From: Tausonia pullulans
Lineage: Eukaryota; Basidiomycota; Tremellomycetes; Cystofilobasidiales; Mrakiaceae
DNA: 64,000 nt
Assembly (NCBI GenBank): GCA_951802195.1
Contig: OX637637.1
Span: 579,766-643,765, forward strand
Direction: 5' to 3'
The notes below the pieces were generated by a model that was not told the DNA's origin, ran no database searches, and worked only from the letters and a program-made list of their open reading frames with translations. The position numbers and the translations under genes were made by a program. This document shows, piece after piece, positions 1-64,000 of this stretch (the stretch's first letter is position 1; each line of letters starts with the position of its first letter).

Positions 1-2921
1 AGCGGTAATCTCATCGACGAGGGCCTGGGTTCGGGAGGAGGGCTGGTACCCTCCGCCGTTGATGCTGACGCCGCCTCTGGCAGCCGTAGTAGACATCGAT
101 GATGACAGAGGCGGAGGAGGGGGAGAGGACGAGGGCGTCGGGACCGCTGAGGAGACGTTGGAAGAGGGAGGACCGAGGCCTGGGGGCGGAGGGATAGCGA
201 GCCCGGGCGGAGGAGCCATGGGGACGGCCGGAGACGGGGCGGGAGAGAAAACAGCAGGAGGAGGGGGAGGAACAGCGGAGGGAGTACGAGGAGAAGGAGT
301 GGAGGAGACCACCGCCGCAGGAACATGTGCGGGTGAAGGAGCAGCAACAGCAGCAGCAGCAGCAGCAACAGTGACGGAAGGCGCAGGCGCAGGCGATGCA
401 GGTATGGCCGGGGCCGTTTTGGGCGTTGCCACGCGGGGCTGCGTCGGCGTCGGTTTTGGTGAGGCGTGTACCTCCCGAGCTGACGATGGACGGCTGCCGT
501 GCGCGACGGACGAGACAATGCCTATGGACGCCGCTGGCGTTGTCGGCGCTGGGCTCGCTCCTGCCGAGGTCGACGAAAGCGACGCTGCTGATGAGGACGC
601 GGCCGAGACCTTGACGTGCGACTTGGAGAGAATAGAGACAGGCACGCTCGAAACCAACGCTGGCGAAGAGGGACCAGCTCGAGCCTTGGGCGGCTGCATC
701 CGCGAAGGGATCGGCGCCGACGACTTGTTGAGGCCCGGCGGCGGCGCTGGCAACGTCGGGTTTGGTGGCAGTGAGGCCAGACCGGTCCCTGGCCGCGAAG
801 CCCAGGATGCTGTCCGAGGGAGAGCGGAAGCTGCGGGGAAAGGATCCATAGTCAGGAATGCGGGGGGGAAAGGGGCGCATACATGGCTCTCGCTATGAGA
901 CGGGGACACACCATCTGGCGCCTCGTCCAAAATGGGCTTCTTTGTCGATGGCCGCGGAGCCGGCACGCGCTTCTGGAGATGCTCTGTGTCCTTCATTGTG
1001 TGTTTTCTGGGAGAAAGAGCGATGTGGTCAGAATGAGACGAGGGGGGGGGGAAGGTGGAGGTGGAGGGGAGGGGGGCGGGAGAAGGGGGAATATGGAGAG
1101 GAGAGCGACACTGACAACGTCGAGAGATCCTCCTTCGTGAAGCAATCTCTATCGTCCCCCCAATCGTGGAGGCCGAGACAGTTGATCAAATCACACTTGA
1201 CGCCCCTCAGCCAGTTCTCGCAATACTTGGCTGTGCCAAAGGATGCCCGGAGGACCTGGCCGGGTGCCGACGGCGAGGGGAAGCCATCGAGCGCCGAGAT
1301 GGCGCGAGCGGCGTCCTCGCGACGCAGGTATGTGATGTAGATGCCGACGTTTGGGATCCCTGCTGAAGGCGACGACGACGACGAGGATGACGGGGGCGGG
1401 AGGGAAGGTGGCCGCTTATGGAGGACGAGCTTCGAGATCTTGCCATACTGGCCGAAGTAGTCGTTCGATCGAAGCGTGGCGAGTTGCTGTTGAGAAGGGA
1501 GACAAGTGTCAATCGTCAAGGATGTGAAACAAGAGAAGGGGTAGGGAGAGCTGGCCCAAAGGAGGGACGCGCCCGCGCCCGCCCGCCCGCCTGGGCCCAC
1601 ACTCCGATGGCCCTCTCTTGCGGCAGTACCCACCTCCTCAGCTCTGCCCTCCTGGCCGACGCCCATGCCTACGACGTAAACCATGTTCTTGACGACGACG
1701 CGGACATCCTTGAGGTGTCTCCGGCCCAGGGTCTCGAGCTCCCTGTTCGTCTTGGCCTTGTTCTTCTTCAGGAGCGTCAAGCGTTTGATCCTGCAGAAGA
1801 GAGCGGAAGGAACCAAACCAAGGTGTCAACGTCAGAGATGAGCTCGCACACACACACACGGGAGAAGGGCCGGGAGAAGGAGTGGGCGAGGAAGGGGGGG
1901 GGGGGACGGGAAAGCGCTCCACCCACTCCTCTGCGCCGACCGGCTTGAACTCGATACCGTCCTCGGTGTATTCGCGCCGGCAGGCCGGACACCGCTTGTT
2001 GAGGTTGGCAAGGATATGATGGTGGCAGAACCGACAGATCTGGGGCGAGAGGCGGGCGGAAGACGTGGAGGAGGGAAGGGGTTGTTGGCCGGCGGGGCAA
2101 GGGTAAGCAGGCGGGACAGGGGAAGAGCGCGAGGGCCCGACATGGAAGGGCCGACGGGGCGTACCTGATAGCCGCATGGACACGGCTTGAAGTTGATGTC
2201 GGAGAGGTCCATCTCCTCCATGCAGAGAGGACACTCGGCGTCTTCCTCCTGGTGGTGGTGGCGACGACGCTCAGTCAGCAAGAGGCGGCTTGGGACACAT
2301 ACACGAGTCGAATCGCGGCGAGACGACGAGCTGGCGGGCGAGGAGCATGCGGGCCGCGCAAAATGGCAGGGGCGAGCCGCGGCGAGACGACGCTCCGAGC
2401 TCTCGCCACCGCCGTTCGCGACGTCCGCGAGCTCAAGGGGGGGCCCGCCGAGCGCCGAGCGAGCGCTCGCTGACGGGCCAGCCCTTGCGGGAGCGGGAGG
2501 TCACCCGGGGGGAGGCGAGCTCGAGGAGGAAGCGCGCTCCATGTTGGTCGACGAGCCCGCTCGCACGCGCCGACGGCGTGGTCCCCGGGGGCGTCGAGCA
2601 GAGGGCACCACGCGAAGCAGAAAGCTAGCAAGCTCGACGACGAACCTCTTCGTCGCTCCAGTAGACATCCTGGAGGCCCTTGAGGAGGTCGCTCTTCTCG
2701 GGCCCGGCCGAGGACGGGTTGGCGTGCGAGGAGCTGCCGAGGACGACGCGGGAGGACGAGACGATGGACGTGGGAGCCATGAGCTGGATCGAGACGGGCG
2801 GTATGGGGAGGGACGCCGAGAAGGGGGTGGGCGGGAGACGGGCGACGCTGGTCTGGGGTATCGGCTGCTGGCTGGGCGGAGGGTCGAATGCAGGCTGCTG
2901 GGTGGCTTCCGGCAAGATCAA
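1..2921 (-). CDS. NOT4: NOT4-like E3 ubiquitin ligase of the CCR4-NOT complex (3' end beyond window)
   Basis: Family role: RING E3 ligase of the CCR4-NOT mRNA decay and translation quality-control complex. Reading leftwards, an exon at about 2248-2165 holds the first half of a C4C4 RING (CPLCMEEMDLSD, then CPCGYQ). The next exon, around 2040-1930, holds CRFCHHHI and RCPACRREY. An RRM-like segment and a CCCH-type end (WLRGVKCDLINCLGLHDW) follow at about 1800-1120, then a long Pro/Ala/Ser tail with PPPGL motifs. The tail is still open at base 1, so the C-terminus is missing. The start is inferred: a 276-nt exon (2921-2646) ends SDEE with donor GTTCGT and joins in phase to EEDAEC after a 397-nt intron. 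A start nearer the RING cannot be excluded. The family assignment is firm; the first exon is moderate. Confidence 0.85.
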
Positions 2922-3039
2922 GGGAGGTGGTTCGGTAGGAGTGAGTTTTCGTCCACCAGCGGACCAGCCGACGTGGCCACCGCCGGCGACCCCGTACGGA
3001 CCACCCAGCGGCCCTCAACCACCATCGTCGCCCGCCGTC

Positions 3040-3562
3040 ATGTCCTCCTGGCTCGCCTCCCTCTGGCCGGCGCACGCCGCCGCAGCTCCGCCGGCCCCGG
3101 TGCTCCCGCCGTCGTCGTTCCTGCCCGACGACGCTGCGGCTCCGTCAGCGTCGACGCCGTCCGACGCAGCGTCCCAGCCCGCCCCCGGAGCTCGCTCCCC
3201 CTCATTGGCATCGTCCCAGGCACCCGCAAGTCGGCATGCCGGACCCAACCTCCCGATCGACGCCGTCTACATCCCGCCAGACGAGATGCTCGGCCGGCCG
3301 GCGGTCCTCCAGCATCTGCCCTACTCGAAATCTCTCCGCGACCCGGCGGCCTTCATCAAGCCCGAGATGGCGCCGGGGGCGAAGGCCCCTCCATCGAGGG
3401 AGCCCACGCCTCAGGGTGCGCAGCAGCATTCGTTTTCCATAGACCGAGGCAGACCGTAAAGGACACGGCGACGCGTACGGAGGGGGGGGGGGCGGCAGGG
3501 CGCGCGCGAGCATTCCGGGGAGAAGAGACGCGTCGGTTCACCTTCGCTCGTTTCCGGGCTGA

Positions 3563-3602
<40 letters not shown>

Positions 3603-4275
3603 TCTCATGGGCTTCCCTGGTTATCTCTCGCAGAGCGCCAGGAGGAGGAGAAGAAGATGTCCCGGCCTCCAGCTCCCGCGGACCCGTCTGGCCCGAGCCC
3701 CAACTACCCGGCGTTCGACCCCGAGGTGCATCGTCTCAGGCCGCCGCCGTCGTCGTCGTCACCGCCGCCCTCCAGTCAGAATGCACCGGGGAACCCTCCG
3801 CCGGCTTCTTCGACCTATTCCCCTCCCTTTGACAGCATCGCCACCACCACCCGCCCCGGCCGAACGCCCGACGCCGGCGTTGCCTCCTACCTCCCAGACC
3901 CAGTCAAGCCCGCGGACTCAACGATCCCGACCGAGACGCAGTACGACGACGAGGGCAAGGCGATCATCGAGCCGTACGACTTCAAGGAGGCCGCCTTGGT
4001 CCAGCAGAGGGCGTATGCGAACAACCAGGCATATATCAACTGCGCGGATCATATCGAGGCTTTCTGGAAGTGTGCGTGGTGGCGGCGGTTGAGCGGAGGC
4101 GGAGTGCGCGGCTTGTCGACCCGGCTATTGACCCGCATCTTCCCCCCTGCGTTCTCTAGGCATGAGAACTTGGAACTCGGCGACGGGGCTCTGTATGTTC
4201 TTGTGGAGCGAGCGCGAGATGTGCCAAAAGATCCAGAATGTGAGCAGGCGCGGTGGGCGTGTCATTGCCTTTACG

Positions 4276-4318
<43 letters not shown>

Positions 4319-4657
4319 TCTTGCGCCCAAGTTGACCTAACTCTTCCCCCCCCCCCCCCCCTCTTTCCCCAGGAACTCCTCCTCGAGCTCAACTACGGCG
4401 ACCCCGCCAACACGCTCCAGCAAGACCTCTTCATTGCCCGCAAGGCCGATCTCCAAGGGCAGGAGCTCCTCAAGCTTGAACTCGGCCAGGAGAACCGGGC
4501 GACGGGGCTCTCGGTGGACAAGCTCGCGGCGTACGAGAAGGAGATGCGGGCCAAGGGGCTGTGGGACACGCCGCTGGAGAGACCGTGGTGGTGGAACGAC
4601 AAGGAGCAGCAGAGGCGGAGGGAGGAGGCGGGGGTGGTGCCGCCGCCGGAGGCGTGA
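3040..4657 (+). CDS. Twin CX9C (CHCH) protein, Cmc1-like, probable mitochondrial assembly factor
   Basis: Four exons fit by phase: 3040-3415, 3634-4071, 4160-4239 and 4373-4657, giving 392 aa. The diagnostic part spans exons 2 and 3: CADHIEAFWKC is C-x9-C, and CMFLWSEREMC is a second C-x9-C. Twin CX9C proteins are normally oxidised by Mia40 in the mitochondrial intermembrane space and many assist respiratory-chain assembly. A charged C-terminal stretch with a WWW patch follows. About 250 residues of Pro/Ser/Ala-rich sequence precede the motif, far longer than Cmc1-type proteins of about 100 aa. A start at 3657 (MSRPPAPADP), in frame in exon 2, would give a shorter product. The first exon would then belong to a separate gene or to 5' UTR. 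CT and C tracts fill the introns. The fold is confident; the exact assembly role is not. Confidence 0.7.
3560..3603 (+). repeat. (CT)n tract in intron 1 of the CHCH gene
   Basis: A run of CT dinucleotides with a few T interruptions lies upstream of the 3633 acceptor and probably serves as an extended polypyrimidine tract. Confidence 0.8.
4276..4370 (+). repeat. (CT)n followed by poly-C in intron 3 of the CHCH gene
   Basis: About 20 CT units are followed by a short spacer and a run of roughly 17 C before the 4372 acceptor. Such tracts are prone to length change and sequencing error. Confidence 0.8.
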
Positions 4658-4949
4658 GGGGGGCTTGAAGATGATGACAATGGAACAGCGGAGAAGCCAC
4701 GGAGGAGACGCACGCGCTAGTGGCGAGCAGCAGCCAGGACCCGGCGTGCCAGCGTGGCAGCTCTCTCCCATTAGACTGCTAGTCGTAACTTCCTGCTGCG
4801 CGCCGCCCGGAGCTTTGCCAGCGCGGCAATATGGGCAACATGTGCGAGCTGCCAGCGCACAGCGAGCCACGCGCGCTTGGGCCCGACGGACGCGCTTCTC
4901 TCCCGGTCTCCCTCGTGCCCCGTCCCTCTTGTGGCCCACAACCGCCACG

Positions 4950-7235
4950 ATGAAGTCGACGACCCTCTCCCTCCTCGCCCTCGCGGCACTCGCCTCTGCC
5001 TCGGATGTCCTTGATCTCACCAAGGACACCTTCAAGGACGCCGTCTCCCATGACGGCCTCACCCTCGTCGAGTTCTTCGCTCCGTGGTGTGGACGTGAGT
5101 GGGCTGCTCGGGCTGGAGATCTCGCCCCATATCATCTCGCTGACAGGATGGCCTGCTGCTCCCCTCCTCAGACTGCAAGGCGTAAGCCCTCCAACTCGAG
5201 CGACGGCCCTGCTCAAGCCGGCCGTCGTGGATTCCTTGGCTTTCAACACCCGCCATCAGCAGCGAGACTGACAGCGCATCCTCCCTCTCTTTGTCAGCCT
5301 CGCCCCGCACTTTGAGGAGGCCGCGACCGAGCTCAAGGACAAGGACATCAAGCTCGCCAAGGTCGACTGCACTGTCGAGTCCGACCTTTGCCAGGAGTTT
5401 GGCATCCAGGGCTACCCGTGCGTCGTGTCTCTCGCTGTTTCGTTCGCGGTCCTCTCAACCGCCGCCTGTCCCACGGCGAGTGAGGCGCCTGGCCTGGCCG
5501 GCCTAGCCAGCCTGGCCGACACCCTTTGAGAGCCCTGTCCCATCTTCGCCCGGCACGTGCTCATGGCTTCCCCTCTCTCTCTCTCTCTCTTCCTTTCATG
5601 CTTATCTCAACCCAGGACGCTCAAGGTTCGTTCGCTTGCTCGCTCGCCCTTCCCTCCACCGAGACGCGTCGCGCTCGTGGCTGATACACCATCTCATTCA
5701 TCTCATAGGTCTTCAACGATGGCGAGGCGGCCGACTACACTGGACCTCGCAAGACTGAGGGCATTGTCGCTTACATGATCAAGTAAGCCGCTGAAGGACG
5801 ACGTGGTGACGGTGATGGTGTTCAGCAGCTGACGAGCCTGTACTCTCTCACCCCCCAGGCAGTCGCTCCCCGCCGTCTCCGAAGTCACGGCCGACAACCA
5901 CGACGAGTTCAAGGGCGCGGACAAGGTGTGCGTAGTAGCCAGCACAACGACAACGCAACAGATCTATGCTAACATCTCGCCTGCCTCCCTCCTTCCCCTT
6001 CAGCGTCCTCATCGCCTACACCAAGGAGGGTGAGGAGGCCCCCGCAGCCTTCACCACGTTCGCCAACTCCCACCGGGACTCGTACCTCTTCGGCCACGCC
6101 TCGCTCGCCGTTGGCGGCGTCTCGGAGCCTTCCATCGTCCTTTACAAGACGTTCGACGAGGGCAAGAACGTCCTCTCGCCGGCCGCATACAACGCCCTCA
6201 CCGCCGAGTCCCTCGGTGACTGGATCCGACCCAACGCCGTCCCTCTCCTCGACGAGATCTCTCCTGAGAACTTTGCCACTTACGCCGGAGCCGGTCTCCC
6301 GATTGCCTACATCTTCGTCGACCCGGAGCAGACCGAGGCCAACGCCAAGCTCATTGAGTCTCTCAAGCCGGTTGCCGCTGAGCACAAGGGCGCCCTCTCC
6401 TTCGTCTCGATCGACGCCATCAAGTTCATCGACCACGCCAAGTCCCTCAACCTCCCGACGGACAAGTGGCCCGGGTTCGTCATCCAGGACCTTACCACTC
6501 AGACCAAATTCCCGCTCAAGGCTGGCTCCGTTGAGTGGGACGCCAAGACGGTAGCCGAGTTCGCGAACAAGTTTGTCAAGGGCGAGATCAAGCCGGACGT
6601 CAAGTCGGCGCCGGTCAAGGCCGTCCAGGAGGCGTCTGTCTGGGACCTCGTCACGGACGAGTACGAGAAAGTCGTCTGGGAGGACGGAGCCGACAAGGAC
6701 ATCTTCATCGAGTTCTACGCGCGTACGTACTGCGTGGGACTGCTGGTGAGGGCCATTCACTGATACCCATCTCGGTCTTTAGCCTGGTGCGGACACTGCA
6801 AGCGCCTCAAGCCCATCTGGGACACCTTCGCCGACAAGTACACCCACCTCGACAACGTGATTATCGCCAAGTTTGACGCCACGGAGAACGATGTCCCGCC
6901 CACCGAGCCGTTCAAGATCTCTGGTTTCCCGACGCTCAAGTTCCGCCCTGCGGGTGCGGACGCGTTCATCGACTACTCGGGCGACCGTTCGCTCGAGTCG
7001 CTCGTCGAGTTCCTCGAGGAGAACGCCGTCAACCCGCTTACTCCCCAGGGGTCCAACGAGGTATGTTTTTTTTTTCCCTCCTTGTTGATGATGGCCTTCT
7101 CATGGTGGAATCAACGTTGACCTCTTTCTTATCAAATTATTCTTCTCCTTTTGCCAGACCGCCAAGGATGAGCCCGTCAAGGCCGAGGACACCGCTCCTC
7201 CCGCCGCTGACGCTTCGGCTCACGACGAGCTCTAA
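4950..7235 (+). CDS. PDI1: Protein disulfide isomerase
   Basis: ER oxidoreductase that forms and reshuffles disulfides in secretory proteins. Nine exons give a 500-aa product: 4950-5094, 5172-5181, 5298-5417, 5616-5625, 5709-5782, 5859-5927, 6004-6722, 6783-7060 and about 7158-7235. A cleavable signal peptide ([18 protein letters not shown]) is followed by thioredoxin domain a. Its WCGHCK active site is assembled across a 10-nt exon supplying HCK. The b and b' domains come next, then domain a' with [12 protein letters not shown], then an acidic tail ending HDEL, the ER retrieval signal. Length and domain order a-b-b'-a' match the family. Two exons are only 10 nt, and the second uses a GTTCGT donor. 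Translation phase is consistent through every junction. Confidence 0.95.
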
Positions 7236-9447
7236 GCGAGAACCCGTCTGTGGTCAGGCAGGTTTGGGAAAGGGGAGGGGAAGGGAGGGGGGGGGGGGGG
7301 AGGGAATCTCTTGTTTATTTGAAGAAATGGGAGCGAGGAGGTCGAGGAAGGAAGGACCTCATTGGATATCTCGATTCTTGCACACTGTTCCTCCTGCCTC
7401 GAGCAAGTTATTTGGGATTACAGAGGCTACGCACGCAGCGCTCGGCAGTGACTTGAGTCCGCGATCCGCAGGGGAAGTGGCTAGGATGTGGCAAGCCTAC
7501 CTCGGGCTTGTCAAAGTCGACGGAGGAGTCGGAGGAGTCGAGCTCCCGAGTCGGCGAAGAGGAGGACGAGCTGGTAGTGGACAGCGTCAACGGCGAGTGA
7601 GAGAGCAAGAGTGTAGGGAACGAGGAGCTCGCCGGGCACCTGGTCCGTCGAGGTGCCCTACTAGTATCTCTTTTTTTTATTTTAGCGATGGACGGGTCCG
7701 GCGTTGCATTGCGTGCGTCCAAAGGTCGATGGGTCAGTTCTTCTGCCATCTCCGGAGGGGATGTAAGAGGAACGCCTCACAACCCATCTCGTCCTCTCCA
7801 AGGTGGCCACGATCGCCTGAGCAGCGAGCACCTCAGCGGAAGCAGAGACGGGTTGCTCGAGGTTAGGATTCTTTTCCTCTCCAGCGCAGCGACGACGCGC
7901 GAGCCAGGGGAAGAAGCGCACTCGCAGGTCAATCGCTCAGGCGTACGCCTTGATATCGCGCTTTGACTGGAAGTCAGGATGGATGCGACACTTATCAGAG
8001 GAACCTTCAATGCCCTGAAAGCCCAAGCTTGAGTGCCGCAGGTGGATCAGCAAGGTCGAGAGATCGCGAAGTCAACTGGTGAACTAGCCCAGAAGATGAA
8101 CCGCTTGATTCCCGGCTTCTTCGCTACACCCGCCAGAAATGTTGCCCTGCTTAGGCATCTTTTGGGAGAGCCTGTGTCACCAGATGCAAGATCCTGTATG
8201 CCGAAGAGAAGTAACGCAGAAAACAGTGGCGACTGACGCCCCGGATACCAGTGGACAGGGGTTGCACGCCTGAGTGGCCTGGAGAGTGAAGAGCGGACGA
8301 GGTCAGCGAAGGATCGCTCTTCACAGCCCAAGGACGATAGCTCTTGAGCTGAGGTGCCTTTGGCAACTGAGATAGCGACGACATATCTGGCTTGGACGAC
8401 GAACATAGTCATTTTAGAACCTAGATAAGCTTGGGTGGAGGAGGATTGCCGTTGTTGATATCGAGAGTAGCTCGCTCTCTCTTTCTTATTCCCAACTTAC
8501 CTTTTTGTTGTGTGCGGACGACCCTTGGCACGCTCCATCTCGCTGTTTCAGTCTCACGAATTATGTGAGTAAAGGGTGGCCACGCATAGCGCGCTGTGGG
8601 TGACAACCCCTCGGTCGCGATCGACTGCCAAGCTGAAGGTCATTAACCCTCCTCAACCATATTCTCACCAGCTCAAAGGACATCTCCGCAAGTGCAAGGC
8701 TTGGAGAGCCACGTTATGCTTACAAAAACCGCGCTTGATTGAATTACGATTCGCCGATGAGGGCACGCACTTCTGGTGGCTGGCTATGGGTTCCCTATGG
8801 AGGTCTCTCAGAAAAATTTGGGCACGTCGTCTGGACGGCGGACCGAGGAGAAGGCGGGGCTCAATGTGTTAGACATTAGCGCTTGTTGCAATGATAAGTG
8901 TCAACAGACGCAGGAGTCTCGGAAAAAGCACGTTCGCGCTACTGCGCAAGTGTCGCGCGAGTGGAGTGGCCAACAACAGAGATGGATACATACATTATCG
9001 ATAAAAACGTGCCCAGTTTAACACGCCCAATTGTCGTTGAGGGCGAACATCGAAAAAGAAGTTCTCAATCGTCGTCAAGCAACCTGTCGACGGTCGAGTG
9101 ATCACTGACGCACATGTTCGCTCGTCGACCACCTAGGAAGTCCGCCTGCTGCAGTCACAGCTTCCAGCCCGTTGCCGACTCCAAGTCCATGTGAGACGAG
9201 CTTGAACGTACCGACGGAGAACGAGGATGGCCGGAAGACACTCCCGAATCCGCCGTTGACACCGAATGACGTAGGGGCTGCTGATCAATGAAACGACGCG
9301 CGTGGGTCCGCGATCCGTCCGAACAGGCCTCCCCTCCACTTTCCAAGCTTTACTCCTCCTTTCTTCTCTCTCATCGTGAGTCTGACCTACACCCAACCAT
9401 CATCTATCTCTCCTATACCACTCTTTCCCTACTTAACCCACTCAAAT
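7236..9447. other. Intergenic, 2.2 kb, no gene I can defend
   Basis: A G-rich stretch (about 7263-7305) follows the PDI stop. A weak coding-like segment lies on the minus strand at about 8000-7790. The last few hundred bases before 9448 are pyrimidine-rich and probably hold the promoter and leader of the dehydrogenase gene. No repeat or RNA gene was seen. Confidence 0.5.
7700..8010 (-). pseudogene. Possible gene remnant with an in-frame stop
   Basis: After a plausible acceptor at about 8003, the minus strand reads GIEGSSDKCRIHPDFQSKRD, then about five residues to a TGA. It continues in the same frame for about 60 residues, including EEKNPNLEQPVSASAEVLAA. The amino-acid composition looks coding, but I do not recognise the family. 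An intron hiding the stop is also possible. Low confidence. Confidence 0.2.
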
Positions 9448-11962
9448 ATGCAGGCTGTTGCCAACACCATTCAGGACAAGGCAAGTCCCTATCCTCGAGC
9501 TCGTCAAGCTCCTGCCTGCCGGCACCTTTCCAGTTGATCTGACGGACACCCTTCCTCTTCAGATCCTCGGCAAGACCGAGACCGGCGTCGAGACGGAGTA
9601 CAAGGCCCGGCCTGATGGCTCTACCATGAAGGCCCTCGTCTGGAAGGGCACCGACAGTGCGTCATTTGAACAATTCTCGGTCTCTCACAGTTAGACTGAC
9701 GTTGGCCATCTCCTTATCTAAACAGAGGTCGAGGTCGTCGACGTCCCCATCCCCGACATCACTCAGGACGATGATGTCATCATCAAGGTCACCGGTGAGT
9801 CTCTTACTTGTTAGAGTCGCCAGGATCTCAGTGACGGTCGTGATGGTATAGCTCTCTGCACCGCGCCGACCCGCTCCATCTATTCCGTCCTTACTTGTCA
9901 ACATCGCTGAACACTCTGTTCTAAATGAAACCAGGAACTACCATATGCGGATCGGACCTCCACCTCTACCACTCTGTCAGTAGTCAGTCATCTTAGTGCT
10001 GGAAGTGCTTCGAGACATCTCAAACTCCCAGCGCGGCGGCCTCGGCGAGGGCTGACCACTCCCTCTCTCCCTTTATATACGAGCAGGAGATAGTTGCGAT
10101 GAAGGAAGGTCAGGTTCTTGGACATGAGGGCATGGGAATCGTGGAGAAGATTGGCCCCAACGTGCGCAATCTCAAGGTTGGACAGCGTGTGGTCGCCTCT
10201 TTCCAGAGTAAGTCCAGGAACGACGGTGAGAGACGTTTCCTTACCCGAGAGCTGACCAGAGCTCTCCAGTCGCATGTGGTACGTGCAAGTACTGCAAGAA
10301 GAAGCTATCCAGGTGCGTGGCATAATATGGCCGTGAAGACCACTGTTTGCGCGTCAGTGACAGATGAGATCGTCTCTCCCTGCGCCTGCTTAGCTTCTGC
10401 GACCGGTAAGCAACACTTTGCTCGACCTGTGCTCGACCTTCCTGCAGAATAGCTCTTCTGAATAACTTTACGATTAGGACCAACGATTCTTCCCTGATGG
10501 AGGCTATGTATGGCCAGAAGGATGCCGGCTTCTTCGGCTACTCGCACTTCACCGGAGGTTTCGCCGGTTGGCAGGGTGAGCCCTCGTTTGTCCGACTGGC
10601 TGAGTATGAAGCAGCTCAAGCTCGTCCGCTGACTCGATTCCGCTTTTCTGTAGCCGAGTATGTCAGAGTTCCCTTCGGCAACGTCAACCTCCTCCCGATC
10701 CCGGACAACGTCACCGACGAGGAGGCAGTCTACCTCTCGGACGTCCTCCCGACGAGTTACAACTGCGTCGTGGACACTGGAGTCGAGGAGGGCGACGTCG
10801 TCGGCGTCTGGGGGTGAGTGTCACGTCTCTGATCTTCTTGATATGAGCGGTCGTACTGACAGTATTCCTGTCCTGTCAGTCTTGGACCCATCGGACAGTG
10901 CGCAGCCAAGTGGGCTCTCCTCAAGGGAGCCAAGAGGGTCATCGGCATCGACCTTGTTCCCTCCCGCCTTAAGTTCGCCCGCGAGAAGCTCGGAATCGAG
11001 ACGATCGATGCCTCGGGAGGAACCAAGGTCGCCGAAGAGGTTCTCAAGCTTGTCCCGGACGGTCTCGACTGCGCACTCGACTGCGGCACGTTCCACGAGC
11101 CCAAGAGTCTCACCCACAAGGTTCAGAAAGCGCTCATGTTGGAGACGGACGTGCTTGAATCGATCAACGAGATGATCTACTCGTGAGTAACGACGACGGA
11201 GGCGGGGCGTTTGCGCGCCTCGACCACCATCTCCCCTCATCCCTCTCCCTATCATCTCGACCCTCTTCTCCATTACTCGATGTTTTACTATCTCGGCCAT
11301 AAGTTTCATCTGCTGACCTCCACCACTATCGTGCATCTGCTTTCTCTCTCTCCATCTTGATCGGTTCTCCTGCCCGGTTTTCAGGGTACGCAAGCGCGGG
11401 CGTGTCGGCCTTACGTCTGCCTACGCTGGCCTTGGCAACGGGTTCGCCGTGGGAGCTCTCATGGAGTGTGGAAGGCGTCTGATCGGAAACGGGCAAGCTC
11501 CGGTCCACCTCTACTGGGAGGAGATCCTCCAGCTCATCGTGGAGAAGAAGTTTGACCCTACTTTTGTACGCCATTGTTTCATCGCTCTCCCGCCGCCAAT
11601 CTTGACTGCACACTGATTTCCTCTCTCTTTCCTTAAACTTTATAGATGATCGTTCGTCTCCCTTGCTTCGGACTTCCGCTCAGCACCTCCCCTGACCTCT
11701 CGCGCCTTCTTCTCTCCTCAGACTCACCGTGTCCCGCTCGAAGACTTCAAGGAGCTCTACGACAAGTTCGACCGCCGCGTCGGAGGCATCGAGAAGGTCT
11801 TTGTTGAGACTAAGTTCTCTGCTCGTGAGTAGGGACCACCATCGATCGTCCCTGTCTGTCTCGCTATCTGACACTCCTCTTCCGTTCCCTTTCTTTCCAG
11901 CCCCGAGCCCCAACTGTCCCAAGACCATGCGGGCTAAGGACATCGGCGGGGAGGGTGCCTAA
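9448..11962 (+). CDS. Zinc-dependent alcohol dehydrogenase (MDR superfamily)
   Basis: Oxidises an alcohol, or a formaldehyde-type adduct, using NAD(P). Fourteen exons keep phase throughout and give 441 aa. The catalytic zinc site shows as CGSDLH and GHEGMGIVEKIGP. The structural zinc lobe is CGTCKYCKKK followed by SFC, whose second part comes from a 12-nt exon (10394-10405). The Rossmann motif is GVWGLGPIGQCAAKWALLKG. The layout resembles the fungal group of glutathione-independent formaldehyde dehydrogenase-like proteins, but the substrate is not readable from sequence. Two features are odd: the first intron (9481-9562) starts GCAAGT, a GC-AG intron, and exon 12 (11646-11651) is only 6 nt, encoding Met-Ile. 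The short N-terminal extension (about 31 aa) shows no clear targeting signal. Confidence 0.9.
9481..9562 (+). other. GC-AG intron in the dehydrogenase gene
   Basis: The exon ends GACAAG, followed by GCAAGT and an acceptor CTTCAG. Removing it joins the start codon exon in frame to ILGKTETGVE. No GT donor nearby preserves the frame. Confidence 0.75.
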
Positions 11963-12153
11963 GTCTGAGTTGATGTGTGATTGAGCTTACTTACCTGCCC
12001 TTGTTAGTTGATAGTGAATGCGTGCTTCCGAGGTCTATCCTTGTATTTATCTCTCTCTCGCGTGAACATGATTAGTAGCATTAGCATCAAGAGAAAACAA
12101 AACACACCGACTCCCTGAACGGTCCCCCCTCCACTTGGTTATCGACAACCCCC

Positions 12154-13675
12154 TCAAGGCCCAGAGACCTTGCCGATGATGTTGTACCGCTTCTCAAAGA
12201 ACGAGTACCACTGGTTGAGCGTCTGGAGCGACTTCTCGTCGAGGGACGAGTAGTCGGGGATGGCGTCCTGGGAGGAAAGAGACCGGAGTCAGTCAACGAA
12301 GACCAGAAGAGAGATAAAGAGGGAGCGGAGCGCGCTCTCGCGTGGGCTCTCCCCTCCGCCAAGCTCAACCGACGCGTGATGAGGACGCTGACCAACAGCC
12401 CGAGGGCGCGAAGGCGGCGGCGGGTCGGCTGGCTCCCAATGGGGCTTCCCTCGTTCTCCTTCCCCCCAACGATCTCATTCTCGCCCTCCGTGCAAGAGAG
12501 CTCCCCGACAGAACAGCGCGCAGAAGGGAGAGATAGCCAACGCACCTCGGGCTTGAGGCTCGAGAGGCCGAGCCCCTTGGAACCATCCTTGCCGGCAAAG
12601 ACGTTGTAGCTCTTTCCCGGGCCGTACATCTCGGCCTTGGGCGTGACATCAAAGACGGTGCCTGGTAGAGGGCGAGGCGGGGTTAGCGCCGGGGATGGCG
12701 AGCAAGCGAGGGCAGCGAGGCGAGCGACCCACCCTTGATGCCGATGTAGATCTTCTGGCCCTCGGGCACGCCGTTGTACTTGGCGAGTTCAGTGAGCGTG
12801 ATGGGCGTGTCGAGCGGAGGGTTGAGGTTCGTGGCAGGGGCAGACATCATGCTGGTGGATTGCTGGGTGATAGATAGCGCAAGAGGCGGAGAAGGTGGAG
12901 GTTAGAGGGAAGGAAAGGTCGGGGCGAGCCAACGAGGGCAGGCGTGTCCCCAAGCGGCGACCCCAAGCCAAGCACCCGGACCACAGCGGCGACTCACAGC
13001 GATGGTGGGCTTCTCAGCCGTGGCCGTCGTGGTGGCGCTGCTGCTGGCCTCCTCGATGGCGAGCTGCTCCTCGGCGCCCGTGAGCTGCTTCGACCGGAGG
13101 TGATCCGCGAGCGCGCGGTTGTAGTCGACCCACGCCTGCGTTCCGGGGCGGGGCACGATGCGGCGGGGTCTCGGCGGGAGATAGTTGCCGTCGGCGTCCT
13201 TGGGAGCGTCCCTCATGTACATGGCCCATAGGAAGACGAGCGGGAGGAGCATCGGGACGGCAACCTTGCCAGCGAGGAGGCTGTAGGGAAGGGGGAGCAT
13301 GGGTCAGCCCACGTGGTGCGAGGACGCGCGCTGGCGGTGATAAGGCGCAATGTTCGATGGCCGACCGAGGAAAGGAGGGGGAGGAGACCCACCAGGCATT
13401 GAGCGGGTTGTCAGAGTAGTCGATCCAAAACTGATTCCAGAGCTGGAAGAGGAGGAAAGGTGGCAATGTCAGATCATGTAAGAGGAGACAACGACGGCGC
13501 TGTCCGGCGACAGCTTCGAGCGACGACTCACGTCAACGAAGAATTGGCATCGGTCCTGGAACGCCCAGAGCGTCCGATAATATATCCGGCTGGAGGGAAG
13601 TCAGCACCGGACGGCCGAGAGAACGGCAGGAGAGCCAACGCACTCGATGAGCGAGGGACGGAAGGAGGAAGACAT
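12154..13675 (-). CDS. DAP1: Dap1/PGRMC-type haem-binding protein (cytochrome b5-like MAPR domain)
   Basis: MAPR proteins bind haem and support ER cytochrome P450s, including sterol 14-demethylase, in fungi. Reading leftwards, the start MSSSFRPSLI is at 13675. Short exons follow, and a hydrophobic segment (GKVAVPMLLPLVFLWAMYM, about 13280-13215) forms the membrane anchor. A linker of about 90 residues leads to the b5-like domain (ITLTELAKYNGVPEGQKIYI, IKGTVFDVTPKAEMYGPGKS, YNVFAGKDGSKGLGLSSL). The protein ends at the TGA at 12154 after EKRYNIIGKVSGP. The linker exon joins the haem domain exon in phase at about 12860 (PTIA to QSTSMMSAP), which argues for one gene rather than two. The N-terminal region is longer than in yeast Dap1. 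Convergent with the dehydrogenase, 191 bp apart. Confidence 0.85.
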
Positions 13676-14842
13676 GGTACGATCTGGAAGGGCGGTTAGC
13701 TGTCGCGGTTGGGGAGGAGACAGGCATGGGCCAGCCGCCACGGGCCACGCTGCCCCCCTCGGACCCCACAGCTGCTCCACGTTGGCACACACCCAACATC
13801 CACACATGCCCTCAGAGATCAAAAGCACGCGATAGGGCCCGCACAAATCATATGTTTCTCGGGCCATCTCGAACGGGAGAGAAGGAATCGGAGTGGGCGC
13901 TAACCACGACTACTGTGCGCACGGTGTTCAACCTCTACTGCTCGTCTGGCCACCATCGCTGCTTGCTGGCCACATTAGCTTTATGCCAATTCTCCAACAC
14001 TCCGACAGAAGCATAGGCGAGAGAGGGCAAAACGACGCAAGACGTGATCGACCTTGACGACGCACACGCGACTGATTTTGCCGGGCAGGTGGCACTGACG
14101 CGCGGAGAGCTTGAACACCTGTGATCTGTCACCTTCTCTGGATCTCGGAAACCTCTTGAGAGTGATCAGTGGGAGCATACCGGAAGACATAGTTGCATGT
14201 CAGCCACAGCACGAGAGGGGCGACTGTCAAGCAGCAGCTCTCTGACTTTCGTCACCCGTGCGCACCACCGGCCTCATCTGACATGCTGTCCTCCTGCTGC
14301 GCAACCGAGAACGTCATGGACAACACTGAATCCAACATATTCAGCTATTGGCAAGGACCTCATAACGATGGGGCATGTTGATGGGTGGCACTTTAAACGG
14401 CCGTCCAGAACTGCCATGCCTGGGAGCTTCGGGGAAAGAGGAGAGGCTACAAGAGCCCTATCTCGATGACACTCATCAGGTCTGATGCCACCCTCCCGAC
14501 CACTCCACCTCGGATACCCAGCTCCTCGACCTCATCGAACGCTCCAAAGCCTTCAGCGAGACTCCCTCCTCCCCAGCTGGGTGCGTTCAGTCAACGGTAA
14601 CGAGAAGCCTAGGATGCCGTCCCCGTAGACAAGCGTGATCCTCCTAGAGGTCTAGCTCTTACGGTCGGTGGGGGGTGGGGGTAGCTGCTGACTTGGGAGG
14701 TGACCCCTCGGGGGTCCACAGCTAGGCAGACGCGACAGATCTCTTTCGCTTACTTTCCGTGTCTGGGAAGGTCGGGGAGTCGACCATCGACCACACCGCC
14801 CTTGTCTGAAGATATTGCCTCTCAAATCTTGCAGAATTTGAC
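13676..14842. other. Intergenic, 1.2 kb
   Basis: Divergent promoter region between Dap1 and the Nudix gene. A short coding-like stretch on the plus strand near 14490-14580 (TQLLDLIERSKAFSE) precedes a GTGCGT donor-like site. It cannot be tied to either gene. Nothing else recognised. Confidence 0.4.
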
Positions 14843-15778
14843 ATGGCTCAGATTTCTACTCCTCCGTACCCCTTCGACGCTCTCGCCTCGAGTTGCCCAA
14901 CCCTCTCCAGCTCACTCCTCCTTCCTGGGTCGCCCTGGACGCCCATTCCTGCCTTCAAGGTCTACACGCTCATTTTCGTCCTCCCCAAACCTACACACGA
15001 AGGAGAGCAGCAGAAGGTTAGTCCTCTTGCGTAGCATTGACCTTTGGTCTGATAGCTTGAGCCTACCTCGTTAGTCTACTGATGTGCGCGACGCGTGTAA
15101 GTAGATCCTCCTTGGGCTGAAGCAGCGCGGAGCGTTCACTGGAATGTCAGTCCCTCGCTTATCGTTCTCAACCACTGACCTGGATCACATTCGAGTACTG
15201 ATCCTTTGTACTTGGTATCTCGCAGCTGGAATGGGTTCGGAGGAAAGGTCGAAGCAACAGACACCTCAATCCTCGACTCTGCCATCCGTGAATTGGAGGA
15301 GGAAGCTGGAATCACCGCTACCGACATGACCTACCGCGGACGAGTGGTCTTTGGCGGAGGCGAAGGGGAGGTTAGCATTGATATGAGGTTGTACAGCTGT
15401 TCAGAATGGACAGGGGAGATTTCAGAGTGAGTTCTCGCCTCTTGTCCTTCTTTGACCAACGCTGAGGTCAAGCATTTGCGTGTCAGATCGGAAGAGATGG
15501 GTGTTCCTCAATGGCATTCGACCGTCTTCTTCTCCCCTACCACTACAAACTCCGACACATCACTACCCCCAACTCTCCCCTTCCTTCCAAAGGCGATGCA
15601 TGCCGACGCCTTCCTCTATCTCCCCTTCATCTTCTCGGGCCACTCCATCCTCGCCCGATTCGACTATTCGACACTTCGAGAGGAGACTGAGACTGGGACA
15701 TTGCTGGGATGGTGGATCGGGAAACTGGGGCAAGACTTGGAGAGCGGGGATAAGAGTGTGTGGCCTCCTCTGTCGTGA
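14843..15778 (+). CDS. Nudix hydrolase, MTH1-like (8-oxo-dGTP diphosphatase type)
   Basis: Probably hydrolyses oxidised purine nucleotides so that they are not incorporated into DNA. Four exons (14843-15016, 15105-15145, 15226-15426 and 15487-15778) give 235 aa in continuous phase. The core reads ILLGLKQRGAFTG, then WNGFGGKVEA and RELEEEAGI, matching the MTH1 arrangement of substrate loop and Nudix box. Downstream SEEMGVPQWHS and the Phe/Trp-rich end also fit MTH1. The Nudix box is unusual: counting from the Gly before KVE to the Arg of RELEEE gives one residue more than the GX5EX7RE pattern, and the first Glu is replaced by Asp/Thr. The later EExxxE metal ligands are present. About 50 extra N-terminal residues precede the fold, and an acidic inserted loop follows exon 3. 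Confidence 0.85.
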
Positions 15779-17577
15779 GGCATCCTTCTTTCTCGGGTTT
15801 GTAGCTCGGAGCTAGACGGGATTTTTCTTCTTCTTTCTATCAGAGGCTCTCTCTGGGTTTTGTGCAGAACAGGAAAGGAAATCGAGTTGTCATGTATTCT
15901 ATCAACAGATCCTCGCCTCCTAATCAATGCAAATGAGATCTATGCCTTGCTGGGTCGTTGTTGGTCCTTATGGTGGAAATCGCCGCGAGGGTGACGAACA
16001 GGAAAATCGGGAGATAGGGAGGAACAAAGCGGATGTTTCCAGGGAAAGACATATGTAAGTGTGACGGGTTTGGAGGAAGAAGGTTCTATGGTAGGCCAAA
16101 ACCCTCTGGATGCGTCGAAGTGGCGATTGACGGAGCCCTGTTCTAGTTATCCACCTGCCTCTCAGACTGAAAGTCTCCCCTCAAAGTCCACTTGAAGATG
16201 GAGATTCATTAGAAGCAGCAGGAGTTATCTGCAACGAGGGGCAGAGGGGCAGGGGTTTGGGGTATTCGAAGTGGTAAATGCCGGGGGTGGCAAGGTCACA
16301 TATGGATGTTTATGGATGCTTGACCCAATCAAGCCCAAACAGTAATTCATCAGTGCAAAGATCCCACGAGGGTTTCTTGGCAAAGCCCCTTACAGGATGT
16401 GATAATGAGGCAAGACAGGCACATGCAGCAAAGGAGGGTTCGCAAACCACCCAGTTTCAAAGTTATTTTCCTTTTCCTCTGAAGGGGGGAAGGGTGGGAC
16501 GCCGATGTCAGGGGCCGTTCGGCCGCCATGGCCAGCCCTATCAAGGTTCTCTTCGGCGACGACCGCTTCCTCGGCTCTGGAGCGGATCTGAGCGACTGAG
16601 CGCCAAGGGCCGAGGTGACTGCTCTCCGTCGGATCTTAGGGATTGGCTTCGCCGAATGCAGCAGCGTCGAGGCTCAGCACCATTCTCTCTCGTCGCTCTC
16701 GAGGCTCGCTTCTCCTCTCTTACGCCCATGGAGCCCTGGGTACCTGCACCGAGTGTGTTTCGGGCGGGCGCTCGCTTCTTCGTCGTTGTCAGGTGTGCCA
16801 CTGCCGAGTGCAGTGGGTGCAGCGCTAGGCGCCCACGTGGGAGGCGATCTCGCCGTCTGGCTCAAGGCGGACGTGGCGGCGAGGTATCGGGCTGGGATGA
16901 GCGTAGCGAGCAGGTAGGTTGGGGCGGAGCATATGGGCGAAGGGCAAGATAGCTTGGACGGAGGCAAAGGGCTTCGTTCTGCGTTCATCGACTCGTGGAC
17001 ACGAGCAGTCAGATCCAGCGTGGGTCGCTATCTGGGATGGGCGCATGTGGCGTGATGCTGCCGGGGTTCCCGCTCTTACGCAGTTGTTACTTAATGGAGG
17101 ACAGGGACAGGAAAATGTAGCTCGCTTACTCTTTCGTCCCGTCTGCTCGTTTTGATCCATGGCGTCCCACTCTCGCGACGTGTGGCGCGCGCCTTTCAGC
17201 CATCAAAAGGGGTGGGGATGGACTAGTGCGCCATCCCTCAAGTATTTGAGCAGCGTCCGTTCTTCCTGAGGGGTCTGCCTTGGGCCTGCCGCTCCACCCT
17301 CGGGCTCGCCGGAGGAGCTGGCTGCTCGCTCGCGCGATTGTGATCGCGCGGGTGAGTGATGACCACATGCCGAGACCCGCCGCAGGGACGATGTCGTGCG
17401 CGGGGCGAAAAAGAGTGCGACTTGCGTGATGAAGGCGTGCGAGGCCGACGACGACAGCGGCCGCATGGACCTTGTTGTCGTCTGCCGGACAGAGCCTCTG
17501 GGTCTGCGTGGGTCGTCGGCGCCCGCTTGGCGCGGCTGCCGGGCAGACCTGGCTCTCATCCACCACCAACGATCCCT
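15779..17577. other. Intergenic, 1.8 kb, with an unassigned coding-like stretch
   Basis: From about 16615 to 16913 the plus strand stays open and reads DLAVWLKADVAARYRAGMSV before an AG|GTAGGT donor-like site at 16913. I could not find a matching downstream exon, and the opposite strand is also open, so this may be a GC-driven open frame or a gene relic. The rest (15779-16600 and 17160-17577) shows nothing recognisable. The last part should contain the MET30 promoter. Confidence 0.35.
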
Positions 17578-20500
17578 ATGTCGCGACCACCCACGCCGTC
17601 CCAGGCGTCCGTCGGCGCCTACTCCATGCACCATCAGCCCCAGCCCTCGCCAGCCCACTCAAACGCATCGACGATGAGCCAGAGCCAGAGCCAGTCGGCA
17701 GGGCCCGGCCTGCTCGCCTCTCTCCGCGACTCAGTCTGCGAGCGGCCCCCCGCCAACGCCGACCGGGCGCAGAACTCGCCAGACTTTGGACTCTTCCGAG
17801 CGGGCAAGAAGCTTTGCATCAGGTGCGTATGTGCCTGGCGACATGTGCGAGAGAGGCCGGCCGAGCCTGAGCCTCCCCTCGCCCCACGCGACCACCGCCG
17901 CCATATCGCGTGCCCTCCTCCGTCGTCGAACGCCAAGCTGAAGCAGCTGGTGCATCCTCCTTCCTACCTCAGGCACGAGAAGATGGCCGACAGCGACGTC
18001 TCGCTCCAGCTTCAAGAGGTCAGTCCTGTCTTTTATTGACGGCAGTGTGTGTGTGTTTGTGTGTGTGTGTGTGTACGTGCGTGCGTGCGTGCGTGCGTAC
18101 CTCCGTGCTAGGAGGACCAGCTGTTTGGTGGGCGCCGCTAGGCGTATCCCTGTTGTTTGGTTCGGGCCAGAGACCGCCTCCCTTGCCCACAAGAGGCGGC
18201 TGGGGTCGTCCTGTCTTGCTTGGTCTTGGGTTGGATGCCTCTGCTGCAGCAGCCCGAAGGGCGACTTCTCGGACGGTCGACGGTTGTCATCCCCTCTCTG
18301 AGCGGTTGTTTGCGGGCTTGGCCGATCCCCATTGCTTTGCTGTCTCTTCTCCGGCTGGGTGTTTCCTCGTCTTGCTTCGTCCTGACAGTTCTCCTTGCCC
18401 TCCAGTCGCTCGATGCCCTCCCTCTCGCAGACCGACAGGCTATCAACGCCGTCTGGTCCACCTTCTCCAGCTCCACTCACCCTCGGCGAGAGATCATCCT
18501 CAAGGGCCTCCTCACCATGTGCTGCTTTTCCCAGGTGGGTCCCTATTAGTCTGCTCTCCGTTCTCTCCTTCTCCCACCCGATCCCTGCTGACCCCCTTCT
18601 TACTCCTACAGCTCTCGCTCCTCTCCACTCAGGTCCATCACCTCATCCGCCTCGACCCGTTCGCGCTCTTCCCGCGCGAGGTCTCGCTCAAGGTCCTCTC
18701 CTACCTTGACGCCTTCTCTCTCGGTCGTGCCGTTCAAGTCTCGAGGCACTGGAAGGGTCTCGCCGACGACGACCTTCTCTGGCGGGGGATGTGCGCTCAG
18801 CACATTGAGCGCAAGTGCACCAAGTGTGCGTGTTCTTGCTTGTTTTTCGGTGGGTGGGCGGGGCGATTGCTGACCTGCCCTGCTACCTTCTCTGTCCTCC
18901 TCCAGGTGGCTGGGGCCTGCCCCTCCTCGAGCGACGCCGTCTCCGGCTCGAGATCAACAGCCATTACGAGTCGGCTCCGCTCTCGCCGACGATCGACCAC
19001 CACTTTCACCAGCACCACTACTCACACTCACCCGCCCCGCACGGCGTTATCGACATTCCCTCCCTGCCGCCTGTTGCCACTTCCTCCTCCTCTACCTCCC
19101 CCTTCACGGGCTCTCACACGCCCCTTGCCATTACCAACGATTCTTCTGCCTCCTCCTCTGGACCGAGTTCACCCAGCCGGCGGTCCCACCGCAGCAAGCG
19201 GCGCTCGCCGCCTTCAGACGACGACGATTTGGACGAGAACCTCACCTCAATTCACCGCAGGCGTCTGACGAATACCCGGCACACCAAGCGATTCTCTCCC
19301 TCGCTGTCTCCCTCGGTCTCCCCGCCGCCGTCTGCTCGGCGAGGACCCTCGCCCCCGCTGCCGACCATGGTCTCGCAACGGCCGTCGGCGCCCTGTCGGA
19401 CGCTCACCAGGCCGTGGAAGGAGGTGTACACCGAGCGGCTCACCATCGAGCGCAACTGGCGCAAGGGCCGGTACTCGGTCCGCGCTCTCCGGGGCCACAC
19501 CGATGGCGTCATGTGCCTGCAGGTCCTCGAGGGCGAGCGCTTCAGCGGTCCGTCGTGCAGCAATGGCAAGGGCAAGACTAGCAATGGTAAGGGCAAGGCT
19601 AGTGGTGAGGGTGTCCTTATCACTGGCAGCTACGATCGCACCGCTCGTGTCTGGGACCTGGAGACTGGCGAGGAGCTCATGGTGGGTGGACACTCGAGAG
19701 CCCGCTCGTCCTCTCCGACTTGACTGACTGAGACCCCTTCTCGTCCCGCCCTGACAGGTCTTGCGCGGCCACGCCCGCGGCATCCGCGCTCTCCAGTTCG
19801 ACTCGGCCATCCTCATCACCGGCTCCATGGATCACACGGTCAAAATCTGGAACTGGCGGACGGGCACCTGCGTGCGTGGCTCTTACTTGTTGTTTGTCGT
19901 CGACGGCACCCTCGCTGACCTTTTCTTCCGCAACAGATCAAGACTCTCGCCGGGCACACGGACGGGGTTGTCAGCCTTAACTACGACAAGAATATCCTTG
20001 CGACCGGCAGCGCCGACTCGACGATCAAGGTCTGGAATTTCCGGACCGCCGACTGCTTCACGCTCCGGGGTCACCGCGATTGGGTCAACTCGGTCGTCAT
20101 CTGGGATGGCACAACCAACCCGCCCGACCTCGAGCTCCCGTCATCGGTCTCGGCGGATCCGAACGTCGTCGCTCCCGAGATCGACGCCGGCAAGATGCTC
20201 TTCTCCGGCTCAGATGATGGCACGATTCGGCTCTGGGACTTGAACACGCGCGAGTGCGTCAAGATCTTCGAGGGCCACGTTGGGCAGGTTCAGAGCATGC
20301 GGGTAGTCATCGTCGATCGTGAAAAGGACGACGATGACGACAACGAGCAGCGTCTCCGCCACAGGAAGGCCGACGACGTCGATATGACCTCAACCTACCA
20401 GCCAAACGCGCTTGGCGTGCGGGCCTCACATCCGCACCACCTGCTCCCGATGGCCTCGGACCTCTCGATTCACAACCGGGACGACCCGGCGCACCCGGCG

Positions 20501-21011
20501 CCTCACTCTCAGGGAAGCAGCTACTCGTCGACGACATCCTCCCACGGTTCCTTTGGCGGCCGCCAACAGGCGACTTCGCCGCCGCCGCGGGACGAAAAGC
20601 AAGCGATTCTCGTTTCGGCCTCACTTGACAACACCATCAAAATCTGGGACGTTGAGACGGGGAAGTCAAAGCGAACCCTGTTTGGCCACATCGAGGGCAT
20701 CTGGGGAGTTGACGTCGACCCGCTCCGGGTTGTTTCTTCCTCACACGACCGGACTATTAAAGGTTGGTCCTCCTCTCCCTCTCTCTCTTTTTATACCTTC
20801 TCTTTCTTTCAAGCTGACCTTTTGGTCTCTTCTCTACCAAGTCTGGGAGCGTGAGGACGGCCGCTGCTCGCAGACGCTTGTCGGTCACCGGGGCGCTGTC
20901 ACCTGCCTTCAGCTCACCGATACCCGCATCCTCAGCGGCTCAGACGACGGCGAGGTTCGCATCTGGAACTTTGGTCCTCAGCCGGTGGCGCCTCCGGCTC
21001 CGGTGGTCTGA
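17578..21011 (+). CDS. MET30: F-box/WD40 protein, Met30/SconB/Pof1 family
   Basis: Substrate receptor of an SCF ubiquitin ligase; in fungi this family restrains sulfur-assimilation transcription factors and responds to cadmium. A Ser/Gln-rich N-terminus is followed by the conserved family block ([20 protein letters not shown]), spliced across an intron at 17822. The F-box lies at about 18650-18800 ([20 protein letters not shown]). WD repeats begin at about 19480 with [14 protein letters not shown] and run through [91 protein letters not shown] and [13 protein letters not shown]. Long Ser/Pro/His-rich inserts separate the F-box from WD1 (about 19000-19400) and the fifth from the sixth blade (about 20300-20590). 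At least six introns. The first ATG in this frame was taken as start. Confidence 0.93.
18041..18105 (+). repeat. GT / GTGC microsatellite in a MET30 intron
   Basis: Alternating purine-pyrimidine run (TGTGTG... then GTGCGTGCGTGC...) inside the intron that follows the [13 protein letters not shown] exon. No coding content. Confidence 0.8.
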
Positions 21012-21200
21012 GTTTTCTCTCTTTTTCTCTCTTTGCTTTCGCTATGTCCCTTCCATCGGTCGTCGCTTTATCGCGACTCTTTTGTATACGTTTCATCCTC
21101 CATCCTCACGGTCTTGCGCGTTTGTTTTTCTACCATCCCCCTCTACGAAATTTATGCCTCCTCATTTCTCAGAGCAAGGACCATGTACATCATCCTGTCT

Positions 21201-23401
21201 CTACATCGTGTCGTCCTCCTCGGTCACCGTCGCGGAGACCTCCTCCTCCTCCTCACCGGGCCGCTTGTTGACGAGGTGAGCGAGAACGACACCGTTCCGG
21301 ACGCCCTCCTTGAGCGTCATCCATCGACCGAGCCTCGGCTCCTGGCTGACGGCGCCGACGACGAGCAGCGTCGTCGCCTCCCTGGCCGTCGCCGCCTTCA
21401 CCTGTTTGACGTCCTCGTCGTCGGCCGGCGTCCTCGAGGCACGCCAGTGGGTGAAGTCGACCTGCGAGGCTGGCGGGGCGATGATCTCAAGCGAGTTGAC
21501 GAATCCTTTGGCCGGGATCGTGAATAGCAGCGAGAACGACTTGAGCGTCGGGGCGATCGACCAGACGCGGATCGAGCCATCCCACGAGCCCGAGACGAAG
21601 GTGTCGCCGTAAGGGAGGCAGGCGAGCGAGGTGATCCACCGGGCGGTCCCGATAACGCCCTCCGACTCGGAGACGTGCTCGTTCACGCCGTGGGCGAGAT
21701 GTTCCATGAAGACGGGCTTCTTCTTGGTGATGTTCCAGAGGGCGATTGCGCTGAGCAACAAACAAAAAAAAGTAGAGGAGAGGGGCAACACATCGTCAGC
21801 GTCTTTGAGGAGGCTGGAGAGAGCTAAACGGCCACCCACCCGCTGTCTCCTCCGCTGAGGAAGTTCTGTTCGTCAATCATGGCAACACAGTCGATCGAGC
21901 CCTCCTTGTACGCCGGCTTGCCCTTGGCCGCCCGCTTCTTGCGACGCTCAATCTTGGAGGGCCCCTCTCCTGCCTTAGGGGTCTCCTTGATGAGCCGCTC
22001 GCGCTCCTCCTCAATGTCCTCATCCTCCTCCCAGAGACCCTTGGTCACTCCTCCACCACGGAAGACGAGCTGGGACTCTTCGGCGATCTTCCAGAATCGG
22101 ACCGTCCGGTCGCGCGACCCAGCCGAGACGAGGTTCTCTGCCCGAAGCGTCGAGAGCGCCGGCGATGCGTCCTGGTGGCCGAAGAGGGTCTCGAGGTGGG
22201 AGAGCGTCGAGAGGGAGAAGACGGAGATCGTCCGGTCGAGGGAGGTCGTGTAAAGGGTGAGCGTTGGTGCGCGGAAGACGAGGGCCTGGAAGCGACAGGG
22301 TCAGGGATTGGCGTCCAACTTCTCTCCACGACGAACAGAGAAGTCAAGTCGGAGAGTCAGACTCACAGTGACTGCATCACGGTGTCCTCGCAGACCCCGG
22401 ACAAACTTGCCGCCGTCACCCGAGACGTCCCAGCAGCCGACGATCCCGTCCCGGCCGGCCGAGGCGAGCCACTGGCCGTCCTCACTAATAGCGAGGTCGA
22501 GAACCTGGTCCGAGTGACCCTCAAGCTCGCCACCCTGGGCGTAGTGGTCCCGGGCCTTCTCTTTGCCCTTACCCTTGCGGGCGCGAGGGAAATGCGCGAG
22601 GAGGGCGCCCGTTTGGATGTCGTATTTGGAGATAGCTCCAGACTTGGATGAGACATAAAGATGCGGCGTCGAGCTCGAGGCTCGGGCCGACGTCGGAGGA
22701 AGGGTAGAGATGGGGAGGAAGACAGTCTTCGGGTGCCGAGAGAGCTTGGTCGAGGGGAAGAGGTGGATCTTGGGCGAGTGCGAAAGGACGTCGTCCTGGA
22801 GGCGCGACGCCATGATCTCGCGGTCGATCTCGGCCGCGTCGTACGTTCCATCGTCTGAAAGAGCATAGAGAGAGACATATTCGCATGTCAGTGACTGGGG
22901 ACGAGTCTGTTGTGCTATTGAGAGAGAGCGGGAGGGAGCAAGGGGTGCAACGCGACGTGCTACGACGCGCACGAATGTCCCTCGCCCTCGTCCTGCTCGC
23001 CCACATAACCCCCCAGCTGCCAAGGTCTCACCTTGCTCCTTTTCAAGACCCTCGAGGTACTCTCGCGCCATTCGGAGCCGCTTCTCGGCGCCTGTCTCCC
23101 GGACCTCGCGCAACCGCTCCTCCTCGTCGCTCTCGCCGCCGCGCGTGTCGCGACGGAGCTCCATGTCGTCGACACCGCCGTCGCTCTCGCCGTCGTTCGA
23201 AAGCTCCTCATCCCGACGGCTCTTTTTGGTTCCTTTGCTTGCTGAGGGAGGCACTCCAGCGCCATTGCGGGAGGACGAAGTCGACGCGCCGCCAGCAGCA
23301 GGTTTGCGGCTCGCTCCGCCGGTACGCGAGCCGCCCGAGGGTGCGCCCGGTCGCTTGCGCTTGTTAGCCGAGGGCTTGGAGAAAAATGAGTCGCCAGCCA
23401 T
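21201..23401 (-). CDS. RRP9: U3 snoRNP protein Rrp9 (U3-55K) homologue
   Basis: WD40 component of the U3 small nucleolar ribonucleoprotein needed for early 18S rRNA processing in the nucleolus. It starts MAGDSFFSKPSANKRKRPG with a basic, Ser/Gly-rich nuclear N-terminus and an acidic stretch (ESDEEERLREVRETGAEKRL, EYLEGLEKEQGE). The family hallmark EIDREIMASRLQDDVL follows. WD repeats include HSDQVLDLAISEDGQWLASA, GRDGIVGCWDVSG, GLRGHRDAVT, SAGSRDRTVRFWKI, FLSGGDSG, ALWNITKKKPVF and SGSWDGSIRVWSI. The C-terminus is acidic (PGEEEEEVSATVTEEDDTM). Several short introns interrupt it. It is convergent with MET30, with only about 190 bp between stop codons. Confidence 0.93.
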
Positions 23402-24379
23402 GGTGGAGGGTGTGTGGTCGGGCGAGACAAGAGGGAAGTGAAGGGTGGTCGAGGTTGGAAGGGGGTCCGTCGGTCGGAAATTTCGAGAGGCGCCGCCAGT
23501 GCGCGTCGTCGGGAAGCACTGACCCTGCGGTCGCGTCTCTCTTCTTGATCGACTGAGTACCAATGTCGAAAGAGCACATCGCGCATCTCTGGATAATCAT
23601 AGTCGCTCGAGCGAGATGGTGGCCCCCGTTGGCGAACGGGTAGGATAGGGCGCGCGCGCCCGTGACCGCCGTTCGGGTGCGTGGCTGGTAATCTCGCCTG
23701 CCTCTCTTCCTCCGCGATGATGATGCTCTCGTCCTCGGATGAGGAGAGAGACGCTGAGAAGGATATCCAGCGAGCTCGCTCGAAGAACAAGGGGCGGGTG
23801 CGCGCTTTCGAGTGGAAGAGACGAAGACCTCTTGCTTTCTTCTTGGTCTTCAACGGCCACCTCCGCTGCTTCATCCAATTCAAAGCCTGCTGGTCTCTCC
23901 TCGCTGGCTCGCTCGCACTCCGGCGCTCTTCGCACGGCTGTCGACATCTCAACTGCGTCTTGCGAGCAAATTCCCCCAAGCGCATCTCTCGTAGATGGTC
24001 TATGGACTTCATCAGTTCAGGGCGTCAACTCACTCACTAGCCGGTCCATCTCGGCTCGCTTAGTCTCAGTAAGGTCTACTTGGCCGCTCTGTCGCTGCTG
24101 TCTGGCAGTCCCCACCGATCTCCGACGTTCAACCTCACACAGACGATCACGCCCGGCCAGGCGCTGCTTGTGATGACCTGTCGTCTTGGCCTCAAATAGA
24201 CCGAGGAGCAGGTCGAGACGACCCGCGAGACGGCCAAGGCCAACTTTCGTGAGTACTCGATCTCGTGGGGCTCATCGTACGCGAGATTACGAAAAATGCA
24301 AGGCGGAGCGGCTACAGCTACAGGCAGGTATATGGTTGCGAATTCTTATTGTATGAGTATCTGCATGAGTAGTGGCTCA
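23402..24379. other. Upstream region of RRP9 with unresolved coding-like fragments
   Basis: On the plus strand an ATG cluster near 23715 begins SSSDEERDAEKDIQRARSKN before a GTGCGC donor-like site. Ser-rich open sequence continues to about 24170, broken by a plausible short intron at about 24070-24107. This could be a small divergent gene, but no domain is recognisable and both strands are open. Low confidence. Confidence 0.3.
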
Positions 24380-25023
24380 ATGACCGAGGGCTGAGGAGAA
24401 TGAATGTGCGGAGGGCTGTCGGTGAAGGAGTGGGCCTGGAGTGGTGGAGGTGGCATGAGCTCGCTTTGAGGTCTTGGGCAGATCAGTCCAGTCCAAAAGA
24501 AAGTCAGACTGGAGAACAAAATCTAAGATGACTGAGGGTCTTATGGTCGAGAGATGAGAATAGTGGAGGGGGTGAGAAGGATGAGAAAACAAGGGGGTGT
24601 GGCACGACGGGACCAGAGGGGGAAGGGGAAAGATGAGAAAGCAAACGAGTGTGGAACAATGGAGAATTGGAAAGAGGGAGGGATAAGAAGCAAGGAGCTC
24701 AAGACGGTGTGGCAGAAGAAGAGACGAAGAGAAGGGAGTGCTGAGCAAGTAAAAAAAAGGCTACGCAGGTGAACCGCGCACTCATCCGAAGCGCGTCGAG
24801 TAAAAAGACATTGTTGCAGGCACAGAAAAACAGTGCCAGGGTCGTGCTCCAGTTTAGCTAATGACTACCTAGTCTCATGCAATCGGGTCTCTTGCGATCC
24901 GATGTAATGCCTTTGGGTTGGGCCACTTGTCGCAAAAGTCAAAGTATGAACTCCGTTCCTCACGCGCAGATGCAGGAGTGGCCAGGCGTAGAGCCGAAGT
25001 GGCGAGTTCGCGAGATGCTGACA
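24380..25023 (-). mobile_element. Degenerate solo LTR, minus orientation
   Basis: Reverse complement matches the LTR family at 34161-34548. Shared blocks include TTTTGTTCT...CAGTCTGACT (about 24510) and TCTGCCCAAGACCT (about 24470). The head motif GAGCCGAAGTGGCGAGTTCG with CTGACA ends at 25023. Roughly 190 bp of extra sequence separates head from body. No target duplication was visible. Confidence 0.6.
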
Positions 25024-26498
25024 CCCTCACATTACGCCCTTCGTCTCAATTACGGATCAGCTCGAAGCCTGTGGAGAGTACCGGTGGTAAGGTGGGGGAG
25101 GAAGGATAACGACTATCCCAGGGATCGCCGGCGGGTGGGTGGATCTGGTTTCAGCCTGGCTTTCGACTGGGGTGATCTGGGAAGATTGGCGAAACGTCTT
25201 CAGATAGACAATATCATCTCCTGTCTCTAATCACCTGTGCATGTACACACTTGCTTCGCTTCTCCTTCCTCTCATCTGACTCACTCTTCTCAGATGCGAC
25301 GCCTTCCTCACTTAGTTATCTGGAAACGTCCCCCCGCCATGTAACACGTGAAACACTCCCCAACCTTTCTCAAAGAACTTTCAAGACTCCGAAAGATCGA
25401 TCTCCCTATCTTCCCTCCTCTCTCAACAGAAGTGCAAGTCGGACGAGGCCCCACCCGCTCGAGACGCGACTACTAAGCCCTCCCATTTCCGATCGCACCA
25501 AGACGCCCGTCAGCAAGAACACCTCTAGTGCCCCTGCTACCATCATCCCCTTCACCATCATCAGAATTACCCCAGCCTCAGCGAGTTGATATCCCCCCAC
25601 CTCGTGCCCGTCGGCCGATGCTTGCACCGGATGATGGATGCAACCTCTCGGATCTCGTTGTTCGTGATATCGACGACGAGATCCTGGAAGAAAACCTGCC
25701 ACTGAGATCAGAGGAGTCAGCGAAGAGACGAGCGTTTGTCCGGGGAGTTCGGCGAAGAGGGGGAAATGGGAGTCGGAAGACTCTAGGATTCTATGTCTTG
25801 CGTGCCGTCGATATCCCCGAACGGGAATCTATCAGAGACTATACTATCTACCTGTCGGTTAAAGCTGGCGGACGAGAGACGGAGACAGGGAGTGAAAGTG
25901 AGCGCGCGTACATGCCGTCGTAGAAACAACAAAGGCAGCCAGAAGGGAGAGGAAGGGAGGAGCCACAAGATAAGAGGGATAGAGAGCGAGACCTAAGAGG
26001 CGAACGAGAAGATCGGGACTGGCCACATGGAGCGTCCGTCATGAAGGAAGAGGGGCGCCAGGATTCGTCGTTGCAGCTAGGCTGCTGCACGTGTGACAGA
26101 GGACGAAGGTTTGAAGCCAAATATATCCCTTCCATATATGCTACTGTTATATTGGAGTCAAAGTACTAACCATTTGGGGTATATAGACGCAGGCAGGGTT
26201 GAGAAGGGAGGTCACGGAGGAGGAGGAGGCGTGCAGCAATGTCAATGAAGATATCGGCTAATGGGGAGAATTGTTGGCTTTGCTTCGATGCTCCGGAGAT
26301 AAGGTTGGTGAGAAATTATAAGACCCTCTTAAGTGGTCCTCGTAATGAATGAAGAATAGGCTGGCGGCGCTACAACGAGTGACAAGAAAACATCTCGATC
26401 TCATTATTCACGCGAACAGCAATCTCAAGAAGCTGTGCGGGCAAAATTGCGAGAAAAAAAAGCAAAAAGAAAAGGAAATAAATCTAGTAAATGAAGAA
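25024..26498. other. Intergenic, 1.5 kb
   Basis: Downstream of the ABC transporter. Both strands stay open over 25400-25920 (for example, plus-strand LRSEESAKRRAFVRGVRRRG), but I recognise no domain, and the codon pattern does not favour one strand. AT-rich from about 26100. Confidence 0.4.
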
Positions 26499-29400
26499 TC
26501 AAGAATGAAGGGCTAATGAATGTGGAGGGAGGGGTTGCTCTACGACTTGTACAAAGGCCGAATCTTGAACAGCCTGGATCGTACCATAGGAATGAAAGCC
26601 ACAGGATCTCAGCCACACAGACTCCGGGTTGATATTAGGCGGAGCTACGCACCAGATGAGAGCAAAGGAGGTGATGATACTGAAAAAGGAGAAGACGACG
26701 AAGATTCCTGAAAACGAGAGCCCGCAAAGTCAGATACACGTTCTCGGTTGTCGGCGCTTGAGCAAGAAAACGTTGACTAACCCCAATCTCTGAAGAGGAC
26801 AAATAGTAACAAGTTGGAAAGTCAGCTCTAAACCGAGCAGCGCAGAGAACCGAAAAAAGAAAAAGCGACGTACCTCCACCTGCGGTGGTAGTCGTATCCA
26901 ATGATGTCGAGGTAATCTTCTCCAGATGAGTATTGACAGTAGCCACAGTCGCTCGTGGCATTGGCGTTGGAGAGGTATCCAACAGCTGTGGAAAGGAAGC
27001 TCGCAGCGTAGTCGCCGCAGGTCTGGCCTGCGAAACGAAACCATGACCAAAAGGTCAGCCTCGCGGTCGAACGCTCTTGGAGGTGGGTAGTCAAGTCTTA
27101 CCAGAAGGAGGTTGGAAGATGGTGAGCTCGTCCGAGGTGCAGGTGACCCGCTGAGGGGACACCTGGGCGCTCATAAATGAGCCGAAGGCCCACCGGAGAG
27201 GGGAGAGCCATGCGAAGAAATAGTGGAATGGCGACGGAAGAGCGCCGTAGGGAACTGAGTGACAGAAGAAGAGAGGGGCGTTAGGAAATAAGTAGATTCT
27301 AAATGACCACTAGGAGACACTGACCGATTGAGAAACTCATGGAATTCCACCTGATCGAAAGAGCGTAGGACAATCAGCATCCAAGTGGGATAATGTAAGA
27401 GAGAAAATCTCACAGATTCCAGACCAGACTAAGGATGAAAGGGATCGACGTGCTAGAGGGAGAGACCGCACCGAGCATCTGAGGGTAGAAGATGAGGTTA
27501 TTCACGCTCGGGCTTGGGAACGGAGGTTTAATTGAGCTTACGAGACCGAGGGTGACCCTGCATCATTTAAAGAATGGAGTTCAGCGAATGAAAAGGCGGT
27601 ATGGAATCTGGGTGGCCGCTACGTACGTGAAAGGAACGCAGGTCATCCAGATCAACCAACTTAATGCGCCGTTTGAAGCGGTGGATCTATTTGAGAATGT
27701 CGAAAAGATGTTAGATAATTAAACAGAGACAGTCGCTGAGACACATACGCACGTTAAATCCAAAGTCCAGAACGAGCATAAGAAGAGAATGGTGTAGGCG
27801 ACGATCAAGATAGGGCATTCACTGGAACAAGATCGGTCAACAACTGGCCCTCTTGTGTCGGGATAGTTAAGTCAAAGTCAAACATACGTGAGGAGAAGAC
27901 TGGTAGTGAGAGCCGGCCACGAGTAAATTCCGCTTCGCTCTCGGGCAACCTACAAGTGAAGGAGGTCAGAGGGAGATTTTATGGAGGAGGAGATGAAACG
28001 CGCACTCACGTAGATGGCGAGCTTAGCTTGGAAATTGAAAGCAATATCGAGGGACACCGGTGCAATAACTTGGAAGACAACGAGGAGGAGTAGCACGCCG
28101 GACTGAATGCCCAGGAGAGTGTCCTTAACCTTGAAGCCGTCTGTACATCAAAACAAATGTCAGAATACCAGAAAACATAGCGGGGCAAATGAGTGTGGCG
28201 GAACTAGTCGCACAGAAGGAAACGAAGAGCTGGAGAAGGACAACGTTTCAGCAAGGTTAGCGAGAGGTGTTGATGGTCAAGCAACTCACTCCGAAGTATC
28301 CGCAAAGAGCCAACTTGGTCATGTAGTAGGGTCCGTCTCTCCATTGAGCCCGGAACTGACGGATGGACAGCTCTCGAACCTGCTCCATGAAGGAGGCCGC
28401 AAAAATGTTCGAGTCGCTGTCGGCATCGGCTGAGGGAGAAACACGTCCAGCCCTCGAAGACACCTCCGCAATGCGCTGATAGATATGCTGCGCCTCGGCG
28501 GATTCCCGCCACAGCCCAGCCCAGTCCTTTGAAGATCCTCCGACGGGGGCAAAGGTGCTGATGAGATGCTCGGCCGGGTTGGCTTCGGGGGGGCAGGCAT
28601 CACTGTTCCAGAAAGAATATCAGTTGGCGATCCTGATAACGAGGACATACGACAGGACTGACCCTCTAGCAGCGAAGTAGCTAGGAAAAGAAACCATTAG
28701 CTTCGCTACGCGGGCTATGCAGCGCAGTGAAACGCGAGCTTACCTAGTGACCTCAGAAGCGTTCTCACCCGTCGGCCCAGCGTACACAGTCTTGCCTCCC
28801 GGGGCGAGAAGAACAACGTGATCGAACATGTCGAAGAGATCTCCAGCAGGCTGGTGAACTGGAGGGTTACAATCAGCCGCTGAACAAGCTGAGAAGCTCA
28901 GCCTCAGAGACGAACTGGTGCAAAGAACGCTCAAACCACTGGCAGCAATCTTTTGGAGGAAGCGGACAATTTCATAAGCAGCTTGACTGTCGAGACCGGA
29001 AGTGGCTGTGGTAGCAAGATGGTAGAGTCGTCAGCATTCAAAGAGATTGCCGTTAAGGCCAGAAGCGCTCCAGCAAACTCACGTTCGTCCAAGAACAGAA
29101 GGAAGTCCGGTCGAGCAGCAAGTTCAACTCCGATGGTAAGACGCTTTCGCTCCTCGACTCCAAGGCCTCCAACCTCCGGGGAACCAACGACAGCATCGGC
29201 AATGGACTCAAGTTCGAGGAGTCGGATGACCTCTTCTACTTGCCTACATGGAACGGGTCAATTGGGAAACCATGCCTGCCTGGAGTTAAGGGGAGCACTT
29301 ACTCAAGCTTCTGCTCACGAGTCCAATGCTTGTCCTGCCGAAGCAAAGCGGAGAACTGGAGACACTCGCGGACACTGTCAGGAAGACATAGTCAGAATTT

Positions 29401-32400
29401 CAGCTTTGTTCCAAGAGCACGTATTAGCAGGGCCACCCACGTCGAGAACGGCTCATGAACATCGCCTATCGAGGGTCGGACATCAGTTTCCTTGCTTCAG
29501 ATGGAGGTAATTGGCCAACCACTTTACTCACCCTGTTGAACGAAACCAGTCTTGCGGCTGAACGATTTTCCGATGGGTTTGCCATCGATGAGCATCTCGC
29601 CTTCAATCACACCAGTGGTCTTGCGACCGGCGATAACGTCCATGAGAGTGGTCTTGCCAGCACCTGATCAAGGGAGAAAGGTTGAGCTACATCCAGCCTC
29701 TGCGAAGGAGGCATGACATGCGGACCTGAGGCTCCCATGAGAGCCGTGAGCTTTCCGGGTTCGACGAGACCGGAGATGCCATCCTGAAAGTCATCGGTGC
29801 AAGGAAGTCAAGATATGTAGACACCGAGAGTAAATTGGAACTCACCAAAAGGAGCTTGTCTTGGCCATCAACTTGCACAGTGTAACGAACGTCCTGTAAA
29901 TTAAGTGTTAGGAAAGACCGAGAATGCGAAAAAGAACAGATGGGCGAATCTGAAACTCGCCTTGAAGGTGAAGACGGGAGCACGAGACATGTCCTTGGCG
30001 ACGGCCGCAGGACCCTCCTTCGCGTGCTGCCCGGCCTTCTCGTCCATGATCCGCTGAACGGCCTCCGAGTCATTCTGATCAAGTCCTTGGACGAGCTTTG
30101 CGCCCCGCTTGTAGAGCTTGACGGACGAAGAACCGGTGTCGCGGATGAGGAGGGTAGAGCCAATGATGACCGCGACGACGTAGATAACGTTCCTAGAGTA
30201 AAGGTTTCAGACAGGAAGTGATGGGAAGATAAAAGAGAGGAAGACTCACATGGCCCATAAGATACCGATGTTCATCCAGATACTGGAAGGGTTTATGCCA
30301 TATTTTGTCATAATCTGGAGGGACCAATCAAGTCAGTCACGCGAAGGCGTCCAGACGCGCAGCACATTACTCACATAATCAGTTCCGGAAACAGTCGCAG
30401 AGCCAGCTGTCCCGCCCACGATGGTGCAGGCCTGGTAGGCAATGTCGCCGTAGCCCTGAAGGAGCAAGACGAGAGTCATTGGAGAATTCGACCCGGCATT
30501 ACATGGCCAGAACACGCACAGTCCCAGTGGGAACCAGTTCAGCAGTACGGCACATGAGCGTCCTTGCGCGGAACTCGTTTCCAAGAAGGGCTTCGAAGGC
30601 GTAGGCGGCGGGAGAGATTCGGCGCATCCACGAGGACCATCCGAGCTGGTTCGGGAGAGGAACGACGAATCCGGCCACGGTCAAGACGAACGAGAGAGTG
30701 AATCCTCCAAACCTGATACCGATGGAAAGGTTCGGGGACCAAGAGGCGATGGCGCGGTACATCTAAATGTGTCGAGTAACAGGATCAGTAAACGGCAGAA
30801 AGGTGACCCTTCTCTGCTCAAACTAGAGGCTCTGGCTAAAGGAGAAAACGATGTACGTTGGCGAGGCAGAAGTAGGTGCTGAAGACGATGAAGTAGAAGG
30901 TGAAGAAGTACTTGGCGCCCGAGTTGAGTCCGACGAGGAAGTAGAAAAGGCAACTGAACACTAGGCTAGAGATAAAGACGGATCGATACTCAGCGTATGC
31001 AGACAGGAAAAGACGTAACAAGACGTACGTAAGGACCGCATAGACGGGAGCATCGAGGATGATTTGCACCTAAACAGGACGGATGTTAGCGCTGTATTGC
31101 GCTCGATTCGAGCGGAACGGCCTTGCGCACCAGAGTTTGCGCAGCCGGCTGGTAAAATCCAAGAGTCCTATGTTTGATGAGAAGAGGACGCGCAAGAATT
31201 GTAGAAGGAACCTAAACGAGTAACACCGTGAGCCAAGCAGAAAGAGCGAGAGAGAGTATGTCGTGCTTACCTCTCCGAATGCGAAAATAACGAAGTAGAG
31301 GACAACGAAAAAGCATGCGCCTGAGACCGCGTAGGATCCGGAGGCATCGGTAGCTGGCTTGTAACCTAAGCGGGACACCAGGATAAACGATGTCAACGAT
31401 GCTTTCATTGTCATCGACTTGGGTCCTTGTCCGCAAGACTTACAGATAGCTCCGATAAGAGTAGCTTGCAAGATATTGGATCCTGCGGAGCAGCAACTGG
31501 ATTAGCATTCGTTAGCTCCGGGCCCAATGGAACAGAAACGGACCGAGTCGAACAATGAAGGTTGAAGGGTCGGCCTTGGTGAGCTGGTATTGCGAGCGAG
31601 TGAGCGTCCAGCACTGCTGGAAAAAGTTGACCTTGACTGAAACGAAGAGGACAATCATCTGTTCAGGTTCGGAACAGCCTGTAAGAAAGCAGAAATTTCG
31701 ACTGACATGCATTCGCTTTCCCTGTTCCAGGGGCCTTGCTCTCCTTTACTCCGCGGCGGAAGAGCTCGGCATCGTCCGAGGCAGAGTGGTGGGCCTTGCG
31801 ATGGAGCCAAGCCCGATCAGCACCCAGGTACCACAGCCCGCGAGGAGATGATGCACACCTTGTACTCTGCAATCTCCTCCTGCAGACGAGCAAAATCGGG
31901 ACTCTCGCGGAAGTACTGGGCCATTTCCTTGGGAGTCCTTGGGACCATCCCAGTATGATCTGGTCGGACAGTGCGCTCGTTGATGCTGGTGCAGCTCGTG
32001 AGGAAGTCCGGGGTGCTGCAAAAATGTTGTCACCATGCAGAGCTTAAAAGTGAAGAGTGACGTATGCGAGTATACGTACGTCTGACGATGTTTCTTATGC
32101 CATCCCTGATTGATGAAGTACTTCTCGGCCATATCAGCGCGACCCTGGAAATACCATAGTCAGTGTCTCGCTCTCTGGGGTGAAATGGCGGAGACAGGGT
32201 CTCACGGAATAAACCATCTCTCCGTCGTAAAGAACGATGACTCGGTCGAAGGAGGCATTGAACATCTCTTGCGATGCCTGATAGATAGATACGATCTGTG
32301 CACGGGCCCGTGGTCAGCTGAATGTCATTCGGTCTGTCATTTCCAAGAAAATGCACTCACGTTGGCCATGCCGGTAGATCGCGACAGCTCTTTCAGGACT

Positions 32401-33801
32401 TTCAGATACCAATCGGCCACGGCAGAACTGCAAAGCAGTGATCAAGCAGTAGAGCAGTCAGCAGTCAGCTGCTGCGGTGTATGCGTCGAAGACACGAGGG
32501 ACCTACTCCAACCCTCGAATACTGTTGTCCCAGCAGACGACGGCCGCGTTCGTCGTGAGCATCTCCGAAAGACTGACCCTCTTCCTTTCGCCACCAGAGA
32601 CACCGCGCACGTAAGCGTCGCCGACGAAGGTGCCAATTGTATGCGGCATTCCGAAGGTGGCGAGCAGGCGATCCGTGTATTCTTTGATATAGGCGGACTT
32701 CTTCATCGGAGTTGCCAGGGTGTAAGGCTTCTTGAGAGCCTGTGAATACCGTTAGAGATCGGTCAATTAGCTTCGTCGCACAACTCGCAAGTAGAAGAAG
32801 AAAAGGGCAACTGGGGCGTACGAGTGCTTTGCCTAAGGTCTAGACGAGTGCAAGACTGTCAGATGTTGTTACTCCGGAAAGGGGGTCAGAACTAGGCGAA
32901 CCTGTCCAACGTTGAGAAGAGGCTGATGGATATCTTCCTCCGCACTGCCAAGCGTCCGTCCGGGTCAGATTAGGTTCGGTCCTCTACAGCAGCACGAGTT
33001 AGACTCACTTGAAGACGATTTCGCCCTGGAAGAATTTCTTCGCTTCCTTCGCATCGATGGAAGAGTAGTGAATCTCGCCCGTGCGGCCGACGAAGGGATC
33101 GGTGACGTTCGCGATACCTCGTACTGGAGAGCCCTCATAAGCAAGAAGAACTGTTGGGTAGGAATAAGGAGAGGGCCTAGAGTATCTACTCACACAATGT
33201 CGAACAGCCTGAACCCGGTCGACCCAAGACCAAGCACGTCTGTCCAGCTGGAATCACTCCAGTGAAGTTGGCTAAGCCAAGAATGACAACATCAGCAGAT
33301 AATTACGAGCAGCGCATGATTGAGCGGTGTGCTCGTACAGATCAAGGCGCGCTTTTTCCCGAACTTGAGGTTGAGGAGCTCTAAACCAGAATGGCAATTG
33401 ATTAGTGAGGCGCCAAACCATCGAAAGGATAGAAAGACTCGCTTGCGACGAATCCGGGGAAGTGCCACATCTGCGTTGCCAACTCCACATCAGCCCGAGG
33501 AGCAGGATCAACAACCGAACAGCACGAAACTGACTTTGAGCATGGAGATCTCTAGGCCCTCGACGGTGGCACCCGTAGCTCCAGATCCGAAAATGGTCAG
33601 GTCCTCGAAGACAACACCAATCGAGTGGTGACCGCTATCGGGGAGGGGGATCGTGTTGGGCTCAGAGAAAGGGGCAGGTGCAACTTGCTCCTTGGAGAGA
33701 GCATGCTCGTTTGATTTGTTCTCCCGGCCGTCTCCAACGATGGTGGTGGCCGACGAGATAGTCGGGTATTCCGCTGGCCCTGGGATTTTGAGGTTTTCCA
33801 T
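26499..33801 (-). CDS. PDR-type full-length ABC transporter (ABCG subfamily)
   Basis: Plasma-membrane efflux pump of the pleiotropic drug resistance type, arranged (NBD-TMD)x2. The N-terminus [17 protein letters not shown] is at 33801. NBD1 shows the degenerate PDR Walker [11 protein letters not shown] (about 33210) and signature [17 protein letters not shown] (about 32580). TMD1 has [12 protein letters not shown] and [14 protein letters not shown], running to about 30500. NBD2 has canonical Walker A GASGAGKTT (about 29720), signature [17 protein letters not shown] and Walker [19 protein letters not shown] (about 29110). TMD2 and the family's C-terminal Cys-rich loop ([33 protein letters not shown]) are at about 27030-26890. 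The asymmetry of NBD1 and NBD2 motifs is the family norm. The gene is cut by many introns, including an 8-nt exon at 26782-26789. It appears intact. Substrate unknown. Confidence 0.9.
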
Positions 33802-34160
33802 CCTAGAGGAGATGCAAGGAGAGGCGCGGTAGTACTGGAAGAGGGACCTACAAGGGGTTATAGGAGAGAAGTGCGATGTTGTGGATGAGCGAAGACAACG
33901 AGGTTGAATGCGCGAAGGGCAATGAGTGATGGAAGGATGACATCCGCGGAAAGGCCACATCCGAGCCCGCCCGCCCGCGGTCACTCCACTGTTCGTATCG
34001 ATCCACCTGACATTAGGACTGGCTGTCAGATCTTACCTCATGTAGGTTTAATTGTAGAAGGGCAACAATGCTATCCGACCCTCCCGCGGATGCAGGGACA
34101 CCGTTCGCTTTCGCTGAGTTTGTGCCACGGATGAAGCGAGCCGGCATGCAAGAGTGAGTA
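33802..34160. other. Upstream region of the ABC transporter gene
   Basis: About 360 bp of probable promoter between the transporter start and the inserted LTR. I could not pick out a clear regulator site. Confidence 0.4.
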
Positions 34161-34548
34161 TGTCAAGATCTAGCGGACTTGCCTCGACCCTACGCCTGGC
34201 CAACGCGGCACCAATAGCCTTTCCCTTGCTTGATCAGCATTCCCATTTCTTTATTTCTTTGTTGCCTCATCTGTCCCACACTCTTTGATTTCTAAACTTT
34301 CTCCTCACTCCCTTATTCTCATTACTCCCTTGTTCTCATCTCTCGTCCATAAAACGTTCATTTCATCGTAGATGTTGTTCTGCACTCTGGACCCGACAAA
34401 TCTGCCCAAGACCCTTAAGCGAGCCCGTGTCACCTCCATCACTTCAGTTCCCTTTCATCACCCGCCATTGTTCTCAGTACACTTCGTCACCGACGTCCCT
34501 CTCCTCGCCCAATTTTCTCTGCCATCGACCCTTGGGCCGATCCTAACA
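34161..34548 (+). mobile_element. Complete solo LTR with 5-bp target-site duplication
   Basis: A 388-bp element starting TGTCAAGATC and ending GATCCTAACA, that is TG...CA as in retrotransposon LTRs. The five bases before it (GAGTA) are repeated exactly after it (GAGTA, 34549-34553). That is the duplication length typical of Ty1/copia and Ty3/gypsy integration. It contains no open frame for reverse transcriptase or integrase. Related sequences occur at least five more times in the window. It sits between the ABC transporter promoter and the 3' end of the Zn2Cys6 gene. Confidence 0.85.
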
Positions 34549-34553
34549 GAGTA

Positions 34554-35180
34554 CGTCAACCGACATGCAGGTTGGGTCCAATTCGTGCGTGAGCTTCACT
34601 CATCCTTAATCAGATAGAAGTTTGAGGAATGGAACGAGACTGGATGCGAGATAGATATGCCAACAGTTTCCCCCCGTGTAGGATCGATTGCTTCGTGCGT
34701 AAAAAAATTCAGGTAGTCAGTGACGTCTGAGTTACGAGAGATTCTCTACGAAAGGGATGCATGGAGATGAATTGAGCGAATGCAGAAGGGACGACCAAGT
34801 GGGTTCTGGGGATATGTAGGTCAACGCGACATGGTTGGTCAAGAAGCGTCATTCACCTGGCTGATTTGCTCCCTCGGGAAGCGGCGCGCGTCCGGCTCCT
34901 ACCAAATTGAGTCAGTCTGATCGTCTGCATGAGATCCGAAAGCTAAAGTTTGTCTTGATGTTAGTTTCGGATGTATTCGACCCAAAGGCAAAGCGCCTAT
35001 GTCCTTCTTACAGGCTGGCGTCGACTCGAAGAAACATGATTGATGGAGCGAATGGCTCGTAGAAGCCTTAGTTCTCTGATTTCTTCTTTCCGGATTTCAC
35101 ACTCTGGTTAGAAGGATTATCGGCATCTTACTAGAACCAGAACTCTTTCAAACCTCCTCTGTGAAATCCGCCGCCTCCTG
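34554..35180. other. Intergenic, 3' of the Zn2Cys6 regulator
   Basis: AT-richer sequence of about 630 bp with no gene, repeat or RNA recognised. Confidence 0.4.
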
Positions 35181-38100
35181 CTATGTACCCTCGCCCCATG
35201 CTGACCCTCGACCGTTGTACTGTGCCCAAGTATCGCTGTCAATCAAAGACCTAAGATCAGAAACCCTGTAGAGGGACCGCGGAGTCGAAAGAGACGATAT
35301 ACGCACGCGAATCCCTCAGGTGCATTCCCAAAGAACACGTCCAGATCCATTGCCCCCGGCACTTCCTGACCGCCTTGCAACGCCCCAAACACCCCATCAA
35401 GAAAATTTCCGTCTCCCCAGCTACTTCCATCCCCAACCCCGTCACCTGTTCTCAGAGGAGCTGGGCTGAAGGAGTCCCCCTCTCCAAACCTTTCTCCTCG
35501 AACGACCCCTTGGATCCGGGAGGATCCGAAGACGCCGCTGGACGAAGCAGGCGAATAAGAAAAGGATGAAATCGACCGATCATGCTGAGAGGGGGGGTTG
35601 GACGGGAAACCGAAGGAGACATTCGATGATCCCGCCTCGACTGAGGCGATAGATGGCGTCTGTGGGACCGAGGATGTGCTTGGCTGATAGAGCGACGAAA
35701 CGAGATCGTTCCGAGACGCGTCGGGGACCTGCAAATCACATCGGACCTATCAGGTTTGGCACGCACCCCCGCTGAGATCAAGCAGCAGGCTCTTACCGTC
35801 GTTTGGGTGCTTCCGGAGTTGATCGGAACTACTCCTCTAGGTGGAAGGCCTGCTAAATCGCCCGTAAAACCGGTAGGCAGAGGCGGGCCGAACGTGCTTA
35901 GCCCGGGCGATGCAGTGGCGAGATGACCAGCTTTAGAGAGATAAGATCACGAATCAAACGGATTAGCACGAACGGAAAGACCACCTACGTAAGGGAGAGA
36001 CCCACCACCGGAAGAACTGGTCAGAGCGCACTGCCTTTGGCGCGGCGGCAGAGTAGATGGATGGTCGGGAACAAAACTCCTTGGACGGTAGGACGAGGCC
36101 TCCCGAATGATCTTCTCAGCTGCGATGGTGAAAGGTGAGGATGACTCAGAAGTAAACCCCGGAGATCCTGCCTCGACGTTATCATCGCGAGCGTGCTTGA
36201 GCGAGGCGGAGGGGGTGGGAAGCTTGACCGGAAGATGAGACTCTAAGGAGAGCTGCACAAGGATATCCCTGTTTGTTTGATTGGCAGCAAGTAAGCTCTA
36301 AGCTCCCAGGCAGTTCTTGATGAGTACGAGCGACCTACTTGAGCTTCCCCGCCGGGAGCCAGAATTTCTCAGCGGCGTCCAGCAATGTAATGATCCGCTT
36401 TGCATCCTTCGTACTGCACCGTACTATGAGAGTCAGGCTGCCGTCTTCCCGTCAACGAGAGCATGATTGATATGGACCGACCTCATTTCGAAATCGCCCA
36501 CTCCGGCCGTCGTCTTAACACCGACCCAGACGTTGATGAGCAAGATGAAACCAAAAACTGATCGGACGATGGGCGGATGAGTATTCAGCTTCAACATGGA
36601 AGATGACCAGCGCGCTCACTCACTGAAAGCATGAGGAATAAGATGTAGCTGTATCGCGAAGACTTCTCCGCGCCTTCGCGCGGTCTCCAAGATATGGGTC
36701 CCACTCCGGGCGGCATTGATGCACATGGCGAGGGAGGGGAAACCAACTTGTGGGGACTTTGTGACCGAAGGTAGGAATGTCCGATGAACATGGATCTTCA
36801 AGCACGAGACAAGTAAGCGAAGCTGCCATGGGGGAAGGGGCAACAGAAGATGGACGAACCTGAATAGCGTAAAAAGTGCAGTAGAGCTGGACGGACTGGT
36901 GGAAAAAGTACATATTTTTGTGATGAGGGTCCCACTTGAGGCTAGTTGCGGAGGTAAGGTTAGCAGAGAGGCGAGGCATTATGCGAAAGGGAACTAACTG
37001 GAGTGGAAGACGCGCAAGCCAGCCGTTTAACAAGCTATCAAGCTCAGAAACTACCGCTCGTTGATTCTCCGCAGTACTCAGACTGAGTCGGCTCTTGCTG
37101 ATGGCAAACTGCACAGTCAAACGAAGAACTGTAAGCATGATCGTGAGCGGATAATGGATGGATTACTTACGACCGTTCTCAAGCAGTACCCAACGATTTT
37201 GTATAACCGAATGAGGGAGATGAAGCTTGAGATCTGACATGGCACGCCAGCGGGCTGCACGAAACATAGCGCCGGGTCTTCGTTTTCCCAAAACTCGTCG
37301 TCCACATCGAGTCTGATATAAATCTTGGGATAAGCCTCGTGCTTCAGCGTCTGAGAGGTAGTTATATTCACGGATACTCGACGTCGTGGCTGTTGGAATG
37401 GACGGTCAGCAAATGATATCATGCGAGAAGACTCCAGGACTCACTCTTCGTCGTGCAGGCCAACTGGGCGTCCAACAACTAAGCTCCGTTACGTCAGACT
37501 CATCCGCTTGGTTGGTTAGAGAATCGCGAGACACTAACATCCAGATGTGGCACGATCGAGGACGAATAGGCACCTGAAAAACGAGATGCAGGCTCAGACG
37601 AGCATTCCGAAGACATTGAGCACGCGTAAGAGCCGCTTACCAAAAAGCACGCTTAGCTAACTCGGCTTTGGCAGGAGGCATCTCTCGGATGATATGCTTC
37701 CGATGAAAGCCGGCATCCTGAAGTTTAGGTGATCAGGTCCTGGCGTCCTGGCGCTCCCTCTCGGAAATGAGGTACACACAATGGCAGCGCGAATGGCGAT
37801 TCCTTTAGGGAGACGATGCCATCTCAAGTTAGCCTTCTATGCAAGCTTGCTGATGGGTTGCACATATTCTACCGAGCATGGTCCACATCGATCGAGGGTG
37901 GCTGCAACCTCCTTGGAAAGACGCAATGAGCTGAACGAGAGAGTAAGAGGGGTTCGGCATTCTCCTTTCAAACACAACGAAGGATACCTACTATGATGGC
38001 TTGAAGCTCATAGAGCCTGCGCGAAAGACAGATTCCGTCAATCAAAGGGCCCGCAAAGGCGTCAAGCGATGCTCTCACCGGCAAGAATCGTGCCAGGATT

Positions 38101-39775
38101 TGACGATGCCGAAAAACGCATGGACGAATGGCCACCCCTTTGAAAACGGCTGAGAGCTCTTGGTCTTATCCTGGTCGGCGTAGATTGATGGGTCGTCCGA
38201 GAGCCGTGCCCCATGCGCAAAGACGGCGAGCGTCAGGCTGAGGAAATTGCGATCCGAGAGGTAAAGACCAGAGTCGAATTCGCGTTGAAACGTTGGCCGA
38301 TGCAGGAGAGGCAACAGAACTGGAAGAAGGGCGGATCAGCGGATCTCTTCAGGAAGCAAGCAAAATGATAGATTGGCTTGCACGCACCATTGGATGTGGA
38401 GAAATAGTTGTCGATCAAAACCGCAGCGAGCTCTGGCTTAGGCCAGAAGTCTCGGCTCTGGATCTCTTTCCCAAACAGAAGGCTGATCTTGATGTCTGCC
38501 ATCGGAGAAGATCAGAGAAGAGATTCAAGAGCGACTCGACACGTGAGTACGAACTCTCAAAGTCCGGAGGCGACCAGAACAAAGCTATGAACAAAGGGAG
38601 CCAACTCGCCATCAGTGGTAGAGAAGCTTCAAAGTGAAACAACTCACGACGACGGGAGGAAGAAAGGTCATATGCCAAGGTTGAGTGTGACTGCTCGCTG
38701 CCGTACTTGAAGTCCGACGCGATTTTGGCCAGATTGATTCCCGACGACTGTGACGGAGGGTGGGGAGGGGAATCAGTAGCTGCTGTATATATATATAAGC
38801 AGATGGTTGGCTCCTCACCAATCCGACAAAGGAAATGGAGTCCTGCTCGGGAACAAGGGTGTCGAGGACGAGGGAATCGATGCCGCGTTGAAGTGCTTCC
38901 TCCTCGTCGTCGCTCTCGACGGCTGGGCCGAGAGGCTTGGTCGGCCTTTGTGGGTGAAGGTCGAGAAGACCAGTCGACTGAAGGTCCGAGACAAAGGGCT
39001 GAGCACTGGCTTGTACATCTGCAGGAAGAGCTGTCGTCGCGAATGTGGTCTCGTCGAGCTGTTTGTACGAAGCCGATTCGAAGGTATAACGATCGACGGC
39101 TGAGCCAAGATAGGGATCTAGATTGTTATTTGGCAGAAGCTGGGAGGAATGGAGCAGGTAAGAGAGCTCGTCGTAGCGGCGCGTTTAGCGAACACGAGCG
39201 TACTTGTCTCAAGACGGCCTCGGCCCGAGAGAGTCGAGTCTCCACGGCTTCCATGTAACTTTTGAGGGAAGAAGAGTACCACGGGTATCGGTCAACGGGT
39301 TTGGGACGTGAAACGCGAGGGAAAGGGGGCTCACCCCTTGGGCTGAAGTAAGGACGGGAGGATGTAATGAATCAGCGCGTCGCGACGCAGGCTTAGCAAG
39401 CGACTCACCCGGATCGGCTTCCTCGCCCACTCTAGATAGACGCACACCATGTCTACGGCCTTGCAGGCCGAACACTGAGTAGCTCCGTCGCATTTGGTCT
39501 TTGGGATGAGCAATGTCAGTCGAGAAGCAGGGCAAGGTTGGGTGGGGGAAACAGCGAAGGCATACCTTTCGGCGTCTGCAGTCTGAGAGATAGAACGACG
39601 TCACAGTGAGGACTGAGGGCGCAGGAAGGGGCAGGAAGGGCAGGGGGAGGGGCTGGAGGCAAGGAGACTGACTGTCGCAAGCGCGTGCGGTCCTCCTTCG
39701 CTTATCTGTTGTGGATCGACCTCCGACGGCAGAGGGACGGTTGAGGTCGTTGAGAGCACCCTCCGAGTCGGACAT
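35181..39775 (-). CDS. Zn2Cys6 transcription factor with fungal-specific regulatory domain
   Basis: DNA-binding regulator. It starts MSDSEGALNDLNRPSAVGGR at 39775. The binuclear zinc cluster is C-x2-C-x6-C-x5-C-x2-C-x6-C (CDNCRRRK, TKCDGATQCSACKAVDMVC), assembled from three exons including one of 17 nt (39566-39582). A heptad-like dimerisation helix follows (YMEAVETRLSRAEAVLRQ, about 39250). The fungal transcription factor domain (PF04082 type) shows LLPLLHRPTFQREFDSGLYL with RLSDDPSIY (about 38310-38180), then RLDVDDEFWENEDPALCFVQ (about 37310) and a helical middle region. The Ser-rich C-terminus includes a possible acidic activation patch (MDLDVFFGNAPEGFA) and ends AWGEGT at a TAG at 35181. 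Around 15 introns; it appears intact. Target genes are unknown; the neighbouring ABC transporter is an obvious candidate, by inference only. Confidence 0.85.
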
Positions 39776-40238
39776 ACAGGCCCTGGTGCACCAGAACTGG
39801 GCGAAGTGAGGCTGAAGGGGCGAGGGGCTGTAAGACAGGAAAGCCGTCTGTCGGTGTCGTCGAAATTCGGCTCGGAGAGGGTTGGGTCTGGAGCTGTCGA
39901 GGGACGGGGTCGGTGGTCGGCGGTGGGCGGACGAGGAGGAAGGAGAGGAAGGGAAGACGGGCCGTTCGGATCCGGGCGGGAGCAAGCGCACACTGGCGAC
40001 TGGGACAGTGTCAGGGGAAGAAGCTGACGGTAGACCAACAGCATGGGGACTCCGCCCGCCGCTGAGGAACGTCCGTTCCGCTTTTGGACGTACACGCAAC
40101 AGCGTGCTCCACCCTTGCACGCGCCCTGATCTCATCCAAGGGCTTCCGCTGACTGCAAGACTGGCTTTGACCGGAGGAAATCCTTCCTGACCACCACCAG
40201 CTTTAGGCTCACGCAAACGAGCAACTGGACAAGAGGTC
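39776..40238. promoter_or_regulatory. Divergent promoter region between the regulator and a membrane protein gene
   Basis: 463 bp separate two divergently transcribed start codons, so both promoters must lie here or overlap it. No specific box is claimed. Confidence 0.5.
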
Positions 40239-43162
40239 ATGGACGAGATCGAGATGCAGCAGCGCCCGCTGCTCGACGACAACGCTTCCTCCCCCTCCTT
40301 CCCCCTTGCGTCCCGCAAGCCACTGGACCTCAATGCGCCCCGATCGAGCAGCAAGACCAAGCGGCCGGCCATGTCACCCGTTCGTGTATCGCTCTCCCTC
40401 TCTTCCTTCCTCCTCCTCGACGAGAGACAAAGCGAGCTGAACTTCCGGCTGCGAGCTACCACCCGCTTCCAGGCTCGCTTCTGCCTCGGTTTTTGTTCCT
40501 TCCTTGCCCTCGTCATCTCGGGTGCTTTCGTCTACACCATCTACGGTCTTGTCGGTGCAGTTGCCAACCCCCACGGCTCCCACCATGCCAACGCGACGCT
40601 CGTCGCGGCAAGCGAGAGCAAGGCTGAGCTCGTCAGGCCGTTCTTTGACCCGGACGGCCGCGGCCGGCTCGAGTCGTTCGACCTCGGCGTGATGATCCAT
40701 GCAAGGTGGGACGTCCTGCCCGAAATGGAGGCGCTCACAGAAGAGAAGGCTGGGCAGGATGTTGAGAAGGCAAAACAGGAGGACGGACAGGACGCGGCGC
40801 CCGTGCAGTTCACTTGGCAGCCGTGGATGGACACCAAGCTGCCGATCAAGCCTACCCGGCCTAACATCGGCCGCTGGCAGCAGGTTTTCCGACAGGTTGT
40901 GCTTAGGAACGTCTCAATCTCGACCAAGCCCATCCAGACGTCCGTTCCAGTCACCATTCCCGGAGACCTCATGTACGGCCTATTTGCGCCCTCAGTCACT
41001 TGCGCGCGCGACACTCGTCCTGACGAGCCGTCTCGCCTCGATGCAGCCCATCTCTCAGCGACCCTTCCCTCTACCCGGAGTTGGTTGCTTCCTTCGTTAT
41101 GCTTCCGCCGTCCTTTGAGACCTCTCCGCTCCTCAAGCAGCACGAGACGCACTGGACGACGGTCAAGTCGACGGCATCGCGGAACCCTGGTAACTGGAGG
41201 CTCCCACCCTCGTGGATCCCCTTTAACCAGTCGGACGCAGGGACAGAGGGCAGTCCCTTCACCGAGTTCTTCTCGTGGGCCGCGACGACGGACGATCTGC
41301 TCCATAAGCGAGGAAGGACGAACATGAGCGACCCGGCGAGCGTCGCACTCGACGTACTGACACGCTCATGGGTCACTAGCGCTCGTGATTACGCCGTCTA
41401 CAAGTGAGTTGTCAAACTTGCTCCGAGCCCGTTTTTGGCACTATAGCCGGCACTGGTAGGGTACGAGGGTTAACGATGGGCCCGTCTCAGTGTAACCAAC
41501 TTTGTTTTCGAGATGAACAAGCAGCAGGAATTCTTAGTGAGCCCTATCGGTTCTATCCCTCTTTATTACTTCCCGAGTAGCGCTCATGAGCGCCCGTGAT
41601 GACGTCTCGCAGCGCGGCGCGTGTAGCGGGGGACTCGAACGAGGCTCGCCAGCTTGCTGGCGCAAGTTCGGCACAAGCGGCCACTTTGAACATCTCCTCC
41701 GAATGGACAAGAAGACGGGCGCTGCCGAGGATGACGAGGAGGACTCAAAGCCGAACAAGGACACGCGATACTGGTATGCACCGTTCCTCCTTGCCGACCT
41801 AAGCTCGGCAAGTATGAAGGACTTTGTCCCGCTGCCGGTCCGAAACGTCTCGGATGAGTCTGGTACGCCTGCCATCCTTCCTCTGGCCTTGGTCTTGAAT
41901 TTGGAGCGCGCAGCGTATTGATTTCACTTCATTGCTCCTGCCCGTCTGTAGCCCCAAAGGACTTCACCTTCGACTACTCCATCACGTTCTCGACGTCTTC
42001 GCTCAAGAAGCTCGCCTTCTTGTCTGACTTTCACAAGCCAGTCATGCTCGAGACAGCTAAGACAATGCCCGACCGGGTCGAATTCAGCGCGTATGACATC
42101 GCGAATCACCACGACTCTGTCGAGTTCTGGAACGCGCTACGGGGACATCACTTCGAGCCGGGGACGCGGCCGATCGTGAGGGGCGCGATGGAGACAATCG
42201 CCAGTCTGCTCAGCTTCGCGTATGAACCCTTGGCTCTCTACTTCTGGATGACCAGGTGAGTCGGCCCATTTTGCACCGGACGAGGCTGGCGTGGTCCTCC
42301 GACTGATCCGTCCGCACCTCTCGCTCGCAGATCTCTCACGACTGGCATCAGCATGCCTTCCTGCGTGATTGACGCGTCTTTCGACGTCGTCTTTAGCATC
42401 ATCTTCGGCTTCCGAAGCTTCCGGTCGGCCAACCTGCCCCTTTTCATGGTCCTCTTCGAGCTCGGATGGGTAGTCTTCCGTCTCGCATGCGTCGCCAACC
42501 TCGCCTTAAGACTCGAATGGACCTGGGGTGGACCTTGGGGATGGGTGCCTGTCGCCGTTGTCAGGCGACGGGCGACCCACTCAGAACGGGCGAGCGCGAG
42601 GACAGACGCTAAGTTCCTCTGGCGTGATCGACTTATCGTGCGTTCCCTCCATGCGCTGTCTTTCAGGCTTGAGATGTCCATGCACATGCACTGACTTATT
42701 CTACGTCTCTTTTTTGTCCTCCAGCTTTTTGTTGTCTCCGTGCTCATCAAGGCCTACTTCCCCACCCTCCCCCAAATCATCGCTGCCAGTCCGCCATCAC
42801 CTCCTGTTTCAGCGGAAGACATCGGCTTCCACGTCACATCCGACTCGTCCTTTCTCGCGCGCCAGTTTATCCCGCTCCTTAAGCCGTTTCAATACGCGCT
42901 ATGGCTGCACTTAATCACCTCTCGCCTCATTCTCAACTTCCGGCGCAAGACCTACGGCGAGTCCAAAATCATCGCGTATCTGCTTTTCGTCGCGGCGGTG
43001 CTCGACAGGGCGCCGATTGTCCTTCATCGGCTTCTCGGCAGGGCTCAATTAATGGACTCGTTGACGGTCGCGGGGACCGTGTCGTTTGCTTTGAAGAGCG
43101 CAATGGCGTACCAGGCCTTCCTGTACCCTGCGGTGCCTCAGGAAGAGGCCGAGGACGAATAA
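40239..43162 (+). CDS. Unrecognised polytopic membrane protein (orphan 1)
   Basis: Starts MDEIEMQQRPLLDDNASS. A first intron with GTTCGT donor (about 40381-40470) joins PAMSP to the hydrophobic segment RFCLGFCSFLALVISGAFVY. A large, probably lumenal or extracellular domain of about 450 residues follows, with N-glycosylation-type sites (HHANAT, VLRNVS). The C-terminal third has about six hydrophobic segments (SFAYEPLALYFWM, SFDVVFSIIFGF, FMVLFELGWVVFRLACVANL, IFFVVSVLIKAYF, FQYALWLHLITSRLI, AYLLFVAAVLDRA). It ends PAVPQEEAEDE. Other introns lie at about 40970-41060, 41402-41490, 41538-41615, 41861-41951, 42256-42330 and 42638-42723. I do not recognise the family. A loose resemblance to CLPTM1-type layout (one N-terminal anchor, lumenal domain, C-terminal membrane bundle) is not supported by motifs. 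Confidence 0.7.
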
Positions 43163-43710
43163 AGCAGCACATAGGTCACCTTTGCACATAATCTCTTTGC
43201 TTAAAGATGTCCTTCGACTCGCCTTACGCCTGTCCTTCGCAGGTCTGCTTTTGCCCTTCCCCCTTTCCAGCCTTGCCCGAGAGTGTACAGAGTATTCTTG
43301 GCAGTGGGGAATCTATGGGTTGCGAGAAACGTTCAGATATTCGCAAAACAAGATATGATGGACTGGCTACAACGAGAGGCTGGGTTGGTAGGTTGGGGCT
43401 GAGGAGTATGCAGGCGCGGAGGTTGTGAAGAAGCCTTGGCAGTGATGCTGGGTGAAACAGCCTCCAGTGCAGAAGTTGGTGGTAGTAGCAAGTGTTCAAG
43501 TGACAAGCATGAAGACTGAAGTGGAGAAAGGTTTCATGGTAACAGTAGTTGGACATGGGTTGATCGATCCCAAGAGATAGGGAAACTCCGGTTTACAGCA
43601 CGCGATTATTCGCGTCACTATCGAAAGGGAATCCGGTTAAGATTCCGGAACCGGAATGTGGGTCTTTGACGGCAACGCAGAAGAAGTTGGTAACGCTGGC
43701 CGAGGCTCCG
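43163..43710. other. Intergenic 3' region
   Basis: About 550 bp after orphan 1 with no gene recognised. It leads into an LTR remnant. Confidence 0.4.
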
Positions 43711-44010
43711 TGTTAGGATTGGCAAAAAGGTGAATCAAGGGCTGAGTAGGATGGATGAGAAGAGGGGCATAAGTGGAAGAGTGGACTGTAATGCTGGCAG
43801 TAACACAAGTTCGCTTCGAGTTCTTGAGCAGGTTTGTCGAATCCAAATGATAGTCAAAGTGCCGAACGAAATGTTCGATGAACCGAGCGTTTTATGGACG
43901 AGGGGTGAGAATAATCGAGTGGACGAGAGGGATGAGAAAGCAAGGAAGTAGGGCATGATTGGGCTCGAGGGAGAAGGATGAAACAAGCAAAGAGTGTGGG
44001 ACAAGTATCA
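43711..44010 (-). mobile_element. Truncated solo LTR, minus orientation
   Basis: On the plus strand it begins TGTTAGGATTGG, the reverse complement of the LTR 3' end (CCAATCCTAACA). It continues with family blocks including GATAGTCAAAGTGCCGAACG and GTTTTATGGACGAGGGG. The head motif is missing at the other end, so the element is truncated. Confidence 0.65.
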
Positions 44011-44509
44011 AATGAGAAGACCGTTGCCATCATCGGGCGTGTCAAAGAGAGCTGTATCGCAAAATTCAGCATGAGTACTCTTTTGGAGTCACCGCACCGA
44101 CGTCTCGCCATCGCCAGCCCGCTTTCGCTGCTTCGAGCCTGCATCATGGGTGACCCTTTACCCTCCAGGCCGATTGGGCAGTTGCTTTGAGCCTGAAATT
44201 TGAATTCTCATCGTTATCCTGAACTCCGCTTCCTGTTCCTTATTGCACTGGGGTCGTGCATCAAGGGAAAGAACGGCATAACCCTATGAGAGACAGTGAG
44301 AGGGAGGAAGGAGAAGAGAGTCTAGGTAGGGAGGGAGGGGAGGGGAGTGTATAGATGGAGAAGGGGAGGGGTGAGAAGACAGAAAGTCCGTGATAGAACG
44401 AGCAGGGGAAGAGTGGGGAAAGGCTGCCATGTAGATATGTAGATACATAGGAAGGTCAACAACGGATACGCACACAGTCTTCTCAGGCCTCACTGGATCC
44501 ACTTTCCTC
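44011..44509. other. Intergenic, upstream of orphan 2
   Basis: About 500 bp with purine-rich patches (44290-44400, GGGAGG repeats). Presumed promoter region; no gene seen. Confidence 0.4.
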
Positions 44510-46622
44510 ATGTCCGGTGCTTTTGACTCTTCTACGAGCACACCCAGCCTTCCGCCTCATCCGCACGGGCGCGCTTACAGTCCGGAAATAGTTTTTAAGA
44601 GCCTGCCGTCCTTCGGCTTGCCCCTCGTGTATTACCAGCCCTACTCTGAACCTTGTATCGTCGCTCGACACAGTCCTCTCGTGCGCTCCGAACCTCGACA
44701 ACCCAGGTCGTCCGCATCCTCACCCTTCCATCCTGGGCATGATCCAGCAGATGTACAGCATTTCAGGCCCTCAAGTGCGCATGCGAATCGCTCTCTCTCC
44801 CTTTCACAGCTGACGTTTCGCTCGCATTCCTCCTGACCTGCAGCTTGCCTTTAGCCTCGCTCTTCCACTCGCAGAGTGGGTGGCCTCTTGCATCGCCATC
44901 GAAAACGACGGCGCCCTTCGCGAGGCTGCTAGGCCTCCTACAGCAACTGAGGCCGTCGTGGATACCCTCGAGGAAGCGGCTGGAGCAGCGACGACCGAGG
45001 CACTCCCCTCGAGCACGGCCGAAGCTGTCGTAAGAGGAGCAGAGGAACGACGACAACATCTTGCCTCGCCGATTCTCAGCATCTACACCTATAAGGAGGG
45101 CGTCGCCTTCGAGAACTCCGTTCTTAACCATATGCGGCTTACAATTGTGCTCGCCATGGCCATCTCGGTCTGGCAGGAACGAGAGAGCCTAGACTGCCTG
45201 TTCTGGACGTTCCTGATTAATTTTACCGGTGTTAGTTGAATACGGAGTGAAAATAGCACTCCATGTTGCCAGGAAGCTGACATCGTTCCCGCAGATCAAT
45301 TCCACCGGCAAGACCCTCTCTTGTTTTATAGGCGGATCGCGTGAAACTGTGGCGCGGAACGCTGCTGGGGGTGCGTCGCCCTCCTCCTCACCCCGTCTCA
45401 CACTGCCCTCTCTGACAGAACTTCATGCGGTCTTCACAGATCCTGTCCACGGCGATGTAGTTTTGCAGCCTAGGATCCACATCTTCGCCTACGGTGCTGG
45501 CGGACTGCTCACTTACCTGGCACTCTTCCTTTACCCCGGGTCGTTCTTCCTCCTCTTTCCCATGCTTTTCCTCGCCTTCTCCGGGGTCTCAAGCCATCGA
45601 AGGCTCTATGGGCTCGATAATTCCTTGAGAGGGTTGCTCCTCGGCTCATGCACGATCGTGTCCTTTTTGGCGCTCAGCTCGTCCCTCCTCGTTTGGATGG
45701 CTGGATCTGACATCCCGCCCAAGTCGGAGAACGGCGCTGGCAATGAGGTTTCAGGCCGATGGAGCGAGTTTTATGAATATGCCATAGGTGAGTCTCTGTC
45801 ATTCTCCCGAAAGTGCCGATGCTGACGCTGTCCTTACCTCGCCGACAGTCATCAACTCCGCGATCGTGTTGATCTGTCAGCGTTTCAGTCTTCTCCGCGT
45901 CTCGCCTCTTGATGCTCAAGCATTCTTTCTTTCCTTTTCAGTAATGAATTCTACCCTCATCTCCGCTCTCGCCCGCCTGGACATCGCCCTGGCCCGCTCT
46001 AAGGCCGCCCGTCGGCCAATCTTCTTCGATCTGGCCCCTTCCACACCCTCCTACGACTTCCTCCCGCCCCTCAAAGAGACCCCATTTGGAGGAGGGCCGA
46101 CAGGACTAAGACTCGTTGTTCCAGGCTTGACGCCCTTATCCCTTCGTCTGGGCCTGTATACGATGGTCGGCCTGCTTTCGACGACGCTACTTGTTGTCGC
46201 CGCACCTAGACTTCATTGGATGTTCTTCGTGAGTCATTTTCGTTGCGTTCCTTGCCTTTGAACTCACGTCTGACCCATTCCCACCCTTCCGTCGTAGACC
46301 AATCTCAGCAGATCAGAGGCATTCCTTGCTGCATCTCAATACGCAGCGGCTATTTTCTCCCCTCTGTATGCAATTCTCTCTCTCCCGTCCTCAGCTTGAT
46401 CTCAATTTAACACGCCTTCGCCCCTCTGAAAGTGTGTTCACTCCCCTCATCTACATCGCCGCCCGCTGTCGGGGCGAGCTTCGTACTGTTTGGGAGCACC
46501 GTGAGCCGCCGGCGATTTTGAAGCAGGACGAAGAGGACGAAGTGGCAGGAGCGAGCGTGAGCGAGCTACAGGAGCAGGCGAGAGTGGGTTCGCTTAGAGG
46601 TGGTAAGGACAATGCTGAATGA
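44510..46622 (+). CDS. Unrecognised polytopic membrane protein (orphan 2)
   Basis: The body is clear from about 44680. MIQQMYSISGPQ is spliced to LAFSLALPLAEWVASCIAIE, followed by an Ala/Glu-rich loop, SPILSIYTYKEGVAFENSV and LTIVLAMAISVW. Further hydrophobic segments are FAYGAGGLLTYLALFLYPGS, FLLFPMLFLAFSG, LGSCTIVSFLALSSSLLVWM and LGLYTMVGLLSTTLLVVAAP. It ends at 46622 with an acidic/Gln-rich cytoplasmic tail. The block LICQRFSLLRVSPLDAQAFF plus LISALARLDIALARSKAARR (about 45860-46010) has a second, broken copy near 59.3 kb. The start at 44510 (MSGAFDSSTSTPSLPPHPHG) is plausible, but I could not join it cleanly in phase to the next exon, so the first 200 bp are uncertain. No family recognised. 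Confidence 0.65.
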
Positions 46623-47427
46623 TGCGTTTTTCTACGTCATATACTCAATGCGATACACTCTTCTCGACACGAAGCCACCTGGCTCAGTCAAAGAGTGCAG
46701 CTGTTGCGTGAGACAAACGAGCAACGTTGGACACTTGTCACCCTGCTCCCAGTGACAGAAGCGAGTTGTGTCCATGGCAGGTTAGCACAGGTGCCTGCTC
46801 AGAAATATAGCACTTGAGCGACCGAAAGGCCCATCGAGATTGGGGCGCCATTGGCTGTGGTGACAAGATGGGCCGCTCCGCGCATCGGGAAGGTCGAGTT
46901 GACGTTCGTTCTCTTCCACCGGTAGGCTCCACCTTTCGCTCTCGAGGAGACAGCCGACCTGTAGCGCGATATTCCAGTGGGGAGAGGCTCCGGATGAGTT
47001 TTCGACTCTCAAATCATGTGCTTGTCCGGCTGACAGGAATCACGCGCGCATTCATGTTCCAGATCCGAGTCCATCAAGATCCCTGCTGGGGCAAGTTCAG
47101 CACCCTCCGAGAACATAGGCCGAAAAAATGGAAGCCGAGCGAACAAGGGCGATGCTACACAGGCGCGGAGTTGAGGTGGCGGGTCTGCGAGGTTCTGAGA
47201 GTCACACAGGCGCGGAGCCTATGTGGTGAATCCGTGAGATCCTGACAAGACTGGTCTCAAGCGCCATCAAGCGCAAGTCCGTGAACACTTTAGTAGTAGA
47301 CCCTAAGGCCAACGCCACTGCTTTATAAACTAAACTTTTGTATGCGTCCCAGCTAACGAAATATAATTGCTCACTCCCTAACCCTCAATACCCGCCATCC
47401 ATCTGACGAGTCGAGGCGGTCATGCGT
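46623..47427. other. Convergent intergenic region with LTR head fragments
   Basis: Two tandem copies of the LTR head motif (CACAGGCGCGGAG followed by a GTGGCG- or GTGGTG-type core) lie at about 47158-47247, minus orientation, the second ending ATCCTGACA. The stretch 47283-47427 is homologous to the region just downstream of the GPI pseudogene at 59105-59250. Confidence 0.55.
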
Positions 47428-48381
47428 TCAAAAGAGCACGGCAACTCCCGCCGCCATGAGCGCGAGGGCTCCCGAGTAGCCGTATGAGGCGGTTGTGGTC
47501 GAGGTGACGTTGGGCGTACCGATAAGACCGGTTGCGTTGGACATTGAAGCGGCCGAGAACGGCAACTTAAGGAGCGACTGGTCGCAGTCGGCGTTATCAG
47601 TGGGAGGGACCGTGGTCATGAACTGCGACAGCGTGGCGCCGAGTTGCTCGTAGACGAGCTCGCTGAAAAAGGGATGCGTCGACCACAGGATGTCAGTAGA
47701 AGAAATGTGAAAGAAAGAAAGTGATTGTTTCCGGACTAGGTGATGTTTACGGGAACGTCTACCACCCAGTAGACAGTGTCGTTCTACGATAGACAAAACC
47801 GGATTCTTCAGTCCCCGTCGTCACGCTTGACTGAATGCAGTGAATGGATGCATTGACGAACCTGCCCGATGTTGGTCGCGATGCGCTCAATCTGGACGTC
47901 CCGCAAGTCAGGCAAGCGTCAGTCGAGGCGCTTCAAGCGAGCCCTCCTGCAGCGTAGATTTACCAGTGTGCGGTTGTTACCCTCAACGTAGGAACCCGGG
48001 AACTCGTAAATCGACATATTGAGGGGTCCGGGACGGGACCAGCCCCAGGCCCTCTGCGGTAAGCGTTACAGCGCCTGTCACTTTCCTGGTCCACTAGAGT
48101 TGATCTGATCGGATAAGGACTCGTACCTGGTAAGAAACCCTGCAGTACGCCTGATTGTGAAACGTGACATTGCCTATGGCGAAATGGGGGCCTGTCAGCT
48201 CACCGGCCAGCGGGCAGCAACTTCGAAGAAGAGGAACGAGAGCAGGCGGGCTCAGCTTACCGAGGGGAGTTTCAATAACAGTGTATCCAGGCTCGAACCG
48301 GCGTTGGGGCAAGTTGAGAGCCGAGGCAGTCGAAGAGGCAAGAGCAGCAGCGGCGCCGAGGAGAACGGTGAGAGCGACCAT
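47428..48381 (-). CDS. Orphan secreted GPI-anchored protein
   Basis: Starts MVALTVLLGAAAALASSTAS, a signal peptide. Small exons follow: RRFEPGYTVIETPLG; NVTFHNQAYCRVSYQ; RAWGWSRPGPLNMSIYEFPG through GNNRTL; IERIATNIGQ; NDTVYWVVDVP; and a final exon with LVYEQLGATLSQFMTTVPPT and a Ser/Thr-rich stretch (TPNVTSTTTASYGYSG). The C-terminal end ALALMAAGVAVLF is hydrophobic, as for GPI attachment. Several Asn-X-Ser/Thr sites and only a few Cys. The acceptor of the last exon is uncertain because the frame requires an AG inside CAGCGAG. A donor of type GTTCGT follows NIGQ. The last exons and 3' flank are nearly identical to 58735-59190. Probably a cell-wall or surface protein; no family recognised. 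Confidence 0.65.
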
Positions 48382-49320
48382 GGTTGAGAGAGGGAGAAGG
48401 TGGTGGGAGCGAGGGGACAGAGAAAGGAAAGTGTCTCACCCCTTCCTCTTGGCCCATCATCGCAAGATGAGCACTGGGCGTGGAGAGGCCGGTCGAAAAG
48501 AAACCGCGGCGAACCGGTACAAGGAGACCCACGCGGGGACTTTGGCGCTGTCGGCGGAAGCAAACGCGACCATATCAAGGAGATCTCTCGTCAGCGGACG
48601 ATACAACTGCCTGCGCAGTCCTGATCGAACTCCGACGCTTAGAGCAGGTCAAGTTGATAATCTTGTGTCGACCGCCCGTCCGTCCGTGGCAGGGCAGTAG
48701 GAGGAAGGCGCAACTTAAAGTAGCAAGGGAGTCGACACACTTCCGTTGTGCTTCGCTGGACATCGACTGCGACTGTCAAGAAGTCTGTGCAGAAGGCGCA
48801 TGCATGGTCCTCATGCTGTCGCGTACTACACCTCAGGCAAGAGTACCCTGTCGTCGAGAATTCGCTCACGAGGAGTACCCGGAGGTCAGCACAAGGACGA
48901 GGATGTCTAATTGAAGGAAAGCGGGGGGGTTATCTCATTGCAACTGTCTCAAGTCACAAGCGCAGGGCCGAGGTGGCAAATCCGGGAGATCACGACGTGG
49001 TCACTGTATTAGCCACGAGGCCGAACTCCCAGTCAATGATATCCCTCCTTCCCCACCTGCTTCTCTTCTCTCGGGGGTCAGGCGCATGAAATCAATCCCC
49101 TTTCGTTCACCTTCCCCTCCAGCGCTGTCCCCACGCGGGCCCTCTTGGTAGTCGAACTCTCTTCCCTCCTTCTTTCCTCTCTCCTCCTTTCACCGGCTTG
49201 GATCTCGTCTTCGGCGCACTCTCTCCGGCCGCCGGCACAAATACGCCTTGCGGTCGGTTCTCGTCCTCGAGCCATGTTCCATCCCTCACCCCAGGGCTTC
49301 TCCTCTTCTCTAACAACAAC
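48382..49320. other. Intergenic, 0.9 kb, between divergent secreted-protein genes
   Basis: Contains a degenerate LTR head motif at about 48960-49000 (GGGCCGAGGTGGCAAATCCG). Otherwise nothing recognised. It must hold the promoters of both flanking genes. Confidence 0.4.
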
Positions 49321-52083
49321 ATGCAGATAGCCCTTGCCCTGGCCAGCGCCGTCCTTGCGGCGGTTACCGCCGAAGCTGGCTACGACATCTCCACCGGGAC
49401 CGTCCTGTCCACCGAAGCATCCCCTTCCCTTGCCACCGCCTTCGCTGAGAAGGACGCCCACATCGCAAGCGTCACCCACCGCCCTCAAGGAAGCGCCCTT
49501 CCATCGGACGATAAGGAGGATCAGGAGGAGGATACCTGGAAGTGCGACCTGCTCGCCTGGGTCAGGGCTCCCGACCTCTCGCCAGCGGCCGTGTTCCCAA
49601 CCGAGGCGAGACTGTCCGCCAACGGATCGGACTGCTCAGACATCGTCAAATGAGAGGTCGGCCTCAGACTTAAGGAGAGGGGATATGTTCGTCTCCAGTG
49701 AGTGTTGGCAGTGCAGGAGCCATCAGCAGATCGAAGGACCGACGGGTTGGAGGTGATTCGAACGGGGTTTCCTTCCACCCACCCTCCAGCGCCCTCGACG
49801 TGGAGTTCCCCTCCAAGCCGGTATGGAACAACACGGATGAGGATAATTGGATGGACCAACATTCCCACCACAGTTAAATCCAGGCGCCGTTCTACGATGA
49901 CGATGGAGACGACGGCTATGTAAAGATGATGAACGGATATTGTAGGTGGACTTCACGAGTCCGGCTGCTCCCTCAATGACCTCCTTGTGACGAAGCTCCC
50001 ATCCTCCACTGCCAGACGACATGCTCAACAATGAGGTCTGTGTTCATCATAGCCTTGATTCCTCGCCTAGTCTCGGTCTGACCTTGTGGGGCCTCCTTGC
50101 CAGACCTTCTGGGAGATCTATTCGTCGGAGCGGGTTGTCTATGACGCGAAATACGAACTCGCTACTGCTGATGGTGAGTTTCAGATCGACCTTTGGCGAT
50201 ACTTGATTATATCTTTGAGTATTGAGACAAGATCTTCCCATTGCTCTCTAGGCTCGAACTCCATCCCACTCGAGGCGATCCGGGCCTTCTCTGTCCATGT
50301 CCCAAACACTCAGGTCAGCAGCTTGCTGCTCATTCTCGCTCATGCCTGATTCATTACAACTTACCATACTACCCGCCCCTCTGCTCCTTAGTTCCCACCC
50401 ATCGCTGTTGATGATTGCGGGGTCGACTATGAAAACGCAGAGAAGCCGGCGAGTTTCTCGTTCTGGATGCATCAACAGAGATCATGGCTGAAAAACACAT
50501 TCGCAATGTAGATGGCCTCGGCTGAGACCAGAATGGGTTACTACTTCGCTCTCACTCTCAGGAACGGCTCCATAATCGAGCGACCTGCCGGCCGGGCTGG
50601 TTTTCTCCCCACGTCCGACCTCGATATCTCGTCTGTCAAGGCATCCGGTAATTGGGAGGAGACTACCATCTCTCTTTTCAACCCTCGCGACCAGAACCGG
50701 TCAAGCAACGACTTGTCCTGAGGCCCCTTAGCAACCGATGTACCAAAATGCGTGCGTGTCAGGGATTCCTATTGTCCATCGATCCTGGCCGTACTGATTG
50801 ATCCTGATGTTTGACTTTCTTATCGTCTTTCAGGAGGACACCGAATCACGAGCCGACTTCAGTCTTAGCGTGATACTCCCTGATGGCGACGTCTTTCTTC
50901 AAGGTGCGCTTGTGTTTTCGAAGACTATCGAACAAAAACTCAAGTCTAGAATGACTGATGGGCATCTCCTCCGGTCGAGCCATCAGGCCAAAATGTAACC
51001 CTGAACATCACCATCAGCCGGGCTGGAAACGGGTCCGAAGTCCCTGCCTTCCTGATGGTCAAGCGCGCCCTCAATATAGTCCCTACCTGGGCGCTCTCCT
51101 TCGCCAGATCCGCCGAGGAAAGTGCAAACCTTACCACCTCTGTCCCCAGAATTCAACTCTACCATCCTTATTTTGAAAGGCTGCTGCGTGTCACTCCTAT
51201 CGAGGTTCACGAGGAGCGCCGCCGCCACCGCCGTCATCCTGAATCCCCCTTGTGGCGCGACCGCTACGGCCGGCTCTGGGACAGGTCAAACGCCCTTCGG
51301 ATCCCTCTCCTGAGAATCCCAGACGAATCGCAGTCTATCTCCGTTGAATTCCAAGTGTGAGCCCTTCAGGTTTACTCCGCACTTCAAATCTGCTGAACCT
51401 GAGGCTGATGGATCCTATGAATGTTCAGCCCTGCGGACAGACTTCCGTCCTTTAACACCACCTTCCAGCAGCTCGTGTCGGCTCTCGAGTTCAGCGTCGA
51501 GACGCGCTTTCTCTGTGAGAAGGAGGAGAGGAAGAGTCATCGCGACTCCACCCCGACACCTGATCGTCTTGAGGACACGTCGGACGACGAGGAGAATCAG
51601 CTTGGCGAGGACAACGAGTGGACTCCCTTCAGTCTCTTTGAGGAGGAAGAGTCGGACGAGAACGGTCTGGATGAGTCTATGGCTGCCCAACTTCACTCCG
51701 GCAACGTCTCCATCACCGTCGTCCCCTCTACGCTCTCTCCTGCGGGATCGTTCCCTGTTCACTACACATCGGCGGCGGCGCTTGCCCCCCTCCTCCTCGC
51801 CAATACTCAGACCACCCTTGCCGCGGAGGGGACATTCCCCCACGTCGGTTCAGAGTTAATGGAGGAGATTGGAGAGGAGGTCCGCCAGTTGCGCTACAGG
51901 CATATATGGGGATATTCCTCGATCGAGTTCGGTTACGCCGAGCATAGACTCATGATGTTCGGGTTGTCACCGATCGGCGGGCAACACCATGCGGCGAGTC
52001 TGTGGCAGCGCAAGATGTACAAGGAGGCGCAAGCGGCGCGGCAGAAGACGTCCGCGGTGGAAGGCTTTGTTGTCCAGGCCTGA
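49321..52083 (+). CDS. Orphan secreted protein, many small exons, possibly decaying
   Basis: Starts MQIALALASAVLAAVTAEAG, a clear signal peptide. Exons I can place read: TEASPSLATAFAEKD; ECWQCRSHQQIEGPTGW; ALDVEFPSKP; APFYDDDGDDGYVKMMNGY; DMLNNE; VGPPCQTFWEIYSSERVVYD; NSIPLEAIRAFSVHVPNTQ; FPPIAVDDCG; MASAETRMGYYFALTLRNGS; EDTESRADFSLSVILPDGDV; NVTLNITISRAGNGSE; and a final exon from QLVSALEFSVETRFLC to AVEGFVVQA. Two in-frame stops, TAG at about 50509 and TGA at about 50719, fall in otherwise good coding sequence. An intron of 91 nt would remove the first. The second sits between coding sequence and an in-phase GTGCGT donor. The gene is either pseudogenised or needs unusual splicing. No family recognised. 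Confidence 0.5.
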
Positions 52084-52699
52084 CCTGGGAATGGAGGAGA
52101 AGACCATTTCAATATTTGCGTAGCGGAAGGTCCTTGGTATTACTATGCTATCAAGGATAATGTGGCTCAAGAGATCTGCGAGGAAGGCACAAACATTGCA
52201 TCGGTCAATAGGTCAGCGTGATCGAGCCATCTTTATTGCGAACTGACAAATAAGTGGTATATTATACACAAACCGATTCGGCCGGACGGAACGAGGCCCG
52301 CTCAGGGCTCAGCAACAGACAGTTTGTCGGCTTATCTGTGACTTCCATCGCCTTGCCTCAACTCGTCTCTCACAAAAGCATGTTCTCTAGGAACTCTCAA
52401 GCCAGGCCCCGACTTCCTTCTCCATCACACTATGTTGCCTCTCTCTGCTCGCCCCTCGTCTGCCTCGCCCATTCCAGGCCGTCGCTCGCACCGGAACTTG
52501 ATCGGTAAGACGCGTTGATTATTGGAGCTTTCTCTCCGTTTAAACTGAGCTCCCTCTCTTGTCTCCTTCACGGGTGCCCTCTTGATATGGTCCAGATTAG
52601 CTTCTGCTGCTTCCTCCCCCTTGCCAGGCTATGGAGCTGCCGATTCGGCCGACCCCTCTCGAGCGCCTTTGCCGTCGATTCCATCCATGAGAAGCGGTA
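52084..52699. other. Intergenic 3' region
   Basis: About 600 bp after the secreted orphan; no gene recognised. Confidence 0.4.
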
Positions 52700-53350
52700 T
52701 GTCAGGATCTCACAGATGCACCACTTACGTTCTGTGCCTATGTGGTTGTCAGAACCTCGCAGACCCGCCACCTCGGCCCCGCGCCTGTGAAGTGTTGCCC
52801 TTGCTTGCTCGGCTTCTATGTCCTCGGCCTCTCTTCCGCTAGACTGTTCCATATATTTTTTTCTCACCTCAGCCCATAAACGCTCAGTTTGTCATAAACT
52901 TTTGTTCTGCACTCTGACTATCATTTAGACTTGGACAAACTTGCCCCAGTGTCAGGATCTCGCGGACTTGCTACCTTGTTTCTGCGCCTAGCTAACTCTG
53001 TGCCTGTGAAGCCTCCTCCTTGCTTGCTCCGCATTTCCTCATCTTCGAACATTCTTTCACCACAATGGCTCACGCTCCTTGTCTCATTACTCTTTCCTCT
53101 CTTTCTATTCGTCATCTGTCCAACACCCTTTGTGTTCTCGCGCTTCTCATCCCTTCCCTTGTTCTTACCCCTGGTCCATAGAACGCTCAGTTCATCGTAG
53201 ATGTTGTTCTGCACTCTGACTATCATTTGGACCCGACAAACCCGCCCGAGACCCTTAAGTGACCCCGTGTCACCTCCACCACTTCAGTTTCACTCCATCA
53301 CCCGCCACCGCTCTCAATCCACTCAGACACCAACGCTCCCCTCCCCATCC
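52700..53350 (+). mobile_element. Compound of two LTR copies, the second abutting a truncated first
   Basis: A first copy starts TGTCAGGATCTCAC at 52700 and is interrupted after GACAAACTTGCCCCAG at 52949. A second copy, starting TGTCAGGATCTCGCGG at 52950, begins exactly there. The second runs through GTTGTTCTGCACTCTGACTA to about 53310 and then diverges. From about 52860 to 53310 it is nearly identical, in reverse complement, to 56790-56340. Confidence 0.7.
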
Positions 53351-53447
53351 ACTTGCTATCTCTCATAGGGTTACGTCGTTCTCTACGTTTAACTCATGAC
53401 TTAAATACAAAAAAAAAAAGTCGGGTTCCCACTAGACGATAAACTGA

Positions 53448-54951
53448 TTACAATTTCGCTCTCACTTCCTCTCCCTCCTCTTCCTTCTCCGCTTTATTCT
53501 TCTTCTCCCACCTCACCCACTCCTTCAACACGACCGCCAATCTCTCCACCTCCTCTCTCGTATTACCGGCATGCAAACATACTCTCACTCTCGCTTCGTG
53601 CTTCGGTACAGTGGGGTACGAAATGGGGCGAATGAGAAACCCCTGGGTGCGAAGATAGGCGGAGAGGACGCGTGGGTTCGGGGTTAGGAGGGGGATGATG
53701 GGTGAGGTGGTGGGCATGCGGGTGGGGGAGGTGTGTGGGGTGGAGAGGAGGGAGGAGGGGAAGGAGATGGGGGAAGAGGTTGAAGATAGGAAGGAGGAAA
53801 GATGGGAAAGAAGGAGGGAAGAGAGGGCGTGCACATGCGAAGCTCGCTGTGAAGAATTCAATTAAGTCGGATTATGAGCATTTCTTGATTGATTTAGAAA
53901 AGAGATAAGGCTCACCTCATCACCGTGGCCTTCTTGAAGCATCTCGAGCGCTTTCGATACTGCCAACGCACTCATGTGAGTCATGGTAGTCGAGTAGATC
54001 AAGGGTCGGGCGTAGTTAATCAAGTGTGATCGAATCAGGGGGTTGCAGAGCACCGCCGCTGCAGGGAATCGACTTCAGAGAGGGCTTAGTCTCGCGAGTC
54101 GGAGGATGAAGACTCACCTCCACTCGAGGCCATTGATTTGCCAAAGGTGTGCACGCGCACTTCGATGCGGTCTTCTAGTCCGAGAGCCGAAACGACTCCT
54201 CGCCCTTGAGGGCCATAGAGACCAGTGGAATGAGCCTGTTGGCCGAAGAAGCTTCAGTACGATCACCACGCGCTGAAAATTATCAGAAGCGTACCTCGTC
54301 CACGACCAAGAGACCGTTCCCTCTTGGCAAGAGTTCCTCAACCGTCTCGACGATACTCTCCAACGGCGCCAAATCCCCGTCCATAGAATACAGCGTCTCA
54401 GCCGTAACCCAGACAGAGCAAACTCCATTTCTAACCCCTTCTTCCGCCTCGACAAGCTCGGATAAAATTCTTTCTAGATCGTTTACGTCATTGTGCTTGA
54501 AACTTCGACGATGCGCCTTCGGGACCCGAGACCCCCTCATTCCATCGTGCGTCGACGCGTGGATCAATTCGTCGTAGATTATGAAATCCCGCGCGTCGGG
54601 CAGGGACGACCAGACGCCCACGTTCGCGTCGAATCCGCTATTAAAGAGCAGAGCCGAGTCGGCGCGGAAAAAAGCCGCAAGTTGTTGCTCCAATCCGAGG
54701 TGGAGGTCGGAGTTTCCGTCCAGTAGCCTCGAGCTCGGGGGGCCGTACGGACTTGGGGAGAGTTTCGTTAGGGCGTTGAGGAATTTCGTACGGAGGAGAG
54801 GAGACTGGGCGAAGGAGAGATAGTCGTTGGAGGAGAAATCGACGAGCGGCTGGGGAGAGCTGGCATCGATGGTTGGGGTGAGGGTGCGAAGGATCTGTCG
54901 CTCGGCACGGGACTCGAGAGAGCGCTTGATTCGGGTGTGAAGGGCTGACAT
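53448..54951 (-). CDS. 8-amino-7-oxononanoate synthase (KAPA synthase), biotin synthesis
   Basis: PLP enzyme that condenses pimeloyl thioester with alanine, the first committed step of biotin synthesis (BioF/Bio6 type, alpha-oxoamine synthase family). It starts MSALHTRIKRSLESRAERQI. Motifs are FSSNDYLSFAQSP, PYGPPSSRLLDGNSDLHLGL, DSALLFNSGFDANVGVWSSL, YDELIHASTHDGMRGS and FKHNDVNDLE. The PLP-site Asp region LLVVDE is followed, after an intron, by an exon with HTFGKSMASSG. The Lys there is the Schiff-base residue. Then come NYARPLIYSTTMTHMSALAV and the C-terminal domain (VRVCLHAGNTREEVERL). The last three residues are AKL, a PTS1 peroxisomal signal, in keeping with reports that fungal KAPA synthase acts in peroxisomes. 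Three introns. It is enclosed by inverted LTR compounds on both sides. Confidence 0.9.
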
Positions 54952-56270
54952 TTGGGTTCCTAGCAGGGAAGTATGCGATCAGTACACGCCACGGGTTGGT
55001 GGTACCTTGGTGGGGAGCAAGACCCAAAGAGCTCCAGCTGGATCCAAAGCTCTGCCTTCGCAGAAAGGCGCGAGGCAATCCCTCACCATCTTGGATGCCT
55101 TGGCAGCGTTCGCACCAGTCCAGAGTGCCGCTCCATTTGTCCTTGAGCAGGAACGGTCGGGGCTCCTCCACGACCCGGTAGTCTAAAGTCTCCGTCTGAT
55201 CCCTTACCCCCACCGGAGCTGCATAGAACAGGCCAGGACGAATCCTACTTACGTTTCTATACTCTAGATGGGATCGAGCCACTGCGGTCCTGGTGCGTCT
55301 TCCCAAGTTCAAGGATAAGAGGTCGCGGTTCGTGGATGGTTCGCTCGGGATTCGAGCTGGCGCGGCTGGCGACGAAAAGTGTAATAAATAAGCGGCGGGT
55401 CCTAACCAATAGAGTTTTTGTAATGCTCGCCTATGCTGCTTCGACTAATGCGCTTCTGTGGGCCAATTCGGCGTCTCCCCAACACAAACGAGCCGCACGA
55501 GGTCCGAGCGCAAAAGTCGTCTCCGCACGATTCCTGGTCATTCTTGGGATCAGATACACAAACCATCGACGGAGTTCAACGGAGAAACCGCTTGCGTATT
55601 CCCTGTTTGCTCTTGCGCCGGGGCTGCGAACCCCGGGCGGGCAGCCATCCGTTTATTTACTAACCGGGCTCTTCATCAACAACACGCTTGTTCAAGGACG
55701 AGGCGTCCATGATACTGCTCTCGCGCTGGCTTGAGTCTTGGTTGCCAGTATGGCCCCCCTTCAGTGCCACTCTCGGCCCTGCTCAAGGCGTTCCGATCCT
55801 TCCAGACCTCACTCAAGTCAGCAGCGCCTCGACGCTGGACGTGGACGATGTCGTTCGGACTTCCCGCAAGTCATTCGGGACGACCTGGTGCTCACCATGA
55901 CCAGCAAAAACCGATCCCGTCTGATCACCAAACTAACCGACGTGAATCGAACCCCTGCTCTGTCCTTGTCGTAGTGCCAATGAGTCACTATTCCCTCCTC
56001 CTCTCATTCAGCTCACAGAAATAGCCCCGGAGCACTCTCTCTCGTCGAATCGGTCGGCGCATGGAAATCGGATCCTGCGCGAGAGGTGACAATGTGGACG
56101 CGAGAGCGTGCTTGTGATATATGCCAGCTGTGCCGACAAAGTGACGGGACAGACGGCCGAGGTCAACAAACAAGAGCAGTGCGTTCTAAGTCTTGCTTTT
56201 ACTAGCTAGTCTTCGCTAAGTGTGCTGGTGGTAGGTAGATGCTTCATCCTCCATGGGCCGTTTGGAGGGG
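54952..56270. other. Intergenic, 1.3 kb
   Basis: Upstream of the KAPA synthase gene. Open frames on both strands, none with a recognisable domain. A TTCGATTC-type motif near 55935 (minus strand) resembles a tRNA T-loop, but no cloverleaf folds around it. Confidence 0.4.
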
Positions 56271-56921
56271 TGTTAAAATTGGCCCAAGGGTAGATGGCAG
56301 AGAAGGTTGGGCGAGGAGAGGGACGTTGGCGACGAAGTGTACTGGGAGCGGTGGCGGGTGATGGAGTGAAACTGAAGTGGTGGAGGTGACACGGGGTCAC
56401 TTAAGGGTCTCGGGCGGGTTTGTCGGGTCCAAATGATAGTCAGAGTGCAGAACAACATCTACGATGAACTGAGCGTTCTATGGACCAGGGGTAAGAACAA
56501 GGGAAGGGATGAGAAGCGCGAGAACACAAAGGGTGTTGGACAGATGACGAATAGAAAGAGAGGAAAGAGTAATGAGACAAGGAGCGTGAGCCATTGTGGT
56601 GAAAGAATGTTCGAAGATGAGGAAATGCGGAGCAAGCAAGGAGGAGGCTTCACAGGCACAGAGTTAGCTAGGCGCAGAAACAAGGTAGCAAGTCCGCGAG
56701 ATCCTGACACTGGGGCAGGTTTGTCCAAGTCTAAATGATAGTCAGAGTGCAGAACAAAAGTTTGTGACAAACTGGACGTTCGATAGACGGAGGTGGGAAC
56801 AAAGGAGAGGATGATCAGGGTTAAAAACGAAGAGTGCGGGACAATGTGGCGGAAGAAGGGACCAAGGGAGAGATACTTCACAGGCGCGGAGCCGAAATGG
56901 CGAATCCGGGAGATACTGACA
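56271..56921 (-). mobile_element. Compound of two LTR copies, minus orientation
   Basis: Inner copy 56271-56709: on the plus strand it begins TGTTAAAATTGGCCCAAGG and ends GAGATCCTGACA. A truncated second copy follows, from CTGGGGCAGGTTTGTCC to a second head ending AGATACTGACA at 56921. This is the mirror image of the 52700-53350 compound, with the same internal junction. Confidence 0.7.
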
Positions 56922-57515
56922 CCCCTCTTACCACTTTATTTCGCTTCCTTAGTTGCTTTGATTCGATGTTCGATCGACAGTCTACCCAAAGCGCATTCGA
57001 AGTCCTTCTTGCAAAGTGCTCCAGCCCTTGCGTCCCGAGCTGTTTCGAAGCGGTGGGGACGCCTGGATTTCATCCGCCCCATCCGACGTGTTCTTCTGTG
57101 CAATGCTCCCACCAATGTCGGACGCGCTGTTGCGCCCGTTTGGCGGCTTAGACTCCCTCTATCTGCACCCGTTCATCATGAGCGCGTGCGTCCCCTGTCT
57201 GCCTCCTTCCGTCTCGCTTGCCATCGGAGGTGCCTCCACTTAACGGATACAGGGTGGAAGGTGTCAGGCGCATTTTCTGCAGCACTCTTTGAATCTTCAT
57301 TCCCTCTTCCCTCTTTGGCAGTCTCTTTCGCGATGAGTGAAGACGTATCATGTTTTGGCAAGAAGGTCATCAGAGTTGATCAGAGGAAGGAAGATCGAGC
57401 CGAGAAAGCGGGCGATGGTTGATTTGCCTTCACTTATGACCCTGCGTGCGGGCAGTGAACTCGGACGGAGACGTCGCCTGTGCAAGAGGAGGAGGGATGT
57501 CGGACACAGCGATAT
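56922..57515. other. Intergenic, about 600 bp
   Basis: A short open stretch at about 57105-57180 on the plus strand (MSDALLRPFGGLDSLYLHPF) ends at a GTGCGT donor-like site and might be a first exon. No convincing continuation was found. Confidence 0.3.
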
Positions 57516-58212
57516 TTATGAGACACCCAGGTGGGAAACCTTTGGCAAGAGGTCGTCCTGAGAGTCACAGAGCAAAAATGGAGTCAGCGCGTGGCAGAAT
57601 AGACCGATGTGCGCGACGAGAGCAGAGGGTGGGAACGAGCGCATACCTTCGACCTGGCAGAGCCGGCCATAGGCGTTAACGACTCTGCCTTCGAGCACGT
57701 CTTCATCTTGTAGACGATACTGTTTCTAACATGGGTGAATCAGTATCATGGGGCGAAAGACAGATAAGCAGGTCCCGACGCACCCTCTCAGCATCCTCAG
57801 CGTCCCACTCGTCCACCACCTGGATCACAAACTCCGGAAGCTCCTCGGGCTTGGCGACATCCCTGACCCAGTAAAGCACGCCGAGGTCCATCTCCTTGAG
57901 CTCTCCGCCCCACCCTGGAGTCCCTCCTGCTCGCGCCTTCGCGTCCGCCGTTGCGTAGTCACCTCCTCTTTTCTCCATATCTACCTGGAGGAGCGCGAGA
58001 TGCTCCGCCAGGGTCTGCATCGGCCAGCCAGCACGCGATCTCGGCCGCATGTGCTCGCTCGGGTCGCGGTTGGAGGCGATCCACTCGGGGTTGAGCAGCA
58101 TCTCAGCCTTCTGTATGACGCCGTGGATGGACAACCAGAAAACGCGCGGGTGGGACGGGTCGCCGTAGCAAGGTTCAAAGAAGGGGATCAGGCGGTGCGT
58201 GATGGAGGGCAT
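57516..58212 (-). CDS. Hypothetical protein, about 180 aa, unrecognised
   Basis: Starts MPSITHRLIPFFEPCYGDPS at 58212. One long exon includes VFWLSIHGVIQKAEMLLNPE, WPMQTLAEHLALLQVDMEKR, ELKEMDLGVLYWVRDVAKPE and EFVIQVVDEWDAEDAER. After an intron at about 57786-57720 it continues KQYRLQDEDVLEGRVVNAYG. A second intron (about 57650-57560) leads to DDLLPKVSHLGVS and a TAA at 57516. The exon joins are in phase, and the protein is rich in Glu, Trp and Leu with no signal peptide or membrane segment. It looks like a genuine small soluble protein, but I do not know its family. Confidence 0.6.
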
Positions 58213-58574
58213 TGCGCGGAAAAGGAGGTAGAGATGGGCGTCAGTGAGGACTGGAGGAGAAGGTTCTGGGGAAGGTCACCTGTCACCGAGCTCCGATAGG
58301 CAGAGCATCCAGTCCCCAGCCAACTGACCGCCAGCCGACCGCTAACCGACCGCTCTCAATCTTGTCCCCATTTCGCTTGATCCTCTTGGCAGTGTGCTCC
58401 CTGTCCTCGCGCTCTCGCTCTGGCTGACAGGCGCCGACCCCCTCCCACCGGCGTCCCTGCCACGCGCTGGACGTCGCCGCTCATCTCGATCCTCCGGCCC
58501 ACGCGGCAACATCGCCCCCTCTAACGACAGCGGCTCCTTGGAAGCAGTCAGTGGCCGTTCGTAACGAGGCGCTC
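58213..58574. other. Short intergenic region
   Basis: About 360 bp with the presumed promoter of the hypothetical gene and the left boundary of the duplicated block. Confidence 0.4.
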
Positions 58575-59105
58575 TTGCATGTCCTGCCCCCTCGCGGCGG
58601 AATACACTGTTATCGAGACCTCCATCGGCAAGCTCAACCAACTTGAGCGCTTCGTGACCAATATTGGGCAGGTTTGTCAATGCATCCGTTCACTGCATTC
58701 AGTCAAGCGTAACGATGGAGACTAAAGAATCCGGTTTTGTCTATCGCAGAACGACACCGTCGACTGGGTGGTAGACGTTCCCGTAAACATCACCTAGTCC
58801 GGAAACAATCACTTTCTTTCTTTCACATTTCTTCTACTGACATCCTGTGGTCGACGCATCCATTTTTCAGCGAGCTCGTCTACGAGCAACTCGGCGCCAC
58901 GCTGTCGCAGTTCATGACCACGGTCCCTCCCACTGATAACGCCGACTGCGACCAGTCGCTCCTTAAGTTGCCGTTCTCGGCCGCTTCAATGTCCAACGCA
59001 ACCGGTCTTATCGGTACGCCCAACGTCACCTCGACCACAACCGCCTCATACGGCTACTCGGGAGCCCTCGCGCTCATGGCGGCGGGAGTTGCCGTGCTCT
59101 TTTGA
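58575..59105 (+). pseudogene. Truncated inverted copy of the GPI-protein gene at 47.4-48.4 kb
   Basis: Begins with diverged sequence equivalent to YTVIETPLGKL (58609-58640) but then jumps straight to LERFVTNIGQ, so the exons for NVTFHNQ through NNRTL are missing. From about 58735 onward it is nearly base-identical to the parent, through introns, the last exon (78 residues from SELVYEQLGATLSQ to GVAVLF unchanged) and the 3' flank to about 59190. No signal peptide start was found, so it is probably not expressed as a secreted protein. Confidence 0.75.
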
Positions 59106-59223
59106 ACGCATGACCGCCTCGACTCGTCAGATGGATGGCGGGTATTGAGGGTTAGGGAGTGAGCAATTATATTTCGTTAGCTGGGACGCGTACAAAAGGT
59201 CAAATTAGAAAGCAGTGGCGTTG

Positions 59224-59600
59224 GCCCTGGGGTCTACTAAAGTGTGGGGCGGGGGGATGTGAATGGGGCCAGTTTGGCGAAGAGCGGCCGATTGGCGGCC
59301 TTGAAGCGGGCCAGAGCGATGTCCAGGCGAGCGAGAGCGGAGATGAGAACAGAATGCAGGATTGAAGAGGAAAGGAAGAATGCATGAGCATCAAGAGGGG
59401 AGATCAGGAGGAAACTGAGCCGCTGACATATCATCATGACCTGGGAGCTAATGACTGTCAGCGAGGTAAGGACAGCGTCAGCATTGGCACTTTTGGGGGA
59501 ACGAAAGCCTCACCTATGGAACGATCATCAAACTCGCTCCATCGGCCTGAACCGTCGTTGCCCTCACCGTTCTCCGACTTGTGTGGGGCGTCGTATCTAG
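59224..59600 (-). pseudogene. Fragment of the orphan 2 membrane-protein gene
   Basis: On the minus strand it reads KSENGEGNDGSGRWSEFDD, an intron-like gap, then MICQRLSFLLISPLDAHAFF and LISALARLDIALARFKAANR. This parallels KSENGAGNEVSGRWSEFYE and the LICQRFSLLRVSPLDAQAFF block of the gene at 44510-46622. Order and orientation relative to the GPI copy match the parent locus, inverted. The fragment ends at the 5' end of an LTR at 59609. Confidence 0.75.
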
Positions 59601-59608
59601 CAATCCAG

Positions 59609-60034
59609 ATGTCAGGATCTCGCGGACTTGCTACCTCGACCCTGCGCCTGGCCAACGCGGCGCCAGTGTAGCCTTTCCCTTGCTTGATCAGCATTCCCAT
59701 TTCTTTTTCCCTTTGTTGCCTCATCTGTCCCACACTCTTTGCTTTCTAAACTTTCTCATTACTCCCTTATTCTCATTACTCCCTTATTCTCATCACTCCC
59801 TAGTTCTCACCACTGGTCCATAAAACGCTCAGTTCATCTTAGATTTTGTTCTGCACTCTGACTATCATTTGAACCCGACAAATCTGCCCAAGACCTTGAA
59901 GCGACCCCGTGTCACCTCCAGCTCTGCAATTTCCACTCTGTCACCCGCCGCTGCTCTCAACAATCCACTCAGTCACCAACGTTTCCCTACTCACCCATCC
60001 TCCTTTGCCCTTGACCCTTGGGCCAATCAAAACA
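59609..60034 (+). mobile_element. Solo LTR without target duplication
   Basis: Starts TGTCAGGATCTCGCGG and ends GGGCCAATCAAAACA (TG...CA), 426 bp. Flanking pentamers (CCAGA before, TCGGG after) do not match, unlike the copy at 34161. Its left end coincides with the end of the duplicated block. Confidence 0.75.
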
Positions 60035-60756
60035 TCGGGCGCAGGACCTATGATAATACCCGGAAGATCTGGGAGATCTTGACACAGGACCGAGGTGGCA
60101 ACTCCGGAAGATCCGCAAAGCCGAGAGATCCGGAGATCCTGGCACATGGGGCCAGTCAGGGCGGACTCCTAGGTCGTTCAGCCCACGAGGAAGGAGGCAG
60201 CCAAGTTTTGCGTCTGTTGTCGTCGGATGAATGAGCCTACTGTGAGGAATGGATTTCATGCTTAACCATTTCGACATGTGTCCTAGTAAAAGGCACTAAA
60301 TCGGATCGCGAATGACCCAGTTGCATGAGACGGAAGTAGCCAATGGCGAAACAGGAGCGTGATCCTGACACCTACCCCATTGCGTAGACTGCCCACTTGT
60401 TTCTTCTTCGTATAGCATCTTGGCTTTTTTCTGGAGGGAGAGATGGTTAGAGGAGGTAGGATCGAGCAGCCTTGTGCTCGGTGGGAGAGACTTGAAGAGC
60501 GCGGCGGAGAAGAGCGAGCACCGTAGGAATGCAATGGTGCGATTCGGCAGGAACAGCGCTCGGGTCGTCGACGAAAAGGCGAGCTCGATTTGTCCCTCGA
60601 GCACGGAAGAGCCACTTCCTTTTCCTTCCCGCATGCGTCACTCCAGCTCCACAGGCACGCTCACCAAGGGTTATAAGAAGGCTGCTGACATGGATTGTCT
60701 CGTCTGACAACCATCCTTCACCTCAAAAAGAAACCTCGTCGTCTAGCCCTCCCAAC
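60035..60756. other. LTR head debris and unassigned sequence
   Basis: Two degenerate head motifs (ACCGAGGTGGCAACTCCGG and GGAGATCCTGGCACA) at about 60075-60155. A weak open stretch on the minus strand at 60640-60380 includes QKKAKMLYEEETSGQSTQWG between plausible splice sites but could not be assigned. Confidence 0.35.
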
Positions 60757-60871
60757 ATGTCCCACCTCGATTTCGACTCCTAACCCGGGCGTTGGCCAGT
60801 ACAATGCCAAGTACTTCCACTACGCCAAGACGGTCAAAGTGGGAGACGTCGTGTACATCTCAGGACAGGTC
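60757..60871 (+). pseudogene. Broken RidA/YjgF-family gene
   Basis: RidA enzymes deaminate reactive enamine/imine intermediates. An ATG at 60757 opens MSHLDFDS and stops at 60781. One base out of register, the sequence continues STPNPGVGQYNAKYFHYAKT, then VKVGDVVYISGQ and a GT. That is the characteristic N-terminal third of RidA. No ATG exists in the second frame upstream. The rest of the domain (the Arg-containing active-site half) is absent downstream. A frameshift plus truncation best explains it. Confidence 0.7.
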
Positions 60872-61459
60872 CGTCAAGGTCGTACATCGTCGCCTCGTTG
60901 ATCAGGTGAGTCCTCGCAGGATACTAAGGACATCTTCTTTGCCGTCACGAAACCCAAACCCGAACCTGAGTTGACGCCGTGTTCACCCTCCTCTACACAC
61001 ACACCCTAGGGAAGGTGACGTACCCAAGTTGTCCGTTATCAAATCGAGCGCGCGAGGATACTCCTGGACGACCTCGGGAAGAGTAGGGAAAAGATCGCGC
61101 TTTGTCGCCAAGCAGACCCCGCTGTCGTGAAAGGTGAAAGGCGATCACTCATTTTCTTAACTCTGCTCCCAGCAGCATACCGTCTGCCGAGCCCAGCAGT
61201 GCAAGGCGTGCTGAACGCCACCCAATCGCGCAGAGTCGAGATCCTTAGCGGTGGCAACAGCGGAAGCGGGCAAAGGCAGGGATCGGGAGGAGTGCCCAGG
61301 CTCGAGACTGACACCGCACCCAGCTCCCAGACTCGACCTTGGCAAGCACGTCGTCCGACGTGCTTTCTCACCTCATAGCAAAAGTTCGTCTGCGATAGTA
61401 TAAAGCGGAAGGTTAGTTCGCGGCTCCCTTGACTTTCCCATCACCAACTCCACCTTACC
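60872..61459. other. Intergenic, upstream of the MFS gene
   Basis: About 590 bp with no further RidA-like sequence. Probable promoter of the transporter in the last 100-200 bp. Confidence 0.4.
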
Positions 61460-63707
61460 ATGTCCGATCTCAAGGCCTACAACCCCGACGAGCCATTCCC
61501 TCGGGTCCCGGACGATGAAGAGGCTATCAACCTCGCTCGCGACTGGACCGACGCTGAGGAGCGGCGCGCAAAGCGAAAGTGAGCATCGATACGGAGTTCG
61601 TGAGCGCGCGGGCTGCGTTCTGATCTTGATCTCTGCAGGCTCGACCTGATAATTCTTCCGATATTACTTCTTGGCTTCTTCTGTCTCCGTGAGTTGCTGC
61701 AAAGCGCTCGCGCGTGAGCCAGAAGCTCGGTGTGATGTGCAGCGCGTTTGCGCGCGCGCTACATGCCCGGCGTGATCCTTGCTGAGCCCATACTGATCAC
61801 ATTGACTCATTCTACAGAACTGGACCGCGGAAACATCGCGAATGCCCTTACCGACGGGTTTCTAAAGGACGTGAGTTGTGATTGATCAACACCTTCCTTC
61901 CTCGACAACCTCTGACCTCTCTTCGTATCTTGCAGGTCGGCATCAACCAGGATCAGTTCAACGTCGGGCAGCAGATGCTTTCGCTCGGGATCGTTCTCAC
62001 CGAGATCCCCGCCAACATGATTCTCTACAAGGTCGGCCCCGGAAAGTGGTTGACCCTCCAGCTCTTCCTCTTTGGTCTCGTCAGCACGCTTCAGGCCCTC
62101 CAGAAGGGCTACGGACCTTTCATTGCGACCCGATTCCTCCTCGGTATCACCGAGTCCGGCTTCATCCCTGGAGGACTCTGGACACTCTCCACCTGGTACA
62201 CTCGCGAAGAGACGGCGAAGCGCGTCATGATTTTCTACTTCGGGGTAAGTTTCTCGTCCTCCACGTCTTCCTACAGTCAATCAGAACGAGGAGGGCGCGA
62301 AAGCGGGGTTGGAGGGTTATCGAGGGACTGGTCGCACAATTTCCGACTTATCGCTGACGCTCGTTTCTCACGTCAGAACCAACTCGGTCAAGCCTCGTCT
62401 AAGCTCCTTGCCTACGGTATCCTGCACATGCGCGGAGTCGGAGGTCGCCCTGGATGGTTCTGGCTGTGAGTCGCGCTGCATCGAACCACCTCAAGTATCG
62501 TTGTGCTAACCCAGACTCCCCTGCCCTCAGCTTCGCTCTCATGGGACTCTTCACAATTGCTTCGGGATTTGTCTTTGGTCTTTTCCTTCCCGACTCGTTC
62601 GCCAAGCCACACTCCACCTTCCTTCCCCGCCGCCGCATCTTCACCGAGCGGGAGATTCACATTCTCCGTCAGCGAGTCATCAGCGACGATCCCCTCAAGG
62701 GCAAGAAGAAAAAGCACATTGATTTGGGCGCCTTCAAGCGAGCAGTGAGTCACCCAACACTCTCTTCTCTCTGGAGTACGTCTGATTGATCCTGATGGCT
62801 GCTCTTTTAGTTCACAAACTGGCGGCTCTGGGTTCACTTTGCGATCACACTTAGCAACAACGGCCCCCAGCGCGCTTTTGACACCTACTCGCCGACGATT
62901 GTCAGCTCATTCGGCTTCCCCGCCCTCTCTGCGAACGCGCTCGCGTCAGTCGGTCTATTCCTGCAAATCCCAAGTGAGTGTCTTGTTCTACTGTTTTCCC
63001 TACCCGTCTCTGACCTATTTTGGCAGCCTCCTTCGCATTCAGCTACTTCTCGGATCACTTCAACCGCCGCGGCGAGACCGTCCTCGCCGGCATGTTCCTC
63101 CACATGCTTGGATACATCTTCAACCGAGGTTTTTCTGGAACAGGACAGCCCCGTGGTGTGCGCTACTTTGGGTGAGAAAATTTGAGCCTCAAATGTCTGG
63201 GAATGAATTCATGCTGACATCGCTCAACTTCCAGTGTCGTTTGGACCCAGACCTTTGGCACGTTTTCCCACCCCCTTAATATCGCTTGGATGTCTCTTGC
63301 CTGCCGTGACTCCGAAGAGCGAGCGCTTGCCATGGCCATGGTCATCTCTGGTGCGAACATTGCGGGTATCTACGGTACGTCCCCTGCCTGCTTGCTTCGA
63401 ACGGTGGATGCACTAGATTCTGATTGCTTCTCATTTATCAGGTGCTCAAATCTTCCGTTCGGACGACAAGCCTCTCTACCTCCGAGGCTTTAGCGTTGCC
63501 ATTGCTGTCCTCGCGGCAGGTCTGGTACTGACCGCCGTCCGCTACTTCGACGACTTCCGCCGCCGTCGTAGGAGCACCATCGACGCCGCCCAAAGCGAGC
63601 ACAGCAGCGACGATGACGAGAAGGCCGACGCCGCAATCACCAGCGATGTCCAGCCAGCGCCAGTCGAGGTTCGCGATGGTGCTTTTTCCACCAACGTTGC
63701 CCGCTAG
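61460..63707 (+). CDS. MFS transporter, Dal5/Tna1 (anion:cation symporter) family
   Basis: Plasma-membrane permease for a small organic anion; relatives carry allantoate, nicotinate, pantothenate or biotin precursors. It starts MSDLKAYNPDEPFPRVPDDE with an acidic cytoplasmic N-terminus. TM1 is LIILPILLLGFFCLQLDRGN, containing the family's LDRGNI. The loop-2 region has QQMLSLGIVLTEIPANMIL and FLLGITESGFIPGGLWTLST with WYTREE. The middle loop is FTEREIHILRQRVISDDPLK. The second half has ITLSNNGPQRAFDTYSPTIV and a run of hydrophobic segments to LAAGLVLTAVRYFDDFRRRR. The Ser/Asp-rich tail ends in AR. About ten short introns. It appears intact, with twelve membrane segments expected. The substrate cannot be told from sequence; the nearby biotin-pathway gene makes biotin-related uptake worth testing. 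Confidence 0.9.
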
Positions 63708-63722
63708 TTAGATTTGATTTAT

Positions 63723-64000
63723 GTCGGTAGGTTGGGTCGGTAGGTTGGGTCGGTAGGTTGGGTCGGTAGGTTGGGTCGGTAGGTTGGGTCGGTAGGTTGG
63801 GTCGGTAGGTTGGGTCGGTAGGTTGGGTCGGTAGGTTGGGTCGGTAGGTTGGGTCGGTAGGTTGGGTCGGTAGGTTGGGTCGGTAGGTTGGGTCGGTAGG
63901 TTGGGTCGGTAGGTTGGGTCGGTAGGTTGGGTCGGTAGGTTGGGTCGGTAGGTTGGGTCGGTAGGTTGGGTCGGTAGGTTGGGTCGGTAGGTTGGGTTGG
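63723..64000 (+). repeat. 13-bp G-rich tandem repeat reaching the window end (about 21 copies)
   Basis: Unit GTCGGTAGGTTGG (equivalently GGTCGGTAGGTTG), perfectly repeated from 63723, just 16 bp after the transporter stop codon, to within a few bases of the end. The last unit is shortened to GTTGG. The strand running toward the right edge is the G-rich one, as for a telomeric G-strand. Confidence 0.95.

Follow-up and report, generated by a model that had tools for sequence, protein, structure and literature searches.

A three-word, 13-nucleotide repeat as the probable telomere unit of the basidiomycete Tausonia pullulans

The end of the window and its neighborhood

The window is a 64,000-nucleotide stretch of Tausonia pullulans DNA that corresponds to positions C18:579766-643765 of the genome assembly. 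Contig C18 is 643,765 bases long, and the end of the window is therefore also the end of the contig. Three features succeed one another along its right edge:

61460..63707, plus strand: MFS transporter gene, spliced by eye, 515 aa with an uninterrupted frame between ATG and TAG
63708..63722, no strand: spacer of 15 bp from the stop codon of this last gene to the first base of the array
63723..64000, plus strand: probable telomere array with the unit GGTCGGTAGGTTG, identified by TRF, by its position at the contig end, and by its recurrence at 33 of 40 ends

The transporter matches MFS_1 (PF07690, E 2.5e-28), and its best protein match has 75% identity over 98%. The best 120 of 459 matches are 68-77% identical over 86-100%; by name, these are mostly from ascomycetes, and some are called alternative sulfate transporter. 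Basidiomycetes contribute four of the same best 120 (Vanrija, Microbotryum, Kwoniella, and Cutaneotrichosporon). Judged from these similarities, the gene would be either well conserved or the product of a transfer between fungi. Farther inside the window, a 0.4-kb LTR-like element (TGTCAGG...CCTAACA) is found at 34161-34548, where GAGTA stands on both sides, and at 59610-60034. The element holds a 17-bp repeat, TTCTCAT(C/T)ACTCCCTTA, and related copies lie near positions 53144 and 56288 as well as at many of the chromosome ends examined.

The original prediction described a 13-bp repeat array at the right edge of the window, and the array is real: TRF reports a period of 13, 21.2 copies, and 100% matches at 63723-63997, and the repeat runs to the contig end. 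The array begins with a partial unit of 12 nt (63723-63734), continues with 20 exact 13-nt units (63735-63994), and closes with GGTTGG (63995-64000), an irregular unit in which register is lost at 63998. With up to two mismatches, the 13-mer matches 26 times in the window, as compared with a mean of 1.15 and a maximum of 5 in shuffled sequence. The G-rich strand of the array runs 5' to 3' into the contig end; the C-strand of the repeat is (CAACCTACCGACC)n. Each unit had been described as having four G-tracts, a count that needs correction, as a cyclic reading of the unit gives three (GGG, GG, and GG). No ordinary hairpin is formed in two G-strand units.

The repeat at chromosome ends

The genome comprises 23,855,473 bases (23.86 Mb) in 21 contigs. 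Chromosome ends were surveyed over 3 kb from both ends of contigs C1-C20, a sample of 40 end loci of which 38 are readable. The array is present at 33 of these 40 ends, with the G-strand directed outward in 33 of 33; 13 contigs carry it at both ends and the other seven at a single end. The end arrays contain 510 exact units and are 137-278 bp in length (median 215), values that are lower bounds, as the assembly may clip ends and a few inner irregular units are uncounted. All 33 arrays reach the last bases of their contigs, and the flanks directly beside them differ from one end to another. Four readable end loci each contain a single copy of an array variant, TTGGGTTGGG.

Within the end loci, matches to two consecutive units number 454 in the outward direction (209 at left ends and 245 at right ends) and 0 in the inward direction. 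The whole-genome counts of the two-unit pattern (245 and 209, with 0 for the reversed pattern) equal those of the end loci, so no two-unit array exists elsewhere in readable sequence; stretches of N fall outside this count. Tandem copies of TTAGGG, TTTAGGG, TTAGGGG, or TTAGG are absent from the 38 readable loci among the 40. The unit thus belongs neither to the TTAGGG type nor to its close variants.

Seven ends are array-free: two are N, three carry LTR-retrotransposon frames, one carries rDNA, and one is unexplained. The five with sequence are as follows:

C5, left end, and C9, right end: retrotransposon frames (gag; reverse transcriptase) up to the contig end
C11, left end: gag frame from 0.4 kb
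C3, left end: small-subunit rRNA within 3 kb
C8, right end: unexplained

A search of 10 of the 40 end loci also located a 115-nt small-subunit rRNA fragment at the left end of C4 (L034, 445-559), a few hundred bases from the telomere; this is apparently a stray piece of rDNA.

Unit architecture, telomerase, and alternative readings

Three related words make up the 13-nt unit: TTGGG, TCGG, and TAGG. A count over the final 300 nt of the 33 ends gives 1575 regular steps between words and 32 irregular ones (CGG to TT, 11; CGG to TC, 8; AGG to TC, 5; GGG to TT, 4; GGG to TA, 2; AGG to TA, 2). All six possible wrong GG jumps are represented in this sample, and CGG is the point of departure in 19 of the 32. 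The phase at the junctions with chromosomal DNA is uneven, with 14 of 33 junctions beginning GGTTG (8) or AGGTTG (6).

The genome encodes a telomerase reverse transcriptase. The telomerase RNA-binding domain (PF12009) is matched on the minus strand at C11:1159315-1159581 (E 2.2e-17), in a frame that passes one TGA codon. Exon pieces of this gene, stitched by eye, yield 16 PDB matches at E<=0.01 (best 3.6e-42), all 16 of which are named telomerase reverse transcriptase; taken singly, one of the seven pieces scores in Pfam. The stretch examined ends before the C-terminal part, and these matches cover part of the gene. An Emi1-like gene (C11:1144990-1145196) is located on the same contig, about 14 kb from the telomerase reverse transcriptase gene. 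A search for POT1 produced no match, and control searches were equally empty.

Very probably, the array of the window is the telomere that caps this arm of the chromosome, and GGTCGGTAGGTTG is the unit from which T. pullulans telomeres are built. Its presence at 33 of 40 ends, always with the G-strand outward, is what argues for a telomere rather than a minisatellite. The original prediction had offered the telomere as one reading, to be weighed by looking for the 13-mer at other contig ends and for TTAGGG-type repeats there. The outcome favors it on each count: the assembly has no sequence beyond the array, the 13-mer is shared by many ends rather than confined to one locus, and TTAGGG-type repeats are absent from the readable end loci.

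Three other explanations merit comparison with this reading. The best of them, itself improbable, is that recombination or slippage between words, and not telomerase, is the main means by which the terminal arrays are maintained. Chromosome arms do exchange DNA, as a 685-bp subtelomeric block common to two arms ends at a telomeric tract, and irregular units are also obtainable by slippage; yet a telomerase reverse transcriptase gene is present, the arrays are short with adjoining flanks that differ from end to end, and irregular steps make up only 32 of 1607. Still less probable is a subtelomeric satellite beyond which a different, true telomere was lost from the assembly at every end. No other simple repeat lies distal to the array at any of the 33 ends, where every array is terminal and in telomeric orientation, even though final bases are often missing from assemblies and the arrays, at 137-278 bp, are short. 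Almost no probability attaches to a transporter 3'-UTR minisatellite placed at the contig edge by chance: the array does begin 15 bp past the stop codon of an open reading frame, but a minisatellite fails as a general explanation for the same array in the same orientation beside different flanks at 33 of 40 ends, with no two-unit array off the ends in readable sequence.

If the arrays are telomeres, the RNA template copied by telomerase would slightly exceed 13 nt and would take in TTGGG, TCGG, and TAGG. The growing end may occasionally be released after one GG and re-pair at another GG, a process that would generate both shortened and lengthened units; slippage between words could also give the irregular steps. 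Because junctions often begin (A)GGTTG, they suggest that new telomeres start near the CCCAACC(U) side of the template, with its 3' side close to that sequence. The 19 of 32 jumps that follow CGG fit poorly with a template end at this position and would place the translocation point elsewhere, so that the two indications disagree.

Internal tracts, template candidates, and known telomeres

Six internal telomeric tracts of 18-25 nt are present in the genome, four of them within 10 kb of an end. An LTR copy contains the tract at C1:2168229, and a near-identical copy at the right end of C12 has the usual LTR sequence at the same place: between the flanks GACCC and CTAACA, the copy at the right end of C1 reads AACCTACCGACCCAAC and that of C12 reads TTGGCCAATC. 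Comparison of the two copies shows that telomeric DNA replaced a few LTR bases at the right end of C1, a replacement that would most simply have arisen at a repaired break. This tract is the one of the six of at least 18 nt in which interstitial insertion is demonstrated against an empty copy. The 685-bp block common to two arms, with 86.6% identity, has the tracts C7:5003 and C16:796815 at its edge.

When the four tracts close to ends are set aside, eight sites of at least 15 nt were found, versus about 0.8 expected by a hand estimate from base composition. Pattern matches of 12-13 nt number 16 at such sites and 10 in the control (our own count); as these show no clear excess, the excess of internal sites derives from the longer matches alone. 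The telomeric 15-mer CCAACCTACCGACCC occurs at three internal sites (C6:1238117, C7:328551, and C15:9436), by eye in an intron on C6 and in a 5' UTR on C7. They may be insertions that have decayed, or they may bind a telomere protein with a second role at genes.

Telomerase RNA was sought with eight patterns that join the repeat core to the base that breaks the array, with an estimated coverage of only about 75% per search for some template boundaries. The template-like sites include the following:

C3:504267-504289, 23 nt: 5 nt past the stop codon that closes an open frame; the longest site far from an end
C5:945347-945364, 18 nt: 5' UTR of an RCC1-like gene (by eye)
C7:5003-5024, 22 nt: within 10 kb of an end
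C7:8049-8072, 24 nt: within 10 kb of an end
C1:2168229-2168252, 24 nt: within 10 kb of an end
C16:796815-796839, 25 nt: within 10 kb of an end
Shorter sites (15-16 nt): on C2 (beside a tRNA gene), C4, C6, C7, C14 (in an intron, by eye), and C15
C4:1243448-1243462: ends at an apparent splice site (by eye)

Each of 18 sites was also given a junction test, which asks whether its 3' flank explains the bases that precede the junctions. By template match and junction test together, none of the 18 was accepted as a telomerase RNA gene. The best junction result belongs to C4:1243448-1243462 (p=0.0032 uncorrected, about 0.06 corrected for 18 sites); L089 and L097 give p values of 0.006 and 0.0076 that are driven by variant units, and the other 15 sites give p >0.10. 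Rfam detected no telomerase RNA in six loci, and the 523-aa frame beside the C5 site has no match among 7996 candidates scored. PF11326, which we take to be the family containing Emi1, has a single match in the genome, on C11. The 3' UTR of Emi1, considered as a telomerase RNA site after the Ustilago arrangement, was rejected, as no 16-mer of the 3.2-kb locus matches the repeat with 2 mismatches or fewer.

In the available portions of PMC10100673, motifs are given for 21 basidiomycetes and are mostly TTAGGG, in agreement with the original prediction that most basidiomycete telomeres are of this type; the variants named there (TTAGGA, TTGGA, TTAGTG, and TTAGGGGG) are 5-8 nt long. TTAGGG is also reported, in sources available in part, for Rhodotorula pacifica and Microbotryum. 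The T. pullulans arrays resemble basidiomycete telomeres in their terminal tandem repeats, outward G-strand, and accompanying telomerase gene; in contrast, their 13-nt unit lacks TTAGGG and is longer than the 5-8-nt basidiomycete repeats named in the portions of the literature surveyed (PMC10100673).

Long units are found in budding yeasts (e.g., 25 nt in Kluyveromyces lactis and 23 nt in Candida albicans, according to the accessible text of PMC12134996). As in these yeasts, the unit described here is long and nearly uniform and would need an enlarged template, whereas its sequence is different and consists of three short G-words instead of one long irregular unit (PMC12134996, same portion). 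Outside the budding yeasts, units of comparable length (11-12 nt) are given in excerpts on Aspergillus (TTAGGGTCAACA, 12 nt; PMC10100673) and Bombus (TTAGGTTGGGG, 11 nt; PMC10767889), and the Bombus unit likewise sets short G-words in a row. The T. pullulans unit differs from both in sequence and lineage and in having three words and 13 nt.

The telomerase RNAs of Ustilago and Malassezia derive from coding transcripts, as described in the available sections of PMC12506658 and PMC10035886. The candidate template at C3:504267-504289, 5 nt past a stop codon, is similarly placed, whereas the templates described in those sections serve 6-7-nt repeats; unlike the Ustilago locus, the Emi1-like locus here has no template-like stretch.

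No published report of the 13-mer was found in searches of research papers that covered some of its rotations, and the 13-nt unit is likely a new telomere motif. Telomere repeats change rarely; the RNA template and the repeat-binding proteins must change together. A long unit built of words in a basidiomycete would provide a case, independent of budding yeasts, for the study of template growth and of the accompanying change in binding proteins. Few basidiomycetes have a known telomerase RNA, and the 13-nt unit should ease the finding of this RNA by sequence, given a related genome or RNA reads. A basidiomycete lineage may have enlarged its telomerase template to specify the three-word repeat (TTGGG TCGG TAGG), with hopping between GG sites, telomeric patching of internal breaks, and perhaps a template RNA in a protein-coding transcript; this combined proposal is tentative, and we place it slightly below an even chance.

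The remaining contig, C21 (L071, 18,821 bp), looks mitochondrial from the 10,000 bases examined. Among the best 120 of 4825 matches to its nad5, three have 51-53% identity over 64-75% of the query, and the species-named matches, presumably mushrooms, have 37-39%; by this protein comparison the lineage looks poorly sampled. The G+C content of C21 is about 50% in the 10 kb examined, and a value of about 50% is high for fungal mitochondrial DNA.
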